64,000 nucleotides of DNA from Vanrija pseudolonga (Eukaryota; Basidiomycota; Tremellomycetes; Trichosporonales; Trichosporonaceae), in the NCBI RefSeq assembly GCF_020906515.1, contig NC_085849.1:2418001-2482000 (forward strand), in the 5' to 3' direction. The position numbers were made by a program, and so were the translations under genes. Below are positions 1 through 64,000 of the stretch, one piece after another. The first letter of the stretch is position 1; each line of letters opens with the position of its first letter. Below the pieces are notes generated by a model that searched no databases, was not told the origin of the DNA, and saw only the letters and a list, made by a program, of their open reading frames with translations.

Positions 1-979
1 CACCACCCGCCCCGCCAAAGTTGCTTAGTCCTGCCGAACGACCCGGACCGCGCGCGCTTGACTGGGCCGCATGCCGCATGGGTGACCATCCATCCCTTGC
101 CCAGCTTGCCCCCCCTCGCCCTCCCCTTGACCCCACTTGGACACACTCGGGGTTCAACCCGCTGGCCGCACGGTGCACCGTGGTGTCCACTTGTCGTACT
201 GTAGTGCTTCACAACACCGACCTACTACTCCCTTCCTCTCCTCCGTCGACACTCACCACATACACCCACACACACACACAAGCGCAAAAGCGCAGTCTTT
301 CCTTTGCATCAACTTCTTGCCCCACACCCACCTCCGGCCTCAAGGGTGGTCTGTCGACTGTTGCCCTTTTGAAACCCCCGGCAAGCAGGTCCTGTTTGTT
401 TTTGCCCCGAAAGGCGTCGTCCAACAGCGAATCGAGGTAGGTCCACTGTCGGCTTTGTCCTGCAATTGGCACCACTCGGAGCCACCACCCCCTCTCTTTG
501 CCCTTCTTCTCGACAGGGTTGATGGCGCTGACAACAAACCCTTGCAGCAGCTCGAGTCTGCTACTCTCGGTCTCGCACGCGCACGCGCATATGGCCTAGT
601 CGCACAAGTGTTTTGGCGTGTCTTCATCCTCCATCCATCCTCCCATCCCAACCTGTTTTCATTCCACCTTGCGCCCACTTGGTCGGGTTGAGCATTGAGC
701 AGCCACCGCCGCGCTCTCTCTCTCTCCACTCTCGCGTGCTCTCACGACGACGCACGCACCGACCTTCGTCACTCCTTTAACACACACTGAGGCCCTACTC
801 CGCCACCCCCTCCCCCTTCCGCCCGCCCTGTCAACAACATCACCTCTCCACCTTCACCTTTCACCCCAGCAAGCGCCGAGCCGCGCATGCTTTGACACTC
901 TACTCGTGCCAACTCCACTACTACACTTGACAACAACTCGCACCGGGGAGAATCTTGACTCTGCCCTGCGCTGCGCAAC
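1..979. other. No gene recognised; 5' flank of first gene
   Basis: GC-rich sequence with CA and CT runs (ctctctctctctc near 714-726). The open frames here overlap one another on both strands, have no family resemblance and look like chance frames. The last few hundred bases, rich in cac/caac, probably form the promoter and 5' leader of the gene starting at 980. Confidence 0.5.
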
Positions 980-3900
980 ATGTCCGCTTTAGAAACGGAC
1001 ACGCGCAGGGCGCAAAAAGTGACAGCGGCAAAGAAGAAGGTTGGTTGATGGCGTCGGTGTCGGTCGATGCTAACTTGCGCCAAGTTGAAACAGTTCCGAG
1101 CCGCCCGAGCTGTTCACTCGCTCACTCCGTCATGGGACGACCCATTAGACGACTTGGGTCTGCCAACGCCCTTGAATGCGAGCACGGTCGAGAACTCTGC
1201 GACGCTGCCCCGGAGAATGCCCAGCTACACAAAGGCAGATCTGGACGCGACTATTCGTGGGGACATGCCTTCCTTCAGGACACAACGGCATTCGCGGAGT
1301 GACAGCAGGCAGGGAGAGCACCGTCGTCAGCTGTCGTCGTTCTCATTCTCTCGTCAACAGAGCACCTCGTCTTCGCGACCGTCGATAGCGGGCGTCTTTG
1401 ATGATGCCGTCGACGGGTCAGGAGCACACACGACTTCACCCAGCATTGACCTTGGAAACGATGTCCCAGTCGCGCCTGTGCAAAACCCAAGTGCAACTCC
1501 CACTATCCGCAGTGTGCAGCTGCTCGCAGAACACGATGAGCAAGAAACAACAGCGGTCAAGGCTCGCATGGGAGCTTTCACCTTCGGATCAAAACCTGCA
1601 TCGGGGCATCAAAGACTCCTCCCCTCGGTCGAGTTGCGCGACTCATTTCCACCTCCTCGACCTTCCCGAACGTCCCCTCCGCTTCCATTCAACTTCCCCG
1701 CATCTCTGGGTGCCCCTTCGTCGACTTCACCCGCGCCTTCGGGTTCCAGATCAAATTCCCCACCTCAGTCAACGCAGCAACGGAGGCGGCATTCGCACAA
1801 CCGTTCCGAGTCCATCTCGCTTCCCAATCTCAAGCTGGGTCGCCCTTCGTCCCTGGGCGTCTCCTCCCCAGTCTTTCCCCCTTCACCTTCAACGCCCGAG
1901 CCGTCGTCGCGCTCGTCGCGTTTCCACGCTGCCCTTAACGGAAGCCGCCTCAAGTTCGAGCCTAGCGACAAGGAAAAGGAAGAGTCTCGACGCCGGGCGC
2001 TCGACAAGCTCACAGGTGGTGTGCGTGTCGAGGAACCTCGGTACAGCGCCATCACATTGCCCGACTTTGACGATGACGACGACGACATGTCGATCACGTC
2101 CTCACGGCCGCCATCGGGAACGGTCAACTCGACTGCCTCTTCGAGCAGGCCATCTTCCATCACCGTCCCTTCTACAAACGGGTCGTTCAACGGCTCGGCC
2201 ACCTCGCCATTACCCTGGTCGGGCTTTGAGGACACTGATCGATGGAGCTACCCGCAGCGATTCGACGCCAAGGACGAGACGGCGTCGTTCACCTTTGACG
2301 TGTCTGGGCCGACAAAGACGTCGTCTGTGCTTCTCAACTCGCATCTCGGCGTCTTGACCGAAGAGGACGAGACCGAGTCGGACACTGCCGAAGACACTGA
2401 CAATCGCCCATCGACGACGTCTTCATTTGCCGATCCTCCTTCCCTCACGGATGACGAAAGCGCCGTCACCTCTGGCCCCACGCCGTCAAAGCTGAGGGAG
2501 CTCCATCTCGTGTCGTCCGTGTCATCTGCCGGTTCGCGTCGGGGATCAGTCCCCGACGTTCGCGAAGGATTCGCGCGCGCCCTTGCCCAGTCTCGGGAAA
2601 CGCCTACCAAGGGCTACGGCACCATTGGCCGCGGACGGCCCAGGCCACTTGGGCTCGAGGGCGTCACGTCTCTGTCGCTTGGCTCGGCGGTCTCGGCCCC
2701 CAGTCCCGTCAAGGGAGCAAGAGCAAGAGGAGTTCCTGGCCCTGCCGGTCGCCGCGTCGGACAGCCAGGATCCCGCTCGAGTTCCATCTCGTACAAGAGA
2801 GATGACAGTGGGAGCAACTCGTCGCGCGACTATTCGCGAGGTCCGACATCTCCTCCACCAATGTCCGATGTCAGCTCGCCGACGTACACGCATTCACCGC
2901 TTGGTGACTGGCAATCGCGGTCGATTGGTCGGCCTTGTCCTCGCCCACACAGCCTTGTCCAAGGTCTGGGCGGAACATCAGGCCGTGTGCTCGGTGAAGT
3001 TGAGGAGGAGGACGCCCCCGAATCCCCGACCATCGATTTTCGCCCTCCGTACGACGCTCGTGATGACGGCGTGTCCAACGGACGAGCGAGCACCGAAGCG
3101 TCACGCGACAGTGTCGACGACACGTCCGTGTGGCAGTCGAACCGCCACGACAGCTGGCCAGCAAGTCAGCGTGACAGCTGGACGGGTGCGAGCAGACGAG
3201 ACAGCCGCGACCGCTTGGATGCCGAGATGGAGCGTGAGGCTCTCCGCGACGACGTCGAGATGTGGCGTCGGCGGTGTCGCACACTCGAGGACAAGCTGGA
3301 ATCGGAACGCCGCGACTCGACGGTACTACGCGAGCGGGTTCGAAAGCTTGGCGACCGTCTGCTCTCTGTCTCGAACACTGCCCCCAGCAACCCTACCGCC
3401 GATGATCGCCATCTCATAGCCGAGATGAGGGACCAGATCTTCAGCCTCACGTCTGCCCTGGAGCGTGAACGCAAGGACAAGCTCGAAGCTCAGGCCCGGA
3501 TTGCTGAGCTGCAGATGAGCGTCGATGCTTTCAAGACTCCCCAGGTGTCGACCAACTCGTTACCGGCGACGCCCAAGTCGCGACCACACCGACCTGCTTC
3601 ACTCTCGTTACGGACGCCTCCTCATGCAGCTACGCCTCCAGGTGCCAAGTATGCCGATGCGGACGAGGACGAGCCCGAGGCCGCGGAGCCATCTGCCGAG
3701 GACGCGAGCTATGACCGCATGAAGGGCTGGGGCTTCCCCCGTGGACGCATCGACCGGTCTGAACGCGACGCCAAGGCCGAGTCGTTCTTTGGCCTCTCGC
3801 GGCCTCGCGCTGTTCGCGCTGGCGGGAGCGGGTCTGGCCTTGGCCTTGCGTGGCCCAACACGCCGGTTGATGGCGAGTTTGACCTGCCCCCGTTTGTCGT

Positions 3901-4303
3901 GAACGCGGACAACAGCTCATTTGTGGTCCCCGTTTCTCCGACTGAGCTGTCGTCTGAGCCAACAGTCCGCATCGAGCCTACTACTGTTCGGCTTGTTTCG
4001 ACGCCCCGTCGCGCCGTCGAGGCGGCACCATCCCGCCCTCCTCCCCCGAGCGCCAGCGCCTTGTCCTTCCTATCCGACTATCTGCCTCTGCCGCGGGCGA
4101 CGCCGACGAGCGCCAACATCCCTAGCGGCCCGATCCCACGCATCTCGATTACGCCGTCCTCCGTGTCGCCCAAGCGCCGGCTTGCGCACCTGCCGGCGTA
4201 CGAGTACTCTGCCGAAATGGCGAGTGCTGCGCGTACTTCGTGCGACATTGACTTTGCACCTCACGGGTGCAAGCGGTGCACGGGTGAGATTATTATCCTT
4301 TAG
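980..4303 (+). CDS. Large Ser/Pro-rich coiled-coil protein, function unknown
   Basis: Two exons, 980-1039 and 1085-4303, give 1092 residues. The 45-base intron has a perfect tgctaac branch site, and joining it continues the frame, so the start is 980 rather than the ATG at 1067, which lies inside the intron. The N-terminus reads AAKKKLKQFRAARA, a basic amphipathic stretch that resembles the N-terminal helix of GM130-like golgins; this is only a weak hint of a Golgi role. Residues about 30-700 are disordered and rich in Ser, Pro and Arg, with an Asp run (DFDDDDDD). Residues about 730-840 are strongly charged heptad sequence, probably two coiled coils. A conserved-looking MKGWGFPRGRI motif follows near 899. 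The C-terminus carries Cys residues (CDIDFAPHGCKRC). I do not recognise the family. Confidence 0.8.
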
Positions 4304-4698
4304 CATATGTCCGACGACCTAGATGGTGTCTGGCGCAAGCGGACAATCTTTTGGTTTTATTGTCAATCAATTGTATTAGCACATATACCCAGTGTACAGA
4401 TGCCACATTAGGCGAAGCGAGCGCGAGGAGCACGAGGAGCACGAGGGGCACGAGGAGCGGAGCGACAAGTGCGACGAGGGCAACGGGCTCGAGTGAAAAT
4501 GAGTTGGCGATTGAATCAGTAGTTCCTTGAACGAAAGTTCAGACCATGAGCGGTCCAGGCCAAGCGGAAGGATCTGTCCAGGCTCGAGGTGTGCTGCTTT
4601 AGCCCACATTGTGGAATACAGGGTGCATGCCATGCAGGATATCCGTGCCGCCGAGCCGGCGATGTAGCTGTAGCTAGCTATCGAACGAGCCGGCGTGC
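4304..4698. other. Intergenic region between convergent genes
   Basis: Holds the 3' ends of the two converging genes. A degenerate gag-cac-gag triplet run (about 4420-4460) is the only structure seen. No gene. Confidence 0.5.
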
Positions 4699-5196
4699 TC
4701 ACGCCTCGCCGCACTTGGGCTGCTCCTGGGCGGCCTGCCCCCGCCTCCGCTTGCCGCGGTTGGGGAACGGCGTGACGGGCAGGACCGCGGGCTTCTTGAT
4801 ATCCTCGTTGTCGCCAATCTCGGTGTCGTGCGTGACGCGGAGCTCTGCGGGGGTGTGTCAGCTCGCCCTCCCCCCATCGCACGCACTGTATGTGCCAGAG
4901 CTCTCGTCAAGCCGGCCCTGCACGACGTTCCGCCGCAAGAACAGCGCGACCTCATTCCACTCCTGGATCCGCTTGGCGAGCTCGGCCTCGCTCGACAGGT
5001 CGGGCGCCGGGCCCTCGAGCGGCGGAGGGGGCGGCTTGTCCCCCGTCAATGTCGGGCTGGCGAACACGCCCCGCGCGGTGGTCACCATTGCCGAGTGGCG
5101 CGCGGGGTCGGCGTGGAACGTTTGCCGCGACGCGCGCAGGACGGCGCGGTAGGCTGACCTCGCTGCGGGTTTCAGGGCTTGCGGGAAGGCCGACAT
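4699..5196 (-). CDS. MZM1: Mzm1/LYRM7-type LYR protein, complex III assembly factor
   Basis: Exons on the minus strand are 5196-4887 and 4844-4699, giving 151 residues. The family acts in the mitochondrial matrix, where it stabilises the Rieske iron-sulfur protein before insertion into complex III. The family signature is clear: RSAYRAVLRASRQTF at the N-terminus is the LYR-type helix, followed by RRNVVQG and, after the intron, KLRVTHDTEIGDNEDIKKP, which matches the Mzm1 C-terminal region. The intron join restores the TYKLR codon phase exactly. The start is the ATG at 5196; an upstream in-frame Met at 5355 would add a Gln/Asn-rich stretch that looks like leader sequence. The N-terminus is basic and may act as a mitochondrial targeting signal. 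A Pro-rich insert (about residues 50-60) is unusual. Confidence 0.85.
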
Positions 5197-5703
5197 TGTG
5201 TGGTTGTTGTGGTTTTGTTGTGGTTTTGTTGAGGTTGTCGTTGCTGACTTTTGGAAGGCGGCTTGTGGTAGCGGAGTTGGACGGAGGCAATCGGGCGAGA
5301 AGGGCTGCTTGGCTGCCTGCTGTGTAATGTGCCACCAGCCAGCGGCACTCGCCACGACACAACGGCCGCGATGGGCATGCTTCTCCCCATTGTCCGAGCA
5401 AGAAGCCTGAACCCAGTGTTCTCCTCACTGCGTCTTGTGCCGTATGCACTGCTCATTGTACACTGCACCCTCTGCACACCGCTGCACAATGCAGCAGCAT
5501 CCCGAAGACAAAAGTGCCATACTCCCTCGGCACTCACGTGACTCGGCCGAAGCCGAGTAACTCGAGCTGCCGGTTCTGGCTCGCAGCCAGCCTGCTGGGG
5601 CGGGCTGCTCGCTCGTCCTCACTCACTGGTAGTTTCAGACGCTCCCGGCGACACTTGCTTCTCTCTTGTAACAAACACTCACCCACACACACGCCGCCGC
5701 GCA
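5197..5703. other. Divergent promoter region
   Basis: Lies between the starts of the minus-strand Mzm1 gene and the plus-strand EAF-like gene, so it should serve both. It contains a gttttgttgtgg repeat (5209-5240) in the Mzm1 leader and a cac-rich leader before 5704. No TATA box is obvious. Confidence 0.5.
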
Positions 5704-6943
5704 ATGTCCACCGACCTCCTCGGCGCACTCCCATCCGGCACGTTTGCGCTCGAGCTCGGGCCGAGCGCGCGCGCGCTGCTCGGCAAGCGCAAGGCTGAAG
5801 ACGACGGCCTCGTCGGTCTGAGATGTGGGTGGGCTTGGGCTTGGCTGGCGGCGACACGCAGACACAGCTGACACACTCCAGACAAGTTCAAGCCCGTGTC
5901 GGTGCAGCCTGAGACGCCGGGCGCGCTCGAGTATGCGAGCACTGGGCGCGTGCTGGCGTTTGACGTGTCTGTGAGTCGGCGGCGAGGGGGACAACTGTGG
6001 TTGCTGTGACGCTCGCTGACGCCCGCCGCTAGTCCGGCGGCCACCAAGTCTTCGATATCCGTGAAGAACCGTCCAAGGCGCGCGAGTGTGCCCTTGTATG
6101 GGACGAGCAGAGACGGGTACGTTGTCGGCGGTGCATGGTGCATGGGAACGAGGCCCTATTGTCCGTTACTGGTGTGCTCCCACTCACACCCCCCTCCAGA
6201 CCTTTGTGCTCCACTCGCTGCCGACCACGCTCGTCCCCACCGTCAATCGCACCCTGTCCTCGTCGTGGCCTGAGGGCCGTGTGCCTGAGCCATCACTCGC
6301 CAAGGACGAGCAGCCACCACGGGCGGCGAAGAAGGCGCGCGTGTCAGCGGCATCGCCGCCGGCTGACGCCGCACCGTCGGGGCGCGCGCCCCGCTCCAGC
6401 GTGGCAGGCAAGGGCGTCGCGCGCAAGCAGCTGCCCAACAGCGTGCTCCCCGAGCCTGTGGCAGCCTCCAAGCCCAAGGCGAAGCGCGCCGCCCCAGCAA
6501 AGAAGACCAAGGCCGCAGCTGCACCAAAGCCAAAGGCAGCCCCGAAGAAGCGGGGCGCCGCGGCCAACAGCAAGGCGGCCGTTGTCCCCGCGTCCAAGGT
6601 CAAGAGCGAGGAGTTTATCGAGGACTCGGACGACGACGCGGGCGACGACGACGGCATGGACGAGTTTGCCAACATGCTCGGCGAGGCCGTCGAGCAGGCT
6701 GCTGGCGCGTCGACCGCGCTGGCCGGGTACGACGACGACGATGACGACGACGACGACGTCGAGGAGGACGACGACGACGAGCTGGGCGGCGCCCACTTTG
6801 CGGGATACCGTGAGTAGATAGATAGTGGACGGTGGGCGCGGTTCGGCTACGCGCCGCCCGCTCGTACGAGCGAGCCACGGACAGATCTGACTGACGACAC
6901 AGAACCAGACGAGGCGGACGGCGCCGACGTCGAGTGGATCTAG
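5704..6943 (+). CDS. EAF-type RNA polymerase II elongation factor
   Basis: Five exons, 5704-5824, 5882-5970, 6033-6116, 6200-6809 and 6903-6943, give 314 residues with all phases matching. The N-terminal ~100 residues match the ELL-associated factor domain: an F-x-L-x-L-G opening, then LRYKFKPVSV (compare LRYDFKPASI in animal EAF), a HQVFDIREE strand, ECALVWDEQ and FVLHSLPTT. In known systems EAF pairs with ELL and stimulates transcription elongation in the nucleus. The middle is a Lys/Ala/Pro-rich basic linker (about 120-210) and the C-terminal part is a run of Asp/Glu with a hydrophobic FANMLGEAV segment, like the acidic transactivation region of animal EAFs. The final exon ends ADGADVEWI. 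The EAF domain is split by three introns of 57-83 bases. Confidence 0.85.
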
Positions 6944-7616
6944 GAGACGACGATGGCATGACTATAGACTATTATCATCATTGCATTCGCCGCGGGGCGG
7001 TGCTGCTTGTAAACTGTTCAGCGCATGTAGGATAGATGTGTGGACGGCGTGGACGGCGTCGGAGCCGCCCCGGTGGTAGTGACGCCGAGGCTGACTGAAT
7101 CGCTGTGACTGTGTGCAGTGTCGGGCGGGCCGGTGTGTGTGACTGTGTGCCCCCGAGGCCCGAGGGCGGCGCAGCAGCAGCATGGCTGGGCATCTGGACA
7201 CCTGCGAGTGGCAGGAGGCACCAGGGACAAAAATGCACCCGTCGGCCGTGGGCCGTGGGCCTTGAGCCACTCTGCCTGCTGCCTCTCACCACACAACCGA
7301 CGTCGCCGCAACAAGCGACAACCGCAGCAGCACCGTCTCATTCATCCATCCTCTTACTCACTCGTTCTTGCGCCTTATACATCTAAAGTAAAGGACGAAA
7401 GCGACATTGGTGCCCCGACCACTTCGAGTGCACCACCCCGCGGTTTAACTAGCGACCAACACCGCAACTAGCGACCTCAGCGACAAACGAGCACCGACTA
7501 CTAACAGCCAGACTCCGCCGCCCCCGTTCCCACCCCCGCTCCAACACTTTGCCGTCGGCGACTGCGCGCCCTCTGCAAGCACTACTACCCCCTTACCACC
7601 AGCACAGTACGGCACG
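6944..7616. other. Intergenic region, promoter of the RING ligase gene
   Basis: Contains the 3' flank of the EAF-like gene and the upstream region of the next gene in the same direction. The last ~200 bases are rich in cac/aac, typical of leaders in this window. No gene seen. Confidence 0.5.
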
Positions 7617-10213
7617 ATGGCTGCGATCGCTTTGAGCCAGTGGTACTCGAACTCGAGGTGCGTAGAGGGCTGGCTTGGCGCGGTGGAGTCATTGGGGAGA
7701 TGGAGCGGCGAATGGATGGGGGAGGGTGGCAGGGTAGTGATTTGGGAAAGAGTTGCGGGGGCGGCGACCGTAATCGTACCTCTTGCTCGCTCAGCAGCGA
7801 CTGTAGCGCCGAGTGCGCGAGGCGACGACGTCTCGCTAGCGCAACAGGTGGTGGGAAAGTGCCGCCTACTGCAACGGCGAGCAGATGGTTGTGAAAGACG
7901 AGGAAGGAAGGAAGGCAGACCCGCGCCGCACACCACCCCCAACACACACTGACAAAGCACAGCACCGGCGGGCCCGTCGCGCGCCAGCGCACCCGCTCAA
8001 CATCCATGCTCGTCCCCGCCGGCCGCATGTCAGTCTACTACCCCGCCGTGCAGCAGACTGTTGTCGTCGACGCCGGACTCCCAGCCGGAGGCACTACCGA
8101 GGCCAAGGACGACACCAAGACGCGCCGCAGAGAGACCATCTTCGGGCCTGATGTCGGCGACGACGACCAGCCCGGCTGGACCACGCCAGAGGAGGGCAAC
8201 AAGGTGTCGGTTGACGTTGTCAAGCGTTGGGTCGACCGCGCAAAGAGTGAAGAGGTACGTAGTGGACGCGACGTCGCGGCCCCCGCGATCCGAACTGCGC
8301 TCACCGCCTCCCCAGGGCCTCCATGCCACTACCACGCTGCAAGCACTCGTCAACCTCAAGCGCCCGACGCTTCTGCTTCAGCAACTTCCCGTCCCGCAGA
8401 CTAGAGATGAGTCGGCCGACGTGACGCCCACCGGGCCTACCCCGCCGCTCCACCTCCTCAAGTTCAACTATGACGCCATGACCCCCAAGGTGTCCATCAC
8501 GTTGTCGGTGCACCAGCCGCTCCCTGCTGCTGCAACATCGTCGTCTGAGCACGTCGCGCCCGAGCCCCCTCGCGTCATCTACTCGGGCCTCCACCCGGGG
8601 GGTTTCAACCAGACTTTCCAGCTGCCGCCGACCGCTGCGCTTGACCTCACGTCAGCCATCGCCCCAACGCCGCCTGCCGCACCCGCCGATGACAACGACG
8701 ACGACAAGTCGATCAAGCCGACCGGTGATGGCGAAGGTAACACGGCGCCTGGACGCGACAGCCACAGCGAGGAGACGAGCCGTTCCTCGGTCGACCGTAA
8801 CCACCAGCACTCGTCGACCACGCCCGACCTTGCCGTCATCCCCGAGCTCCCCAGCACTTCGGCCGAGGCCGCGGCCGCTGCAGAGCGTGAGGAGCGCCCA
8901 CCTCGCCGATTCGGCATCTTCCCCCGCCGCTCCCGTCCAGCCGATGTCGAAAGCGGCGACATTGAGCTTGCCAACGCGCAGGCCAGCGCACCCGCCACCC
9001 CGGGCGAGGACATTCAGGAGAAGCCCGAGGAGCCAAAGGTCGAAGAGCCAGAATACGGCATGCGTCTTCTGATCCGCATCGAGGCTGCCGGTCCCGAGGG
9101 CCAGACTCTGCGCCGCCGCAACGCGCAGCTCACGCACATCCTGATCAGCGGAATGTGGGTGCCAGACGCCGGCTCCACGCCACAGGAGGGCCCCGGAAAG
9201 CGCGTCTGGGTGATCAAGGTTGTCCGTCGCGAAGCATTGGTGGGTGTTGTTTTGGTGGCGTCGGGGGCACCGATGCTAACTGCGCTTAGATTGGCTCCCA
9301 CTCGTTCCTGCTCAAGGAGATTTACGGCCTGTCGTCGAGCTCGACCTCGTCAGAGCCCGCGTCATACCCTCCCACCGCCGCCGACCCGTACGCGTCCACA
9401 CCAAACGAGTGCATCGTGTGTCTCACGAGCCCTCGTGACGTTGTCCTCCTCCCCTGCAGGCATCTTGTCGTGTGCCGCGACTGCGCCGTCGGCATGGTAG
9501 AGTTTGGTGCAGGTGGCAGAGTGGCGAGGCGCGAGGAGCCAGCCGCCGACGCTGCGACAACCGGGCAAGGGGCTGCCGCCGAGACGACGGTGATTGAGGG
9601 AGGTGCGGCTGCCGCTCCTGCCCCAGCACCGGCACCAGCACCGCGCCGCAAGAAGAAGGCCAAGGGATGGTACTGCCCCGTGTGTCGTCAGCCGTACACC
9701 TCGCTGCTCCGCCTCGCGCTCCCTGCGTCCAAGGCGCCCGCGACGCCAGACGAGGACGCCACCAAGCCGCCGACCCGCGCGCCCAGTATCCGCTCGGTGC
9801 GCACTACACGCTCGACAAGAAGTGTCGCACCGACGCTGCCTCCTGGCGCTGAGGAGATGCTCGCGCGCCTTCCCCCAGGCTCGGAGCACGCACACGCACA
9901 CGACCACGACCACGACGACGAGGACGATGAGGAGGAGGAGGAGGTGCCCGAGGCGGAGAGGCCGCAGTTTGTCGAGCAGCCACCAAAGAGCGATATTGAT
10001 GCTGCTGAGCGTGGTGAGGCGCCACATGTCGACGCTGCTGTGCCCGTGGCCGAGGTCCCTGTCGCGGCCCCCGTCGACGCCCCTGCCGCGGAGGCCGCTG
10101 TCGCCGCCACCCCCGCCACTGCGCCACTTCCCGAGACCCACGTCGCCGATGTCGCCCACACTGCCGTCGGCGCTGCCGACGCCGACGCCACCCCGGCACC
10201 AAAGCAGGCGTGA
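7617..10213 (+). CDS. Mahogunin (MGRN1/LOG2)-type RING E3 ubiquitin ligase
   Basis: Four exons, 7617-7657, 7963-8254, 8316-9239 and 9290-10213, give 726 residues. Residues about 110-200 (LQALVNLKRPTLLL, then LKFNYDA) and a later block around EYGMRLLIRIEA match the domain that precedes the RING in MGRN1/RNF157/LOG2 ligases. The C3HC4 RING follows at Cys460, Cys463, Cys475, His477, Cys481 and Cys484 (CRHLVVCRDC), with the last pair at Cys548 and Cys551 (YCPVCRQPY). About 63 residues separate the third and last metal pairs instead of roughly ten, filled with an Ala/Pro run and a basic KKK patch. The central region is disordered and Thr/Pro-rich. The tail has a His/Asp/Glu run and Ala/Pro repeats. 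Such ligases regulate endosomal membrane-protein traffic; the substrate here is unknown. Confidence 0.85.
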
Positions 10214-10571
10214 GAAGCCAGCTCGCCAGCCATCCATACCATCCCGCATCATTTGTACCTATTGTTAAAGCTGCGTAATCTTATCCTCGTGTCCCGTCGG
10301 TTGTTAGTCTGTTCTCGTATTGTGATGTAACCAGTTGCACGCAAGTAATGCATTAGGCGGGAACAGGGGATACAAATCGAGAGGCTCGACCAAGCACGCC
10401 GCCAGGGACGTTGGCCAAGAGCCGCTCGAGTTCTCATACGGAATCTGGTCTTATCGTAGTCCATGGGTCGTGGCACCATTATCACTCGTCTCGGGTCTCC
10501 ACTATCATGCGAAGGGGGGTATACACCTCGCTATGCTCGTATGCTATGTGCGGTTCATCGTTCGTGGCCAT
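10214..10571. other. Intergenic region between convergent genes
   Basis: The 3' regions of the RING ligase and the Tea1/Kel1-like gene meet here. AT-richer than its surroundings; no gene seen. Confidence 0.5.
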
Positions 10572-13500
10572 TCAATTCAACCAGTCGCCAGAGTAGGTCG
10601 ACGAGTTGCGCTGGTGGTTCACGTCGTTCAGAGCCGCCGCCGCCGTGACAGCGGCGCCGGCGAAGGGGCTGTTTGATTTGGGCGTCGTCGAAGAGTGGTT
10701 GATCGACAATGGCGCAGTCTTGCCGGCCGTGCCATTGGCGCCGGCGTGGGCACCAGCGTGGTCGAGCGCGTGGTCATCGTTGTGGAATGTGGGTAAGTCG
10801 ACGTCGTGAGCGTCGGGTGACCGTGCCCGTTCCCACTGTTTCAGCTCGTTTGTAAACTACGCAGATCGTCAGTGCAAGTTACAACGTGGGTGGGTCCCAG
10901 TCTCGACGTACCTTGTCAAACGCTGTTGAAGTCACTCCGTCTGTCGAGGCACTCGAGTGGCGGCGGAGGCCCAGCCTCTCTCCACCGTCATCACTGCCTA
11001 GGTGGATACCCGACTGGTTCATCTCCAGCAATGTCTCGATGCGGTGGGTGGCCTGCGCAAGGTCGTCCCGGAGCACCTCATTGTCGCGCTCGGCCTCCTC
11101 GCTGCGCATGCGAAGTAAGTCGACCTCGCGCTGGCGCGCGCTCAAGCCGTCTTGAGAAGCCTGCAGCTCCTGCTGAAGGCTGACGTACTGGCCCTGGAGG
11201 GTGTTGAGGCGACGGTGAAGCTCGCCCTCAGAAACAGAGGGTGTGCTTCGGCCGCTGATGCCACGAGCTCCAGGCTCAGTCGAGCCAGCGCGTCCACGGT
11301 AGCTGTCGAGCTCGGCAATCAGCTGGCTGTTGGTCGTCTTCTGCTTGTTGAGCTCGTCCTTCATGCGCTTGAGCATCTTCTCGGTGCCCTTGACGTAGCG
11401 GACAGCAGTTTGGTAGTCGCCCTCGAGAGCGGCCATCTTCTCCTTGTGCTGCGCCTCGACTTCGTGGAGACGGCGTTCGGCCTCGATCGCACGACGGTCA
11501 GAGTCGCTGGGAGGGGTGGGTGACCGCATAGAAGCGGCGCTGGGGCTGCGAGTGTCCTTGACACGCTCGACGAGTCGGCCGAGAGACTCGACCTTGTCCT
11601 CGGCTTCCTGGCAACGACGGGTGAGCTCGTCGATTTCGCGCTGAGCGCTCTCGTGCGCGCGAGACTTGTCGCGAAGCTGCGTCTCGAGTTCACGCGAGGT
11701 GGGGGTCTCGAGCGAGTCGAGGTCGGCATCAGACACGTTGACACCGTGCTCGCCAAGGTGCTTGCGAAGCAGTGAAACACGAGTTTGCAGCTCGGTGACA
11801 GCCTGGTCGCGTTCCCGGAGCTCGGCGTCCTTGGCCGCGTAGAGGTCGCGGTACTTGGCGATCTCCTTCTGGGTAGTGAGGAGCTTGGTGCGGTGCTGGC
11901 GCATCTCTCCGCGAAGGGCCTTGTGGGTCGTCTCGATCTCGCGTGCCTTCTGCTGGTGGGTATGAGCAGCCAGCTCGGTCGCGTCGACACGCTGGCCAGC
12001 CTCGCGCAGCAGCTTGAGCAACGAAGACTTCTCCTCTTCCAAAGCTCGGAGCTGGTCCTGGTGGCCCTTGATGGAGCGCTCGTTATCGCCGTTGACACTG
12101 CGGTTCGACTCGAGAAGCTCCCCGAGACGGCCAGTGGTGATGGTGCGCAACGACGTGGCCTCCTCGACCGACTTGGCGTGAAGACCCTCCACCTCCACAG
12201 CACGCTGCCTGGCGTCCTCGGCTTCCTTTGCCTTGGCCTCGAGCTCGTGACGAGCTTCGGCCAACTCTTGCTCAAGCTGGGCCACCTTGTCTCGGGAGCC
12301 TGCGTGGAGCTCCTCAAGTTCCGCCGAACGAACACCGGCAGCGACCAGAGACGCCTGGACAGCCTCGATCAGCTGCAGGTGCTCATCATGCTTGCCAGTG
12401 ATGTCGTCGAGCTGGCTCCTGAACTGGTTGCGCTCCGACTCGCGCTGCTGAAGGTTCGAGTTGACGGTGATGAAGCGCTCGGTAAGGTCCCGCGATTGCT
12501 TGTCCTTGGTAGCCGACTGCTCGCGCAATTCTTCGAGTTCCTCCAGAAGCTGGGAGTGAGCCTCCTCGATCTGCTCGGCGCGCTGCAGAGTCTCCGCCTC
12601 ACGCTCCTCGGCCGACGAGTTGATCTCGCGAAGATGGGCTAGGTCCGCCTTGGATCGCTCAAGCTCCTGCTGAGAGGCGGTCTGCTCGTTGGCGCTCGCT
12701 TCCAGCTGGCGCTCAAGGTCGACGATGCGATCAGCCTCGACGCGGCTGAGATCGACAGTGGAACCGGTCTCCAGTGCGGCGGCCTTGGCGCGGTAGTAGG
12801 CAGCCTCCTGAAGTGCTGATTTCTGGAGGCGTTCGGCATCCTGAATCTTATCGCTGGCGACGCGCATCTGGTTTGCCACATCGTTCTGGAGGTTGGCCTT
12901 GTCCTGCTTCATCTGCAAGAGAGCGTCGACGAGCTGGCGCACGGTCTCATTCTCCCCGACAAGGTCCCCCGAGGGAAGGTCAGCCGTCTCCTCCTCAGGA
13001 ACAAAGCCTTGCTGAACAGCGCGGCTGAGAATAACACGCATCGCAGCTTCGCGACGCTTGGCCCCGTCCGCCTCGGTCTCTCGTGCCTTGAGCTCACGAA
13101 GCAAGTCGGCCGTGCCAGCAATCGAGTTGGGGCGGTTGCCGACAATGGAACCCGGGCGTCCTAAGAACGACGCCGGTCGGCCAGCATTGATCGAGTTGGG
13201 CCGGCTTCCAGAGTTGGGCGACCGTCCACCAAAGTAGAATGCGTCAGGTGGAAGGGCAGGGCGGTCTAAGCCCTCACCGTTGCGAAGTTGAGGGGGCGGC
13301 GAACGCGTGTTTCTGACATTTGGATGGATCGTATGGCTCGTGACATGGGCCTGGGGAGAGGTGGGGCTGCTGATGCCGTTCGGCGTGACGACGCGTTCGG
13401 TCGCAGGGCTGGACACGGCAGTACCATTGGCGCTAGTGACGATGACTGGCGGGGACATGGCACGACGGTACTCCTCGTCACCTTCCCGGCGTGGCCTCTG

Positions 13501-15698
13501 CGGCGGAACGCCGTTCGGGTTCGGGTTCGGGTTCGGCCGAGGAGGGCCCGAGTCCTGAGACTCCGACCTCGGCGTGTGTCTAGACTGAGTTGAACCCGTT
13601 TCGTTTGTGATGATCAGAGGACGAGGCTCTGAAGCAACGACAGAAGGAGAGATGGAGCGCGCAAGGTTGTCATAAGAGCGAGAGAACTGAGCCATGGACC
13701 CCGTGCCCGGGCCACCTGGGACGACGACTTGAGACCCTCCACCATAAGGCCCTGCTCCTCCCGGGGCAGTCCCTGGGCGGCCGCCTACATCCGAGGCGGT
13801 ACGTGGACGGATGGTGGCAGGAGTCGAGCCGCGAGCCGATGGGTTGTCTGCTGGGTACTTGATCTTGGCTACGTAGGGTCAGTTTGGGGCGGTCGGCTGC
13901 GAGGCGTTTCAACTCACTCGTATCCAGGACGTGGACGAGGTTGGGGTCGTCTCGGACGTGGGCTGGCGACAAGTTGGACTCTCCACCGACAACAAACACC
14001 TTGCCGTGCGCCGCACAGAGGCTGTGGCCAGACTTGGCCATTGGGGATGGGCCCATGTTTTGGAACATGTACCATCGCTGATCTGAGCCTGATTAGTTCT
14101 GCTCGCCCTTGCGCTAGGTCACTCGACTCACTGGAGATCCTGAAGGCAGCAAGGTCGCCGAGGTCCTTGCCATGGACATCTCGTCCACCAAACACATAGA
14201 CGACATCGTCAACAATGGCAGCGGCGTGGCCCTCGCGAGGAATGGGAATGTAGCCGATGCACTCGAGCTCCGACCAGGCGCCGGTGGTAATGTCGAATGA
14301 CCACGAGTCGTTGTAGTGGTAGTCTCCATCGGTACCGCCGAACAGGTAGAGCTTGTTACGGAACGGAACAAGCGTGTGGCCGGTACGCGCGAGCGGTGCT
14401 GGCGACGAGTAGCTCACGCGCTCCCACTGGTACCGTTGAACGCCATCCTTGCCCACTGAGAACAGTGTCAGCGTCGTTGTTCCTACGGTACCTTTTGCAA
14501 GACTTACACTGGCTAACATCAAAGGCCCAGAGATCGTCGAGATTACGGCCGTCAACATGGCCACCGTGGACATAGAATGTGTTGCCGACCATGCAGGCGG
14601 CATGCCCGTAGCGCCCGCTTGGTCCAGCCAGAACGGGCACGCGAGTCCACTCCTGTGTGCGGAGGTCGAGAATGTAGAGACCGTCGTCTTGCTTGTCGGT
14701 CTCGGTGAGCTTGGTGTCACCACCAAAGACCAGCATTACTCTGTCGGCGATCGCACTGACGTGACCGATTCGGGCGAGAGGCGCGTCTCCGCGCGTCTTG
14801 ACGAGCTGAAGCGAGCAGTCGCGCACGTCAAGGCTCCACAGGTCGTTGTGTGCTCTGTCGTGCGCCAAGCCACCAAACAGGAGCATGTGGCCCGAGTGAG
14901 ACGGGTACGAGGGAACACTGAGGCCATATCTGGGGAAAGGGGACGTCGGTGTCGCGGCTGGCGCGGTCGGGGGAGGCTGGTAGAGCCTGAGCGTCCGTGT
15001 AGACCATGGATATCCAGGCCCCGACGCAGCTCCAGGGGGAAGGTTGGACGACGACTGAGACGCGGGCCCAGTGACAGGCATAGATGTAGCCAGAGGCGAA
15101 GGTCCGTTCAGCTGCGGCGGAGCAGCGCCAGGAGGGTGCGTCGCGCCGAGCGAGGTTGTTGATGGATGGCCGGTTCCGTAGTTGAAGCCGGGACCAGGAG
15201 AGCTGCGACCCGACGCCGCCTCAACAAGGATGCCCTGCGGCGGCGGCACGGCGTACGGCATGGCCTGCTGCTAACGGAAGGTGAGCGCGACTCCTCGTTG
15301 GGCCACGCCATACTCACATTTGTTAACCTGCGGGGGTTCGAGTTGGGGTTTGCGGGGCTGAAAGCAGCAGCGGCATCCTGCCCAGCAGCAGCCATGGTCT
15401 GCATCATGGGCGGCGCTCTGTGTCTGTCAGTGTGCGTCCTTTCGGCGGTGTGATGGTCGTCGGCAAGCCGAGGGAGAGAGAGGGGGGGCGGTGGAAAGGC
15501 AGACGGACAGCTGGAGCCCGGGTCCAGCAGCACTTGTAGTTTGCAAGGCTGCCCCGAGAGAAATCACTAGGGTCGAGGTCGACGACAAGGTTGATGGGTG
15601 ATGGACAAAAGAGAAACTCACTGAACGGGCGGACTATTCGTAGGGGAACGCGCTCCATGCTCCCGCTCCTTGCTGGCCTTCTTCTTGAAGATCGCCAT
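10572..15698 (-). CDS. Tea1/Kel1-type kelch-repeat cell polarity protein
   Basis: Seven exons (15698-15622, 15417-15318, 15270-14508, 14455-14132, 14082-13918, 13868-10912, 10856-10572) join in phase to 1556 residues. The N-terminus is short and basic (MAIFKKKASKE). Residues about 165-480 hold kelch repeats, visible as HMLLFGG, VMLVFGG, TFYVHGG, KLYLFGG, VVYVFGG and KVFVVGG strands; the block ends VLDTTKIKYP, a junction typical of fungal Tea1/Kel1. A Ser/Pro/Asn-rich disordered stretch follows, then a long coiled coil from about 730 to 1410. In yeasts such proteins sit at cell ends, carried by microtubule tips or bound to formins, and mark growth sites. The start of exon 3 has cagcag after ttag, so alternative acceptors could add or drop Gln. 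The C-terminal 95 codons are on a separate exon. Confidence 0.88.
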
Positions 15699-17596
15699 GG
15701 TCACTATGTGATGGAGTAGGGGTGGATGCCTCAATCACAAGAGGATTGCGCGCGCGATGGGCAACGGCGGACCAGAGTCGAGACGCGCGGAAAGAGATCC
15801 TTCCGAGCTACGACGCGTAGAGGGGTCGTCGTGGCGGCGGCTGTTGACGGGGTGCGATCAACAGGGGCGGGACCGCGTCGTGTTCATGAACTGGTCGTGG
15901 CTGTGGGTATGGGGCGGACGTAGCACGCGTTGTTCGAGCCAGAGACGTAGAGACGATATTAGTTGAGTGAGGTGTGTGGTCGTTGACCGTCGGGTGTCGG
16001 TCGTTGGTCGTCACGACTCTTGGGTTGTGGGCGGGTTGCGAGGGGCCGTGCGCACGTCGAGTGCGTGTTTGGGCGTTGGTCACGAGCAAAAGTTGTGTAT
16101 ATTTGTCAAAAGCGGGCTTGTGCGGCAACAACGCCAGGAGTTGTGTGTGTAGTAGAGAGCAAGATGGAGTTTATGGATGCAAACACTCGGGCGCGTCGTG
16201 GTGTGTTGCACAAGGGGGGGCGAAGAATGGAGGGAAGGTGGAAGAGTAGGGGACGAGCCGTTAGGTGGTAGATGAAAGTGAAAGGGAGAGGGTGCAAGGG
16301 ACAACGACTGGGCTCGACGGCTGGACAGACTGGCTGGCTGGATGGGTGGCAGGCAAGGACGGCACAAGAGCAGAGGGTTTGGGTGGCAGGCAAGGCAGAG
16401 CACCAGCAGCGCGGGTGAGACAATGGGCGCGCGGGCAGGTCGGGTAACTTGAACGCGCCTAGACTACTACAATTATTCACAAGCAAGCAGAAAAAAAAAG
16501 TCTTCTACAGCATCCAAAGTAGGATTCACGACGCGTAGAGATATGGTTGTTGTTGTTGTCGTCGATCTTGTTGCAGTAGCAGCTCCAGGTGGTGATGCAA
16601 GGCCGCAGAGTGTCCAGGATAGGAAGGTGGATGGTAGGGGGGGGGAGGTACAGCGTACGAGGAAGATTCTGTGGCGTCGAGGTGGGTGGGGGGGCAAGTC
16701 GTGCTCGACGACGCATCAGTGGTAGAGGCAGCGGTTGGCTGGCAGACTGCTGAGTGAGTGCCAGAGCTGCCCCAGGGTCATCCTTCCTTGAGACTTTGCA
16801 GGGTCAAACGTGTTGGGTTTGTCTCTGTCCCGTAGCTCTGGCTGCAGCGGCGAGTGCAGACAAACTACGGCACGAGGCCGGCACGAACGGCACGTCTGGG
16901 TTGTTATGTGCGTGAGAGACCCTTAGTTCAACCTTACCGTCTCCTTGAAGCTCGCTCGCTCGCTGCCCACCCGGCGCGCCCTCTTCCTCGCCAGTCGCCA
17001 GGCACGCCCGGCACCTCACACACACCAACCGCACCTGTGCTCGTGCTGGCTCCTTGCTCCAGAGCTCTCAGCTCTACCACACACATTCCAGCCCAACTGT
17101 TTTTTTTTCATTGCACCCAGAGTGCGACGTGTACTGTAGCAGGACATGCCGGTCCCGCGCAGCTCACTAATGCACCTTGGACACGCGCCAAAATGGGGCA
17201 GTGGAGCGGTGGAGGGGGTGGGGGGATAAAGATCTCGCGAGGGCAGTGAGCTTGCCAGGCTGCCAATTGCTCGCAGCATGGGGAGAGAGAGGGGGGGGGG
17301 GGGTCGTGGGTGAGCAGACGAGATACAGTTCACCACAGTGTGTGCTTCCTCAAGACCACCCAAACAAGGTGCAAGGTACGACGCGCTCCATCGCGTACCA
17401 CGCCGAACATGAAAGCATGTCACTGCCGCCCTCACGCGCCTCACGGCCCCGCCGGTAGCTAGTACCTGTCACACCTGCAGCACCGTTACGCGTCGTGTGC
17501 TCTTGAACGCCACACAACCAACACCGGATCTGTTCCCCGTCGTACCTGCTCTGATTGTTGACAATACATCTGATCCTGATCCTTCTTCTCGTCGCT
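15699..17596. other. Long intergenic region without a recognised gene
   Basis: About 1.9 kb between the start of the Tea1/Kel1-like gene and the 3' end of the isomerase gene. It holds homopurine and homopolymer tracts (an A run near 16490, a T run at 17101-17108, a G run near 17288-17301) and overlapping chance frames on both strands. It probably contains a long promoter and 5' leader for the polarity gene. No protein family or structured RNA recognised. Confidence 0.5.
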
Positions 17597-18927
17597 TTAC
17601 AACTTGGCCTTGGGATCAACAGTCGCGTTGATCGCCTTGTAGACAGGGGTCCTCTTGGCACGGACAGCCAGCATGGACTGAACAGTGTCCTCCGACTGAA
17701 GCATAGCCCTGTGTCATGTTAGTCGAGCCACAGGCCGACGCATCTACACTTACATGTTCCAAGCAGCCTGGTACTCGAGGCTCTCCTCGACGCTGAATTG
17801 GTCAGTTGTTGTCAGTCAAGAGTCATGTTGCTCACGTGTGGTCGCGGGCGTCTGCTTGCGTCAGCACTCTGACTATTTCCAGCGGCTCGGCACTCACGGT
17901 TCATAATGTGCTTGGTGCTGACAACGGCAACGGGACTGTTGGCGGCAATGACCGTAGCAAGCTTGATTGCCGCAGCTATAACCGCGTCAGAGGAGGGGCC
18001 AAACAATCGCTCACCAATGACCTCCTTCCGCGAGCCGGGGACGACATCGCTGACAAATCCAATGTCCTTGGCCTCCTGGGCACCAAACTGGCGACCGGTG
18101 AGAGCGAGCTCACGCGACTTGGACTCGTTGCCGGTCGCCTTGGTGAAGCGCTGCAGAGTGCCAATGTCGGCAGCGAGGCCGACCTTGACCTCCTGCCACT
18201 TGTCAGCAAGTGCCACCTAACCGGTCCACAGCCGGTACTCACCATGATGCCAAACTTGACGTCCTCGGCAGCGAGGCGGATGTCGCATGCAGAGGCAATG
18301 TCGACGGCGAGGCCGAGCGAGTAGCCGTAGAAAGCACCAATGACGGGAGGGCGGGCCTTCTGGAGCGACGAGATCGCGCCTTGGAATTCCTAGTGGTGGG
18401 GGTGGTAAGTGGGGCCCGCACCGGTTAAGTTTGGCCGGCACCTACCAAGATGTGGTCGTAGAGAGCAAGAGCACGGCGAGCGGGGTCGGCGTACACTGGG
18501 CCACCCGAGATGTTGCCAGTGTTGTCGACTGGGCATGTTAGCTGCCTTGTCCGTTGCGTTGTTGTTGTCGGTGCTATGCATGCCAGACTCACGGTCAAGG
18601 CCGGCAGAGAAGAACCTCTCAAGTGCCGAGCTCAGGACGATGACACGGACCTCGCCAGACTTGGAAGCACGCTCAATAATCTGCCGCAGCTCCTGCCACT
18701 TGCTATACACGAGGTCAGTGTGCGTGCATGTTGTTGCGCGTTCACATGTCTGTTGTACTCACGGGTCGTGGAAGGCGTTGACGGGAGGCCTATGGCGCTC
18801 ACGTTAGCCTGGGTCGATCCACTCGGGCCTGAGCTGGTGTTGCTCACCTGTTGAACTCGAGGAGGAGCACGCCCGGGGCAGCCTCCGAGGCGCGGTGGAA
18901 CTGGCCGTTGTACTGGGAAGCGTTCAT
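17597..18927 (-). CDS. Delta(3,5)-Delta(2,4)-dienoyl-CoA isomerase (ECH1-like), probably peroxisomal
   Basis: Ten exons on the minus strand (18927-18848, 18789-18763, 18702-18593, 18528-18446, 18389-18243, 18192-18015, 17975-17898, 17851-17836, 17792-17754, 17708-17597) give 289 residues, close to the family norm. This crotonase-fold enzyme moves double bonds during beta-oxidation of unsaturated fatty acids. All three catalytic acids of rat ECH1 (Asp176, Glu196, Asp204) have counterparts with identical spacing: Asp in LAVDIASACD, then 20 residues on the Glu of EVKVG, then 8 on the Asp of AADIGTLQRF. The tail after the micro-exon (ARDHTVEESLEYQAAWNMAM) also fits. The protein ends in PKAKL; AKL is a peroxisomal PTS1 signal and there is no obvious mitochondrial presequence. 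Exons of 27, 39 and only 16 bases are noteworthy. Confidence 0.9.
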
Positions 18928-19483
18928 TGTTTGTGTGTGTCTGTGGGAGTTGGTGTGAGATGAGGAAGATGGACAAAGTGGTGGTGGTGCGGGTTTGTTG
19001 TTGTAATGTGGGGGGGTTGTAATGAAATTCGGCTACTTGTTAATAGCGGGGGAGGAAGGGGTGAATATAGAATAGGGGCAACAAAGGGTCGCTAGTGTGA
19101 CGACGGCGGCGACGGGCTACGGTGGTGGTGGTCCACGACGTTGCAACTCACTCAAGTCTTCCTTGTCGTATATCTTTCACTTTCCACCCTCGTCAACCTT
19201 CCCTCGTCTCCGCCTTTTTATCTGGCTCAAAGCAACTGCAGCCTAGAGACGCCGACCGAGTCCAGAATACCCGGTCACTCTCGGCTGTACAAGCTCTCTT
19301 GCTGCATCGGCGCCGGTCTCAAAAGTCGCTCCCCCAAGGAAACCCACAACAAGTTTGGGTTCCGGACTGATCTTGCCGCCTTCCAGAGACAGCGGCCGCC
19401 GCTGACAGGGAACGCCAAGTCGAAGCGACCATATCAGCGGACATCCTTCTCGGCGGTCGATCGTGACGCCGAGGCCGAACACG
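18928..19483. other. Divergent promoter region
   Basis: Separates the starts of the isomerase (minus) and LIS1 (plus) genes. It contains a g/t-rich block near 18960-19030 that is the cac/aac-rich leader of the isomerase read from the other strand. No gene seen. Confidence 0.5.
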
Positions 19484-21225
19484 ATGGCGTCCATTCTCTC
19501 GGAACGTCAGAAGGATGAGCTGTGAGTGTTGACGACCGATGACCAGATGCATGTGGTCAGACGTTACGCCCGAGCCTCCACTGACACGCCGGCGCGCGCT
19601 CCTCCTTCCTTCCTTCTCCTGTTTCGACCACGAACCCCCTTCACCAACCCCCACCCCGGCCCACGAACAACCCACCCGGCGGCCCATCATGACCATGCAG
19701 GCATCGCGCAATGCTCTCGTACGCGCTCAGCGCTGGGATGCCCGAAACATACGCGGCCTTGGCACGAGAGTCTGGAATCTCAGACTTTGATGGGTCCGAC
19801 CCCAAGGCCAAGTGGGTCGGTCTGCTCGAGAAGAAATGGACAAGCGTAATTCGCCTGCAGAAGAAGGTCGGTCTGCCCTCGGGGACGGGATGGGGATGGC
19901 AGATGCCATCAGCCAGGTATGGTCATGCTGACATGAGAACACAGATCATGGACCTCGAGTCTCGAAACGCAGCCCTCGTCGCCGAGCTCGCATCACCTAC
20001 ACGAGCAGTGACGTCGAACTCGAGCAATGCCCTCTTCCTCCCGCGTGCGCCAGCGCGGCACTCGCTGAGCTCACATCGCGCACCGATCACGCGGGTGGCT
20101 TTCCACCCAACATGGACCGTGCTCGCCAGTGCCAGCGAGGATGCGACAGTCAAGATTTGGGACTGGGAGAGCGGAGACTTTGAGCGCACCGTCAAAGGGC
20201 ATACCAAGGCGGTGGCCGATGTCGACTTTGACCCAAAGGGCAACTTGATGGGTGGGTGAACTGCTTGCCTGGGCTGTACCGTGCTGACGTTGGGCAGTGA
20301 CATGTTCGGCTGACCTCACAATCAAGCTCTGGGACACGGCCAACGACTACAAGAATAGCAAAACACTGCACGGCCATGACCACTCGGTATCAAGCGTCCG
20401 ATTCATGCCGACGGGAGAGCAGTTGATATCTGCATCGCGAGACAAGACCATTCGTGTTTGGGAAGTCTCTACTGGGTGGGTACCAGCGACCTGAGCGGCT
20501 AGTAACGCCTCTAGCTACTGCATCAAGACTCTTACGGGGCACGCCGAGTGGGTGCGAGAAGCAGTGCCATCAGACGATGGCAAGTACCTCGTCAGCGCGT
20601 CAAACGATCAGACCGCCCGAGTGTGGGACTTTGGAACAGGCGAGACCAAAGCCGAGTTACGAGGGCACGAGCACGTCGTCGAGTGCGCCGTCTTTGCGCC
20701 TGTGGCAGCATATGCCGCCATCCGCGAGCTCGGGGGACTGCAGGTCGCAGCAGGCGACACAAGGGCACGCGCGCCTGGAGCGTTTGTGGCGACTGGCTCG
20801 CGTGACAAGACGATTAGGCTATGGGACGCCGTCTCGGGGCAGTGTGTCCGCGTTCTGGTGAGTGACATGACACTTGCAAAGTCTGACGCCCCAGTCTGGA
20901 CACGACAACTGGGTCCGCGCACTCGTCTTCCACCCGAGCGGAAAGTATCTCTTATCGGCCTCGGACGACAAGACGATCCGCGTGTGGGAACTGGCCAACG
21001 GCCGCTGTGTCAAGACGATTGACGCCCACTCGCACTTTGTGACCTGCCTCGCCTGGGGACGGGCATTGATGGGAGGCAACGCAGACGGCGCCAGCGCCAA
21101 CGGCGGCCAAGAGCCGCGACGAATCAACGTCATCGCATCTGGTTCAGTGGACCAGTCTATCAAGGTGAGTTGAGGCTCGTGCATCCTGGCCGTAACTGAC
21201 GCCGTCGCAGATCTGGGTCCCATGA
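19484..21225 (+). CDS. PAC1: LIS1/Pac1/NudF dynein regulator (LisH + WD40)
   Basis: Seven exons (19484-19521, 19701-19866, 19945-20251, 20298-20475, 20515-20857, 20895-21164, 21211-21225) give 438 residues. LIS1 binds the dynein motor and stabilises its active state, and is needed for nuclear migration and organelle transport. The N-terminus [18 protein letters not shown] is nearly diagnostic for the LisH domain; a short coiled coil (RLQKKIMDLESR) follows, and then seven WD40 blades with motifs such as VKIWDW, IKLWDT, IRVWEV, ARVWDF, IRLWDA, IRVWEL and a final IKIWVP. Two blades contain Ala/Gly-rich loop insertions (about [13 protein letters not shown] and [13 protein letters not shown]). The 78-base intron 19867-19944 has no stop and keeps frame, but it has a gctgac branch site, and removing it restores the canonical LQKKIMDLE sequence. 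Confidence 0.93.
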
Positions 21226-21486
21226 GCCGATCTCCTCACCATTTGCACATGCTCTTCACGCCCTTCACGCCCCACGCCCACCTCCAACCCCCGTAATATT
21301 GCGCATTAGAGCGCGCCAGACTAGCCGGTCGAGCACCGGTCGATACCAGTGCATTGCATGCAGCTTTCACCGCTGCCCCAATGATGCATCCACTTATAGC
21401 GGGTATAGTGACTAGGATATGGTTTGGCAAGTGGCAAGATTATATGTCGTAGCAGTCGTGAGAGTGACGTGAGGGTCTAATCCGCC

Positions 21487-24400
21487 CTACATGAAGCCGA
21501 CCTGGTCGACGCCGAGCGCACGGCGGGCCGTGATGATGGCGACGAGTTCCTTGATGAGCTCCTCGAGTACGATGCAGTTGTCTAGAATCGAAGTGAGCGA
21601 GGCCTGGGTGGCGATCGCCGGCGACGCGGTGCCACCGTCGGTCTCGTCGGTTTGCTTGGCCCATGCGCCGCTAGTGACGCCGGGAACAGGTGCGACGTCG
21701 AGCAGGCCCGACTCTTCCAGCTGGGAGTAGTGCGTCTTGAACGGCGGCGAGGCTTGAGGCGGCTGTGATGGCCCGGGGGGCGCGAGCGCGCCGGGTGACG
21801 GCACCGGCACCGGCGCAGGCAATGGCCTGGAAGGTGTCGAAGGCGTCCCGGGCGTGTTGGGACTCGGGGCGTTGAGGAATGGCGTGCCCGGTCTCGGCGT
21901 GCTTGGTTGGCTATCGCGCTTCTTGCGGGGAGACGACCACAGTGCGCGGATCGAGCTTGCGAGGGTCGGCTTGCGCAGTGGTGGAGTTGACGGCACAAGT
22001 GACGGCGGTGGCAGCGGGGGCAGGCCAAAGCCGACATGCGACGACTCGACGTCTAGCATGGCGTTCATCGCCTCGTCCAGGTGGTCGGTGAACAGCAAAC
22101 CCTGTCTCCGCTCGGCCAGCAGTCTGTCAAAGTCCTCGACCGTGCCCCGGAACCGTCCAATGTGGCGGGTCAGGCCGCGGATGATCTGGTAGAGGGCGGG
22201 GAGTGTCGCGGTCGTGCGGGCAGGGACCGGCGGAGTACGGTTTCGCTCGTCATCCGAGCTGGCAGTCGAGTCCTGGCTTGATCGCCTTTGCATCTCCTCC
22301 CACGGGTCGGCGGGAACATCCTTGATGTCGTACAGGAGCCAACCGGACAACGAGCGGTTCGGGCAGCGAGCAATGGCGGCCAAGGATCCCGTAAGGGCCA
22401 CGTTCTCGTCTGGTGACGCAGTAAACCAGGCGCACAGTGCACCCATGAGGGACTGGACCAGAGGGTCGGACGGCGAGAGGGAATGTTGCAATGGGTCGGC
22501 AACAAAGTCGCCGACACGCAAGAGGGCAGGCTTGCCGTCATCCGAAACAAACTGGAGGGGGATCCTTGACAGTTGCCAACACCTGTCAACTTCAATGAGC
22601 GCATGGGTATCCGACAGGTAAGCTGCAAACCCTGTCGCCGTGTCCATACCTCCCTGCAGAGCATCGTCTAGACGCGGCACAAGTGCACTGTACAATTCTG
22701 GCTCTTGCAGGTGAACGTCTGTTGAGTTGACTGGCTTGGGCAGGTGGGTCTCGGCCCACTCCTTGGCACCGACTGGCGGCAGTGTCCGACGGGCTGTGGC
22801 TGTGGCGGAGGGGTCACGCACGACAGCCAAGAGTGACGGGGTGACACGACCGCAGTGATCACCGAGGAGGGTGTAGACGAGGTGCATTGCCGCGGCCACG
22901 CTGGCAGCATTCTCGGACTGGAGGTTCTCGAGGATGAGGTCGCGGAGGGTGAAGCGTTCCTCGGCGTGGTAGTTGGGCGCAGCGCCAGGTGCTGGTACGT
23001 AGTCCATCGCACCAGTCTTTCGGCGTGGCCGCTCCTGGTTCGGCGAACCTGTTGTTGTGCGGATAGTCGAGTCCATGAGTGCGTCCAGGATACGGTGGAG
23101 GACGGCTCCGTCCTCGAGGTTGCCTAAAAGAACGTTGAGGTACGTGAGCACGGCGACTGCGCTGCCGTCGGTGCTAGAGCACTCAAGAATGGAGGGGTAG
23201 AGGACGTTGTCGACAAACGCTGTCTGGATGGCATCGAGCGTCGCGTCGGACACTGCTCTCCCAAGCACCTGGGCGGAGGACACTGTCCGGGCTTGAGGAT
23301 CAGCGTGCAACGTCGGCGATGAGCAGCGGTAGAGGATGTCCTGGAGGAACCCAAACTGCTTGATCAACGTGTCGAGTTGGTTGCGCACGTCAATGTCAGT
23401 CGAGGGGATTAAGTCGTCGCGGTCGCTGTCGTCGTCCCTCTTAGTCCCGGCGCCGATGGTCATGCCTGCTGTCGCAGGTGCCGCCGTCGCAGCCTTCTCG
23501 CCGTCGACGGACGCCAGCTCTGCAAGCGAAGGCACCTGGAGCTTGGTCGGAAGGACAGAATAAGCTGCGCCAAGGCCAGCAGCCATGACGTCGGCAAAGT
23601 CGCCGTCGAGGATGTATTCTGCCAGCGCGTCACGCGCGTCCTGCAACGGGTCCAATCCTTCCCCAACGGGAGTGAGCGACAGGTTGTCTGCCCCCTCTTC
23701 TCCCGGTGGCAAGAAGGTGATATCGAAGAGGAACAGCAGACCTGCTCGCGCAAAGTCTCCGGTGCGGCCCTCGCGGTGGACAAACCGGAGGAGGTACGAG
23801 AAGAGTAAGAACTCGAAGTGGGCTGCTGTCGCCTCGGTGTCGGTCGTGCGCGTCGACGCCGTCTTGGATCTCGACGTGTCGATTGATGGGACGGGAGATA
23901 GGGCGCGGCCAGGCTGCGGCGCGCCAGACGACAGGTGCGGCAGGAGCCAGCCCTTGTCGTGGAAGAATATCAATAACAGTGGTGGGCTGCATTGAGGGTC
24001 AGCGGTGCGCTCGCCACCGGCGGGTTGGATACCCACTACGCTCTCATCCGGGAGCAGAGGATACACATGAGGTCGACGAGGTCCTCCTCGAGTTCGCCCT
24101 CCCATCCGTAGTCGTCCTCGTCCGCCGCGGCCCCAAAGACACGCGCCTCGCCGTCATAGTGCTCCTCTGGCAGGTCGCCGATGCACGAGCGCAGGAGGCG
24201 GCGGAGCGGGCGGTGTACGGCATTGTGCACTAGGAAGCGCTCGGAGAGCAGCACAACGAGGTTGTTGACGGTGCGCAGTACCTCGGCTGGTGCGTTAGCC
24301 CATAGTGTGGGGAAGACACGACGACCCACCCTTGATGCCGTGGGGCCGGTCGCGCTCGCACAGGCGTTCGAGCTGCGCCAGCATGTCATTTCGGAGGAAG

Positions 24401-24787
24401 TACTCGAGGCAGGCGCCAGTGGTGCTGGGGGAGTCAGCTGGGTCCGGGGGGGTGACCAACACAACTCACTCCTCGTCTGTTCGGTTGCTCTCGTATACTA
24501 GCGCGTCCACAATGTGCTTGAGGTGCCGCGGCACGTCGGTCGTGAGGATGCCTCTGTTGTTGTCAGTTGAGACGACTCCTACCAACTCACCTCCGGAGCT
24601 GGCGCTCGTCGGGATGCTCGAGCGTGTCCTGCAGACTGTGAGATTGGGTGACACTGCATCAACGAGTCGCACCCACCTTCACTACCAGCCAGGCATCTTC
24701 AAAGTCCTTGAAGTCGTCGGGGGCCTGCACCGGCACGGCAGGCTTGGGCGCCTGGAGGAGGCGCGTGAAGAACGTGGATACCTCCAT
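21487..24787 (-). CDS. FHIP-family (RAI16-like) FTS-Hook-interacting protein
   Basis: Six exons (24787-24677, 24628-24591, 24553-24470, 24424-24330, 24286-24040, 23986-21487) give 1024 residues. The start MEVSTFFTRLLQAPKP and the alpha-helical N-terminus, LEYFLRNDMLAQLERLCERDRP, the NNLVVLLSERFLVH segment and above all LLFSYLLRFVHREGRTGDFARAGLLFL mark the FHIP/RAI16-like fold. In Aspergillus, FhipA with Hook and FTS links dynein to early endosomes. The C-terminal ~250 residues contain a Pro/Ser-rich disordered tract with SPRKKRDSQPSTPRPGTP. The gene faces LIS1, with only 261 bases between the stops, so two dynein-pathway genes are adjacent. All phases close; the donor at 24039 (gtagtg) is weak, but its acceptor joins exactly to PPLLLIFFHDKGW. 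Confidence 0.83.
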
Positions 24788-25175
24788 GCTTGCGTGCGTG
24801 CATTAGCTGGATCTGGTCATGGCGTGTCGAGGTCGAGGTGGTGAGGGGGTGATGCAGCAAGTGACTGGAGGAGCGACGACGAGAGCCAGAGGCGACGAAG
24901 TGAGATGGTGCAACAATGGTGGTAGCGTCGCGTGCACGTACCCCCTCCACTTTTGGTGCATCGTGGCGGGAGGGACAGCCGCCCGTGGCGGGCGGGGAGC
25001 CAAGCAACGGGTGGCAAATTTGTGGCAGCATGGGCCTTCTGCCGGCAAGAATACATCGTGCATGGGGGACAGAGCTCTAGGATGTCTATAAGATACAGTA
25101 CATGATGGGTACGATGCTCTGGGGCAAATGTCTGTTAATGGCACTGAGAACGTGGTGGTGACAATGGCCTGATTG
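24788..25175. other. Intergenic region between two minus-strand genes
   Basis: Holds the upstream region of the FHIP gene and the 3' flank of the Prm10-like gene. A tctataagata sequence near 25083 is not placed convincingly for either gene. No gene seen. Confidence 0.45.
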
Positions 25176-28100
25176 TTAGAAGGAGAAGATGCCTGCTCCG
25201 CGCCTTCTGGAGCCGCCAAAGGGATGAGTAACGACTGGAACGGGTTAGCAGACATTCCATCAAGGGTTGAACCCATGTGCTTACCAGCTGCGACGAACAG
25301 GCCGACACTGCAGAGGCGTCAGCAGGCGCTCGATAGCAACCCCAAATCACTCACGTTAGACCAATAGCAACCGATACGAGCTGCTGGGCGACGCCAAAGC
25401 CAGTGCTGTACTGCTCTGCCGAGTTATTCTTCGACGCGTCGGCGACAAACGAGAAGATGCCGCCCTGCGAGAGACCCGAGGGTAGCTGGAAGAGGATGCC
25501 CGTGACCATGACGTGGAAGCTTGCACCCTTGGAGAAGAACCGGCCGTACATGTTGCCCAGGAGGCCGACGACGAACGAGCCGAGGGCCGAGACAATGTCC
25601 GAGCGGCCTTGGAACGCCTGCGGGAGCGATGCAAAGTGGTTGGTCACCCAGCCGGCTACACTGATGAGGACCATGATCGGGAGCTCCTTTGCAAAGATGG
25701 GCTGCTGGTTTCTCAGGGACAGGAGGCAGGAGTAGGCAGGTACGCAGAGGTAGTCTGGAAGGTCAGCATGGCCATGGTTGTACACGCCACATACACCAAT
25801 ATCCACTCGGCTTGCTCATGTACCACGGGGAGCCCGCATAGTGCGTGTTACTACACGTGTAGTCGTCTGCGTTGAGCACGCCGACTTTTCTTATCTTGAA
25901 GTAGACCTCTGCGCCGATCGAGATGCCAAAGCCAAGGAAGAGCGAGTAGATGACCGAGTAGCCTATTCTCACTGCGCCTGCAGTGATGTTGCGTGACGCG
26001 AGCTCGAGCGCGCCAGTGAGGACAATGTACCCTGGCAGGATGAGGACCACGCCGCCCGACACGAGGGCCGTGTAGCAAAAGTAGTGGGTGGACGCGAGCA
26101 CGGCGGCGACGAACGAGATCAGCGTGGCGACCGTGATCTCGAACACATTATTGAGCATGTCGTTGCGCGCGGCGACGATCTGCACAGACACGAGAAACGC
26201 GCCGAGGACGAAACACATGAGCGCGTCGATGAACGAGCCGTAGAAGGACGGGATGGAGATGAACACGGAACACAGGCCGCCGATCAGGATCGTCTGCCAC
26301 GTGTTGTAGATTGGCGGCGTGGTCATGAGGGTGTCGAGCTCGCGCGACGCGTCCTCGACCGACACGCGGTCGTGCACGACGTCCCAGTAGATGTTGTGCG
26401 TGGCCAGCAGCTTGCCGAGGTCGAGCCCCGTGACCTGCTTCAAGAATTTCGTTTCCGACGTGTGCGTCGCGTCGTCGCCGAAGGACACGAGCATCGTGTT
26501 CGGCAGGTACACCACCTGCGCGTTGATCTCGAGCACCTTTGCGGTCGCTTGGATCTGGGTTTCGAGCCGGTGCGATGGCGACCCGAACATCATGAGCGCG
26601 CGCGCGAGCTTGAGGATGAACTGCTGCCGCGCGATCACTGCGGCAACGTGCTGGATGATGAATATCTCCTGCTTCTTCTTCTTCTCCTTCTCCTTCTTGC
26701 GCCGCTTCTTCTCGGCCTCCCACTCGCGCCGGCGTTGCTCGTCACGCCGACGCTCGTCATCGACCTCGAAGTAACTCGAGCCGTTCTTCTCGTCTGGCGT
26801 GGTGCGTGCCGAGCGGATCCCGAGGCCGGGCAGTCGCTCAAATGACTTGAGGTGGAGTGGGGTGGGGCGCTTGGGCTTGCGCTTCATGGTGAGGACGTTG
26901 TCGAACGACTTGTTCCGCGGGAGAGACTCGGGCTCGAGCGTCTCGGTCATGCCCTCGACCACCGTCGAGACAGAGTACGTGCTGTCTGGCCGCTGCTGCG
27001 GGTCCGGCGAGGGGTGGGGCAACGACCCCGATGCTGATCGTGGTGACTCGGACGCGGACTTCTCCCCCAGAGTGTACCGGTTCAGATGGTACCCGTGCTT
27101 CTTGGCGGCCGGCATCAGCGTCGCGGACGACGGGACGGCCGCAGCGCCTATAGCACCCGAGGACTGCACGAGCGCGCCGAAGACGCCGGCGCCAGACCGC
27201 GCCGTCTTGGGCCGGTCCGTGTCCCTCCACGCGCCGACGGCCTTCTGGAAGGACCCCAGCAGACCAGGGCTCGGCTCGTTATAGTCTCGGTCCGCGATGC
27301 TCGTCTCCGACTTGGAGCGCTTGTGCTCCCCAAAGCTGGGGGACGCGGGGCTCGAGTCCTGCGATAGCCGGCTCCGGCGCTTCCACGGCAAGCTGCTGTT
27401 CTTCTTCGCCGGGCCATGCTGCTGCTCGCTGTCGTCCTCGATCGAGCCGGCGGTCGACGGCGGCCGCGAGCTCGCAGGCGTCGAGTGCCCAGACTGCATC
27501 TGTTGCTGGTTGTACAGCGCCAGCAGGGACGATAGCACCGACGTGCCCCCCGCAATCGGGGGCATGCCGCCCGGTGGGCCATTCAGCGGCGGGTTGATGG
27601 GCGGGTTGACCCGCGGAGGGGCGCCGTCGCCATGCAACGGCGTCTGCGAGTCGGTGCTGATGCGACGCTCGTGGTGGTCGGCAGCCTTACGTGACTGTGT
27701 ATCCCTTCTCCTTATCGTGCCACCGGCCTTGGTACCACGGCGGCGCAACAGACCCCACTTGTTGGTATGAGATCGCACCAGGTCGGCCGCCTGCCGCATC
27801 TCCTCGGCCGGGGCATCCGGCGCGGACGGCAGCCCATCCGTCTCTCCAGGCGGGACATACGACGTGACCTGGTCGCTGACGCCGCTGTCGAGGATCCTCT
27901 CCTCGGTCCTCTCGTCGTCGTCCGAGGGAGGCATCGGCGCGTCGTCAAGGCGGTAGTCGTAGTCTTCCCCGTCCTCGCCGGCGCCGCCGATCGACGAGCC
28001 CATGCTCGCGAGACTGATCCCGCTGAGCCCGGTCGGCGCGGTGCGGTGGCTCGCGAAGCGCTCGAGCGCAATGTTCACGCTGGACAGGTTGTCGGCGCTC

Positions 28101-28378
28101 ACCCCGCTCTGCTCGGACGTGTGCGTCGCCACCGGCGCGAGGTTGACCACATGGTCGGCAGTCCACTGCACCCTGCGCGGCGTGCGCGTGCCCGACGACG
28201 CCGGGAGGCTCAGGCTCGGGCCGCCGCCGCCGGGGACAGCGTCTCCCTGTGTTGGGTCGCCGAGATCGACGTGCGCAAACTCGGACAGCCGCACGTCAGA
28301 GTGCACGCGCAGGATCGGCGTGCCAGGCGCCGTGCGCCGAGTATCCGGCGGCTCGTGGAACGGGTCGTCTGGCACCAT
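25176..28378 (-). CDS. Prm10/ThrE-family multi-spanning membrane protein
   Basis: Four exons (28378-25795, 25754-25355, 25307-25285, 25234-25176) give 1021 residues. The long N-terminus (about 1-560) is disordered and Ser/Pro/Arg-rich. A basic Lys/Glu helix (KKRRKKEKEKKKK) then leads into the ThrE domain: HVAAVIARQQFILKLARALMMFGSPSHRLE, NTMLVSFGDDATHTSETKF and about ten hydrophobic helices (IGGLCSVFISIPSFYGSFIDAL, VATLISFVAAVLAS and others, each cut here by loops). The tail GGSRRRGAGIFSF, reached only by splicing the 23-base third exon, is a hallmark of Prm10-like fungal proteins. In yeast the homologue is pheromone-regulated; bacterial relatives export threonine. The transported substrate here is unknown. 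The gene lies immediately upstream of the secreted-peptide cluster, transcribed away from it. Confidence 0.9.
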
Positions 28379-29613
28379 TGACGTTGGGGGAGGCGGGGGT
28401 TCAGGCTGCTGCTTTGGGCTGTGATGTAGCCGACAAGCTTATCTTGTTAGGATGATGCTCAGTGTCAGGATGCAACACTGCTGTTGCCCATGGTCACGCC
28501 GTGTTGTTGCTATCTTGCTGGTTGCTGCTCGGTTGACACCCTCCCGACGACACCACTTCCGGCCAATGCAAACGAGCGGAGCCCACCTCCGCCCACCACT
28601 GCAGCAAGCAGCGTCATGACCCCCAAACTAACAACCTGCGTCATTTTGCTCCCCGACCCTGCGGCACGCGCCTGCACTGCCGCCGGCATCGCGCAGCAAC
28701 CCACACCACGCCGAGCACCCTCAAGTGCAGCTCGCACCGCCGACTCCTGCACTACCCACGGGGCGGATGACGATGCGCAGCTGAATGCAAACCTGCCCGC
28801 ACACCGATGAGGCTGGAACGTCCACATTGCACCTCCGCACCGGGGTTACGACGGTGCTACGCACTTCTTGGCGACTGTCTTGTGCGCGGGTCGTTGCGGC
28901 CGTTCTACGCGGGATACGCGTGCAGCTAGCTGGTCCTTCGTCTCCGCAGATGCTTGTCTCGCGGTGACTTTAGCGCGTGGTGGATGTCGGCGTGCTCCGT
29001 TTCCTTCGCTGTCGCCGAGAAGCCGTCACGCTGCTGGCCAATTCGTCATTGAGGCAGATAGATGTCGTGCCACGTCGACGAGTCGAGAGATAGGTGAGCG
29101 ATAGCAAGTATGCTAGTGAATGGCTATGTTGCGCTTGACGAACTTGACTAGACGTAGGGAGTGCATCTCAACCGACTGCGACGCCCCGTGCAGGCTACTG
29201 AGGGGCCCCATGTTCCACCTCCCATGAGGCGCGGACGACAAGAAGCAACGCGGTGGTGGCTGTAATGCGGTGGTGACTACCTCGTTAGGCATGCTGGTTG
29301 TGCAAGGCGTTGCTGTCGACATACTTCCCCGAGTACACACTGCTGTACACGCCGAACACAACGCGTCCCTAGGCGGGCGGCGCCCATACAGCGCGAGGGC
29401 GGCGTGGCTGCGTGACGCCTACGCCATGCCGCTCGGCACCTATGGCGCCCAGTGGGACAGAAGCTTCGATGCCACCAACACCCTTCTCCCACACACGCCA
29501 AGCAGAGTGATTCTCTTCTCGCGCTCTCGCACCGCCAGTGAGAAGCCTACATAAGCCCCTCCACACCGCATCGTCTCACCTCTTCTTTGTCACCACCACC
29601 ACCACCGACGACC
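28379..29613. other. Intergenic region between Prm10-like gene and peptide cluster
   Basis: About 1.2 kb shared by the upstream regions of the Prm10-like gene (minus) and the first peptide gene (plus). Frames on both strands overlap and resemble nothing. A cataagc TATA-like element lies at 29550-29556, about 64 bases before the peptide gene ATG, followed by a cac-repeat leader. Confidence 0.5.
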
Positions 29614-29796
29614 ATGAAGCCCGCCGTCATCCTCCTCCTCGTCGCCACCGCGCTCGCCATGCCCATCCCCAAGCCTGACGCCGATGCCGTCGCCGTCGCC
29701 GGCCCCCAGACGGGCTGGTGGCACCAGAACGACGGCCCTCTGCCCCTCTGGAAGAAGATCGCCGCCGCTGAGGCCGAAGCCGAGCCTGAGAAGTAA
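29614..29796 (+). CDS. Secreted peptide precursor 1, single Trp-ended core
   Basis: 60 residues, single exon. A short Lys and a hydrophobic stretch (MKPAVILLLVATALA) form a signal peptide with an ALA cleavage motif at about residue 15. A short pro-segment made of Pro/Ala/Asp dipeptides (DADAVAVAGP) follows. The only core is about TGWWHQNDGPLPLW (33-46), ending in Trp immediately before Lys47-Lys48, a likely Kex2-type cut. The tail is AEAEAEPEK. I choose the ATG at 29614 because it alone gives a clean signal peptide and follows a cac-rich leader. It shares architecture and the G-P-x-x-x-W-dibasic end with the four genes downstream. Function unknown; a secreted signalling peptide is my inference. 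Confidence 0.7.
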   Translation: MKPAVILLLVATALAMPIPKPDADAVAVAGPQTGWWHQNDGPLPLWKKIAAAEAEAEPEK

Positions 29797-31187
29797 CATG
29801 TAGGAGGCGGTGCAAGGTTGGCTGGCTCATGCACACCCAGGTACCATGCCTCTCTCGGCCGCCGTGAAATCGGGAGAAGGTGTCGTGGGCAGTCAGGCCC
29901 GCCGCGGGCTGATTTAGGCCGTAGTCATGGCGTATGGAAGAGTTGGGTGGTCTGCGGAGCGAATGTGGCAGAGTGCATGTGGCGTTGACGGCTTACCGAC
30001 ACTGGGCAAGTCGAGAGGGCCATGGTCGAAGACGATACATTCGCTTTAAGGTTAAATCTCCCGGTACGACGAATACTAGGGCTCTTATCCCCGCATACGA
30101 GTTGACCGGCACGGACAAGTGTGGCACTGAGAACCAGAACACTGCCCCACAAAGGAACCACGCGAGCACTCGGCGACGAAACTTGCCGCAACCTTCGTCT
30201 TTGGACCGCAGGACCTGATGACTCGGAGAGTATTCTTCGTCCCTTGGGACGGTCGGAGACACGAGCTCGGTCGACCGTTCCCCCCTTGTAACTGATGACT
30301 CGGGGAGTAGTAATGGTACCTTGAGCATGTCCGAGAGCCTCACTAACTCTGCCTACAGCGTCCACCACGCCTCGTCTCCTCATCGTGGAGAAGAACGCAC
30401 TCCTATCAACCATGCATCCACCTACCCAGGACCACAGCTGGTAGACCGAACCTTCTCGTGGCACTCGTCCGCTCCCCCACCCATACCCCATTAAAACCCC
30501 CTGCCACGTTATCCTCCGAGCCCACCTCGGTGTACCTCTGGGTACCTCGAGTCGTCTGAACCGCAGGTACAGAACAGCGGATTCTCACAGAGGGGGCATT
30601 GCTCTTTTGCCATAGTAAGCGTGAACGTGACCTGGCAAACTTACGAATTATGCCGCGATTTTCCTGCGTCACGAGGAATCCGTGGCAGGACATATGCCAC
30701 TAAACGCCTTAAGGTTGGCCTACGACTCTCTACGCCGGACCTCGCGCCTTTGTTCAAAAGGCAAAGGCCCCTCGTCGCCCCTCCTCGGGCCGGCCGGCGG
30801 CGGTGCCCACTCTGCCCATCGGCATATGCCACGGAGCACAGTTATACCTCATGGCTCCGAGCCAGCCGGCGGGCACGCACAAACACCTCGGTCAGGACCC
30901 CTTCTGCCGGCACCCGCACCTTCCAAGAGCCGCGGCTACTCCACTCCGACCCTCTACGTCTCGACATGGCACCGTCTTCTCCGCGCTCTGTACCTCTCCA
31001 GCACGCAGGGGTAGGGTACCTCTCGGCCTCACACCCGCTCCGTGAGAGTCGCTTGCTTGCCCCACTGTGTGCGGCTGTGATAGGTATGTAAACCACCCGA
31101 CGAATCGCCCCAGCCCCGTCTTTCCCATCAACCACCCACCACCTGCCACATCCCCGCGACTCCACCTTTCACCAAATACTCGCAACC
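29797..31187. other. Intergenic region within the peptide cluster
   Basis: 1.4 kb with no convincing gene; the longest frames (about 156-188 codons) lack family features. It contains a short direct repeat (30215-30232 and 30292-30309). TGTAAA at 31086-31091 lies about 100 bases before the next ATG. Confidence 0.5.
30215..30309. repeat. Pair of 18-base near-identical direct repeats
   Basis: CTGATGACTCGGAGAGTA at 30215-30232 recurs as CTGATGACTCGGGGAGTA at 30292-30309, one mismatch, 77 bases apart. Both lie between the first and second peptide genes. They could be regulatory sites or the remains of a local duplication; nothing else about them is known. Confidence 0.6.
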
Positions 31188-31442
31188 ATGAATGCCACTC
31201 TTCTCCTCCTCGCCGCAATTGCTGCCACCGCCATTGCCGCCCCCGCCGCTAAACCTGAAGCCGACGCTGACGCTGGAAGGTGGGGTAACGAGGGAAACGC
31301 CGATTGGAAGCGCGATGCCGACGCCGGGAGGTGGGGCAACGAGGGTCCCGCCGATTGGAAGCGCGATGCCGACGCCGACGCCGCAGGGTGGGGGAATGTC
31401 AAGGGCCCTGCCCACTGGAAGCGCGACGACGTTACATCCTAA
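31188..31442 (+). CDS. Secreted peptide precursor 2, three Trp-ended repeats
   Basis: 84 residues, single exon. Signal peptide MNATLLLLAAIAATAIAA with an AIAA cleavage region at about 18. Then KPEADADA and three units: GRWGNEGNADW (30-40), GRWGNEGPADW (47-57) and AGWGNVKGPAHW (66-77), each followed by KR and a DADA-type spacer, with a short DDVTS tail. The arrangement (signal, X-Ala/X-Asp dipeptides, core, Lys-Arg) is the plan of yeast alpha-factor precursors and KEX2-processed repeat proteins. The third core has drifted from the first two but keeps Gly-Trp-Gly, a Gly-Pro and the terminal Trp. Intronless, unlike most neighbours. Receptor and role unknown. Confidence 0.78.
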   Translation: MNATLLLLAAIAATAIAAPAAKPEADADAGRWGNEGNADWKRDADAGRWGNEGPADWKRDADADAAGWGNVKGPAHWKRDDVTS

Positions 31443-32591
31443 GGCGTAGTGTTGGATGTCGAACTGTGGCTAACATCACAGCAGCTGAAGCACTCGATGG
31501 AAGTGTTCTCCGTAGAAGTGTCAACTCCGCTCAAGTACATGCACAGGGTACTCATACTCCTGTGTTTAGCCTGTCTTTAGCAGATGAATTATTGCCTCCA
31601 GCTTACACGCTCCTTCTGCATTTGCCTCGGCTCCTGGCGTGTCGCGTCGCATCGGAAACAGTTGTTCTCGTTAACTATCTATCGCCACACTTGTTTCCCG
31701 ACGGAACTTGCGCCACGGTTGGAGCGATCAACGACCATCTATCGCCCACTTTGCCATCCGTAATCAAGTCTGGTCAAGGTTTAATATCAACCCGCCCCCT
31801 CCTTCTTGCTCACTGGTCTTCATCCTACCCGCAGTCCAAGCTCCGATTCCTCCTTGTCTCGGCGCCCAGATCTCCTGCCACAGGCACGCAGGGCTGCGCC
31901 TGCCTGGCAACCAGTGACATACGCTCCAACCTGTGGCTCATGTTGCTGTCGTGGCTGTCGTGGCTCGCGTTAAAGCCCTGCAAGCACGGCCCAGAACGCT
32001 TGGGCGATCCTGGCGTTTCAGGCGCGTCTGGACGGAGTTAAGGACAGCTGGGGAGCCAGGAATCACTTCCAGGTCGGCGCGGGGGCTCCAGTGACGGCAT
32101 ATTGCTAGGCGTGCCGTCATCAGCCAGTCAATGTCCGCCCGGCCCAAGGCATCCGGCTGCCGAGCCAGCTGGAGCACTTCACGTCCACAGCAGACGAACC
32201 CAGGACGATGCGGAAACCGAAGACAGGGCAGATTGATAGGAGGAACCCAGGTACTCCAGCCGCTTCTCCGTCCATGGCACACACGCGCACACACTCTTCG
32301 CTTATCCGTGGCACCTGGGGGGGCCAGCTGACCTTGGGGCTAGGCATCCGTCCGGACTCTCGTCATCAACCCTCGTCCTCGCGGCACCATCTGCTGAGAA
32401 CCCCTTGTGTGCCGGCTCCCAGGCGCATCGGATGACCCACGTCGCGGCACATTCGGCACACTTGCACCACCCTCGCGACTGCCGCCTGCGTTTCGTCCGA
32501 TTTTCAATGTGGGGCGACGCGTACTTAAACCCGTCGGGCCAAGTCCAACTCCACTCCCCCTTCTCCCACCAACCTCTCAGCAACCACAACC
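31443..32591. other. Intergenic region within the peptide cluster
   Basis: 1.15 kb, no gene recognised. The open frame continuing past precursor 2 in another phase (to 32041) is composed of out-of-frame repeat and unremarkable sequence. ACTTAAAC at 32523-32530 is a TATA-like element about 65 bases before the next ATG. Confidence 0.5.
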
Positions 32592-33032
32592 ATGAAGGTC
32601 TCCCTTGCCCTCCTCTTCGCCCTCTCGGCTTCGGCCATCGCCGCCCCCGTGGCCGCTCCCGACGCTGCCCCTGTCGCCGCCCCCGAGGCCGACAACGCGG
32701 CGCGCTTCATTGGCTGGGGCGCCATCTCCGGACCCCCCAAGTGGAAGAAGGACGCTGAGGCCGTCGAGGCCCGCGCCCCCGAGGCCGACAAGGAGACCCG
32801 CGACGCCGATGCCTTCATTGGTTGGGGTGCCATCTCTGGCCCCCCCAAGTGGAAGCGCTTCATCGGCTGGGGCGCCATCTCTGGTCCCCCCAAGTGGAAG
32901 AAGGATGCTGACGCCTTCATTGGTTGGGGCGCCATCTCTGGTCCTCCCAAGTGGAAGCGTTTCATCGGCTGGGGCGCCATCTCGGGTCCCCCCAAGTGGA
33001 AGAAGGACGCTGAGGCCAGCGAGGAGCAGTAA
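32592..33032 (+). CDS. Secreted peptide precursor 3, five identical 13-residue cores
   Basis: 146 residues, single exon. Signal peptide MKVSLALLFALSASAIAA, an Ala/Pro-rich pro-segment, then five copies of FIGWGAISGPPKW at 39-51, 75-87, 90-102, 109-121 and 124-136. Each is followed by KK or KR, alternating; copies 2-3 and 4-5 are joined directly by KR, the others by DA/EA dipeptide spacers. The five DNA copies differ only at third positions (att/atc, ggc/ggt, tcc/tct/tcg, gga/ggc/ggt, ccc/cct), so the peptide is held constant while the DNA drifts. The core starts with an aromatic/aliphatic pair and ends in Pro-Pro-Lys-Trp. A splice-donor-like cgtaagt lies just after the stop, so a 3' UTR intron is possible. 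Confidence 0.85.
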   Translation: MKVSLALLFALSASAIAAPVAAPDAAPVAAPEADNAARFIGWGAISGPPKWKKDAEAVEARAPEADKETRDADAFIGWGAISGPPKWKRFIGWGAISGPPKWKKDADAFIGWGAISGPPKWKRFIGWGAISGPPKWKKDAEASEEQ

Positions 33033-33876
33033 CGTAAGTCGCGTCAATGAAACCGTCCTCACACGCACAGGACCGGACCCTACCTTTCAAAAATCTTTCA
33101 TGCCCACTCTCGTTTGAGCCGTTCGCTGGTAGACACGGCCAACTCGTAGTGGATGTAACGAGAATGACATGTGTAGACCAAATGGTGTGGCACTGACACT
33201 AACGAGTCAGTGGCGCTACCTCGCACTAGGTCAGGAGGATTAAGCTCGAGATGGTGCCTCGGGTCCACGTTACCCATGTATCGGCTCCTCAACCCTCAGG
33301 TGCATACCACATTGTCGTCGGTATGCATCCCACTCATGCACTTACCCTGCTAGGACAACCCGCGTGGTCGACTCTGGAATGTCGCAGCGAGTAGCCGACG
33401 GCACTCCGCAGAGCGCTCAAGCGACACAATCAGGCGCGTGCCCAATCGACGCGACACGTCACACTAAAGAAATCAGTTCGATTCAAATCACCTCGCACAC
33501 TTTGAGCATCATTTCCCCCTTCACCAACCGCAGCCCCTCACACGCAATGGTCCCCACGTCGTCGATGTTATCGCGATGGCCGCCGTGTTCACGTGGATAG
33601 TACGTGGATCGATGCGTACAAAGCCCAGTCCCGCAACGAACTCGGAGCTCCGAAGCGTTGACTGACCCCGACTCCGACCCAGTAGGAGGTTTAAGCTCGA
33701 GACCGGTGCCTCACACCGAACCTACCTTTGTCTCGGCCCTACCAACCACACTATTCTGGGTCGATGCGTTCCTTTGTCCTCGCCATGCCCTGCAGCGAAC
33801 AAGGCATGAACCTCGCCCGTCACAGAGCATAAGAACCGCAGCTCAGCGACCCACTGATTCCACTCACCCACAAACC
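33033..33876. other. Intergenic region within the peptide cluster
   Basis: Contains a 28-base element at 33233-33260 repeated in near-identical form at 33684-33712, and the upstream region of precursor 4, with CATAAG at 33828-33833 about 49 bases before its ATG. No gene seen. Confidence 0.5.
33233..33712. repeat. Pair of ~28-base direct repeats containing TTAAGCTCGAGA
   Basis: Copies at 33233-33260 and 33684-33712 share AGGAGG(A/T)TTAAGCTCGAGA and then GGTGCCTC, differing by one substitution and a small change of two or three bases. They lie 451 bases apart between precursors 3 and 4. They may mark a local duplication or a shared control element. Confidence 0.65.
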
Positions 33877-34218
33877 ATGAAGGTCGCACTCGCGCTCATC
33901 GCGGCTCTGGCGGCCACCGTGCTCGCCACGCCCGTCCCCGCCCCGAAGGCCGAAGCCGCAGCCGAAGCCCAAGGCTGGGGCGGAGGTACCGGCGGCCCTC
34001 CCGTCGGGTGGGGCCCGCCCGGCTGGAAGCGCGACGCCGACGCGCAGACCTGGGGCGGGGGTACTGGCGGTGGTCCTGGAGGTGGTTGGGGTCCGCCCGG
34101 CTGGAAGAAGCGCAGTGCCGACGCTCAAGGCTGGGGCGGTGGTACCGGCGGTGGTCCTGGTAGTGGCTGGGGCCCGCCCGGTTGGAAGAAGCGGGATGCT
34201 GCCGCTGAGCAGGAGTAA
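33877..34218 (+). CDS. Secreted peptide precursor 4, three Gly/Trp-rich cores
   Basis: 113 residues as an uninterrupted frame. Signal peptide MKVALALIAALAATVLATP, pro-segment with PAPKAEAAAEA, then QGWGGGTGGPPVGWGPPGW (32-50), QTWGGGTGGGPGGGWGPPGW (57-76) and QGWGGGTGGGPGSGWGPPGW (84-103). They are followed by KR, KKR and KKR and by DADA or SADA spacers. All cores begin with Gln, which could cyclise to pyroglutamate after trimming, and end Gly-Pro-Pro-Gly-Trp. The internal glycine-rich half is longer than in the sister genes. The stop overlaps a good donor (GA then gtaagta at 34214), so a short extra 3' exon cannot be excluded. Confidence 0.8.
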   Translation: MKVALALIAALAATVLATPVPAPKAEAAAEAQGWGGGTGGPPVGWGPPGWKRDADAQTWGGGTGGGPGGGWGPPGWKKRSADAQGWGGGTGGGPGSGWGPPGWKKRDAAAEQE

Positions 34219-35327
34219 GTACGCGGCTCGCTGGGTCTGTCTTATGAGCTAGGTAAAGGCGGCATCGGTGTAGCACGTTGGAGGTCTGGTACCCCAGTCC
34301 AAGAGCAGGAGGTGTGGGGTTTGAGAAGTTCGTCCCGTAGCCGATGAATGGTATAGGATATATGTCGGGAGCAGGCCCCCTCTGCCCACTACCAGTGGCG
34401 CCGCTCATCACTCAGCACGATTGGTTGCACTGAACCGAACGTAGGGATTCGTTCAGGACGACAGAGAGTTACCTCAGTTCGGTACAGGTACGGAATGTAC
34501 CGGGGTGACTGAATAGAGTGGCACATCTAAGTGTGGCGTTACCCCAGCTGACGACCTGTGGAAGGGCAATAACTGCACGGGATCCGGGACCGGCCCGGCT
34601 CGGAGCCTCCGGGGCTCATTACCAGTGCTCAAGGCTGTGTGTGGTGGTTGAGGGGGGGGGGGGGGTACTCCCAGCGGGACTGGCAGGTGGGGGCCACCTG
34701 AACGGAAGGGCGACTCTACCTTCAGGCAGCGAGCGAGTGTCACTGGGGCGTGTGTGCCCGTCTCGGGAGCTTATTGCGAGCGGTGTCAGTGTGCGAGGTA
34801 TGGCGAGGTGGTGGTCTGGACCCCCAGTAGATGCTGGGTTGCCATGATTGTCCCGTAGCTTACGAACAGACGAGCTTGAGCTTATCATTGGGAACGGGAC
34901 CTGGTCTTCAACCGGGGCTCGTCCGTCGCCAGGCGTGAGCGAGTCACAGCAGTGCAACGACCCGTGTCAGCGGTCTTCGCCGCCGTCGAGCTACGAGTCA
35001 GCAAGCATAGGCCTCACTCCGTCTACGCAGTGACAGCCCCGCGTACCCTTCGATGGCCGCATTCTGCATCCGAGCCCGGAGCACAATAAGCTCGTCCCGA
35101 CGACGATCCGGGGCGGTTGTGGCACATTTGACGGCACATGTGGCAATCCACATGACGGGGATGTGGGCCGTGCGGGATGGCAACCACATCGCATTATCTC
35201 GTGGGCAGTGCAGTGCACGCATGTTGTATGCTTCCGGTACCATACACTGGGCGAGACGGCATGAGGTACATAACCCCCGTGTCAGGAGTCCGTCCATCTA
35301 AACCCCGACACCCACCCAACTCACACC
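34219..35327. other. Intergenic region within the peptide cluster
   Basis: 1.1 kb without a recognised gene. Two related blocks occur: GGTCTGGTACCCCAGT at 34283-34298 with GTCCCGTAGC at 34332, and GGTCTGGACCCCCAGT at 34813-34828 with GTCCCGTAGC at 34850. A G run lies near 34654-34665. TACATAACC near 35268-35276 is a TATA-like element about 60 bases before precursor 5. Confidence 0.5.
34283..34859. repeat. Diverged direct duplication of a ~55-base block
   Basis: GGTCTGG(T/A)(A/C)CCCCAGT followed 37-49 bases later by GTCCCGTAGC occurs at 34283-34341 and again at 34813-34859. The spacers differ. This pattern suggests an old local duplication in the interval between precursors 4 and 5; it was found by eye and may extend further. 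Confidence 0.45.
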
Positions 35328-35681
35328 ATGAAGACAGCCGCAGTCCTCCTCTTCGCGCTTTTCGCCACGACCCTCGCGGCCCCCGTTGCCGTCGCGGAAG
35401 CAGACGCCGACGTCAACGAGCGGACCTTCGGCATGGGTGCACCCCGCTGGAAGCGTGACGCGGATGTCGTCGACCGCACGTTCGGCAAGGGTGCCCCCCA
35501 CTGGCGACGCGACGCCGAACCCAGCCCGGACGCCAAGGTCGACGAGGGCACCTTCGGCAAGGGCGCACCTCACTGGCGGCGCGACGCCGAAGCCGACATC
35601 GAGGTCGACGCGCGCACCTTCGGCAAGGGTGCGCCCCATTGGAAGCGCGACCCCGACAACGACACCCATCAAGATGCCTAG
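35328..35681 (+). CDS. Secreted peptide precursor 5, four TFGxGAPxW cores
   Basis: 117 residues, single exon. Signal peptide MKTAAVLLFALFATTLAA, Ala/Asp-rich pro-segment, then TFGMGAPRW (33-41) and three copies of TFGKGAPHW (51-59, 75-83, 97-105). They are followed by KR, RR, RR and KR; three copies are preceded by a single Arg and one by Gly. Spacers are longer than in the sister genes and contain EADIEVDA-like acidic dipeptides. The nine-residue core (Thr-Phe-Gly at the start, Trp at the end) recalls the Cryptococcus quorum-sensing-like peptide Qsp1, NFGAPGGAYPW as I remember it. That similarity is suggestive and short. Last member of the cluster; the next gene is the convergent lipase. Confidence 0.8.
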   Translation: MKTAAVLLFALFATTLAAPVAVAEADADVNERTFGMGAPRWKRDADVVDRTFGKGAPHWRRDAEPSPDAKVDEGTFGKGAPHWRRDAEADIEVDARTFGKGAPHWKRDPDNDTHQDA

Positions 35682-35981
35682 AGCACAGGCGTAGACGTAC
35701 CACGCGGTGGTCGTAGAAATCCAACTCGCTTGCCTTCTTGCTCCCATGTCGGCAGATGTAGCGCCTCGCAGATCGCGTTCTATGGACACTCTGTTTTCGT
35801 TGTACGTCGCCGGTCCTGAGCCTCACGCGAGGAGCAGCTTGATCCCCGCCGTCAGGGTCTTGCCTGTGGCACTGCATCCCCCAATACATAGTCAATGACA
35901 AGACGGCTGCATCAATGGTTCATTCATCCACATCATGAGGCCTTTAAGTCGAGGGTCGCTATCTATACCCAGCGCGTAAGC
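35682..35981. other. Intergenic region between convergent genes
   Basis: 300 bases holding the 3' ends of precursor 5 and of the lipase gene. Nothing else seen. Confidence 0.45.
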
Positions 35982-37348
35982 CTACTTGCCCTCGCACGTG
36001 AGCTTCACGCCCCAGAAAGGGCCGCTATGGCTGGACAGGTTAGCGTCCATGACACATACTCAACTCACTACTCGGTGGTAAGCTTCGTCTGGCCCTGGGA
36101 GCACTGGGGGTTCTCCCTCCCGGGACAGTCGACGTACTCGCCGGCCGGGGTGATCCAGGTCTCGCCCCGCGGGTGGATGGCGTCTACTTTGCCGCCGCCG
36201 CCGCCAGCGACGGTGGACGGGAGTTCGAGTTGCTTGAGCTCGTGCGGCACGCTGTCCGACGAGTGGATCACGTAGCGGAAGCGATTGGCCTCGATCGTCT
36301 TCTCGACGTAGTCGGCCCACTTGGCCGTGCCGGTGCGCGGGGGGGTTGAACCCCCGCACAGTGACGGTCGCCTTGCCGTTGTAGCGGCTTGTCAGTCGTG
36401 GCCCGAGGATCTCGGCGGCTGCCGCGCCCTGCGAGTGGCCGACGAGGATGATGTGCTGGATGGAGCCATCGTTGACCCCAGTTGTTAGGAAGTCCTTGGT
36501 GCGGTCGTCGATCCCGTTCGCGACGTTGTAGAAGCCCCCGCGCACGCGCACGTCCGGGGGAGCCCCAGGGTCGTGCTGTTGGTCCAGCTCGCGCGCCGCA
36601 CCTTGTCCGTTGAAGAGGTTGCCCAAAGGCACAGTACCCTCCATGGCAAGGATGGCGTGCTTGTGGTCCTCATTGACCACAACATAGTCTGCCCCAGTCA
36701 GCTTGACCTAGACGAGATCGCGGCCGCTACGCACGCTTCGGGAGCCATCCGTCACCACCGTGCATCAGGACTCGGTGTTTGCCACGTTTGTTGAGGTCCT
36801 GGCACAGCGTGCACGTCCACGGCTTGACCTGATCGCCTTCGCACTTTGAAATGCTGCGGCTTAGTGCACGTAGAATGGCTCCCCAACACTCACGCGGAGT
36901 ACTTGGCGTACACCTCCCAGTCCCAGTTCTGCATGGGCTGGAGCTCGGGACCGGGGAGGTTCTTGCCATTGCCGCCCTTGCCAAAGCCGGTGCTGCCACC
37001 GCCACCACTGCCGCCGCCGGAGCCGGTGCCACTCCCACCGGGCACGGGTCGCAATGACCCCGAACCGCCAGGGGCTGGTTGCGGCGCCGGGACCGGGGCC
37101 GGGGCCGGCTGCGGGGCTGGCTCGGGGTTGGGTTGAGCAACTCCGACCCCCCCGGCACCCTTGCCAATGCCCTCCAGGCTAGGAGGTGCGCTGACCTTGG
37201 GGATCGTGCCGGCTGCCTTACCCGGTCCGTCGGGGATGCATTTTTGCTCGGGGCCCGGAACGCAGGGTTTGGCGGGGGCGGGGGCTGGTGCTGGTGCGGC
37301 GTGCGCGAGGAGCGCGAGGAGGCTTACTGCGAGTTGGAGGGTGAGCAT
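35982..37348 (-). CDS. Secreted class 3 lipase with an apparent one-base frameshift
   Basis: Exons 37348-36894, 36853-36735, 36688-36069 and 36024-35982. The product has a signal peptide (MLTLQLAVSLLALLAHA), a Pro/Ala then Gly-rich linker to about residue 135, and an alpha/beta-hydrolase domain: WDWEVYAKYSAISKC, VLMHGGDG, a conserved AMEGT strand, ILVGHSQGAAAAE with the nucleophile Ser, and FNPP. After FNPP the reading frame changes: translation matches the family again (RTGTAKWADYVEKT, then HSSDSVPHEL with a late Asp and His) only if the seven-base run at 36339-36345 is six. The exon phases confirm this, since exon 3 is one base too long to join the last exon (YGPFWGVKLTCEGK). Sequencing error or a recent inactivation are both possible. 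The enzyme would hydrolyse lipid esters outside the cell. Confidence 0.82.
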
Positions 37349-38394
37349 TGTGCTTGAGTTGTTGGTGTGCGTTGTGCCACTGCTCTTGTTGGTTATATAC
37401 CGTTGCGAGAGGTCTTGGCACAAACATTCGCTCGTGAGACAGCTTCAGCTGGTCGTGAAGACGTGCAACAAGCTCACGAACGGGCAGAAGAGTGGGTCGT
37501 GTATCGTCGTAAGCTCAGATTCGCGGTGCAGCGAGGCGCCAACAAGCAGTTTCAGAAGCACCAGGGTTCGGTCAGGTCCGCCGTCTGCTTGGACTGGAAT
37601 CCATACTCTGGAACACGGCCAGGGGGGATAAAGTTGGTGACGAGGGGGGGAGAGACGGCGTCGAGGAACGTCGAGGAACACGTCCGTCGGAGGTGGCATC
37701 GCATCGCCACACTTGTGTGCATCTTGCTGGTGTCTCATCGGACTGTGATCTCATCATCGCCTCGTGTCGTGCGTTGTCCCAGAGGCCGACCACTGTTGGT
37801 GCTTCCGGAGTCGCACGAGCTGTGGACCCCAGCCCTGTGAGAAAGGAGTCACTGGTAACATAAGCCGATGGGCGAGGGAAGATATGGGAGGCCACACCTG
37901 TACACGGCGCCACTGGGGCACACGCCGACGGAGTTCGAGCGTCGACAGCGGGGCTGTGACAAGACAGGCGTTGACGACAAGACGGCCACGACGTTGTGTC
38001 GCCGAATCCCTGTAGGGCTTCGAGAACCTCGACCCCGAACGGATCGGAAGCAGGGAAATGGTGCAGATTGATGTACAGTGCTGTCACATAGCTCCGAACC
38101 CCCAAATGAGCAAGCACAAGTGCATACGTCGCGTCCTTGAGCGCAGGGCAAAGCCAACATCGCCAGCATCGCAGCCACGTCAATCGCCACGCTCACCACA
38201 CACAGCGGCGGGACCAAAGCCACGCGCCGCCGCCGCCACGTGGAGTCAGCCCGCGTCTCCACCGCATCCGCCACCGCGACGCCAGTTCCGCCTGCAGTAT
38301 TCATTTGAGACGCCAGCGAGCGACGGCGTCGCCGCGACAAACAACATAACACCAACCTACGCGTCGTTCCCATCCTATCCTATCGCCATACACG
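37349..38394. other. Divergent promoter region
   Basis: About 1.05 kb between the lipase start (minus) and the Got1 start (plus). A TATA box for the lipase is at 37393-37399. The long frames on the minus strand (to about 203 codons) are Arg/Ser-rich chance frames. No gene recognised. Confidence 0.5.
37393..37399 (-). promoter_or_regulatory. TATA box of the lipase gene
   Basis: TATATAA on the minus strand, 45 bases before the lipase ATG at 37348. Canonical TATA boxes are rare in this window; a second one precedes the oxygenase gene. Confidence 0.6.
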
Positions 38395-39120
38395 ATGTGG
38401 CTCAGCGACAGGCAAAGTGGGCCTCTTTTGTGCGCTGCTCCCACTAACCCGCGCAGAGATCGGCGTCGGCCTCGTGGCTGCCGGCGTGTTCCTCCAGTTC
38501 CTCGGTACGTCGCGCGCGCCGTCGTCGTCGCGTGATCGCGCGCAGGAGCGCGATACTAACCCACCCCGCAGCCATCCTCCTCTTCTTCGACCGCCCCCTC
38601 CTGGCACTGGGTAACGTGAGTAGCTGTGCCCCTGCCCGCCCGCTCACCCCCCAGATCCTCTTCCTCACCGGCCTGCCGCTCATCATCGGCCCCACGCGGA
38701 CGTTCTACTTCTTCTCACGGCGCGAGAAGTGGCGCGGCACCGTGTGCTTCTTCGGCGGCATGTACGTGCGCCTTGGGGGCGAGACTGACCCCCGACAGCA
38801 TTTTGGTGTTTGCAAAGTGGCCCAAGATTGGGATTCTCGTCGAGTTTGTGGGCTTTATCGGGCTATTCGGGTGCGTATAGCGGCGAAGTACGGCTCGCTG
38901 ACCCCGCACAGCTCCTTCTTCCCCGTCGTCCTGCAGGCGCTCAGGCAAATACCCGTCATTGGATCCTTCCTCTCGCTGCCCTACATCAGACAGGTAGGTC
39001 GGGGAGTCGGCGCCGGCCGGTTGCGGCGGCGTGGTTGTGGCTGTGTAGGTGGGCAGACAGAGGGCTGACGCGCAGTAGGCTGCCGACCGGCTCGCGGGCG
39101 TCAGACAGAGCGCAGTTTAG
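38395..39120 (+). CDS. GOT1: Got1 Golgi vesicle transport protein
   Basis: Seven exons (38395-38416, 38457-38504, 38572-38615, 38655-38761, 38799-38870, 38912-38993, 39079-39120) give 138 residues, the same length as yeast Got1. MWLSDRQKIGVGLVAAGVFLQFL is the family N-terminus. Four membrane spans follow, around GVFLQFLAILLFFD, ILFLTGLPLIIGP, VEFVGFIGLFG and FFPVVLQALRQIPVIG. TRTFYFFSRREKWRG is the conserved cytosolic loop. Got1 sits in ER/Golgi membranes and assists vesicle fusion with the cis-Golgi. The last acceptor is cgcagtag: the second AG is used, because the first would add TAG. Several introns are only 37-41 bases. Confidence 0.93.
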
Positions 39121-39758
39121 ACTTGTTGCACGGCAGCAAACTTGGTGCAGCACATCTTGTGAGCTGAGCGAGGAAGCGAGGAGGCGAGGCGGCGAGAGCT
39201 CCGCGCGGCCTGCTTGCTACATTATAGGGCGCGGCGGTAATCCCGCGCGCCACACCACCACTCCCAGTAATGGGTACATGCATCGAATGATCACATACGG
39301 GACGTCTATGATGATATGTGTGGACATGCACGGCGACACGGAGCCGTACGGTGGTCGTGAACATTGCGAGCCGCGACGGCGTGAATAAGTGACGCGGCGG
39401 AGGGGGAAAGTTCGGAACGGCGGTCCGGCACCGCGGGGTCGACCTCGGGGGACAGCCGATGGTCGCCAGGGCTCGGGCTCGGAGCGCATGTTTTGTGCGG
39501 GTGGTGGTCAAAAGTTGTACAATAGTGTACATGTAAGGCTGTGAGAAGGTGGTGGTGGTGCGAGTGGTGGGTGCGGAGTTGCCGCCGCTTCGAACGTGGG
39601 TTGGGTTGGGGGTGGTTGGCGTGACTGGTGGCGGGCGGCGAGCTCGGCGTGGTCGGCAAGTGGGCTAGTCGAACGGGCGCGCCGGCTTTTGATTATGCGA
39701 AACAAACTGCTTCTGAACACTGGTCTTCGTCGTCGTCGTCGGGTCACCATCGTCACTG
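39121..39758. other. Intergenic region between convergent genes
   Basis: 640 bases with the 3' ends of Got1 and the next minus-strand gene. Contains a gtggtggtg tract near 39550. No gene seen, though the unknown gene next door could have a further 3' exon here. Confidence 0.45.
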
Positions 39759-40313
39759 CTATCGGCTGTTTGTAAAGCCCTGCCAGTGCGACTTTGGCTC
39801 GTTCGACTCCCACAGTGGGCGGAAGGCGTCGTGCGAGAAGCCGCCCGTGTCGACCGGGGACGCATTTGACGGGAGTACCGTGTTGTGGTGGGGGCGGTGG
39901 ATCGAGCTAGGCGCCTTGGGCTGCTCGTTCTTGACCGGCGCACTGAAGCCCGTCTCGCGGCGGCCGACAAAGGCGACCGACGAGCCATTGGCCGGCGAGA
40001 CGAGGGGTCCGCCACCGAGTGTCTGTCGTGGCGAGTTTCCAAGCCCCGTCGACCACGCCGAGCCCGCCGAGCTGAGCAGGTGCGCGGCCGGCTGCGCGGG
40101 CTCGTTCCACGAGCTCACTGGCGCCGGCGGGGGGACGGGCTCCGAGTCGTGGGGGCCCTGGGACGTGGCGGGCGGGATCGGCCGATAGTGGTTGAGCGAG
40201 GGCTGGTGCAGCGTCTGGGTGAGCTTTGCGTGCAGCTCCTTGAGATCGCCCGACTGCTGGCCGACGTGCATGCCGCCGTTGATGGTAGCGATGAGATCGT
40301 CCATCGACGCCAT
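39759..40313 (-). CDS. Small hypothetical protein, Ser/Pro/His-rich
   Basis: 184 residues in one exon, starting at the ATG at 40313. The N-terminus (MASMDDLIATINGGMHVGQQ) continues into an acidic/amphipathic helix with regular Leu spacing (LKELHAKLTQTL), which looks like an oligomerisation or partner-binding helix. The rest is disordered with Pro, Ser, Asn and His and ends SHWQGFTNSR. I do not recognise the family. Support comes from the long clean frame, the well-formed helix and the aac/cac-rich leader upstream. An extra 3' exon is possible, since another frame stays open for 30 codons past the stop. Confidence 0.6.
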   Translation of the reverse strand: MASMDDLIATINGGMHVGQQSGDLKELHAKLTQTLHQPSLNHYRPIPPATSQGPHDSEPVPPPAPVSSWNEPAQPAAHLLSSAGSAWSTGLGNSPRQTLGGGPLVSPANGSSVAFVGRRETGFSAPVKNEQPKAPSSIHRPHHNTVLPSNASPVDTGGFSHDAFRPLWESNEPKSHWQGFTNSR

Positions 40314-42166
40314 GATGGGCAAATGTTGATGTGGTTTGTGGGTGTGGTTGTGGGGGTCAAAGGTGATTGTGCCAATGGGTGGCGACGATGCGGTGGGAAT
40401 GGGGATTGATGAATCACGCAGAGCCTGCAGGGTACAATAAAAGTTGCCGCGTGTCGAGCAATGTCAGAGGGGGGGGGGTTGGGGCTCGGGCGTTCGGTTG
40501 CTGTTGTTGTAGCTGTAGCAAGTTGTCAAGACGCAAGGTGATGGTGTGTGTGATGACAAGTTTGTCGACAACAACTTGTCCCAGGTGGATATAGAGAGGG
40601 CGAGAGTAGAAGGGAGGGGGTGCAAACAAATGTCCTCACCCTGGGTGCTGTTCTGGTTGCTTTGTGATATACAAAAGGGGTGGTGTGATATAAACGTGAT
40701 AAGCGGGCCGGGACAACCACCGCCGCCCGCAGCGGCACGCACGCAGGCAGGCAGGCAAGGCCAGGCGGCAACCGGACCCGGGCACGTGGGAAGGGCTACA
40801 GTGCTGCAGTGGCTGTACTCTTTGTCGTACTCGGCGACGTCGCGCTGCATACCTGTCTGCCTGCATGCAGCAATGTCCCTCGCCACAGAGCTAACGCAGT
40901 CGCCGCCGACCCGCGGCTACATCGGCATGCACGAACCGTACGTAGCGTGGGAATGGGTTACGCGCGGGGCAAAATCAGCATCATCATTCAGAATAAATTC
41001 AGCGACAGTGGCGACAACTAGAAAAAGAAAATGACCGGACCACGGCGCCGGCGGCGGCGGGCTTTGTTTACCCTGTGTCTACTGCCTGCCTGGCTATGAA
41101 CGTGGGCCCACCGCGACGACGACACGAGTCGGACAAGCGGACGCCTCGCCTCGCTCGTCTCGAGACAGACGATCCTGAGCGGATGTGCATGCAGGAGTAA
41201 GCAACAATTTTACTTGCATTGCTTGGCCTGTCTGCCTGCGTGCGTGCTTGGTGCACACGCACCGTACCGGCGCGTAGCTGCCGACTGGCGACGATCGGAC
41301 CATTGGCCGACGCCAAGCCCACCGCGTTACGTGCTCGGTTTAAGCGGGCTTGGTTGGCAGTCTCGACCGGGGCACTGGCAGGCGACAGTGTTCCGGCGGC
41401 AGGCGGGGCACTGCGCACTCTGCACTCTGTCACCATTGCTGCTGGAATCGCAACCGTCCGTCCGGGAATCGCGCGCCGCGGCAACAGCCTCGGGTCGTCC
41501 GAACCGCTCCGCCCGCACAGCGACGTCCGCCTTCTCACGACGTGATGCTGGGCGTGCGTCGGGTGCAGCGGCGTACCATACCCGGTCCGGTGTGAGATGT
41601 TCTGGGCCTGCATACACGGGAAGGAAGGAAGACAGGGGGGCGGCCCAGCAATGGGCGCGTCGTGGACAACTGGCTTGTCGACGACACGACGGCGTATCAA
41701 TTGCCCTATCGCGTGTCGCCAGCCGCGCCATGGGTACCCGTACGGCGGGCGGCGGGCGATGCGCCACCCGCCACACCACACCACGCTCCCACCGATGATA
41801 GCGAGCGTCATTCGCCGCAACTGCCCAACGGGATGGCGGCAGTGCTGCTGCGTGTGAGCTGGGCGCTGGGGGAGGGCTGGGCGCTCGCTGCTGACGCGTC
41901 AGTCTGGCATAAGCTGGGCGTGCGTGACTGACCGTGCTCGACACATGCACAGTGCCTCGCGCGCGCCACGGGCAGCGCGTGGACTACCCTGCGGACAATC
42001 ACAGCGGCGTTGGGTGTGCTGTTCAGTCTCCCTCGTTTCAGTCTCCCTTCACAATGCCATGTCCGTGTCGTCTCCTTCACTCCTTGCATACATGCTCTGC
42101 TGCTACTCTACATGCTGTCTACTCCTTACGTGTTGCCTCCGAACACCCCGACCCCACTACACCCGC
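40314..42166. other. Long intergenic region without a recognised gene
   Basis: 1.85 kb. Upstream region of the preceding minus-strand gene and 3' flank of the oxygenase gene. Several chance frames of 190-250 codons overlap each other on both strands. No domain or repeat seen apart from gcaggcaggcagg-type tracts (about 40741-40760). Confidence 0.5.
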
Positions 42167-43087
42167 CTACACCGCCTCGTCGCTAACGAACAGCACGTCG
42201 CTGCGGAGCGTGTACTTGATGCCCTCCTTGACCGGCTCGCCCGAGTGGTACAGCATGTCGTGCTGGAAGAGCAGCACGCGCCCACACCTGGGGTAGACGT
42301 CTACGCGGCGGTCGGACCCACGGCGGTCGAGGAAGGCCGTCGAGCCGCCGCGCAGCGTCGCGCCGGCGGCGCTCGCCTCTGCCGTGCTGTCAAACGCCTC
42401 GACCGCGTCGTTGAGGTACAGCTGGATCGTGTAGAACGTGAGGTACGCCTTGCCGTCCTTCTCGTAGTAGTACGGCCCGTCGCAGTGGGGCTTGAAGAAC
42501 TGGCCTGGCCCGTAGCGCAGGTATCGTCCGCGCTCGTTGACCCGGTTGAACGTGTAGGCCGTGTTGCCCTCTTTCGCGGTCATTAACCGCTCGCGCACCT
42601 CCGGGATCGTCGCCATGCGCGCCCACAGCCGGTCCATGACCGTCTGGTTGTCCCAGACGATGCGGTCAGAGTTGCGGTAGTCGGTCATGAGGACCTCTAG
42701 GCCTGGTCCGGCGTTGACGAGCGCCGGGCGCCAGGCGCTGCTGTCGCCATGCTTGCCGGTCACGCTTTCTTCCGCGTAGGCGATGAGCGCCGCGCACTCG
42801 GACGGTGAGAGCACGCCGTCGAGCACAGCGGCGTAGTATGGCCCGTTCTCGCGCAGCGTCGTGTCGGCCCACCGGATCGGCGCGTAGGTTATGGGTGTTG
42901 CGTCGTCAGGCTGTGCGACGAGAAAGTCGTCGGGAAGCGCGACCTCGCGCGACGTGTAGGATGTGGCGTGGAGCTGGCCCTCGCGAGGGGACGAGGACGA
43001 CATTGGTGTGTCGCGGCGCACGGAGGACAAGGTGGGCAGGCGGGGTGGCGAGATGATGTACCAGACGAACGACTTGGCGAGTTCCAT
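42167..43087 (-). CDS. 2-oxoglutarate/Fe(II) dioxygenase, prolyl 4-hydroxylase-like
   Basis: 306 residues from the first ATG, single exon. The C-terminal half is a P4H-type double-stranded beta-helix: iron ligands His201 and Asp203 in FKPHCDGPYY, distal His281 in LYHSGEPV, and Lys291 as the likely 2-oxoglutarate ligand. GQFF and the TFYTIQLYLN strand also fit. The family hydroxylates proline or related residues in proteins; the substrate here is unknown. A TATATAA box lies only 24 bases upstream of this ATG, so the transcript may begin after it and translation may start at Met29 (43003, MSSSSPREGQ), which leaves the domain intact. The first 28 residues include a moderately hydrophobic stretch (FVWYIISPP). 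Confidence 0.85.
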   Translation of the reverse strand: MELAKSFVWYIISPPRLPTLSSVRRDTPMSSSSPREGQLHATSYTSREVALPDDFLVAQPDDATPITYAPIRWADTTLRENGPYYAAVLDGVLSPSECAALIAYAEESVTGKHGDSSAWRPALVNAGPGLEVLMTDYRNSDRIVWDNQTVMDRLWARMATIPEVRERLMTAKEGNTAYTFNRVNERGRYLRYGPGQFFKPHCDGPYYYEKDGKAYLTFYTIQLYLNDAVEAFDSTAEASAAGATLRGGSTAFLDRRGSDRRVDVYPRCGRVLLFQHDMLYHSGEPVKEGIKYTLRSDVLFVSDEAV

Positions 43088-43772
43088 TGGGCCGTAAATG
43101 TTGTGGTTGGTTATATACGCGTGCGATGGGTGGCGAGTAGCGGGGACAGAGACCGCTCGCCCTGCTTGCTGCTATAAGGGATAGAAAGAGGGTGCACCGC
43201 TCGCCGTCGGGGTATATGTGCGACTGACTCGATCAACGAACGACACGGCGGCGGGGCGATGCCGGGTGGCGAACAACAACATAGGCGGTGTGGTGTGGCG
43301 TGGCCCACCTCCACTTCCACGTAGAAGCAGGCAGGCAGGCGCCACGACAAAGTTTACACCCATAGCCCTCCACGATGACTTGCTCGGTGAAGCTCGGTGA
43401 AGCCCAGTACGAGGAGACTCGGTGCCGAGACGTCACAGGTCGCCGACACCCCGACGCTCGACTCGTTGCGGTCGGTGCCACTCTGCCTCGCTTCAACTGT
43501 ACAGTGACGGCGGCGACGGCCTCCGCTGACCTGCGGGCTACTGCACCACCACCGCCACTACCTCATCCATACACCCCACAACCATTCACTTGCACTTCAG
43601 CTGTGACACCGCAGCGGCAATCACCACAGATTCAAGACACGCCAGATTCTGCTTGGTCAATTGTTCACCCCATCTCCTGTCTCAACCTCGCGGCGTACAC
43701 TTTCTATACGCCGCTCGGCACACTGCCATGAGTATGAAGCCATCCATCACGCTACAAATGTCACAACGCCCT
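43088..43772. other. Intergenic region, oxygenase promoter and eS17 3' flank
   Basis: Both neighbours are on the minus strand. The TATA box at 43111-43117 is the only clear element. No gene seen. Confidence 0.5.
43111..43117 (-). promoter_or_regulatory. TATA box of the oxygenase gene
   Basis: TATATAA on the minus strand, 24 bases before the first ATG of the oxygenase frame and 108 before the second. The spacing favours the second Met as the translation start. Confidence 0.55.
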
Positions 43773-44818
43773 TTAAGCCTTGGCGGCACCAGGGATGTGG
43801 CGCTTGCGCTCGCGGGGCTGGTAAGCCGAGACGGCGACGACGTTGACGGGGAGGGCGTCGAGGCCAAGCGAGCGGAGGAGGTCCTTGGTCTCGTTGTCGA
43901 CCTCAAGGGGCGACTCGGGCGAGACGGCGAGGGCCGAGACCTCGGGAACGTACTGGTCCTTGCGCTCACGCTCCTCCTCCTGGAGACGGAACGAGATACC
44001 ACGGACGGGACCCTTCTGGATACGCTTCATGAGGTGGGTGGTGACTGGGGTTGCGTCAGTGGGTGTTCTACGTCAAGCTGCACCCGCGCGACACTCACAG
44101 CCCGAGATCTTGTTGCGAAGACGCTTGGAGGGAACCTGGGCGACCTCATCGAGGAGACGCTTGTTGGTGCTGTGATTGTTAGTCGCGTGTTGGGGTAAAA
44201 ATTGCTAGAGGCGCGACGCTTGCTTGGTTGCGACGGGCCAAAAGGCATGGGATGCCGGGCACGATGCGCAGAGGATCCAGAGGCAGTGGGAGGGACGATT
44301 GGCCGTTTGCAGGCGGGAGCTGTCGAGACTTGACGACCCAGCTGTAGGACACCAAAGTGTCCGACAGCCTGATCCAATGTCCACAGCCATCGCCTGCGCT
44401 GCGCTCCACGGCCAGCGTCCCCTCCCTGCTCCCAGTTTCCTCTGCGCTCGCTCTCCCATCTCCCATGCCAAGCTCGTCCCGTCGCAATCCACAGCTGCCT
44501 GCGTGCGCCTCGAAGCGCACTCACTGGAAGTCGAGGGTGAGGCGGGGGTAGTACTTCTCGATGAGAACGCGGGAAGCACGCTTCACGGTCTTGGTCCTGA
44601 CGCGACCCTGTTGTGAGAATCGCAGCGAGAGTGTCGACAGAGGAGAGGAGCAAGACGAGGACAGGCCATCGAAAAGTTGTCGTTCAGCGGCGCCGAGGGT
44701 CGCGAGCGAGCAAATAAATCGTATAGTCGGGGTCGATGAGGAGGAGACGCGGTCACTGTCAGCACTACTGCCCTGCTCGGTCTTGTCGTCGTCGCTGTCG
44801 CTGTCGTGCACGCACCAT
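43773..44818 (-). CDS. RPS17: 40S ribosomal protein eS17
   Basis: Four coding exons (44818-44816, 44607-44525, 44169-44099, 44044-43773) give 142 residues. Family sequence is unmistakable: [52 protein letters not shown] and [18 protein letters not shown]. eS17 is a small-subunit ribosomal protein of the cytoplasm. The first coding exon is just the ATG, followed at once by gtgcgt and a 208-base intron; the large intron between exons 2 and 3 is 355 bases. Long 5' introns are usual in fungal ribosomal protein genes and may carry regulatory or RNA sequence. The tail ([14 protein letters not shown]) is somewhat extended. Confidence 0.95.
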
Positions 44819-45318
44819 TTTGGCTAGTGTTCTTGAGGAATAGAGAACGAGACTGCACTTGGCTTGAGTGGTTGTCGAGTTCGCAGGCGGCGAGCGGAGG
44901 GGCAGTGGGAGGGAGCAAGCAGCAGCAGCAGGCTGGCGGGCAGGGTGGTGGTGGGAGGGCGGGGCGTGTGCTGCCTGCCTGGCTGGGTCGGAGACGCTGG
45001 GGTGAGGATCAAATTGATAACAGCCACCAATGAATTACACGTAATGGCATCTTTGGCGTCGGATTTTAGCATCGCCGATAGTTTCGATTCAGGTGACGAG
45101 ATTATGTAATTTCGGAAATCACCGCCTGTCGTCACGTGCCTCCATCACACTGTGGTCCCTATTTGCGTCATGCGCCGCGTGCACCGCGTGGACAGCAGCG
45201 AGCCCATCGCGCGCCATCGCACCGCAGCCAACCTCACCTCTGCTACACTCGCCCATCCATGCGAGTAACGCTTCGCCGTCTCTACTCCTCGCTCACTACC
45301 ACCACCACAACCACCACG
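44819..45318. other. Divergent promoter region
   Basis: 500 bases between eS17 (minus) and the aspartyl aminopeptidase (plus). The last 50 bases are a cac/acc-rich leader. An in-frame ATG at 45259 could extend the aminopeptidase. No separate gene. Confidence 0.5.
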
Positions 45319-46752
45319 ATGCAGCTCCCCGCCGCCGCCCCCGTCGACGCCACCAAGTTTTGCGACTTTGTCACGGCGTCGCCTACGCCGTTCCACGCCG
45401 TCGCCAACCTGGCCAAGCGCCTCACGAAGGCCGGGTTCGCCAAGCTCTCGGAGCGCGAGCAGCACGCCGACCTGGTCCCAGGCGGCAAGTACTACTACAC
45501 GCGCAACCAGTCGTCGATTGTGGCGTTCACGCTCCCGCCCAAGGGCACGCCGAACGCCGTCTCCTTTGCCGTCGGCCACGTCGACTCGCCATGCCTCAAG
45601 GTCCGCCCAGTCAGCAAGAAGGAGAAGGTCGGATACCTCCAGGTCGGCACAGAGCTGTACGGCGGCGGCCTGTGGCATACCTGGTTTGACCGTGACCTGT
45701 CGATTGCCGGCCGCGTGATCGTCGCCACGCCCGGCGCCAAGTCCGAGTTCACGTCCAAGCTCGTCAAGATTGACCGGCCGATTCTGCGTGTCCCCACGCT
45801 CGCTATCCACCTCGACCGCGGCGTCAACGACCAGCTCAAGTTTAACAAGGAGACCCAGTTCCTGCCCGTTCTCGGGCTGATCAACGAGCAGCTCAATGGC
45901 AGCCGCGCGGGCACCCCGGGGCCAGAGGGCAAGCCCAAGCCCTCGTTCGCCGAGGAGCGCCACCACCCGCTCCTGCTCGCTGTGATTGCCGACGAGCTCG
46001 GCGTGAACGTCGGCGACATTCACGACTTTGAGCTGTCGCTGTTCGACACGCAGCCGTCGGCCGTCGGCGGCCTGAACAACGAGTTCATCTTCTCCCCGCG
46101 CCTCGACAACCTGTACACGTCGTACGCGGCGATCGAAGGCCTCGCCGAGGCGGTCGAGGCCGAGGCCGCGTCCGGCAAGGACAGCGACGAACCCAACGTC
46201 CGCTGTGTGATCCTCTTCGACAACGAGGAGGTCGGCTCCGTCTCGCACCACGGCGCAGAGTCCAACCTCCTCCCCTCGTTTGTCGAGATGCTCACAAAGC
46301 TCCCCAACGCCGACAGGGGCTACTACCAGATCCTGGCCAACTCGTTCCTTATTTCTGCCGACATGGGCCACGCCATCCACCCCAACTATGACGAGCGGTA
46401 CGAGAAGAACAATGCGCCGCGTATTAACGGCGGTGTGGTCATCAAGACCAACGCAAACCAGCGGTACACGTCCAACGCGCAGACGACCTTCCTCCTCCGC
46501 CGTATCGCTCAGCGCGCGGGCGTCCCCACCCAGGAGTTTGAGATCCGCAACGACTCGACCTGCGGCTCGACTGTTGGTCCTCACCTGTCCACCCATGTGC
46601 GCACCGTGGACATTGGCATCGCCCAGCTCTCAATGCACTCGATCCGCGAGACGGCCGGCTCGGCAGACGTCCGCAACTACATCAACCTCTTCAAGACCTT
46701 CTTCGAGGTCTACTCGCAGGTCAACAAGGAGCTGCTTGTCGACGACGAGTAG
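45319..46752 (+). CDS. Aspartyl aminopeptidase, M18 family
   Basis: 477 residues, single exon. M18 enzymes are dodecameric zinc peptidases that remove N-terminal Asp or Glu. Metal and catalytic motifs are all present: GHVDSPCL (His ligand and acid), RLDN (bridging Asp), DNEEVGS (catalytic Glu and Glu ligand), SADMGHAIHPN (Asp ligand) and SMHSIRE (last His). The start at 45319 follows a cac-rich leader and precedes the conserved FCDFVTASPTPFHAVAN opening. An in-frame ATG at 45259 would add MRVTLRRLYSSLTTTTTTTT, which resembles a mitochondrial presequence, so a dual-targeted form is conceivable. One of the few intronless longer genes here. Confidence 0.92.
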   Translation: MQLPAAAPVDATKFCDFVTASPTPFHAVANLAKRLTKAGFAKLSEREQHADLVPGGKYYYTRNQSSIVAFTLPPKGTPNAVSFAVGHVDSPCLKVRPVSKKEKVGYLQVGTELYGGGLWHTWFDRDLSIAGRVIVATPGAKSEFTSKLVKIDRPILRVPTLAIHLDRGVNDQLKFNKETQFLPVLGLINEQLNGSRAGTPGPEGKPKPSFAEERHHPLLLAVIADELGVNVGDIHDFELSLFDTQPSAVGGLNNEFIFSPRLDNLYTSYAAIEGLAEAVEAEAASGKDSDEPNVRCVILFDNEEVGSVSHHGAESNLLPSFVEMLTKLPNADRGYYQILANSFLISADMGHAIHPNYDERYEKNNAPRINGGVVIKTNANQRYTSNAQTTFLLRRIAQRAGVPTQEFEIRNDSTCGSTVGPHLSTHVRTVDIGIAQLSMHSIRETAGSADVRNYINLFKTFFEVYSQVNKELLVDDE

Positions 46753-47093
46753 GTGGTGGATGAGGCGATAGACAGACTTGGGGTTGAAGGCGCGAATGGA
46801 CAAGAGTCAGAAGCCGGGTTAAGGCTGCGCATGCACAATTATTAGCAGACGGGCGAGCTTTACTAAGAGTGCCGTCGATTCTGCCTCAGGTTGAGGACAC
46901 GCCAAATGGGAATAAGATTGAGACACCCCACACGACACCTCCCCTCCTGCCGACGTCCCACACAACCTCCCTCCTGCGCGAGCCACACACACGTCCCCTC
47001 CTCCCCATCCCCTACCCTCTCAAGGTGCGATGCTATCGCATGATAGAAGAGATACAAGTACATATGCTAGGCCCCAAATCCCCGTCGCCAACT
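46753..47093. other. Intergenic region between convergent genes
   Basis: Short region with the 3' ends of the aminopeptidase and Cbf5 genes. Nothing else seen. Confidence 0.45.
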
Positions 47094-48629
47094 CTAAGCC
47101 TTTCCGGCCTCCTTCTTGGCCTTCTTGGCTGCCTTGCGAGCTGCCCGCTCCTCGGCCGTCTCCTCGCGCTCCTCGCCGTCATCGGTCTTGACCTTCTTCG
47201 ACTTCTTCTTCTTGTCGCCGTCGGCGGGGGTGGAAGGAGCCTCGTCGGCAGCCTCAGACTTGCGCTTGCGCTTCTTCTCGTCGGCAGCGGGGGTCTCGGG
47301 GGCGGCGGCGGCAGGGGCGGCAGAAGTGGACGCTTCAGGCTGGGTCGACACGAGGCCAACAGCAGCAGGGGCACCCTCCTCGTTGAAGTCGACGTACTCC
47401 TTGGACCAGGTGGCGGGGGTAACACCGTCAATCTTCTTGCCGTGCTTGTCGAGCTCGCCCTTCTTGATCATCTTCTTCTTCTCCTGGGCCTTGGGGCCAA
47501 GTCCCCAGCGGCGGGGGTAGAGGTCGCGGTTCATGATGCAGCGCTTGACCTTGGCGACGACACCGTGGTCGCACGAGGCGAGGTCGACGGTGGACATCTG
47601 GGCGATACCAACGGCAATGGCCTCACCCTTGGTGGTCATGAGGACAACCTCCTCGCCAACCTCAATGTCGGCCTCGTAACGGAGGAGACCGGGGATCATG
47701 AGCTTGGCACCGTAACAGACGGCGTTGACGGCGGAGTCCTTGACGACGATACGCTTAAAGTTGGTGAGGAGCGACTCGAGGGGGCGGATGACGCGGCGGA
47801 GGTAGGTCTCTGAACACAAACGTTAGCGCCGAAGTTGCCGCCACAAATGCCCGTTCTGCCACTTACCATCGCGGGTGTTGTCGTAGAGCCACTGGGCGTC
47901 GAGGACATCGTGCATGGTCACGACGTCGTCGTTCTCGCCAGTGATACCGGAGCGGACACGACGGAGCTCCTGCATGTGGGCGCCGACGCCGAGGAGGAGA
48001 CCGAGGTGGACACAGAGGGTACGGATGTAGGTTCCGGCCTCGCACGAGACCCAGAAGACGCCGAGGTTGCGCTGGTCATCGTACTCGATGAGCTTGGACT
48101 CGTAGATGGTACGGACACGGAGCTGACGCTTGACGGCCGAGATGAGGGGAGGACGCTGGAAGAGCGCGCCGGTGAGGGTCTCGAGAGCGCGGGCAAAGGC
48201 CTTCTCCTCGACCTTGTCGTGGAAGCGGACGACGCAGACGTACTCCTTACCAGCACCCTGCTGGCTCTTGACGAGACGAGTAGCGCGGTCGATACAGACG
48301 ATCAAACAACCCGTGACCTTGGGGTCGAGGGTGCCCGAGTGGCCAGTCTTCTCGACGCGGAGGATGCGCTTGAGCCAAGCGACAACCTCGTGCGACGAGG
48401 GGTTGGAAGGCTTGTCGAGGTTGATGACACCCGACTGGACGTACGAGGTGAGGTCGCGCTTGAGGGGCGAGACACCAGTGGGGATGGGCGTGAAGTGGGA
48501 CGAGCGGACGAGGAGCTTGTCGTAGTTCTTGAGCAGCAGCGGCCACTGCGACGTGTCGAGCTTGGGCGTGACCGCCTCGCTCTTGATGGTGAAGTCTCCC
48601 GACTGCTGGATCTCGCTCACCGACGGCAT
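47094..48629 (-). CDS. CBF5: Cbf5/dyskerin, H/ACA snoRNP pseudouridine synthase
   Basis: Two exons (48629-47867, 47809-47094) give 492 residues. Cbf5 is the catalytic subunit of H/ACA snoRNPs and converts uridine to pseudouridine in rRNA and snRNA in the nucleolus. The DKCLD N-terminal motif and the TruB fold are clear: [18 protein letters not shown], the catalytic [12 protein letters not shown] with Asp102, and [15 protein letters not shown]. The PUA domain follows ([41 protein letters not shown]). The C-terminal ~100 residues are Ala-, Glu- and Lys-rich with KKKKSKK tracts, like the microtubule/centromere-binding KKE tail of yeast Cbf5. Divergent from the cytochrome c peroxidase gene across 1.5 kb. 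Confidence 0.95.
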
Positions 48630-50109
48630 CGTTGTCGGAGTTGTTGGTGGTGGTGTAGGTGCTACTCTCTGCCCCTCTTCTGTGGTGGTCTTGTGGTCCG
48701 ACTGGGAGTGCCTCGTCTGAAATTGTTCAGAATGGAGGCAGCGGGATCAAAATTCTGACGTATGGAGCCAGCAGCTCTTACGTATGCAGGAACCACGTGG
48801 GACCAGATATCCCCGAGTGCATGGACCGCAGTGGGCGGTGTGGCAGTGGAGGTGCCAGCCAGATGGGGAGGTCATTCACCGTAAAAGGCCTTCACCTCTT
48901 GCCTATGCTACATCGCATGCATCAAAGCCACCCCGACGCAGAGGGGCAAGACTTATAGACGAGCCACGCCGACACGAGACCACCTTCATGATGATCACTC
49001 CGCACCGACAGCCGGGTGTATCGGGGCGTCTGTCGGTGCTGACGGAGACGCCGTGGCCGCGTACCGACGACTTACACATGTTTTGACGCCCCGGTGCAGT
49101 GTGGTGTTGAGTGATGACGAACCTCGCTCCCTCGACGACTGCGGGCGGACACACACACGTCCCAATCACCGCGCACGACGGTGCAATAGTAATCATCTTA
49201 TATCCCTCGCTGTCGATCCAGGGAAGGCCGACGCCATGAACTGCACTTCCCTACCATGTCCGTCCAGCCAGCCAGTGGGGAGTAGGCGAAGTTGCCGAGC
49301 GGCGGGAGGTCCGCTCGTCTGTCGGCGACGGCGATGGTCGGGGCTCGTTATGTATCTCGTTAACCGCGGTCAGAGCGAGTCGTGAGCCAGCATGCAAAGA
49401 GAGAGAGAGCCGCCGAGCTTCATGACAAGCGCTGAGAGCAGCTTTTCGGCGGTATCCGGCGTAATAAAGGCTGAACAGAATATGCGCGGGGTGGTCAGGG
49501 GTAGTGTGTCTGTGGTTGCTAATGGCAGCCTCAATGTTATTAATACCTAGTCCTAATCGAGTCAAGTTGACATAACCCACGTCTTATTCGCCCTCAGATC
49601 GTCGGGTCTATTTCGTGTCATGGTCCGGGTCTAACATGTCATTGTGGTTATGAAACGGCCCGATCTTATTGGCTCGACGGGTAACATTCAACCCACTTTT
49701 GCCGATGACGCGTTGGAGGAGAGAGAGAGGAGTGACTGAGATGGTGCTGGCAGCTGGCAGGCTCAAGCGGTTAGCTAGACGCAGCACGCACCAGCCAGGC
49801 CTTTGGCCTCTTTGGGGGGCGACAACCTTCTATTAAACGCGGCACGTCTCCACTTGCACCACTTGACAACCACTCTCCACTCAATCCAACCCAAAGAACA
49901 GACAAGGTGAGTATACATGCCTTCCGTAGTACCCGTCGCGTCGCCGTAGACACCAGCACACGTAGTGACGCACGTCATACACCTTGCTGCGCTACAGTGT
50001 GCCCCTCTGGAGCGCTATCAGTCCCCCCCCTGCCTGCACGCCCCCGCCTCGCCCCGCCCCTCCAGCCCCGCCCACCCATCCACGCCCAGACTAACAACCC
50101 CTCCCAGCC
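48630..50109. other. Divergent promoter region with a 5' UTR intron
   Basis: 1.5 kb between Cbf5 and cytochrome c peroxidase. The right end holds a probable 5' UTR intron of the peroxidase gene (49907-50107). The AT-richer part around 49480-49700 has no gene. No other structure seen. Confidence 0.5.
49907..50107 (+). other. Probable 5' UTR intron of the peroxidase gene
   Basis: The sequence caag then gtgagtatac at 49907 is a strong donor, and actaacaacccctcccag ending at 50107, two bases before the ATG, has a perfect branch site and acceptor. No coding potential is lost by its removal. Confidence 0.65.
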
Positions 50110-51301
50110 ATGTCGTTCCGCATCACCCCCGTCCTCCGCAACGTCGCGACCCGTCGTGTCATCGTCGCCGGCCGCGCCGCCCCTCTCCTCCGCCGCGGCT
50201 ACGCCGAGGAGGCTGTAAGTGTCTCAGCTCGCTATCTCCCAAGGAACGTGCTAACGCCCGCTCCCAGGCGCCCCCTCCCCCTCCTCCCCCCAAGAAGGAG
50301 GGCGGTGGCAGCGGCCTCTTCCTCGCCCTCGGTGCCGCCGCCGCTGCCGGTGCCGCGTACTACTTCTACACCCAGGACTCTGCCAAGCCCTCGGCCGCCT
50401 TTGTCCCCACCAAGGCCGACTACGAGAAGGTCTACAACGCCATCACCGACATCTTTGACAAGGAGGGCTACGATGACGGCTCGCTCGCCCCCGTCATCCT
50501 CCGTCTTGCCTGGCACGCCTCGGGCACCTACAACAAGGAGGACGGCACTGGTGGCTCCAACTACGCCACCATGCGTTTCCCCAACGAGGCTGGCCACGGC
50601 GCCAACGCCGGTCTTTCGGTCGCCCGTGACGCCCTCGAGCCTATCAAGAAGCAGTTCCCCTGGATCTCGTACGGTGACCTCTGGACCCTTGCCGGTGTCG
50701 CCGCCGTCCAGGAGACTGGTGGCCCCGCCATCCCCTGGCGCGCTGGCCGCATCGACGGTGTCGAGGCCCACCAGACCCCCGACGGCCGTCTCCCCGACGC
50801 CGCCCAGGGCTCGAGCCACATCCGCGACATCTTTGGCCGCATGGGCTTCAACGACCAGGAGATGGTCGCCCTTATCGGCGCCCACGCTCTCGGCCGCTGC
50901 CACTCTGACCGCTCGGGTTACGAGGGCCCCTGGACCTTCTCCCCCGTGACCTTCTCCAACGAGTTCTACAACCTCCTCCTCAACGACGCTTGGCAGTGGA
51001 AGAAGTGGAAGGGCCCTGCCCAGTACGAGGACAAGAAGACCAAGTCGCTCATGATGCTCCCCGCCGACATGGCCGTTGTCCAGGACAAGGAGTTCAAGAA
51101 GTGGGCCCAGACTTACGCCAAGGACGAGCAGAAGTTCTTCGACGAGTAAGTGGAGCGATAGCAGCTACATTGGATTAACACTAACACCACCCCAGCTTCT
51201 CCAAAGCCTTCTCGACCATGCTCGAGCTTGGTGTCCCCAAGGAGCAGTGGAAGTCTGAGCCCTACAAGGTTGGCCAGCCCGAGGCCGCCGCCGCCAAGTA
51301 A
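50110..51301 (+). CDS. CCP1: Mitochondrial cytochrome c peroxidase
   Basis: Three exons (50110-50214, 50268-51145, 51196-51301) give 362 residues. The enzyme reduces hydrogen peroxide using cytochrome c in the intermembrane space. It starts with an Arg-rich mitochondrial presequence ([17 protein letters not shown]), then a Pro/Gly linker and a hydrophobic segment (about 52-69, [16 protein letters not shown]), as in Ccp1 precursors that are inserted and then cut from the inner membrane. The peroxidase domain has distal Arg114, Trp117 and His118 in RLAWHASG and proximal His241 in [12 protein letters not shown]. The Asp235-equivalent lies in [10 protein letters not shown] and the Trp191-equivalent in GPWTFSP. 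A short 3' exon encodes the C-terminal helix. Confidence 0.95.
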
Positions 51302-51964
51302 TGGTAGTAGAACTTTGGAAGCAGTGATATGTATAACGGCAAAGAGCCTTTGGCAAGGATGGTGTGGGTGTGTGCGTGGTGGCATGTGCAGGTGACAGCG
51401 CGTGTGTGCATAGGCGTGTGCAGGTGGCAGCAATACAACATGTCGTCTGTGCATTACACTCATGCTTATGAAGTGGTGGGTGTGTCGCCAGATGGACACT
51501 GGGCCGGGTACTGCCTGCCTGGTCTCACCCTGCGCCACATTGCCACTCTGAGACATTGCTGCCATGCGCCAATGCCGTCACATTAAGGAACTTTGCAGTC
51601 GATGATCTGATCCTGACGCGGAACACGGCAACACGGCACACGGCACACTGCGTGACGCGGGCTGCAGTGCTACGTTCACCAAACTAGTCGTATGCTGCAA
51701 CAAGTCTCCCCGTGAGTTGCGACCATCTACCCGCGCGTGCACGACCGCGGACCACTTTGCGCGGCGACAGGCGACAAGCAACGGCGAGGGGCACGGCACG
51801 CAACTAGCTAGCAACGCGGCGTCGAGTTTGACAACACACATATACCACGCACACGACGCGTCGGCGACGACGGACGACACAGCGACACAGCCGCCAAGCC
51901 AGTCAGTCAGCCAACAGCGCCTCCGCCCGCCCCGCCCACATCGCCCACGCCGCCAGCGCCGCAA
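51302..51964. other. Intergenic region, promoter of the glucanase gene
   Basis: 660 bases between two genes on the plus strand. Contains short gtgtgt tracts. No gene seen. Confidence 0.45.
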
Positions 51965-53708
51965 ATGTACCTGCCCAAGTCACCAATCGTCCGCCCCTTC
52001 CTGACGTTTGCCGTGCTCTGCCTCGCGCTCTACTCGCTCCTCGCGCACTGGGAGCAGTTTGGCGGGCCGGGACCACACCTGCCGGGCGCGTCAGAGAAGC
52101 AGGTGATTTTCCAGGCCTCGCACAACCACGACGACATGCACGCCAAGCCGGGGACGGGGACGCATGGCGGCGTCGTGCCGGGCGGTGACCACGGATACCA
52201 TGGTGCGCCTCCGCCGCCGCCGAAGCCGAGCGAGAGCGCGTCGAAGCCAAATAGCACGCTTGGGAAGCCGATCATGGCCTCGACGGGGTACGAGCGGCGC
52301 GTGGTCGCGCACTTCATGGTGGGTGACGGAGCTTGCAGCCGGCGCTGACACTGCGCGCAGCTCGGCAATACGTACCCCTTTACCGAGAAGAACTGGGAGG
52401 ACACGTTCGACCTCGCCGAGGCGCACGGGCTCGACGGGCTCGCGCTCAACCTCGGCCCGGAGGACTGGCAGCTGACGCAGGCGCGGGTCGCGTACGACCT
52501 TGCGTCGCGGCGGCACGACAGCCCCAAGGCGGGGCGCAAGCCGATCGAGCTCTTCTTCTCGCTCGACATGAACGTCCTCGCGCACCAGGAGTGGCACGAC
52601 GCTACGTCGCTGGGCGACAAGATTGCGCCGCTCCTCGCGTCCAAGGGCCAGATGATGCGCGGCGCCCAGCCCATCCTGTCCACCTTTGGCGGGCACGACG
52701 CCTACTTTGGCGCCCGCGGCTGGAAGGGCTTCCTCGTGCACCTCTCCAACCAGCTGCGGCGATACCGCGTAGAGCACGCCTTCTTCTGGCCGTCCTTCTT
52801 CATGCCCCCGCAAAAGTTTATCGACCTGCCATTTGTCGAGGGGACGTTTGCGTGGAACAATGCCTGGTGGGTGTGAGGCGCTGGAGCGTTGCTGACCCCA
52901 GGCCAAAGCACTCGCGCTTAACGCTCAAGGAGGACAACCCCTTCATGGGCAAGGACAAGCCGTACATGGCCGCCATCTCGCCGCTCTTCTTCACGCACTA
53001 CGGCAAGACGGGCGAGTGGGCGTTCGACAAGAACTTTATCTATCCGTCAGACAACATGCTCTACCCGTCCCGCTGGGCCGAGTTCATGGCGCTCAACGAG
53101 GGCGACGGCCCAGAAATGGTCCAGATCATCTCGTGGAACGACTATGGCGAGTCGCACGCCATCGCGCCCAGCATTGGCGCCCAGCCGGGCTCCGAGGCGT
53201 GGACGAACCGCATGGACCATGTCGCCTTCCTCGAGATGACAAAGTACTTTGCGGACAGGTGGCGCAACGGCGCGCCAGAGGTCGGCGACGAGATTGTCTT
53301 TTGGATGTGGTACCGCACGCACCCGAAGGATCTGGTTATCGCGGACGACCCGATCGGTCGGCCAGACAATGCTGATATGGTAGGTGTGGCCATGGTGCTT
53401 GGCCTCGTCCGCTCAGCTGACGCCTGCCCCAGGCCATGGACCTGCTCAACTTTGTCGCCCTCATCCCAGAGGGCATGGACCGCCCAATGCTCATGCTCAG
53501 CATTGGCAAGGAAAAGCACCCAGTCCAGCTCGTCCCTGGCCGCTTTACCGCGTTACGCTTCCCGTTCACCACCGGCCCGGTGCACTTCAAGATCGAGTCG
53601 GCCAAGGGCCTGCATCTCCGCGGCGCAGGCCACCACATTGAAGACGCAACCTACCTCAAGGCGTACAACTTCAACATGTGGTCGGGTGCGTGGCACGCAA
53701 AGGTGTGA
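51965..53708 (+). CDS. GH71 alpha-1,3-glucanase (mutanase-type), membrane-anchored
   Basis: Four exons (51965-52318, 52361-52866, 52902-53379, 53433-53708) give 537 residues. GH71 enzymes cut alpha-1,3-glucan of fungal walls. The catalytic domain opens VVAHFMLGNTYPFT and contains FFSLDMN with the likely catalytic Asp, then STFGGHD, FFWPSFF, FVEGTFAWNNAWP, YMAAISPLFFTHYG, QIISWNDYGESHAI and FWMWYRTHP. Before it lie a 10-residue cytosolic start, one uncleaved-looking span (about 9-26, FLTFAVLCLALYSLLAHW) and a His/Gly/Pro-rich stalk. The enzyme would therefore be a type II membrane protein rather than freely secreted. The second intron is only 35 bases. The C-terminal beta-rich module (from about 447) is the usual GH71 companion. 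Confidence 0.9.
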
Positions 53709-54060
53709 GCGGTGTGGTAGATTGGGAGTCGCACGTGCCATAGATGTTCCATAGATAACGGCGGCGCGGCGTGACGTCGGTGGCCTGCGCACAGACGCGA
53801 CGCACGCGCACGGACTTTTTGACTGTAGATTAGTAGCAGCAGTAGAGCATAAGCATGTGTCATACAGCGTGGAGGCGAGGCGAGGCAAGGACGCGACTGC
53901 ATCGGACAACGGGTGGTCTAAGGTATGGTATACAACAGGCTGGGTGGGTGGGTTGGGGTGTGGGAAGGGGGTGCGAACACAGTCGCGGTCAGAGTCGCGA
54001 TCATCCGCGTCGGATCATCGGCGTAGCGATTGTCTCAGCGACTCGACACCGCGCATCAGA
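53709..54060. other. Intergenic region between convergent genes
   Basis: 350 bases carrying the 3' ends of two convergent genes; nothing else recognised. Confidence 0.45.
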
Positions 54061-54788
54061 CTACCTGAACGGGTCGTCTTCCGCCTTTGTCCCGCTGGAC
54101 GAGAACGAGCTGCCGCCCGTCGAGTGCGTGGGCGACGCGAAGGGGCGCGAGCTGGCGCTGCCGCGGTCCCAGCTCCGGTTCTTGGGGTGCTGCAGTGTCG
54201 GGCGCTTTGGGAGGGGCGGGGCGGTGGCGGCTGCTGACAGCGACGACGCGCGCGGCGCGTGCGTGTGGTGCGTCACGGCCTTGTTGGACGACGTGCCGCT
54301 GAAGCCGGCGGCAAAGTCGTCGTCGTGGAGGAAGGGGTTGGCGAACGGGTTGGGCGCGCGCGGCTTGCTGCTCGACGTCGCGATGTTGAACGACGAGCCG
54401 CCGTCGTACCGCTCGCTCGCCGGCGGCTCGTCTGGCCGGGCCCGGTCAAAGCGGGACTGCACGAACCGGTGGTCGCCGCGCCCTCCCGCCGGCCCGTCCC
54501 ACTCTACGTCTTCGTCTTCGTCCTCTTCGTCGTGGTCGACGAGCCGGCCGTACTCGCTGCCACTGCCTTTTGGCCCCAGCCCCGCCATCTCGACGTCGTT
54601 TGACCGCTCGGACGCGGGCGGCAGCTCGACGAGGACCGTCTTGTTGCCTGACCATTCGACCGTCAGGACATTTTGGAGCTGCGAGCGGGCGGACTGGGAC
54701 GTCAGCGGGATACAGGGGAAGGTGCGCGCGCGACGCGACTCACCTCGCTGGGGACGAGCGCGCTGAGCTTCTTCTTGAGGTTGAGCAT
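54061..54788 (-). CDS. Hypothetical protein with acidic and Ser-rich tail
   Basis: Two exons (54788-54744 and 54693-54061) give 225 residues; an alternative acceptor 15 bases further on, at 54678, is also in frame. The N-terminus MLNLKKKLSALVPSE is a basic amphipathic helix. It leads, across the intron, to LQNVLTVEWSGNKTVLVELPP, which reads as two beta strands. An acidic run (DHDEEDEDEDVEWD) and a disordered Ser/Pro/His-rich region follow, with NPFANPF repeats of the kind bound by EH domains. The protein ends EDDPFR. NPF motifs suggest an endocytic or trafficking partner, but this is inference. The family is not recognised. Confidence 0.7.
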
Positions 54789-55442
54789 GGCGTGTGTGGC
54801 TGTGGATGATAAGAAGAAGAGATGCAAGCGAAGCGAGGTAGGTGGTGATGTCGCCGTTGTCGTCGATGCTCTCTGTCGCCGGCCGGCGGTTGAAGGTTGC
54901 TGCAGGCTGGCTGCAGGCACGCGGCGCGAGAGCGAGAGTAGAGTCGTTTCCAGGATTTAATCGACGCCTCCTCCGCCACGGGTAATGGGGTCATGGCCTT
55001 GCTTGGCTCGCGGCCGAAATCTGGCAGCGGGCGGGCACTATTCCCATGCCATCTAGCCCCATCTCATCCCGCCCCGTTTCAACATCATCCATCAGTTGGC
55101 CCGTGTCGTCGGCGTCAAAGCAGGTTTGAGCTAGTGGCCGGCTGGTCGGTGCATGCATCATTCATGACGATGCTTGAATAGCGCGCAGATGGCTGCACCC
55201 CAGTTTGAGTCGCCGTGCTTGTTATTCGACTTGTCCAAATCGGGGGCAGCTGGCGCCAAGTGACGTGCTTCACGTGTCGTCGCCCTGCCACCACCGACCT
55301 CCGCCAGCCTGCCTGCCTTACTCACCCAGCCGATGTGATTCGGCACCGGCGTTGGCCGGTCCGCCCGTCCACTCGCGCCCACCCTCCTCCACTCTAAGCC
55401 GTCATCATCGACGTCCACAACGAGTTCCCCATCGCAACGTCC
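54789..55442. other. Divergent promoter region
   Basis: 650 bases between the starts of the unknown gene and glyoxalase II. No TATA box or gene seen. Confidence 0.45.
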
Positions 55443-56545
55443 ATGCTCCGACCAGCATACAAGTCTTTGCGTTCTCTTCGGTCCTTCTCCACTACAGCAT
55501 CGTGAGTGTGCTGCCATGCACGCCGAGCTGACCCCCCAGAGCCACGATGAAGGTCCTCCCTGTTCAAGCACGCTCCGACAACTGGATGTACATTGTCGTC
55601 GATGAGGCGAGCGGCGAGGCGGCCGTCGTCGACCCGTACGACGCGCCCAAGCTCGCCCAGCGGGTCAAGGAGGAGGGCGTGAAGGTGTGTTGGGCGGTGG
55701 GGGCGGGAACTGGCGAACAGTAATGCAACTTACACGCAACGCACGCCCAGGTCACCACGCTTATCACGACGCACCACCACAACGACCACTCGGGCGGCAA
55801 CCTCGCTTTCGTGAGCTCCTGCACACGACCCATCTGACGCCAGCTTGACCTCCACCCTGGGATCAAGGCCGTCGGCGGCTCCAACCAGGGCCCGGGCACC
55901 AACACCATCGTCAAGGACGGCGACGAGTTCAAGCTCGGCTCGCTCGACGTCAAGTGAGGCGAGCGTGCCGAGACGATTGCCGCTGACACACACAGGGCGC
56001 TGGCTACCCCCTGCCATACCCAGGACTCGATTTGCTTCTTTGTCGAGGACAAGGCCAAGGGACAGCGCGGTGTGTTCACTGGCGACACTCTGTTCCTCGC
56101 TGGCTGTGGTCGCTTCTTTGAGGGCAACGCCGCGGAGATGAACGCCGCGCTCAGCAAGCTCGCCAAGCTGCCCGAGGACACGCTCGTGTACAACGGACAC
56201 GAGTACACGACCGGCTCGGCCAAGTTTGGCCTTGCGATTGAGCCCGAAAACGCGGCGTTGAAGGGGTGCGTGGCGGAGCTCGGACCCACCTTGCGTGCCC
56301 ACAGCTAACCTACCTGCAGCCTCTTCGAGCGCTCCCAGACGGACAAGGTGACGACGGGCAAGTCTACCATCGGCGACGAGAAGAAGTGGAACGTGTTCAT
56401 CCGTCTTGACACGCCCGAGGCCAAGTGAGCGAGCCAGCTGCCATTGCATATCGTACGACTGCTAACGTTCCGTAGGAAGGCCACTGGCGAGACTGAGCCG
56501 CTCAAGGTCCTCGCCAAGCTCCGCGAGCTCAAGAACTCGTTCTAA
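55443..56545 (+). CDS. GLO2: Glyoxalase II (hydroxyacylglutathione hydrolase)
   Basis: Seven exons (55443-55501, 55540-55684, 55751-55810, 55844-55953, 55996-56265, 56320-56424, 56476-56545) give 272 residues. The enzyme hydrolyses S-lactoylglutathione to lactate and glutathione, finishing methylglyoxal detoxification. The metallo-beta-lactamase signature is present at 75-81 (THHHNDH), then TPCHT, FTGDTLFLAGCGRFFEG (Asp bridging ligand) and NGHEYT. The C-terminal helical domain ends LRELKNSF. Exon 1 encodes MLRPAYKSLRSLRSFSTTAS, a typical mitochondrial presequence; a second Met in exon 2 (55549, MKVLPV) would give the usual cytosolic form. The 55811-55843 intron has only 33 bases. Confidence 0.93.
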
Positions 56546-56853
56546 ACATACCGCCACGGAGGTACGTGCGAACACCATGCCTTATGCATGCTGCGCCGGG
56601 GTAAAATCGCCGCGCACGGCCAGAAAAGGCCTGCCGAAAGCTATCATAGGTACATCTCTGGGTTGATGCATCATTGTTGACGCGGAGATGGAGTCGCTGT
56701 CCGTGTGCCGTTCCCCGCACTTGCCGGCCGATCGACCCATCGCTCGACGCGGGGTAGGACGAGCAAAGTCGGCGCGATGGGCCAAGACTATAAACCGGGC
56801 GTCGTGTTGACGCGTCTGCCCTTTTCTTTCTTTCCAGCCACGACCCACCACAA
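56546..56853. other. Intergenic region, promoter of lanosterol synthase
   Basis: 308 bases between two plus-strand genes; actataaacc near 56787-56796 is a TATA-like element 60 bases before the ATG. Nothing else seen. Confidence 0.5.
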
Positions 56854-59375
56854 ATGGCCTACGGAAAAGACTACGCCGACTCGTTCCGCACCGACCCGGC
56901 CGGCTGGCGACTCAAGGTCAGCGAGGACTCGCACGGGCAGCACAAATGGGTGTACCTCCCCCCCGGGGCAGCGCGTGACGCCTGGCCGCAGGCCCATGTC
57001 GACGTGTACTCGATGGGTCTGGAGACGGTACGTCGGTGTAGCGGGCGGAGCTAACGAGCAGGGCCTACCGGACCAGCCAAAGGCCAAGACGCCGCTCGAG
57101 GCCGCGCGGAACGGGCTCAACTTTTACCGCGCGCTGCAGAGCGAGGACGGCCACTGGGCGACCGAGTACGGAGGTGCGTTGGGCTGCCGTCAGAGCCTGC
57201 TGGAGCCCGCTGACGCTCCCCAGGCCCGCTCTTCCTCACCCCCGGCCTGCTGATTACCCTGTCCATCCTCCAAGTCGAGCTCTCGCACGAGCGCAAGCAG
57301 GAGCTCATCCGCTACCTCCTGCACAAGCGGCGCCCCGAGGGCGGATGGGGCCTGCACACGGCGTCCCCGCCGACCGTGTACGGCACCGTCATGAACTATG
57401 TCGCGCTGCGCCTGCTCGGCCTCGGGCCCGACGAAGGGCCTATGACGGAGATCCGCGCGCTCATCCACGAGATGGGCGGAGCGACGACTATCCCGACGTG
57501 GGGCAAGGTCTGGCTCTCGGTCCTTGGGTGCTACGACTGGGAGGGCGTCAACCCTATGCCGCCTGAGCTTTGGTGGGTGTAGTTGAGCGTGGGATGGAGC
57601 TGACGGAAGGCTGCTGCCTGACTGGGTGCCGTTCGCGCCGTGGCGTTGGTGGATCCATGTTCGTGCGGTCTGTGAGTCTACGTGCGTGGAGCACCGCTGA
57701 CCCCAGTCACGCCCATGACCTTCCTCTGGGGCTCGCGGTTCGTCGGCGAGCCGACAAAGATCACGGCCGCGCTCCGCGAGGAGCTCTACACCCAGCCGTA
57801 TGCGTCAATCGACTGGGTCAAGCAGCGCAGCAACGTCAACGAGATCGACCTCTACTCGCCCCACCATTCCGTGTACGAGTTCCTCAACAACGTCCTCCAC
57901 TACTACGAGAAGGTCCCCCGCCTGTCCTGCCTGCCGTCCATCCGCCGCGCGGGTCTCAGGGCGGCGTACGACCAGGTCGTGTACGAGGACGAGAACACGG
58001 GCTTCCAGACCATCGGCCCCGTTTCCAAGCCTCTCAACCTCCTCTGCCGTTTGGCCAAGGAGAGTCGCGACTCGGAGGCGGTCAAGCGCCACCTTACGAG
58101 GATAGACGACTTCCTGTGGCTGTCTCAGGACGGCCTCTTCATGACGGGCACCAACGGCAGTCAGCTCTGGGACATTTCTTTCCTCGCCCAGGCCGAGGTC
58201 GAGACTGGCCTCGCCAACGAGCCCGAGAACAAGGAGTCGGTGCTCAGCATGCTCGACTGGCTCGACAAGTGCCAGATGCGCGCCAATCCCATCCACTGGC
58301 ACGACGGATACCGCCACGCGTCCAAGGGCGCCTGGCCGTTCTCGACCCCCGAGCAGAGCTACACCGTCAGCGACTGCACGGCCGAGGGCCTCAAGGCTGT
58401 CATCCAGCTGCAGTCGCTCAAGTTCACGCCCAAGCCTGTCACTCTCGACCGCATGCACGACTCGGTTGACATCTTGTTGTCCATGCAGAACCCGACCGGC
58501 GGTTTTGCCAGCTACGAGCTCACGCGTGGCAGCGCCAAGATGGAGTGGCTCAACGCCGCCGAGGTGTTTGGCAACATTATGATCGACTACCAGTACCCAG
58601 AGTGCTCGACATCGGCCCTCTCAGCACTCAAGTACTTCACCACAGTCGACCCCGTGTACCGTGCGGATGACATCAAGTGAGTGCGAGCGTAGAACGCAAC
58701 TTGGCGTCTGCGCCACTACCGCCATTGCCGCCTCCTAGTGTGCCGGCTAACAAAGCGCGCCAGACTCTGCATTGATCGTGCGATCGAGTGGATCCACAGC
58801 GTCCAGCGCCCTGACGGATCGTGGTATGGTTCTTGGTGAGTCTAAATCTCCGGGTAGCCAAAGCAACGCGCTGACCATGGCCGACTTGATAGGGGCATCT
58901 GCTTCACGTATGCCACCATGTTTGCGTTGGAATCGTTGGCGATTGCCGGCGAGACGTGCGCCAACTCGGAGCGCGTTCGCCGGGCATGCGACTTTTTGTT
59001 GAGCAAGCAGAAGTCTGACGGCGGATGGGGCGAGACGTACTTGGTGAGTAGCGCACTACTCGGGAGGTGGTCTACAGGCCCTGACAAGACATTGCACAGA
59101 GCTGCGCAGAGGGCGTCTACTCGCAACACGAGACGTCACAAGTTGTCATGACTTCTTGGGCGATTCTCGCACTCATCTATGGTCAGAGCCCCGACAAGGA
59201 TGCCATCAAGCGCGGGTGCGAGCTCATCATGTCGCGCCAGTTGCCCAATGGCAGCTGGCTGCAAGAGGATACCGAGGGCATCTTCAACAAGAACTGTGCT
59301 ATCGATTACCCCGCATTCAAGTTCATCTTTTGTATTTGGGCCCTTGGCCGGGCGGAGAAATACCTGAGCAAGTAA
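56854..59375 (+). CDS. ERG7: Lanosterol synthase (oxidosqualene cyclase)
   Basis: Eight exons (56854-57027, 57062-57173, 57224-57572, 57610-57671, 57707-58676, 58764-58835, 58893-59043, 59100-59375) give 721 residues, the usual length. It cyclises 2,3-oxidosqualene to lanosterol in the ER/lipid droplets, the first sterol of the ergosterol pathway. The catalytic acid Asp455 lies in VSDCTAE. QW-type repeats are visible ([61 protein letters not shown]). Exon 4, just 62 bases, supplies [16 protein letters not shown], which aligns with the ELWLLP...P segment of other Erg7 proteins; its acceptor is an unusual gaag preceded by a gctgac branch site. The conserved W-x-W-x-H at the active site is retained in this stretch. 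Confidence 0.95.
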
Positions 59376-60039
59376 CCGTTGGCGGTTGCTTGCTGCGCGT
59401 ATGCAAACAGAGCGATATGGAAGGAAGCAAAAAGTGGGCATTGGTCGGGGCGCGTCGGGGGTGTGCTTGAAGGGAGAAGGCCCGCCAAAGCCGCCCCGGC
59501 ACCGCGCCGCGCCACAGAGCCAGCCAGGCGCGAAGCCCACGCCAAGTCCACGGGATTGGGGGGGTGGGCCAGCCGCCGTCCGTGATTTCAGAGGGGGAGG
59601 ACCGTATCTGAGGCGGCGTCGTGATCTAGTGGGGCAACTCCTGGCCGGCGCACAATCTGGGGGACTAGGGTTCAGAGCCCAGCCAGGATTTTTCTAGGCA
59701 CTGCGCGGTGTGCTGTGGTGGTGTCGTCGTGCAGTGACTGTTGGCCGTCACGCCTAGTGGTAGTCCGCGTCGGAGCAACCAGCCAGCGGCTTCCGATTTA
59801 AGAGCCAGAACGCCATTGTCGATTGATTTCCTTTGCTTCGACCCAACCCCTCCCTCCCTCCTCGTCTATCCTTCTCTCTCCCTCCCTTGCTTCCATTCTC
59901 ACGCTGCCCGGCTGTGACGATAAGCAGTTGTCCGGCAAGTCCGACTCTTCCCTTTAAAACAAACGACAAAGTAGCACCCCAGCTCTTCGCCGCCGCCCAC
60001 ATCGCGCACGTTTGGTCCACACCACAACCAACACACGCC
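59376..60039. other. Intergenic region, desaturase promoter; one hairpin
   Basis: 660 bases between two plus-strand genes. A 7-bp inverted repeat (59639-59645 with 59682-59688) encloses a GGG/CCC stem and is followed by five T. The region just before the desaturase is a long pyrimidine tract (59845-59895). No gene seen. Confidence 0.5.
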
Positions 60040-61909
60040 ATGTCCGCCACTCTTCGCCACCGCGCCGCCTCGCCCGCCAAGGCCGGCGACGCCGACAAGA
60101 AGGAGCTCCTCCGTGAGGCCGAGGAGCTCGAGCTCACCGAGGGCCAGAAGTGAGTAGTTGGGCACTGCACCGCGCCGCTACTGCTACGCGGTCGCGGTCT
60201 AACTCCGCTGAAATCCGACTGACTTTTGCCCCCAGGTTCGTCGTCCCCAACTTCACCACCAAGCAGCTCCTCGACGCCATCCCGTAAGTTTTGATGCTTT
60301 GCGACGCGGGGCGAGGCAGTGTGGTGCGGTGTCGCGGTGGCAGGCCCAGACTCGGGGAGTGGTACGCCATCCTGGGTTTGATGGAATCTGGCCGCCTGCT
60401 ACGCGGGGCGGTGGCCATGACGAGCAAAGTTTGTGATGCCGCCGCTGTGCAGCCAGCGCGGCTGTTGCCAAATAATGCTCCCGACAAAGTCACTCGTTCC
60501 GCGCAATGACGCGCGACACCCAAGGCAACCCACCCCCTACCCCCTGCACCGCCAAGTCTCTTGCCGCCGTCGCCGAGCGTTCGTGACGTGACAACCGGGC
60601 TAACAAACCCCCCCAGGGCGCACTGCTTCAAGCGCTCGGCGTTCAAGTCGTCGCTCTACGTCGTCCAGGACGTGGCCGTCCTCGCCGTCCTTGTCTACGG
60701 CGCGTACCACATCGAGTCGTTCCTGAGCAAGTTGTGAGTAACGAACGGCGGCCCCAACAACCCCCGTTGCGCCGTTAAATGCGGCGCGGCGTGCCTGGAG
60801 CACTGCAAACGTGCGATCAACCCATACTGACGCCTATTCGCAGCAACCTCTCGACTGCCGCCCTCTGGGGTGCTCGCGCCGCCCTCTGGTCGTTCTACTG
60901 GGTCACTGCCGGTCTTTTCGGCACTGGTCTCTGGGTCATTGCCCACGAGGCCGGCCACCAGGCCTACTCGTCGTCCAAGACGATCAACAACTCGGTCGGC
61001 TGGGTCCTCCACTCTGCCCTTCTCGTCCCTTACCACTCGTGGCGCATCTCGCACGGCCGTCACCACGCCGCCACTGGCCACCTTACGCGCGACGAGGTCT
61101 TCGTCCCCAAGACCCGCTCGCAGATGGGCTACCCCGAGATCAAGCACGAGTCCGAGTACAAGGGCATCAACGTCCCTGCCTGGCGCCAGGCCGAGCTCCG
61201 TGAGGCCCTCGCCGAGTCCCCCATCGGCACCCTCTGGAACCTCTTTGTCCACCAGATCTTCGGCTGGCCTCTCTACCTCATCCGCAACGCCTCGGGCCAG
61301 CTCCACTACCCCGACGGCACCAGCCACTTCAAGCCTTCGTCGATCATCTTCAAGCCTTCGCACTTCTGGCAGATCATTGCCTCGGACATTGGTGTCTTCC
61401 TCACCCTCGGTGCTCTTGGTGTCTGGGGCTACTACCGTGGCTTCCAGGAGGTCTTTGCCGTCTACGTGATCCCCTACCTCTGGGTCAACCACTGGCTCGT
61501 CTTCATCACCTTCCTCCAGCACACCGACCCCCTCCTCCCCCACTACTCTGCCAAGACCTGGACCTTTGCTCGTGGTGCCCTCGCCACCGTTGACCGCAAG
61601 TTCCTCGGCCCCATTGGCAAGTACGTCTTCCACGGTATCTGCGAGACCCACGTTTCGCACCACACCGCCTCGCGTATCCCTCACTACAACGCCTGGGAGG
61701 CCACCGACGCCCTCAAGAAGTTCCTCGGTGTCCACTACCAGGAGTCGGACGAGAACATGCTCTACTCGTTCTACCGCATCTACCGCGAGTGCCTCTTCAT
61801 CGAGGACGGTGAGGACATTGCCTTCTACAAGAACTCTTCGGGCCTCGCCGCCAAGGTCGGCATCGAGGAGGGTGGCAACATCTCCGACTCGGGTCTCGAC
61901 CTCAAGTAA
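60040..61909 (+). CDS. Membrane fatty acid desaturase, Delta12 (FAD2) type
   Basis: Four exons (60040-60149, 60236-60283, 60617-60733, 60844-61909) give 446 residues. This ER enzyme is expected to add the second double bond of linoleic acid. The three histidine boxes are HEAGH (126-130), HGRHH (162-166) and HVSHH (361-365), the set found in Delta12/omega-3 desaturases. PNFTTKQLLDAIP-AHCFKRS is the family's N-terminal motif and hydrophobic spans flank the boxes. Which double bond it makes (Delta12, Delta15 or both) cannot be told from sequence alone. The 333-base second intron is long for this window. Strong third-position C bias in exon 4 suggests high expression. Confidence 0.93.
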
Positions 61910-62621
61910 ATGCGCCGCCTCATTCGGCGCAGGTGCCATTCTGGCGCGACGGGATGTGCACACCGCACTGTTACATTGTTGGTGCACACACCCCACCATA
62001 CCCTTTAGAGCGTGCACACCTCTCTAGAGTCTCCTCCCTGGCATCACTCCTCATAGACCCCCATCATTACCCTGGAAAATCAATCAAACGGCTGCGTCGG
62101 TTGCGATTCTCCTGTCACTCCTTTTTGGAAAACACATGTTTCTGGGCACTCATCGGCCCAAGACTGTCATTTTATGCATTTAGCTTAGACGAGCTGGGCG
62201 TGGGGCACTTTGTGGCAGGTGCAGTGGCCAAGTGCGAGACTCACTGACATCGGCAAGCCGAGTGTGGTGGCTCACTGGGGCGCCACATAGTCACATCACT
62301 CACCCAACGCTCACTGTTGTTTCCACGATTGCCTATCAACTGATGCATGTTGATGACCACTGCAATGATGATCATCAGCGCTAGGATCCTCAATGTGCTG
62401 TCGATATTGTGCATAAGTGCAATTCTTGTAAAGGAAGGTCGCCAGCTGACGTGACTGGCTTCCTTGTTGCTTGTTGATCCGATCAGTCGTCGTCTTCCTC
62501 CATCAATCTCCCCTTCCCCTCGCTGCATCAAAAGTCGACGACGGCGACGATAACAACAACCACCACTACCTCATCTTCCCTCTTCCCTCCTCATCATACA
62601 CGCCTTCCCACTGTACATACC
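61910..62621. other. Intergenic region
   Basis: 710 bases between two plus-strand genes, AT-richer than the coding DNA around it. The end carries a tcc/cac-rich leader. No gene seen. Confidence 0.45.
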
Positions 62622-63790
62622 ATGACGTCCTACCACCAGCGGCGACACACGATCGCCGAGCCCTCGAGCGTGGGCTTTGGCCCGCCGCTGCTCGTGACCA
62701 TGGTGTTCATGGACGACCGCTCGGACGCGCTCTCGATGCCGACGTCGGTGCGCGGCGGCGTAGTGTGGCCGCGGCACGAGGTGCGGCCGTCGACCTTTCT
62801 CTCGCAAGCGAGCTTTCTCCACTGCCCGCGCTTCGACACGCTCACGACCGCGCTCGTCGCCCACGCGCCGCCGCACTGGATCGTCGACATCCGCACCGTG
62901 TGTGTCCTCTTCCGCGGGCCGCACAAGGCCAAGAAGGACGAGCGCCCGGTGCCGCACGTCATCATATCGCGCAACCAGTGGGAGGTGGGTGGCGTAACGG
63001 TTCCGTGCTGACCCAGCCCCAGACGGTACGCATGGAGACGACGTCGAAGCGCCGCAACAACGCAAAGCTCAACGAGATCCGCCTCGTCATCATCCCCGCC
63101 GCGGCAGACTGGGGGATCCCCCTCATACCCCGCGAGCTGTGGGACGCCAGCCTGCGCCAGATGAGCATCACCCCCGCCGACTCGCGGCGGTCAGCGCTGT
63201 ACGCCCAGGCCATGGTCAACCTCGTCGCCCACCACCGCGACCACGCCAACAAGGTGCTCGCGCCGTTCATCGCCGACGAGGCGCCGCCGCAGGAGGACGC
63301 GACCCCGCCGCCAGAAGACCCCACCGCGCCGCAGGTGCCCACGAGCGGCGGGTGGTTCCCCTTCCGGCTTCTTTCCCACCTCCGCCCAGCACCAGACAGC
63401 AGCACCACCCCGCAAGTGACCCAGACCCAGCCGATCCCCGTGCCCGGTCACCACCACGCGAATCAGCCGCACCAGCTCCGGCACAGGCGGACACTGTCCA
63501 ACGTTCTCGAGGGGTACGAGTTCCCCACTACGCCGAATCACGCGTACTCGAGTCATGAGCACCGCACCCCCCACTCCCACTCCCACCCCCACCCGTTACT
63601 CGGCTCTCCCCTGCCCGTGCTCGCGACCACGTCCCTCAACCACGGCGACCCCCGGCCCAGCCACACCGTCCACCACCTTGGCCGTGCACACCACCGGTAC
63701 CAGACCATGACGGGGCTCGACCCACGCGCCAAGCCCCCTGCGACGAGGCCAACTGGGTCCTGGGGCAACTGGTTCAACTGGAGCCCCTAA
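62622..63790 (+). CDS. Hypothetical protein, compact N-terminal domain and disordered tail
   Basis: Two exons (62622-62984 and 63023-63790) give 376 residues; a second acceptor at 63016 would add two residues (PQ). Residues about 20-185 look folded: alternating hydrophobic strands (LLVTMVFMDD, WIVDIRTVCVLFRG, PHVIISRNQWE, EIRLVIIPAA) and a helix (SRRSALYAQAMVNLVAHHRDHANK). The tail is Pro/His/Thr-rich with low-complexity His-Ser-His-Pro stretches and ends GSWGNWFNWSP. I do not recognise the family and see no catalytic motif. Both exons keep one frame throughout, which supports a real gene. Confidence 0.75.
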
Positions 63791-64000
63791 GGGTGGGTAG
63801 ATAACTCGGAAACGCTCTAACCCGCCAGGCCGACTACACTCTGTAGCATATCACGACACCGCCACAACCACCGCCACGAACCAGTCATGAACACAAACGT
63901 CTCTTGTAGCGACCAGCACGATACCCATGATACCCACAACACCCACGGCACGGCACCAGTCCAGCACGCTTGTACCCAACCAAACCACACGAGATGTACA

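Follow-up and report, generated by a model that had tools for sequence, protein, structure and literature searches.

Five tandem ORFs for putative alpha-factor-style peptide precursors with Trp-ended cores in Vanrija pseudolonga

Precursors in the style of alpha factor are a known puzzle in basidiomycetes, as mushrooms make and cut them and their function is elusive (Vogt et al., 2022, PMC9769878). Ste13-type Kex2-processed repeat proteins (KEPs) with a C-terminal Trp are known from basidiomycetes, and some of the peptides have been seen by mass spectrometry. Trp-ended products of the mushroom proteins include MSGVAADW (Pleurotus) and QYKAPSW (expressed in Pichia). In that report, six KEP knockouts of C. 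cinerea had no apparent phenotype and synthetic KEP peptides had no antibacterial activity, so that a signalling role of the class is not established. A KEP of Trichosporon oleaginosus with the core QSWGGCGGRGTPCW was earlier compared with ascomycete alpha-pheromones (Le Marquer et al., 2019, PMC6339444), and the Tremellomycetes average is 1.00 KEP per strain (Umemura, 2020, PMC7329392).

The array and its nearest described systems

In the window, a stretch of 64,000 nucleotides of the Vanrija pseudolonga genome, the + strand carries an array of five intronless ORFs. Every one of them starts at an ATG of its own, encodes a hydrophobic leader, and has its own stop.

29614..29796, + strand: P1, 60 aa; one core, predicted product QTGWWHQNDGPLPLW; Trp-KK after the core
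29707..29751, + strand: core of P1, residues 32-46, from the ladder end to the Trp ahead of KK
31188..31442, + strand: P2, 84 aa; three cores, GRWGNEGNADW, GRWGNEGPADW, and AGWGNVKGPAHW
32592..33032, + strand: P3, 146 aa; FIGWGAISGPPKW five times, all copies identical
33877..34218, + strand: P4, 113 aa; three cores of 19-20 aa each, e.g. QTWGGGTGGGPGGGWGPPGW
35328..35681, + strand: P5, 117 aa; four cores, TFGMGAPRW once and TFGKGAPHW three times

An earlier note on this DNA had described five intronless + strand genes 0.8-1.4 kb apart, with one to five Trp-ended cores before dibasic sites and several different peptides from a single locus. The coordinates give gaps of 844 to 1391 bp between neighbouring ORFs, the W-[KR]-[KR] counts from P1 to P5 are 1, 3, 5, 3, and 4, and the cores of the five precursors are divergent, so the description stands. 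Its view of them as secreted, dibasic-processed precursors on the alpha-factor plan is consistent with the leaders, the dibasic sites, and in-register spacer ladders. The signal peptides are putative, being hydrophobic leaders with A-x-A cuts that were called by eye with the A-x-A rule instead of a predictor. The claim of a new system went too far, because Trp-ended Ste13-type KEPs are published from basidiomycetes (PMC9769878) and from T. oleaginosus (PMC6339444).

The array resembles the Agaricomycete Ste13-type KEPs in the putative signal peptide, the dibasic cuts, the X-Ala/X-Pro ladders, and the C-terminal Trp, and also in the N-terminal Gln of several peptides and an -ADW end (MSGVAADW there, GPADW in P2). 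However, the cores are different, and an arrangement of five divergent tandem precursors is unmentioned in the accessible text on the mushroom proteins (PMC9769878). The T. oleaginosus KEP also comes from a basidiomycete yeast and has the Ste13 signature and the C-terminal Trp; its core and one P4 core both start with Q-[ST]-W-G-G. That core has two Cys, whereas the predicted cores here are Cys-free, and one such protein is reported, with an array unmentioned in the part accessible (PMC6339444). Ascomycete alpha-factor precursors share the processing plan and the aromatic C-terminus. Their cores differ, the mating-factor Pfam profiles gave no match at E <= 1 among the P1-P5 proteins, and the Ste2 profile PF02116 gave 0 candidates in the genome, with the control genomes also silent. 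The hypothetical protein ACEPAH_263 of Sanghuangporus vaninii (P0001, E 3e-10) has a leader, DADAEP-type spacers, and W-KR/RR sites, but its units between sites are far shorter (e.g. GAPDW, GAPAW).

The KEP repeat rule asks for three or more repeats with a minimum length of 8 aa, set between KR/KK/RK/RR sites (PMC7329392). Under this rule P3 and P5 count as KEPs, with four and three cores flanked on both sides by dibasic sites. P2 and P4 have three cores each, of which two are so flanked and the first hangs on the leader. P1 falls outside the rule with its single core and is KEP-like in working only.

As far as searched, the new features are the five-gene tandem array of divergent cores together with two unlinked relatives, and a single-core precursor that is joined to its signal peptide by a ladder of eight steps. 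Five different precursors in a row look unusual. The KEP literature, as far as accessible, mentions duplicated KEP genes, and we did not find a tandem array of different cores in it; the supplementary files lay outside this search and may hold one.

Coding status and relatives in the genome

For comparison, the window contains 347 ORFs that start with ATG and reach about 40 aa or more. Outside the cluster, the maximum was two W-[KR]-[KR] sites per ORF, found in a single ORF (53855-54766) where the sites stand in dissimilar contexts. Four ORFs of at least 50 aa with three or more such sites are present in the real window, against none in 100 dinucleotide-preserving shuffles. In the P3 core copies, six of 13 codons vary, with six synonymous and no amino-acid-changing differences. 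The corresponding synonymous and changing counts for P5 are 4 and 2, although only 22-23% of random single changes would be silent. For the unlinked relatives, they are 9 and 0 in KC2 (three of four cores compared) and 12 and 1 in KC7. The ORFs are coding, and a chance origin of the cluster is excluded because the shuffles gave none, the core copies differ mostly by synonymous changes, and the spacers keep one register.

At least two precursors of the same plan are unlinked to the cluster, namely KC2 with four cores and KC7 with 13. In the whole-genome search, whose sequence queries left out P1 and KC7, P2 matched P5 (E 6e-8). P5 matched the unlinked precursor on contig C2 (E 8e-10). Pairwise alignment z-scores among the seven precursors range from 3.9 to 19.3 and offer weak evidence of common descent, because low complexity and the repeat plan common to all seven inflate them. 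P2 also matched small secreted proteins on contigs C6 (~20674) and C5 (~2350732), which are different proteins with only the leader in common. Neither P3 (909 candidates) nor P4 (2438 candidates) had a sequence homologue at E <= 1 among 5.8 billion proteins.

A W-K-[KR]-D-A-type pattern gave 38 genome matches. The 16 outside the seven precursors were rejected as open frames with at most two W-[KR]-[KR] sites, including L041, which has two sites and no secretion leader by eye; seven of these 16 frames lack an ATG, so they may still be exons. For a pattern of the K-[KR]-[DE]-A-[DE]-[AP] type there were 66 matches, 22 within the seven precursors and 44 elsewhere. Inspection of 22 of the latter revealed one more KEP (contig C3, two matches). 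Among the remaining 22, the encoded second residue is non-basic in 19, and three that encode KK or KR (C2:161526, C4:649913, C5:283848) were left out. Across the 400-bp upstream regions of these seven precursor genes, sharing of exact 7- or 8-mers was not above chance, giving no sign of co-regulation.

Spacer ladders and predicted peptide ends

Behind 33 dibasic cuts in the seven precursors, 88 X-Ala/X-Pro dipeptides lie in phase, against 2 and 0 in registers shifted by one residue; for the 16 cuts of the cluster alone, the counts are 30 against 2 and 0. This in-register spacing after dibasic cuts assigns the precursors to the Ste13 type, with exceptions in P3, P5, and KC2. In P1, eight consecutive dipeptides make up a ladder that begins at the presumed signal-peptide cut and runs up to the core. 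The first cores of P2 (31188) and P4 (33877) are likewise ladder-joined straight to the presumed cut. No unbroken ladder reaches the P5 cores, the first two P3 cores, or the first KC2 core, where single-Arg cuts seem to be needed. A spacer is missing ahead of two P3 cores, and a single Arg precedes three of the four P5 cores, making their N-terminus less certain.

The genome contains a Kex2-like gene on contig C3 with Peptidase_S8 (E 3e-47) and a P domain, in which a membrane segment and an acidic tail were seen by eye. One gene is DPPIV/Ste13-like (DPPIV_N E 8e-93, Peptidase_S9 E 2e-25) and has an N-terminal membrane segment, likewise called by eye. The precursors would enter the ER by secretion, and Kex2 would cut behind Trp-KR/KK/RR. 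A Kex1-type carboxypeptidase would then remove the C-terminal basic residues, and a Ste13-type dipeptidyl aminopeptidase would trim the N-terminus by dipeptides until residue 2 is not Ala or Pro. The absence of Ala and Pro from core position 2 is a product of this rule and carries no evidence. The end products would be linear, Trp-ended peptides of 9-20 residues, most with an early Trp-Gly or Phe-Gly, with Gly/Pro-rich ends (e.g. GPPKW or GAPHW), and many with an N-terminal Gln. Such a Gln can convert to pyroglutamate. For the first peptide of the earlier note, following the ladder would give QTGWWHQNDGPLPLW (15 aa) and not TGWW... The predicted [M+H]+ values are as follows.

QTGWWHQNDGPLPLW (15 aa, N-terminal Gln): 1834.866; pyro form 1817.839
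GRWGNEGPADW: 1244.544
AGWGNVKGPAHW: 1279.633
FIGWGAISGPPKW: 1415.747
QTWGGGTGGGPGGGWGPPGW: 1825.804; pyro form 1808.778
TFGKGAPHW: 1000.500
QGQNINGWGINPPYW: 1743.824; pyro form 1726.797
QGGFFGGGGSAGGAARW: 1539.709; pyro form 1522.682

Dikaritin RiPP cores have a conserved Tyr (PMC6339444), whereas Tyr is absent from every P1-P5 core; the unlinked KC2 cores do contain one. The earlier note saw no dikaritin-type enzyme nearby, and in agreement with this none of the 20 ORFs scanned in the window matched UstYa. The UstYa (DUF3328) profile also had no match in the genome, with silent controls. A tailoring role was considered for a 2OG-Fe(II) oxygenase (42170-43171, 6.5 kb from the cluster) because the cores are Pro-rich; it has no solved-structure match at E <= 1, and no secretion leader was seen.

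Possible roles of the peptides

We consider it probable, at roughly 60%, that the five genes form a tandem array of Ste13-type Kex2-processed repeat precursors of alpha-factor-style linear signals with a non-mating role. The peptides would most likely act in autocrine or paracrine signalling among fungal cells and not as the primary mating pheromone.

A role like that of the Qsp1-type quorum-sensing peptides, which are secreted, reimported via an oligopeptide transporter, and act inside the cell, appears rather unlikely. Like the predicted peptides, Cryptococcus neoformans Qsp1 is short, secreted, Gly/Pro-rich, and Trp-ended (PMC5959073, PMC7537855). Its 11-aa sequence NFGAPGGAYPW has an aromatic-Gly pair near the start (PMC5959073), similar to TFGKGAPHW of P5, although a likeness between 9 and 11 residues is beyond statistical testing. 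A pheromone-type ORF in the genome suggests the same class as Cryptococcus, the Tremellomycetes. However, Qsp1 is matured extracellularly by the protease Pqp1 and requires Opt1 (PMC7537855), and we did not find a Kex2 repeat precursor reported for it in the accessible text of either paper.

The pheromone-type ORF, of 43 aa and ending in CIIA, lies about 5 kb from a Ste3 receptor gene that was found by the same profile method as used for Ste2. It looks like a farnesylated pheromone, and presumably resembles those of Cryptococcus, with no Pfam match at E <= 1. The precursors of the array end in PEK, VTS, EEQ, EQE, and QDA (P1 to P5), with no C-terminal CaaX. The presence of Ste3 and the CaaX pheromone-type ORF argues against the array peptides being the main mating pheromones, as mating need not rely on them. 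They could still be a second, alpha-factor-like mating signal read by a Ste2-like receptor. Alpha factors end in G-x-P-x-W, which the core ends resemble, the precursor plan is the same, and a likeness to alpha-pheromones was already noted for the T. oleaginosus core (PMC6339444). Against the Ste3 system and the lack of Ste2 and mating-factor matches, with the Ste2 controls silent, we regard this role as improbable.

A surface-coat or structural role, as for Ustilago Rep1, would agree with the Gly- and aromatic-rich cores, e.g. QGGFFGGGGSAGGAARW, but Rep1 lacks the Ste13 signature (PMC6339444) whereas the present ladders are in register, and such a function is highly doubtful. Antimicrobial or cell-damaging peptides against competitors or hosts are very improbable: core diversity within one locus would fit an arms race, but the cores are little charged and without Cys, their copies within a gene are conserved, and the mushroom KEP peptides tested had no antibacterial effect (PMC9769878).

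An extension of the non-mating signalling role would be a multi-ligand peptide code, in which a single ancestral family of alpha-factor-like precursors would have diverged into seven or more Trp-ended peptides, each with its own receptor or transporter. As outliers, this family would include Cryptococcus Qsp1 and the alpha-like peptide of Trichosporon, and Tremellomycetes would have retained alpha-factor-type signalling for sensing density or development and not for sex. We hold this extension to be unlikely. The compact array is removable by a single deletion and exact masses are predicted, making the question of function directly testable. If the assignment to the Tremellomycetes is right, the genome has at least seven Trp-ended precursors and one long-core KEP against the reported mean of 1.00, a count per strain that would miss a single-core precursor such as P1 (PMC7329392).

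Array and relatives in the genome

The earlier note described five small, intronless plus-strand genes carrying one to five cores each, a core being a predicted Trp-ended peptide before a dibasic site. The open reading frames and their site counts (1, 3, 5, 3 and 4) bear out this description. The array lies on contig C1 (4.73 Mb), of which the window covers positions 2418001-2482000, in a eukaryotic assembly comprising nine contigs and 24.87 Mb in total.

Precursors of the array and neighbouring genes (window positions)
25763-28378, minus strand: ThrE/PRM10-like membrane protein flanking the cluster (E 5.5e-55)
29614-29796, plus strand: P1, intronless ORF, 60 aa, 1 Trp-dibasic site
31188-31442, plus strand: P2, intronless ORF, 84 aa, 3 Trp-dibasic sites
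32592-33032, plus strand: P3, intronless ORF, 146 aa, 5 Trp-dibasic sites
33877-34218, plus strand: P4, intronless ORF, 113 aa, 3 Trp-dibasic sites
35328-35681, plus strand: P5, intronless ORF, 117 aa, 4 Trp-dibasic sites
36063-36707, minus strand: class 3 lipase flanking the cluster (E 5e-6)
42170-43171, minus strand: member of the 2OG-Fe(II) oxygenase family (PF13640), at a distance of 6.5 kb from the array

The oxygenase is probably unrelated to the array, and no secretion leader was seen in it. The plus strand at 49950-51146 encodes a member of the heme peroxidase family (PF00141, E 7e-45). None of the five precursors matched Pfam above the cut-off; five weak matches of P3 and P5, all below it, were taken as chance.

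Genome searches used P2, P3, P4, P5 and KC2 as queries, as well as a pattern of the type Trp-Lys-[KR]-Asp-Ala. The pattern gave 38 matches, 22 of them inside the seven precursors (P1-P5, KC2 and KC7), and 7 for the reversed-pattern control. These searches recovered two precursors that share the plan of the array but are unlinked to it, and a second pattern search added an apparently spliced Kex2-processed repeat protein (KEP). The repertoire found is a lower bound.

Unlinked precursors
C2:2260917-2261297, minus strand: KC2, three cores QGQNINGWGINPPYW and one QNHNGWGTNPPYW
C7:2096408-2097511, plus strand: KC7, 13 cores QGGFFGGGGSAGGAARW, one with His for Arg
C3:1882201-1883600: L072, apparently spliced KEP

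The last has Ste13-type spacers and two identical long cores QGSAAQGGSSTGWNGNPNGSSAASGNSGSAGWYWSYGSAPEAGVA upstream of KR sites. Its cores do not end in Trp, and it forms a class distinct from the Trp-ended precursors.

Core conservation and processing plan

Four ORFs with at least three W-[KR]-[KR] motifs occur in the real window versus none in 100 dinucleotide shuffles of it. Among variable core codons, synonymous and changing differences numbered 6 and 0 in P3 (five copies), 4 and 2 in P5 (four copies, the first of which holds both changes), 9 and 0 in KC2 (three of four copies compared) and 12 and 1 in KC7 (13 copies). The copies thus differ in DNA but little in protein, whereas a random single change in a core of this sort would be silent in just 18 to 27 percent of cases; this suggests that selection has kept the peptide sequences.

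The spacer behind most Trp-dibasic sites can be read as X-Ala or X-Pro dipeptides. Across the seven precursors (33 dibasic cuts), 88 such dipeptides were in phase versus 2 when the start was shifted by +1 and 0 at -1; the cluster alone (16 cuts) gave 30, 2 and 0. An alternative count, adding the signal-peptide cut and omitting each precursor's last dibasic segment, gave 112, 1 and 6. The dipeptide spacers described earlier are confirmed, and we consider the processing plan well supported, with a probability of roughly nine in ten.

With signal-peptide cuts placed by hand from the A-x-A rule, an unbroken dipeptide ladder runs from the assumed cut to the first core in P1, P2, P4 and KC7, so that Ste13-type trimming would suffice to free the N-terminus of this core. 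The P1 ladder has eight steps and starts straight from the cut, which makes P1 a complete precursor despite its single core. The predicted products of P1, P4 and KC7, and of KC2 where the ladder reaches the core, begin with Gln. No unbroken ladder leads to the first two cores of P3, the first core of KC2 or the cores of P5; two P3 cores directly follow KR without a spacer, and a single Arg precedes three of four P5 cores.

The genome encodes a Kex2-like protein that carries S8 and P domains; inspection by eye adds a membrane segment and an acidic tail. It also encodes one DPPIV/Ste13-like protein, in which an N-terminal membrane segment was seen by eye. At C6:20301-21200, a small secreted Cys-containing protein has a leader resembling KEP leaders and a single KREA site ahead of its mature part.

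Published KEPs

KEPs were described in 2019-2020 (PMC6339444, PMC7329392, excerpts). The excerpted text of Le Marquer et al. reports clear Ste13 signatures in basidiomycete KEPs and a Trichosporon oleaginosus KEP whose core it likens to ascomycete alpha-pheromones (PMC6339444). That of Vogt et al. (PMC9769878) covers KEP processing in Agaricomycetes, Pleurotus products (MSGVAADW and relatives), QYKAPSW obtained on expression in Pichia, C-terminal Trp in many basidiomycete KEPs, products pointing to single-Arg cuts, and six knockouts with no apparent phenotype. The present locus belongs to this Ste13-type kind, although P1 does not satisfy the repeat rule in its strict form. The earlier idea of a new peptide system was too strong, the kind being already published (PMC9769878).

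A protein search with P2-P5 and KC2, scoring the best 8000 candidates by shared words, yielded one named basidiomycete relative, from Sanghuangporus vaninii (E 3e-10), and a 64-aa protein whose cores read FGGGPPGW (E 8e-3); P3 alone and P4 alone gave nothing at E <= 1. A literature text search for five of this genome's core strings matched none of them; its sole match was the Trichosporon oleaginosus core.

Mating genes and possible function

A Ste3-type receptor lies at C1:3633178-3634104, and about 5 kb from it is a 43-aa ORF (MDAFTAIF...CIIA) with the look of a farnesylated pheromone, which we take to resemble Cryptococcus pheromones; it had no Pfam match at E <= 1. The interval C1:3633178-3639491, holding both, is possibly part of the mating-type locus. 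A Ste2 profile search of the genome gave no candidate and was silent in the control genomes too; the same method did find Ste3.

A UstYa search was likewise without candidates in this genome and the controls. Tyr is absent from all P1-P5 cores; dikaritin cyclisation requires a core Tyr, according to the excerpted PMC6339444.

Use of the precursor products as linear, non-mating signals is our best guess, somewhat favoured. The P5 core TFGKGAPHW resembles Cryptococcus Qsp1, NFGAPGGAYPW (PMC5959073, excerpt), although peptides this short cannot prove kinship. The likeness is a lead of value because Qsp1 ends in Trp and functions as a quorum signal.
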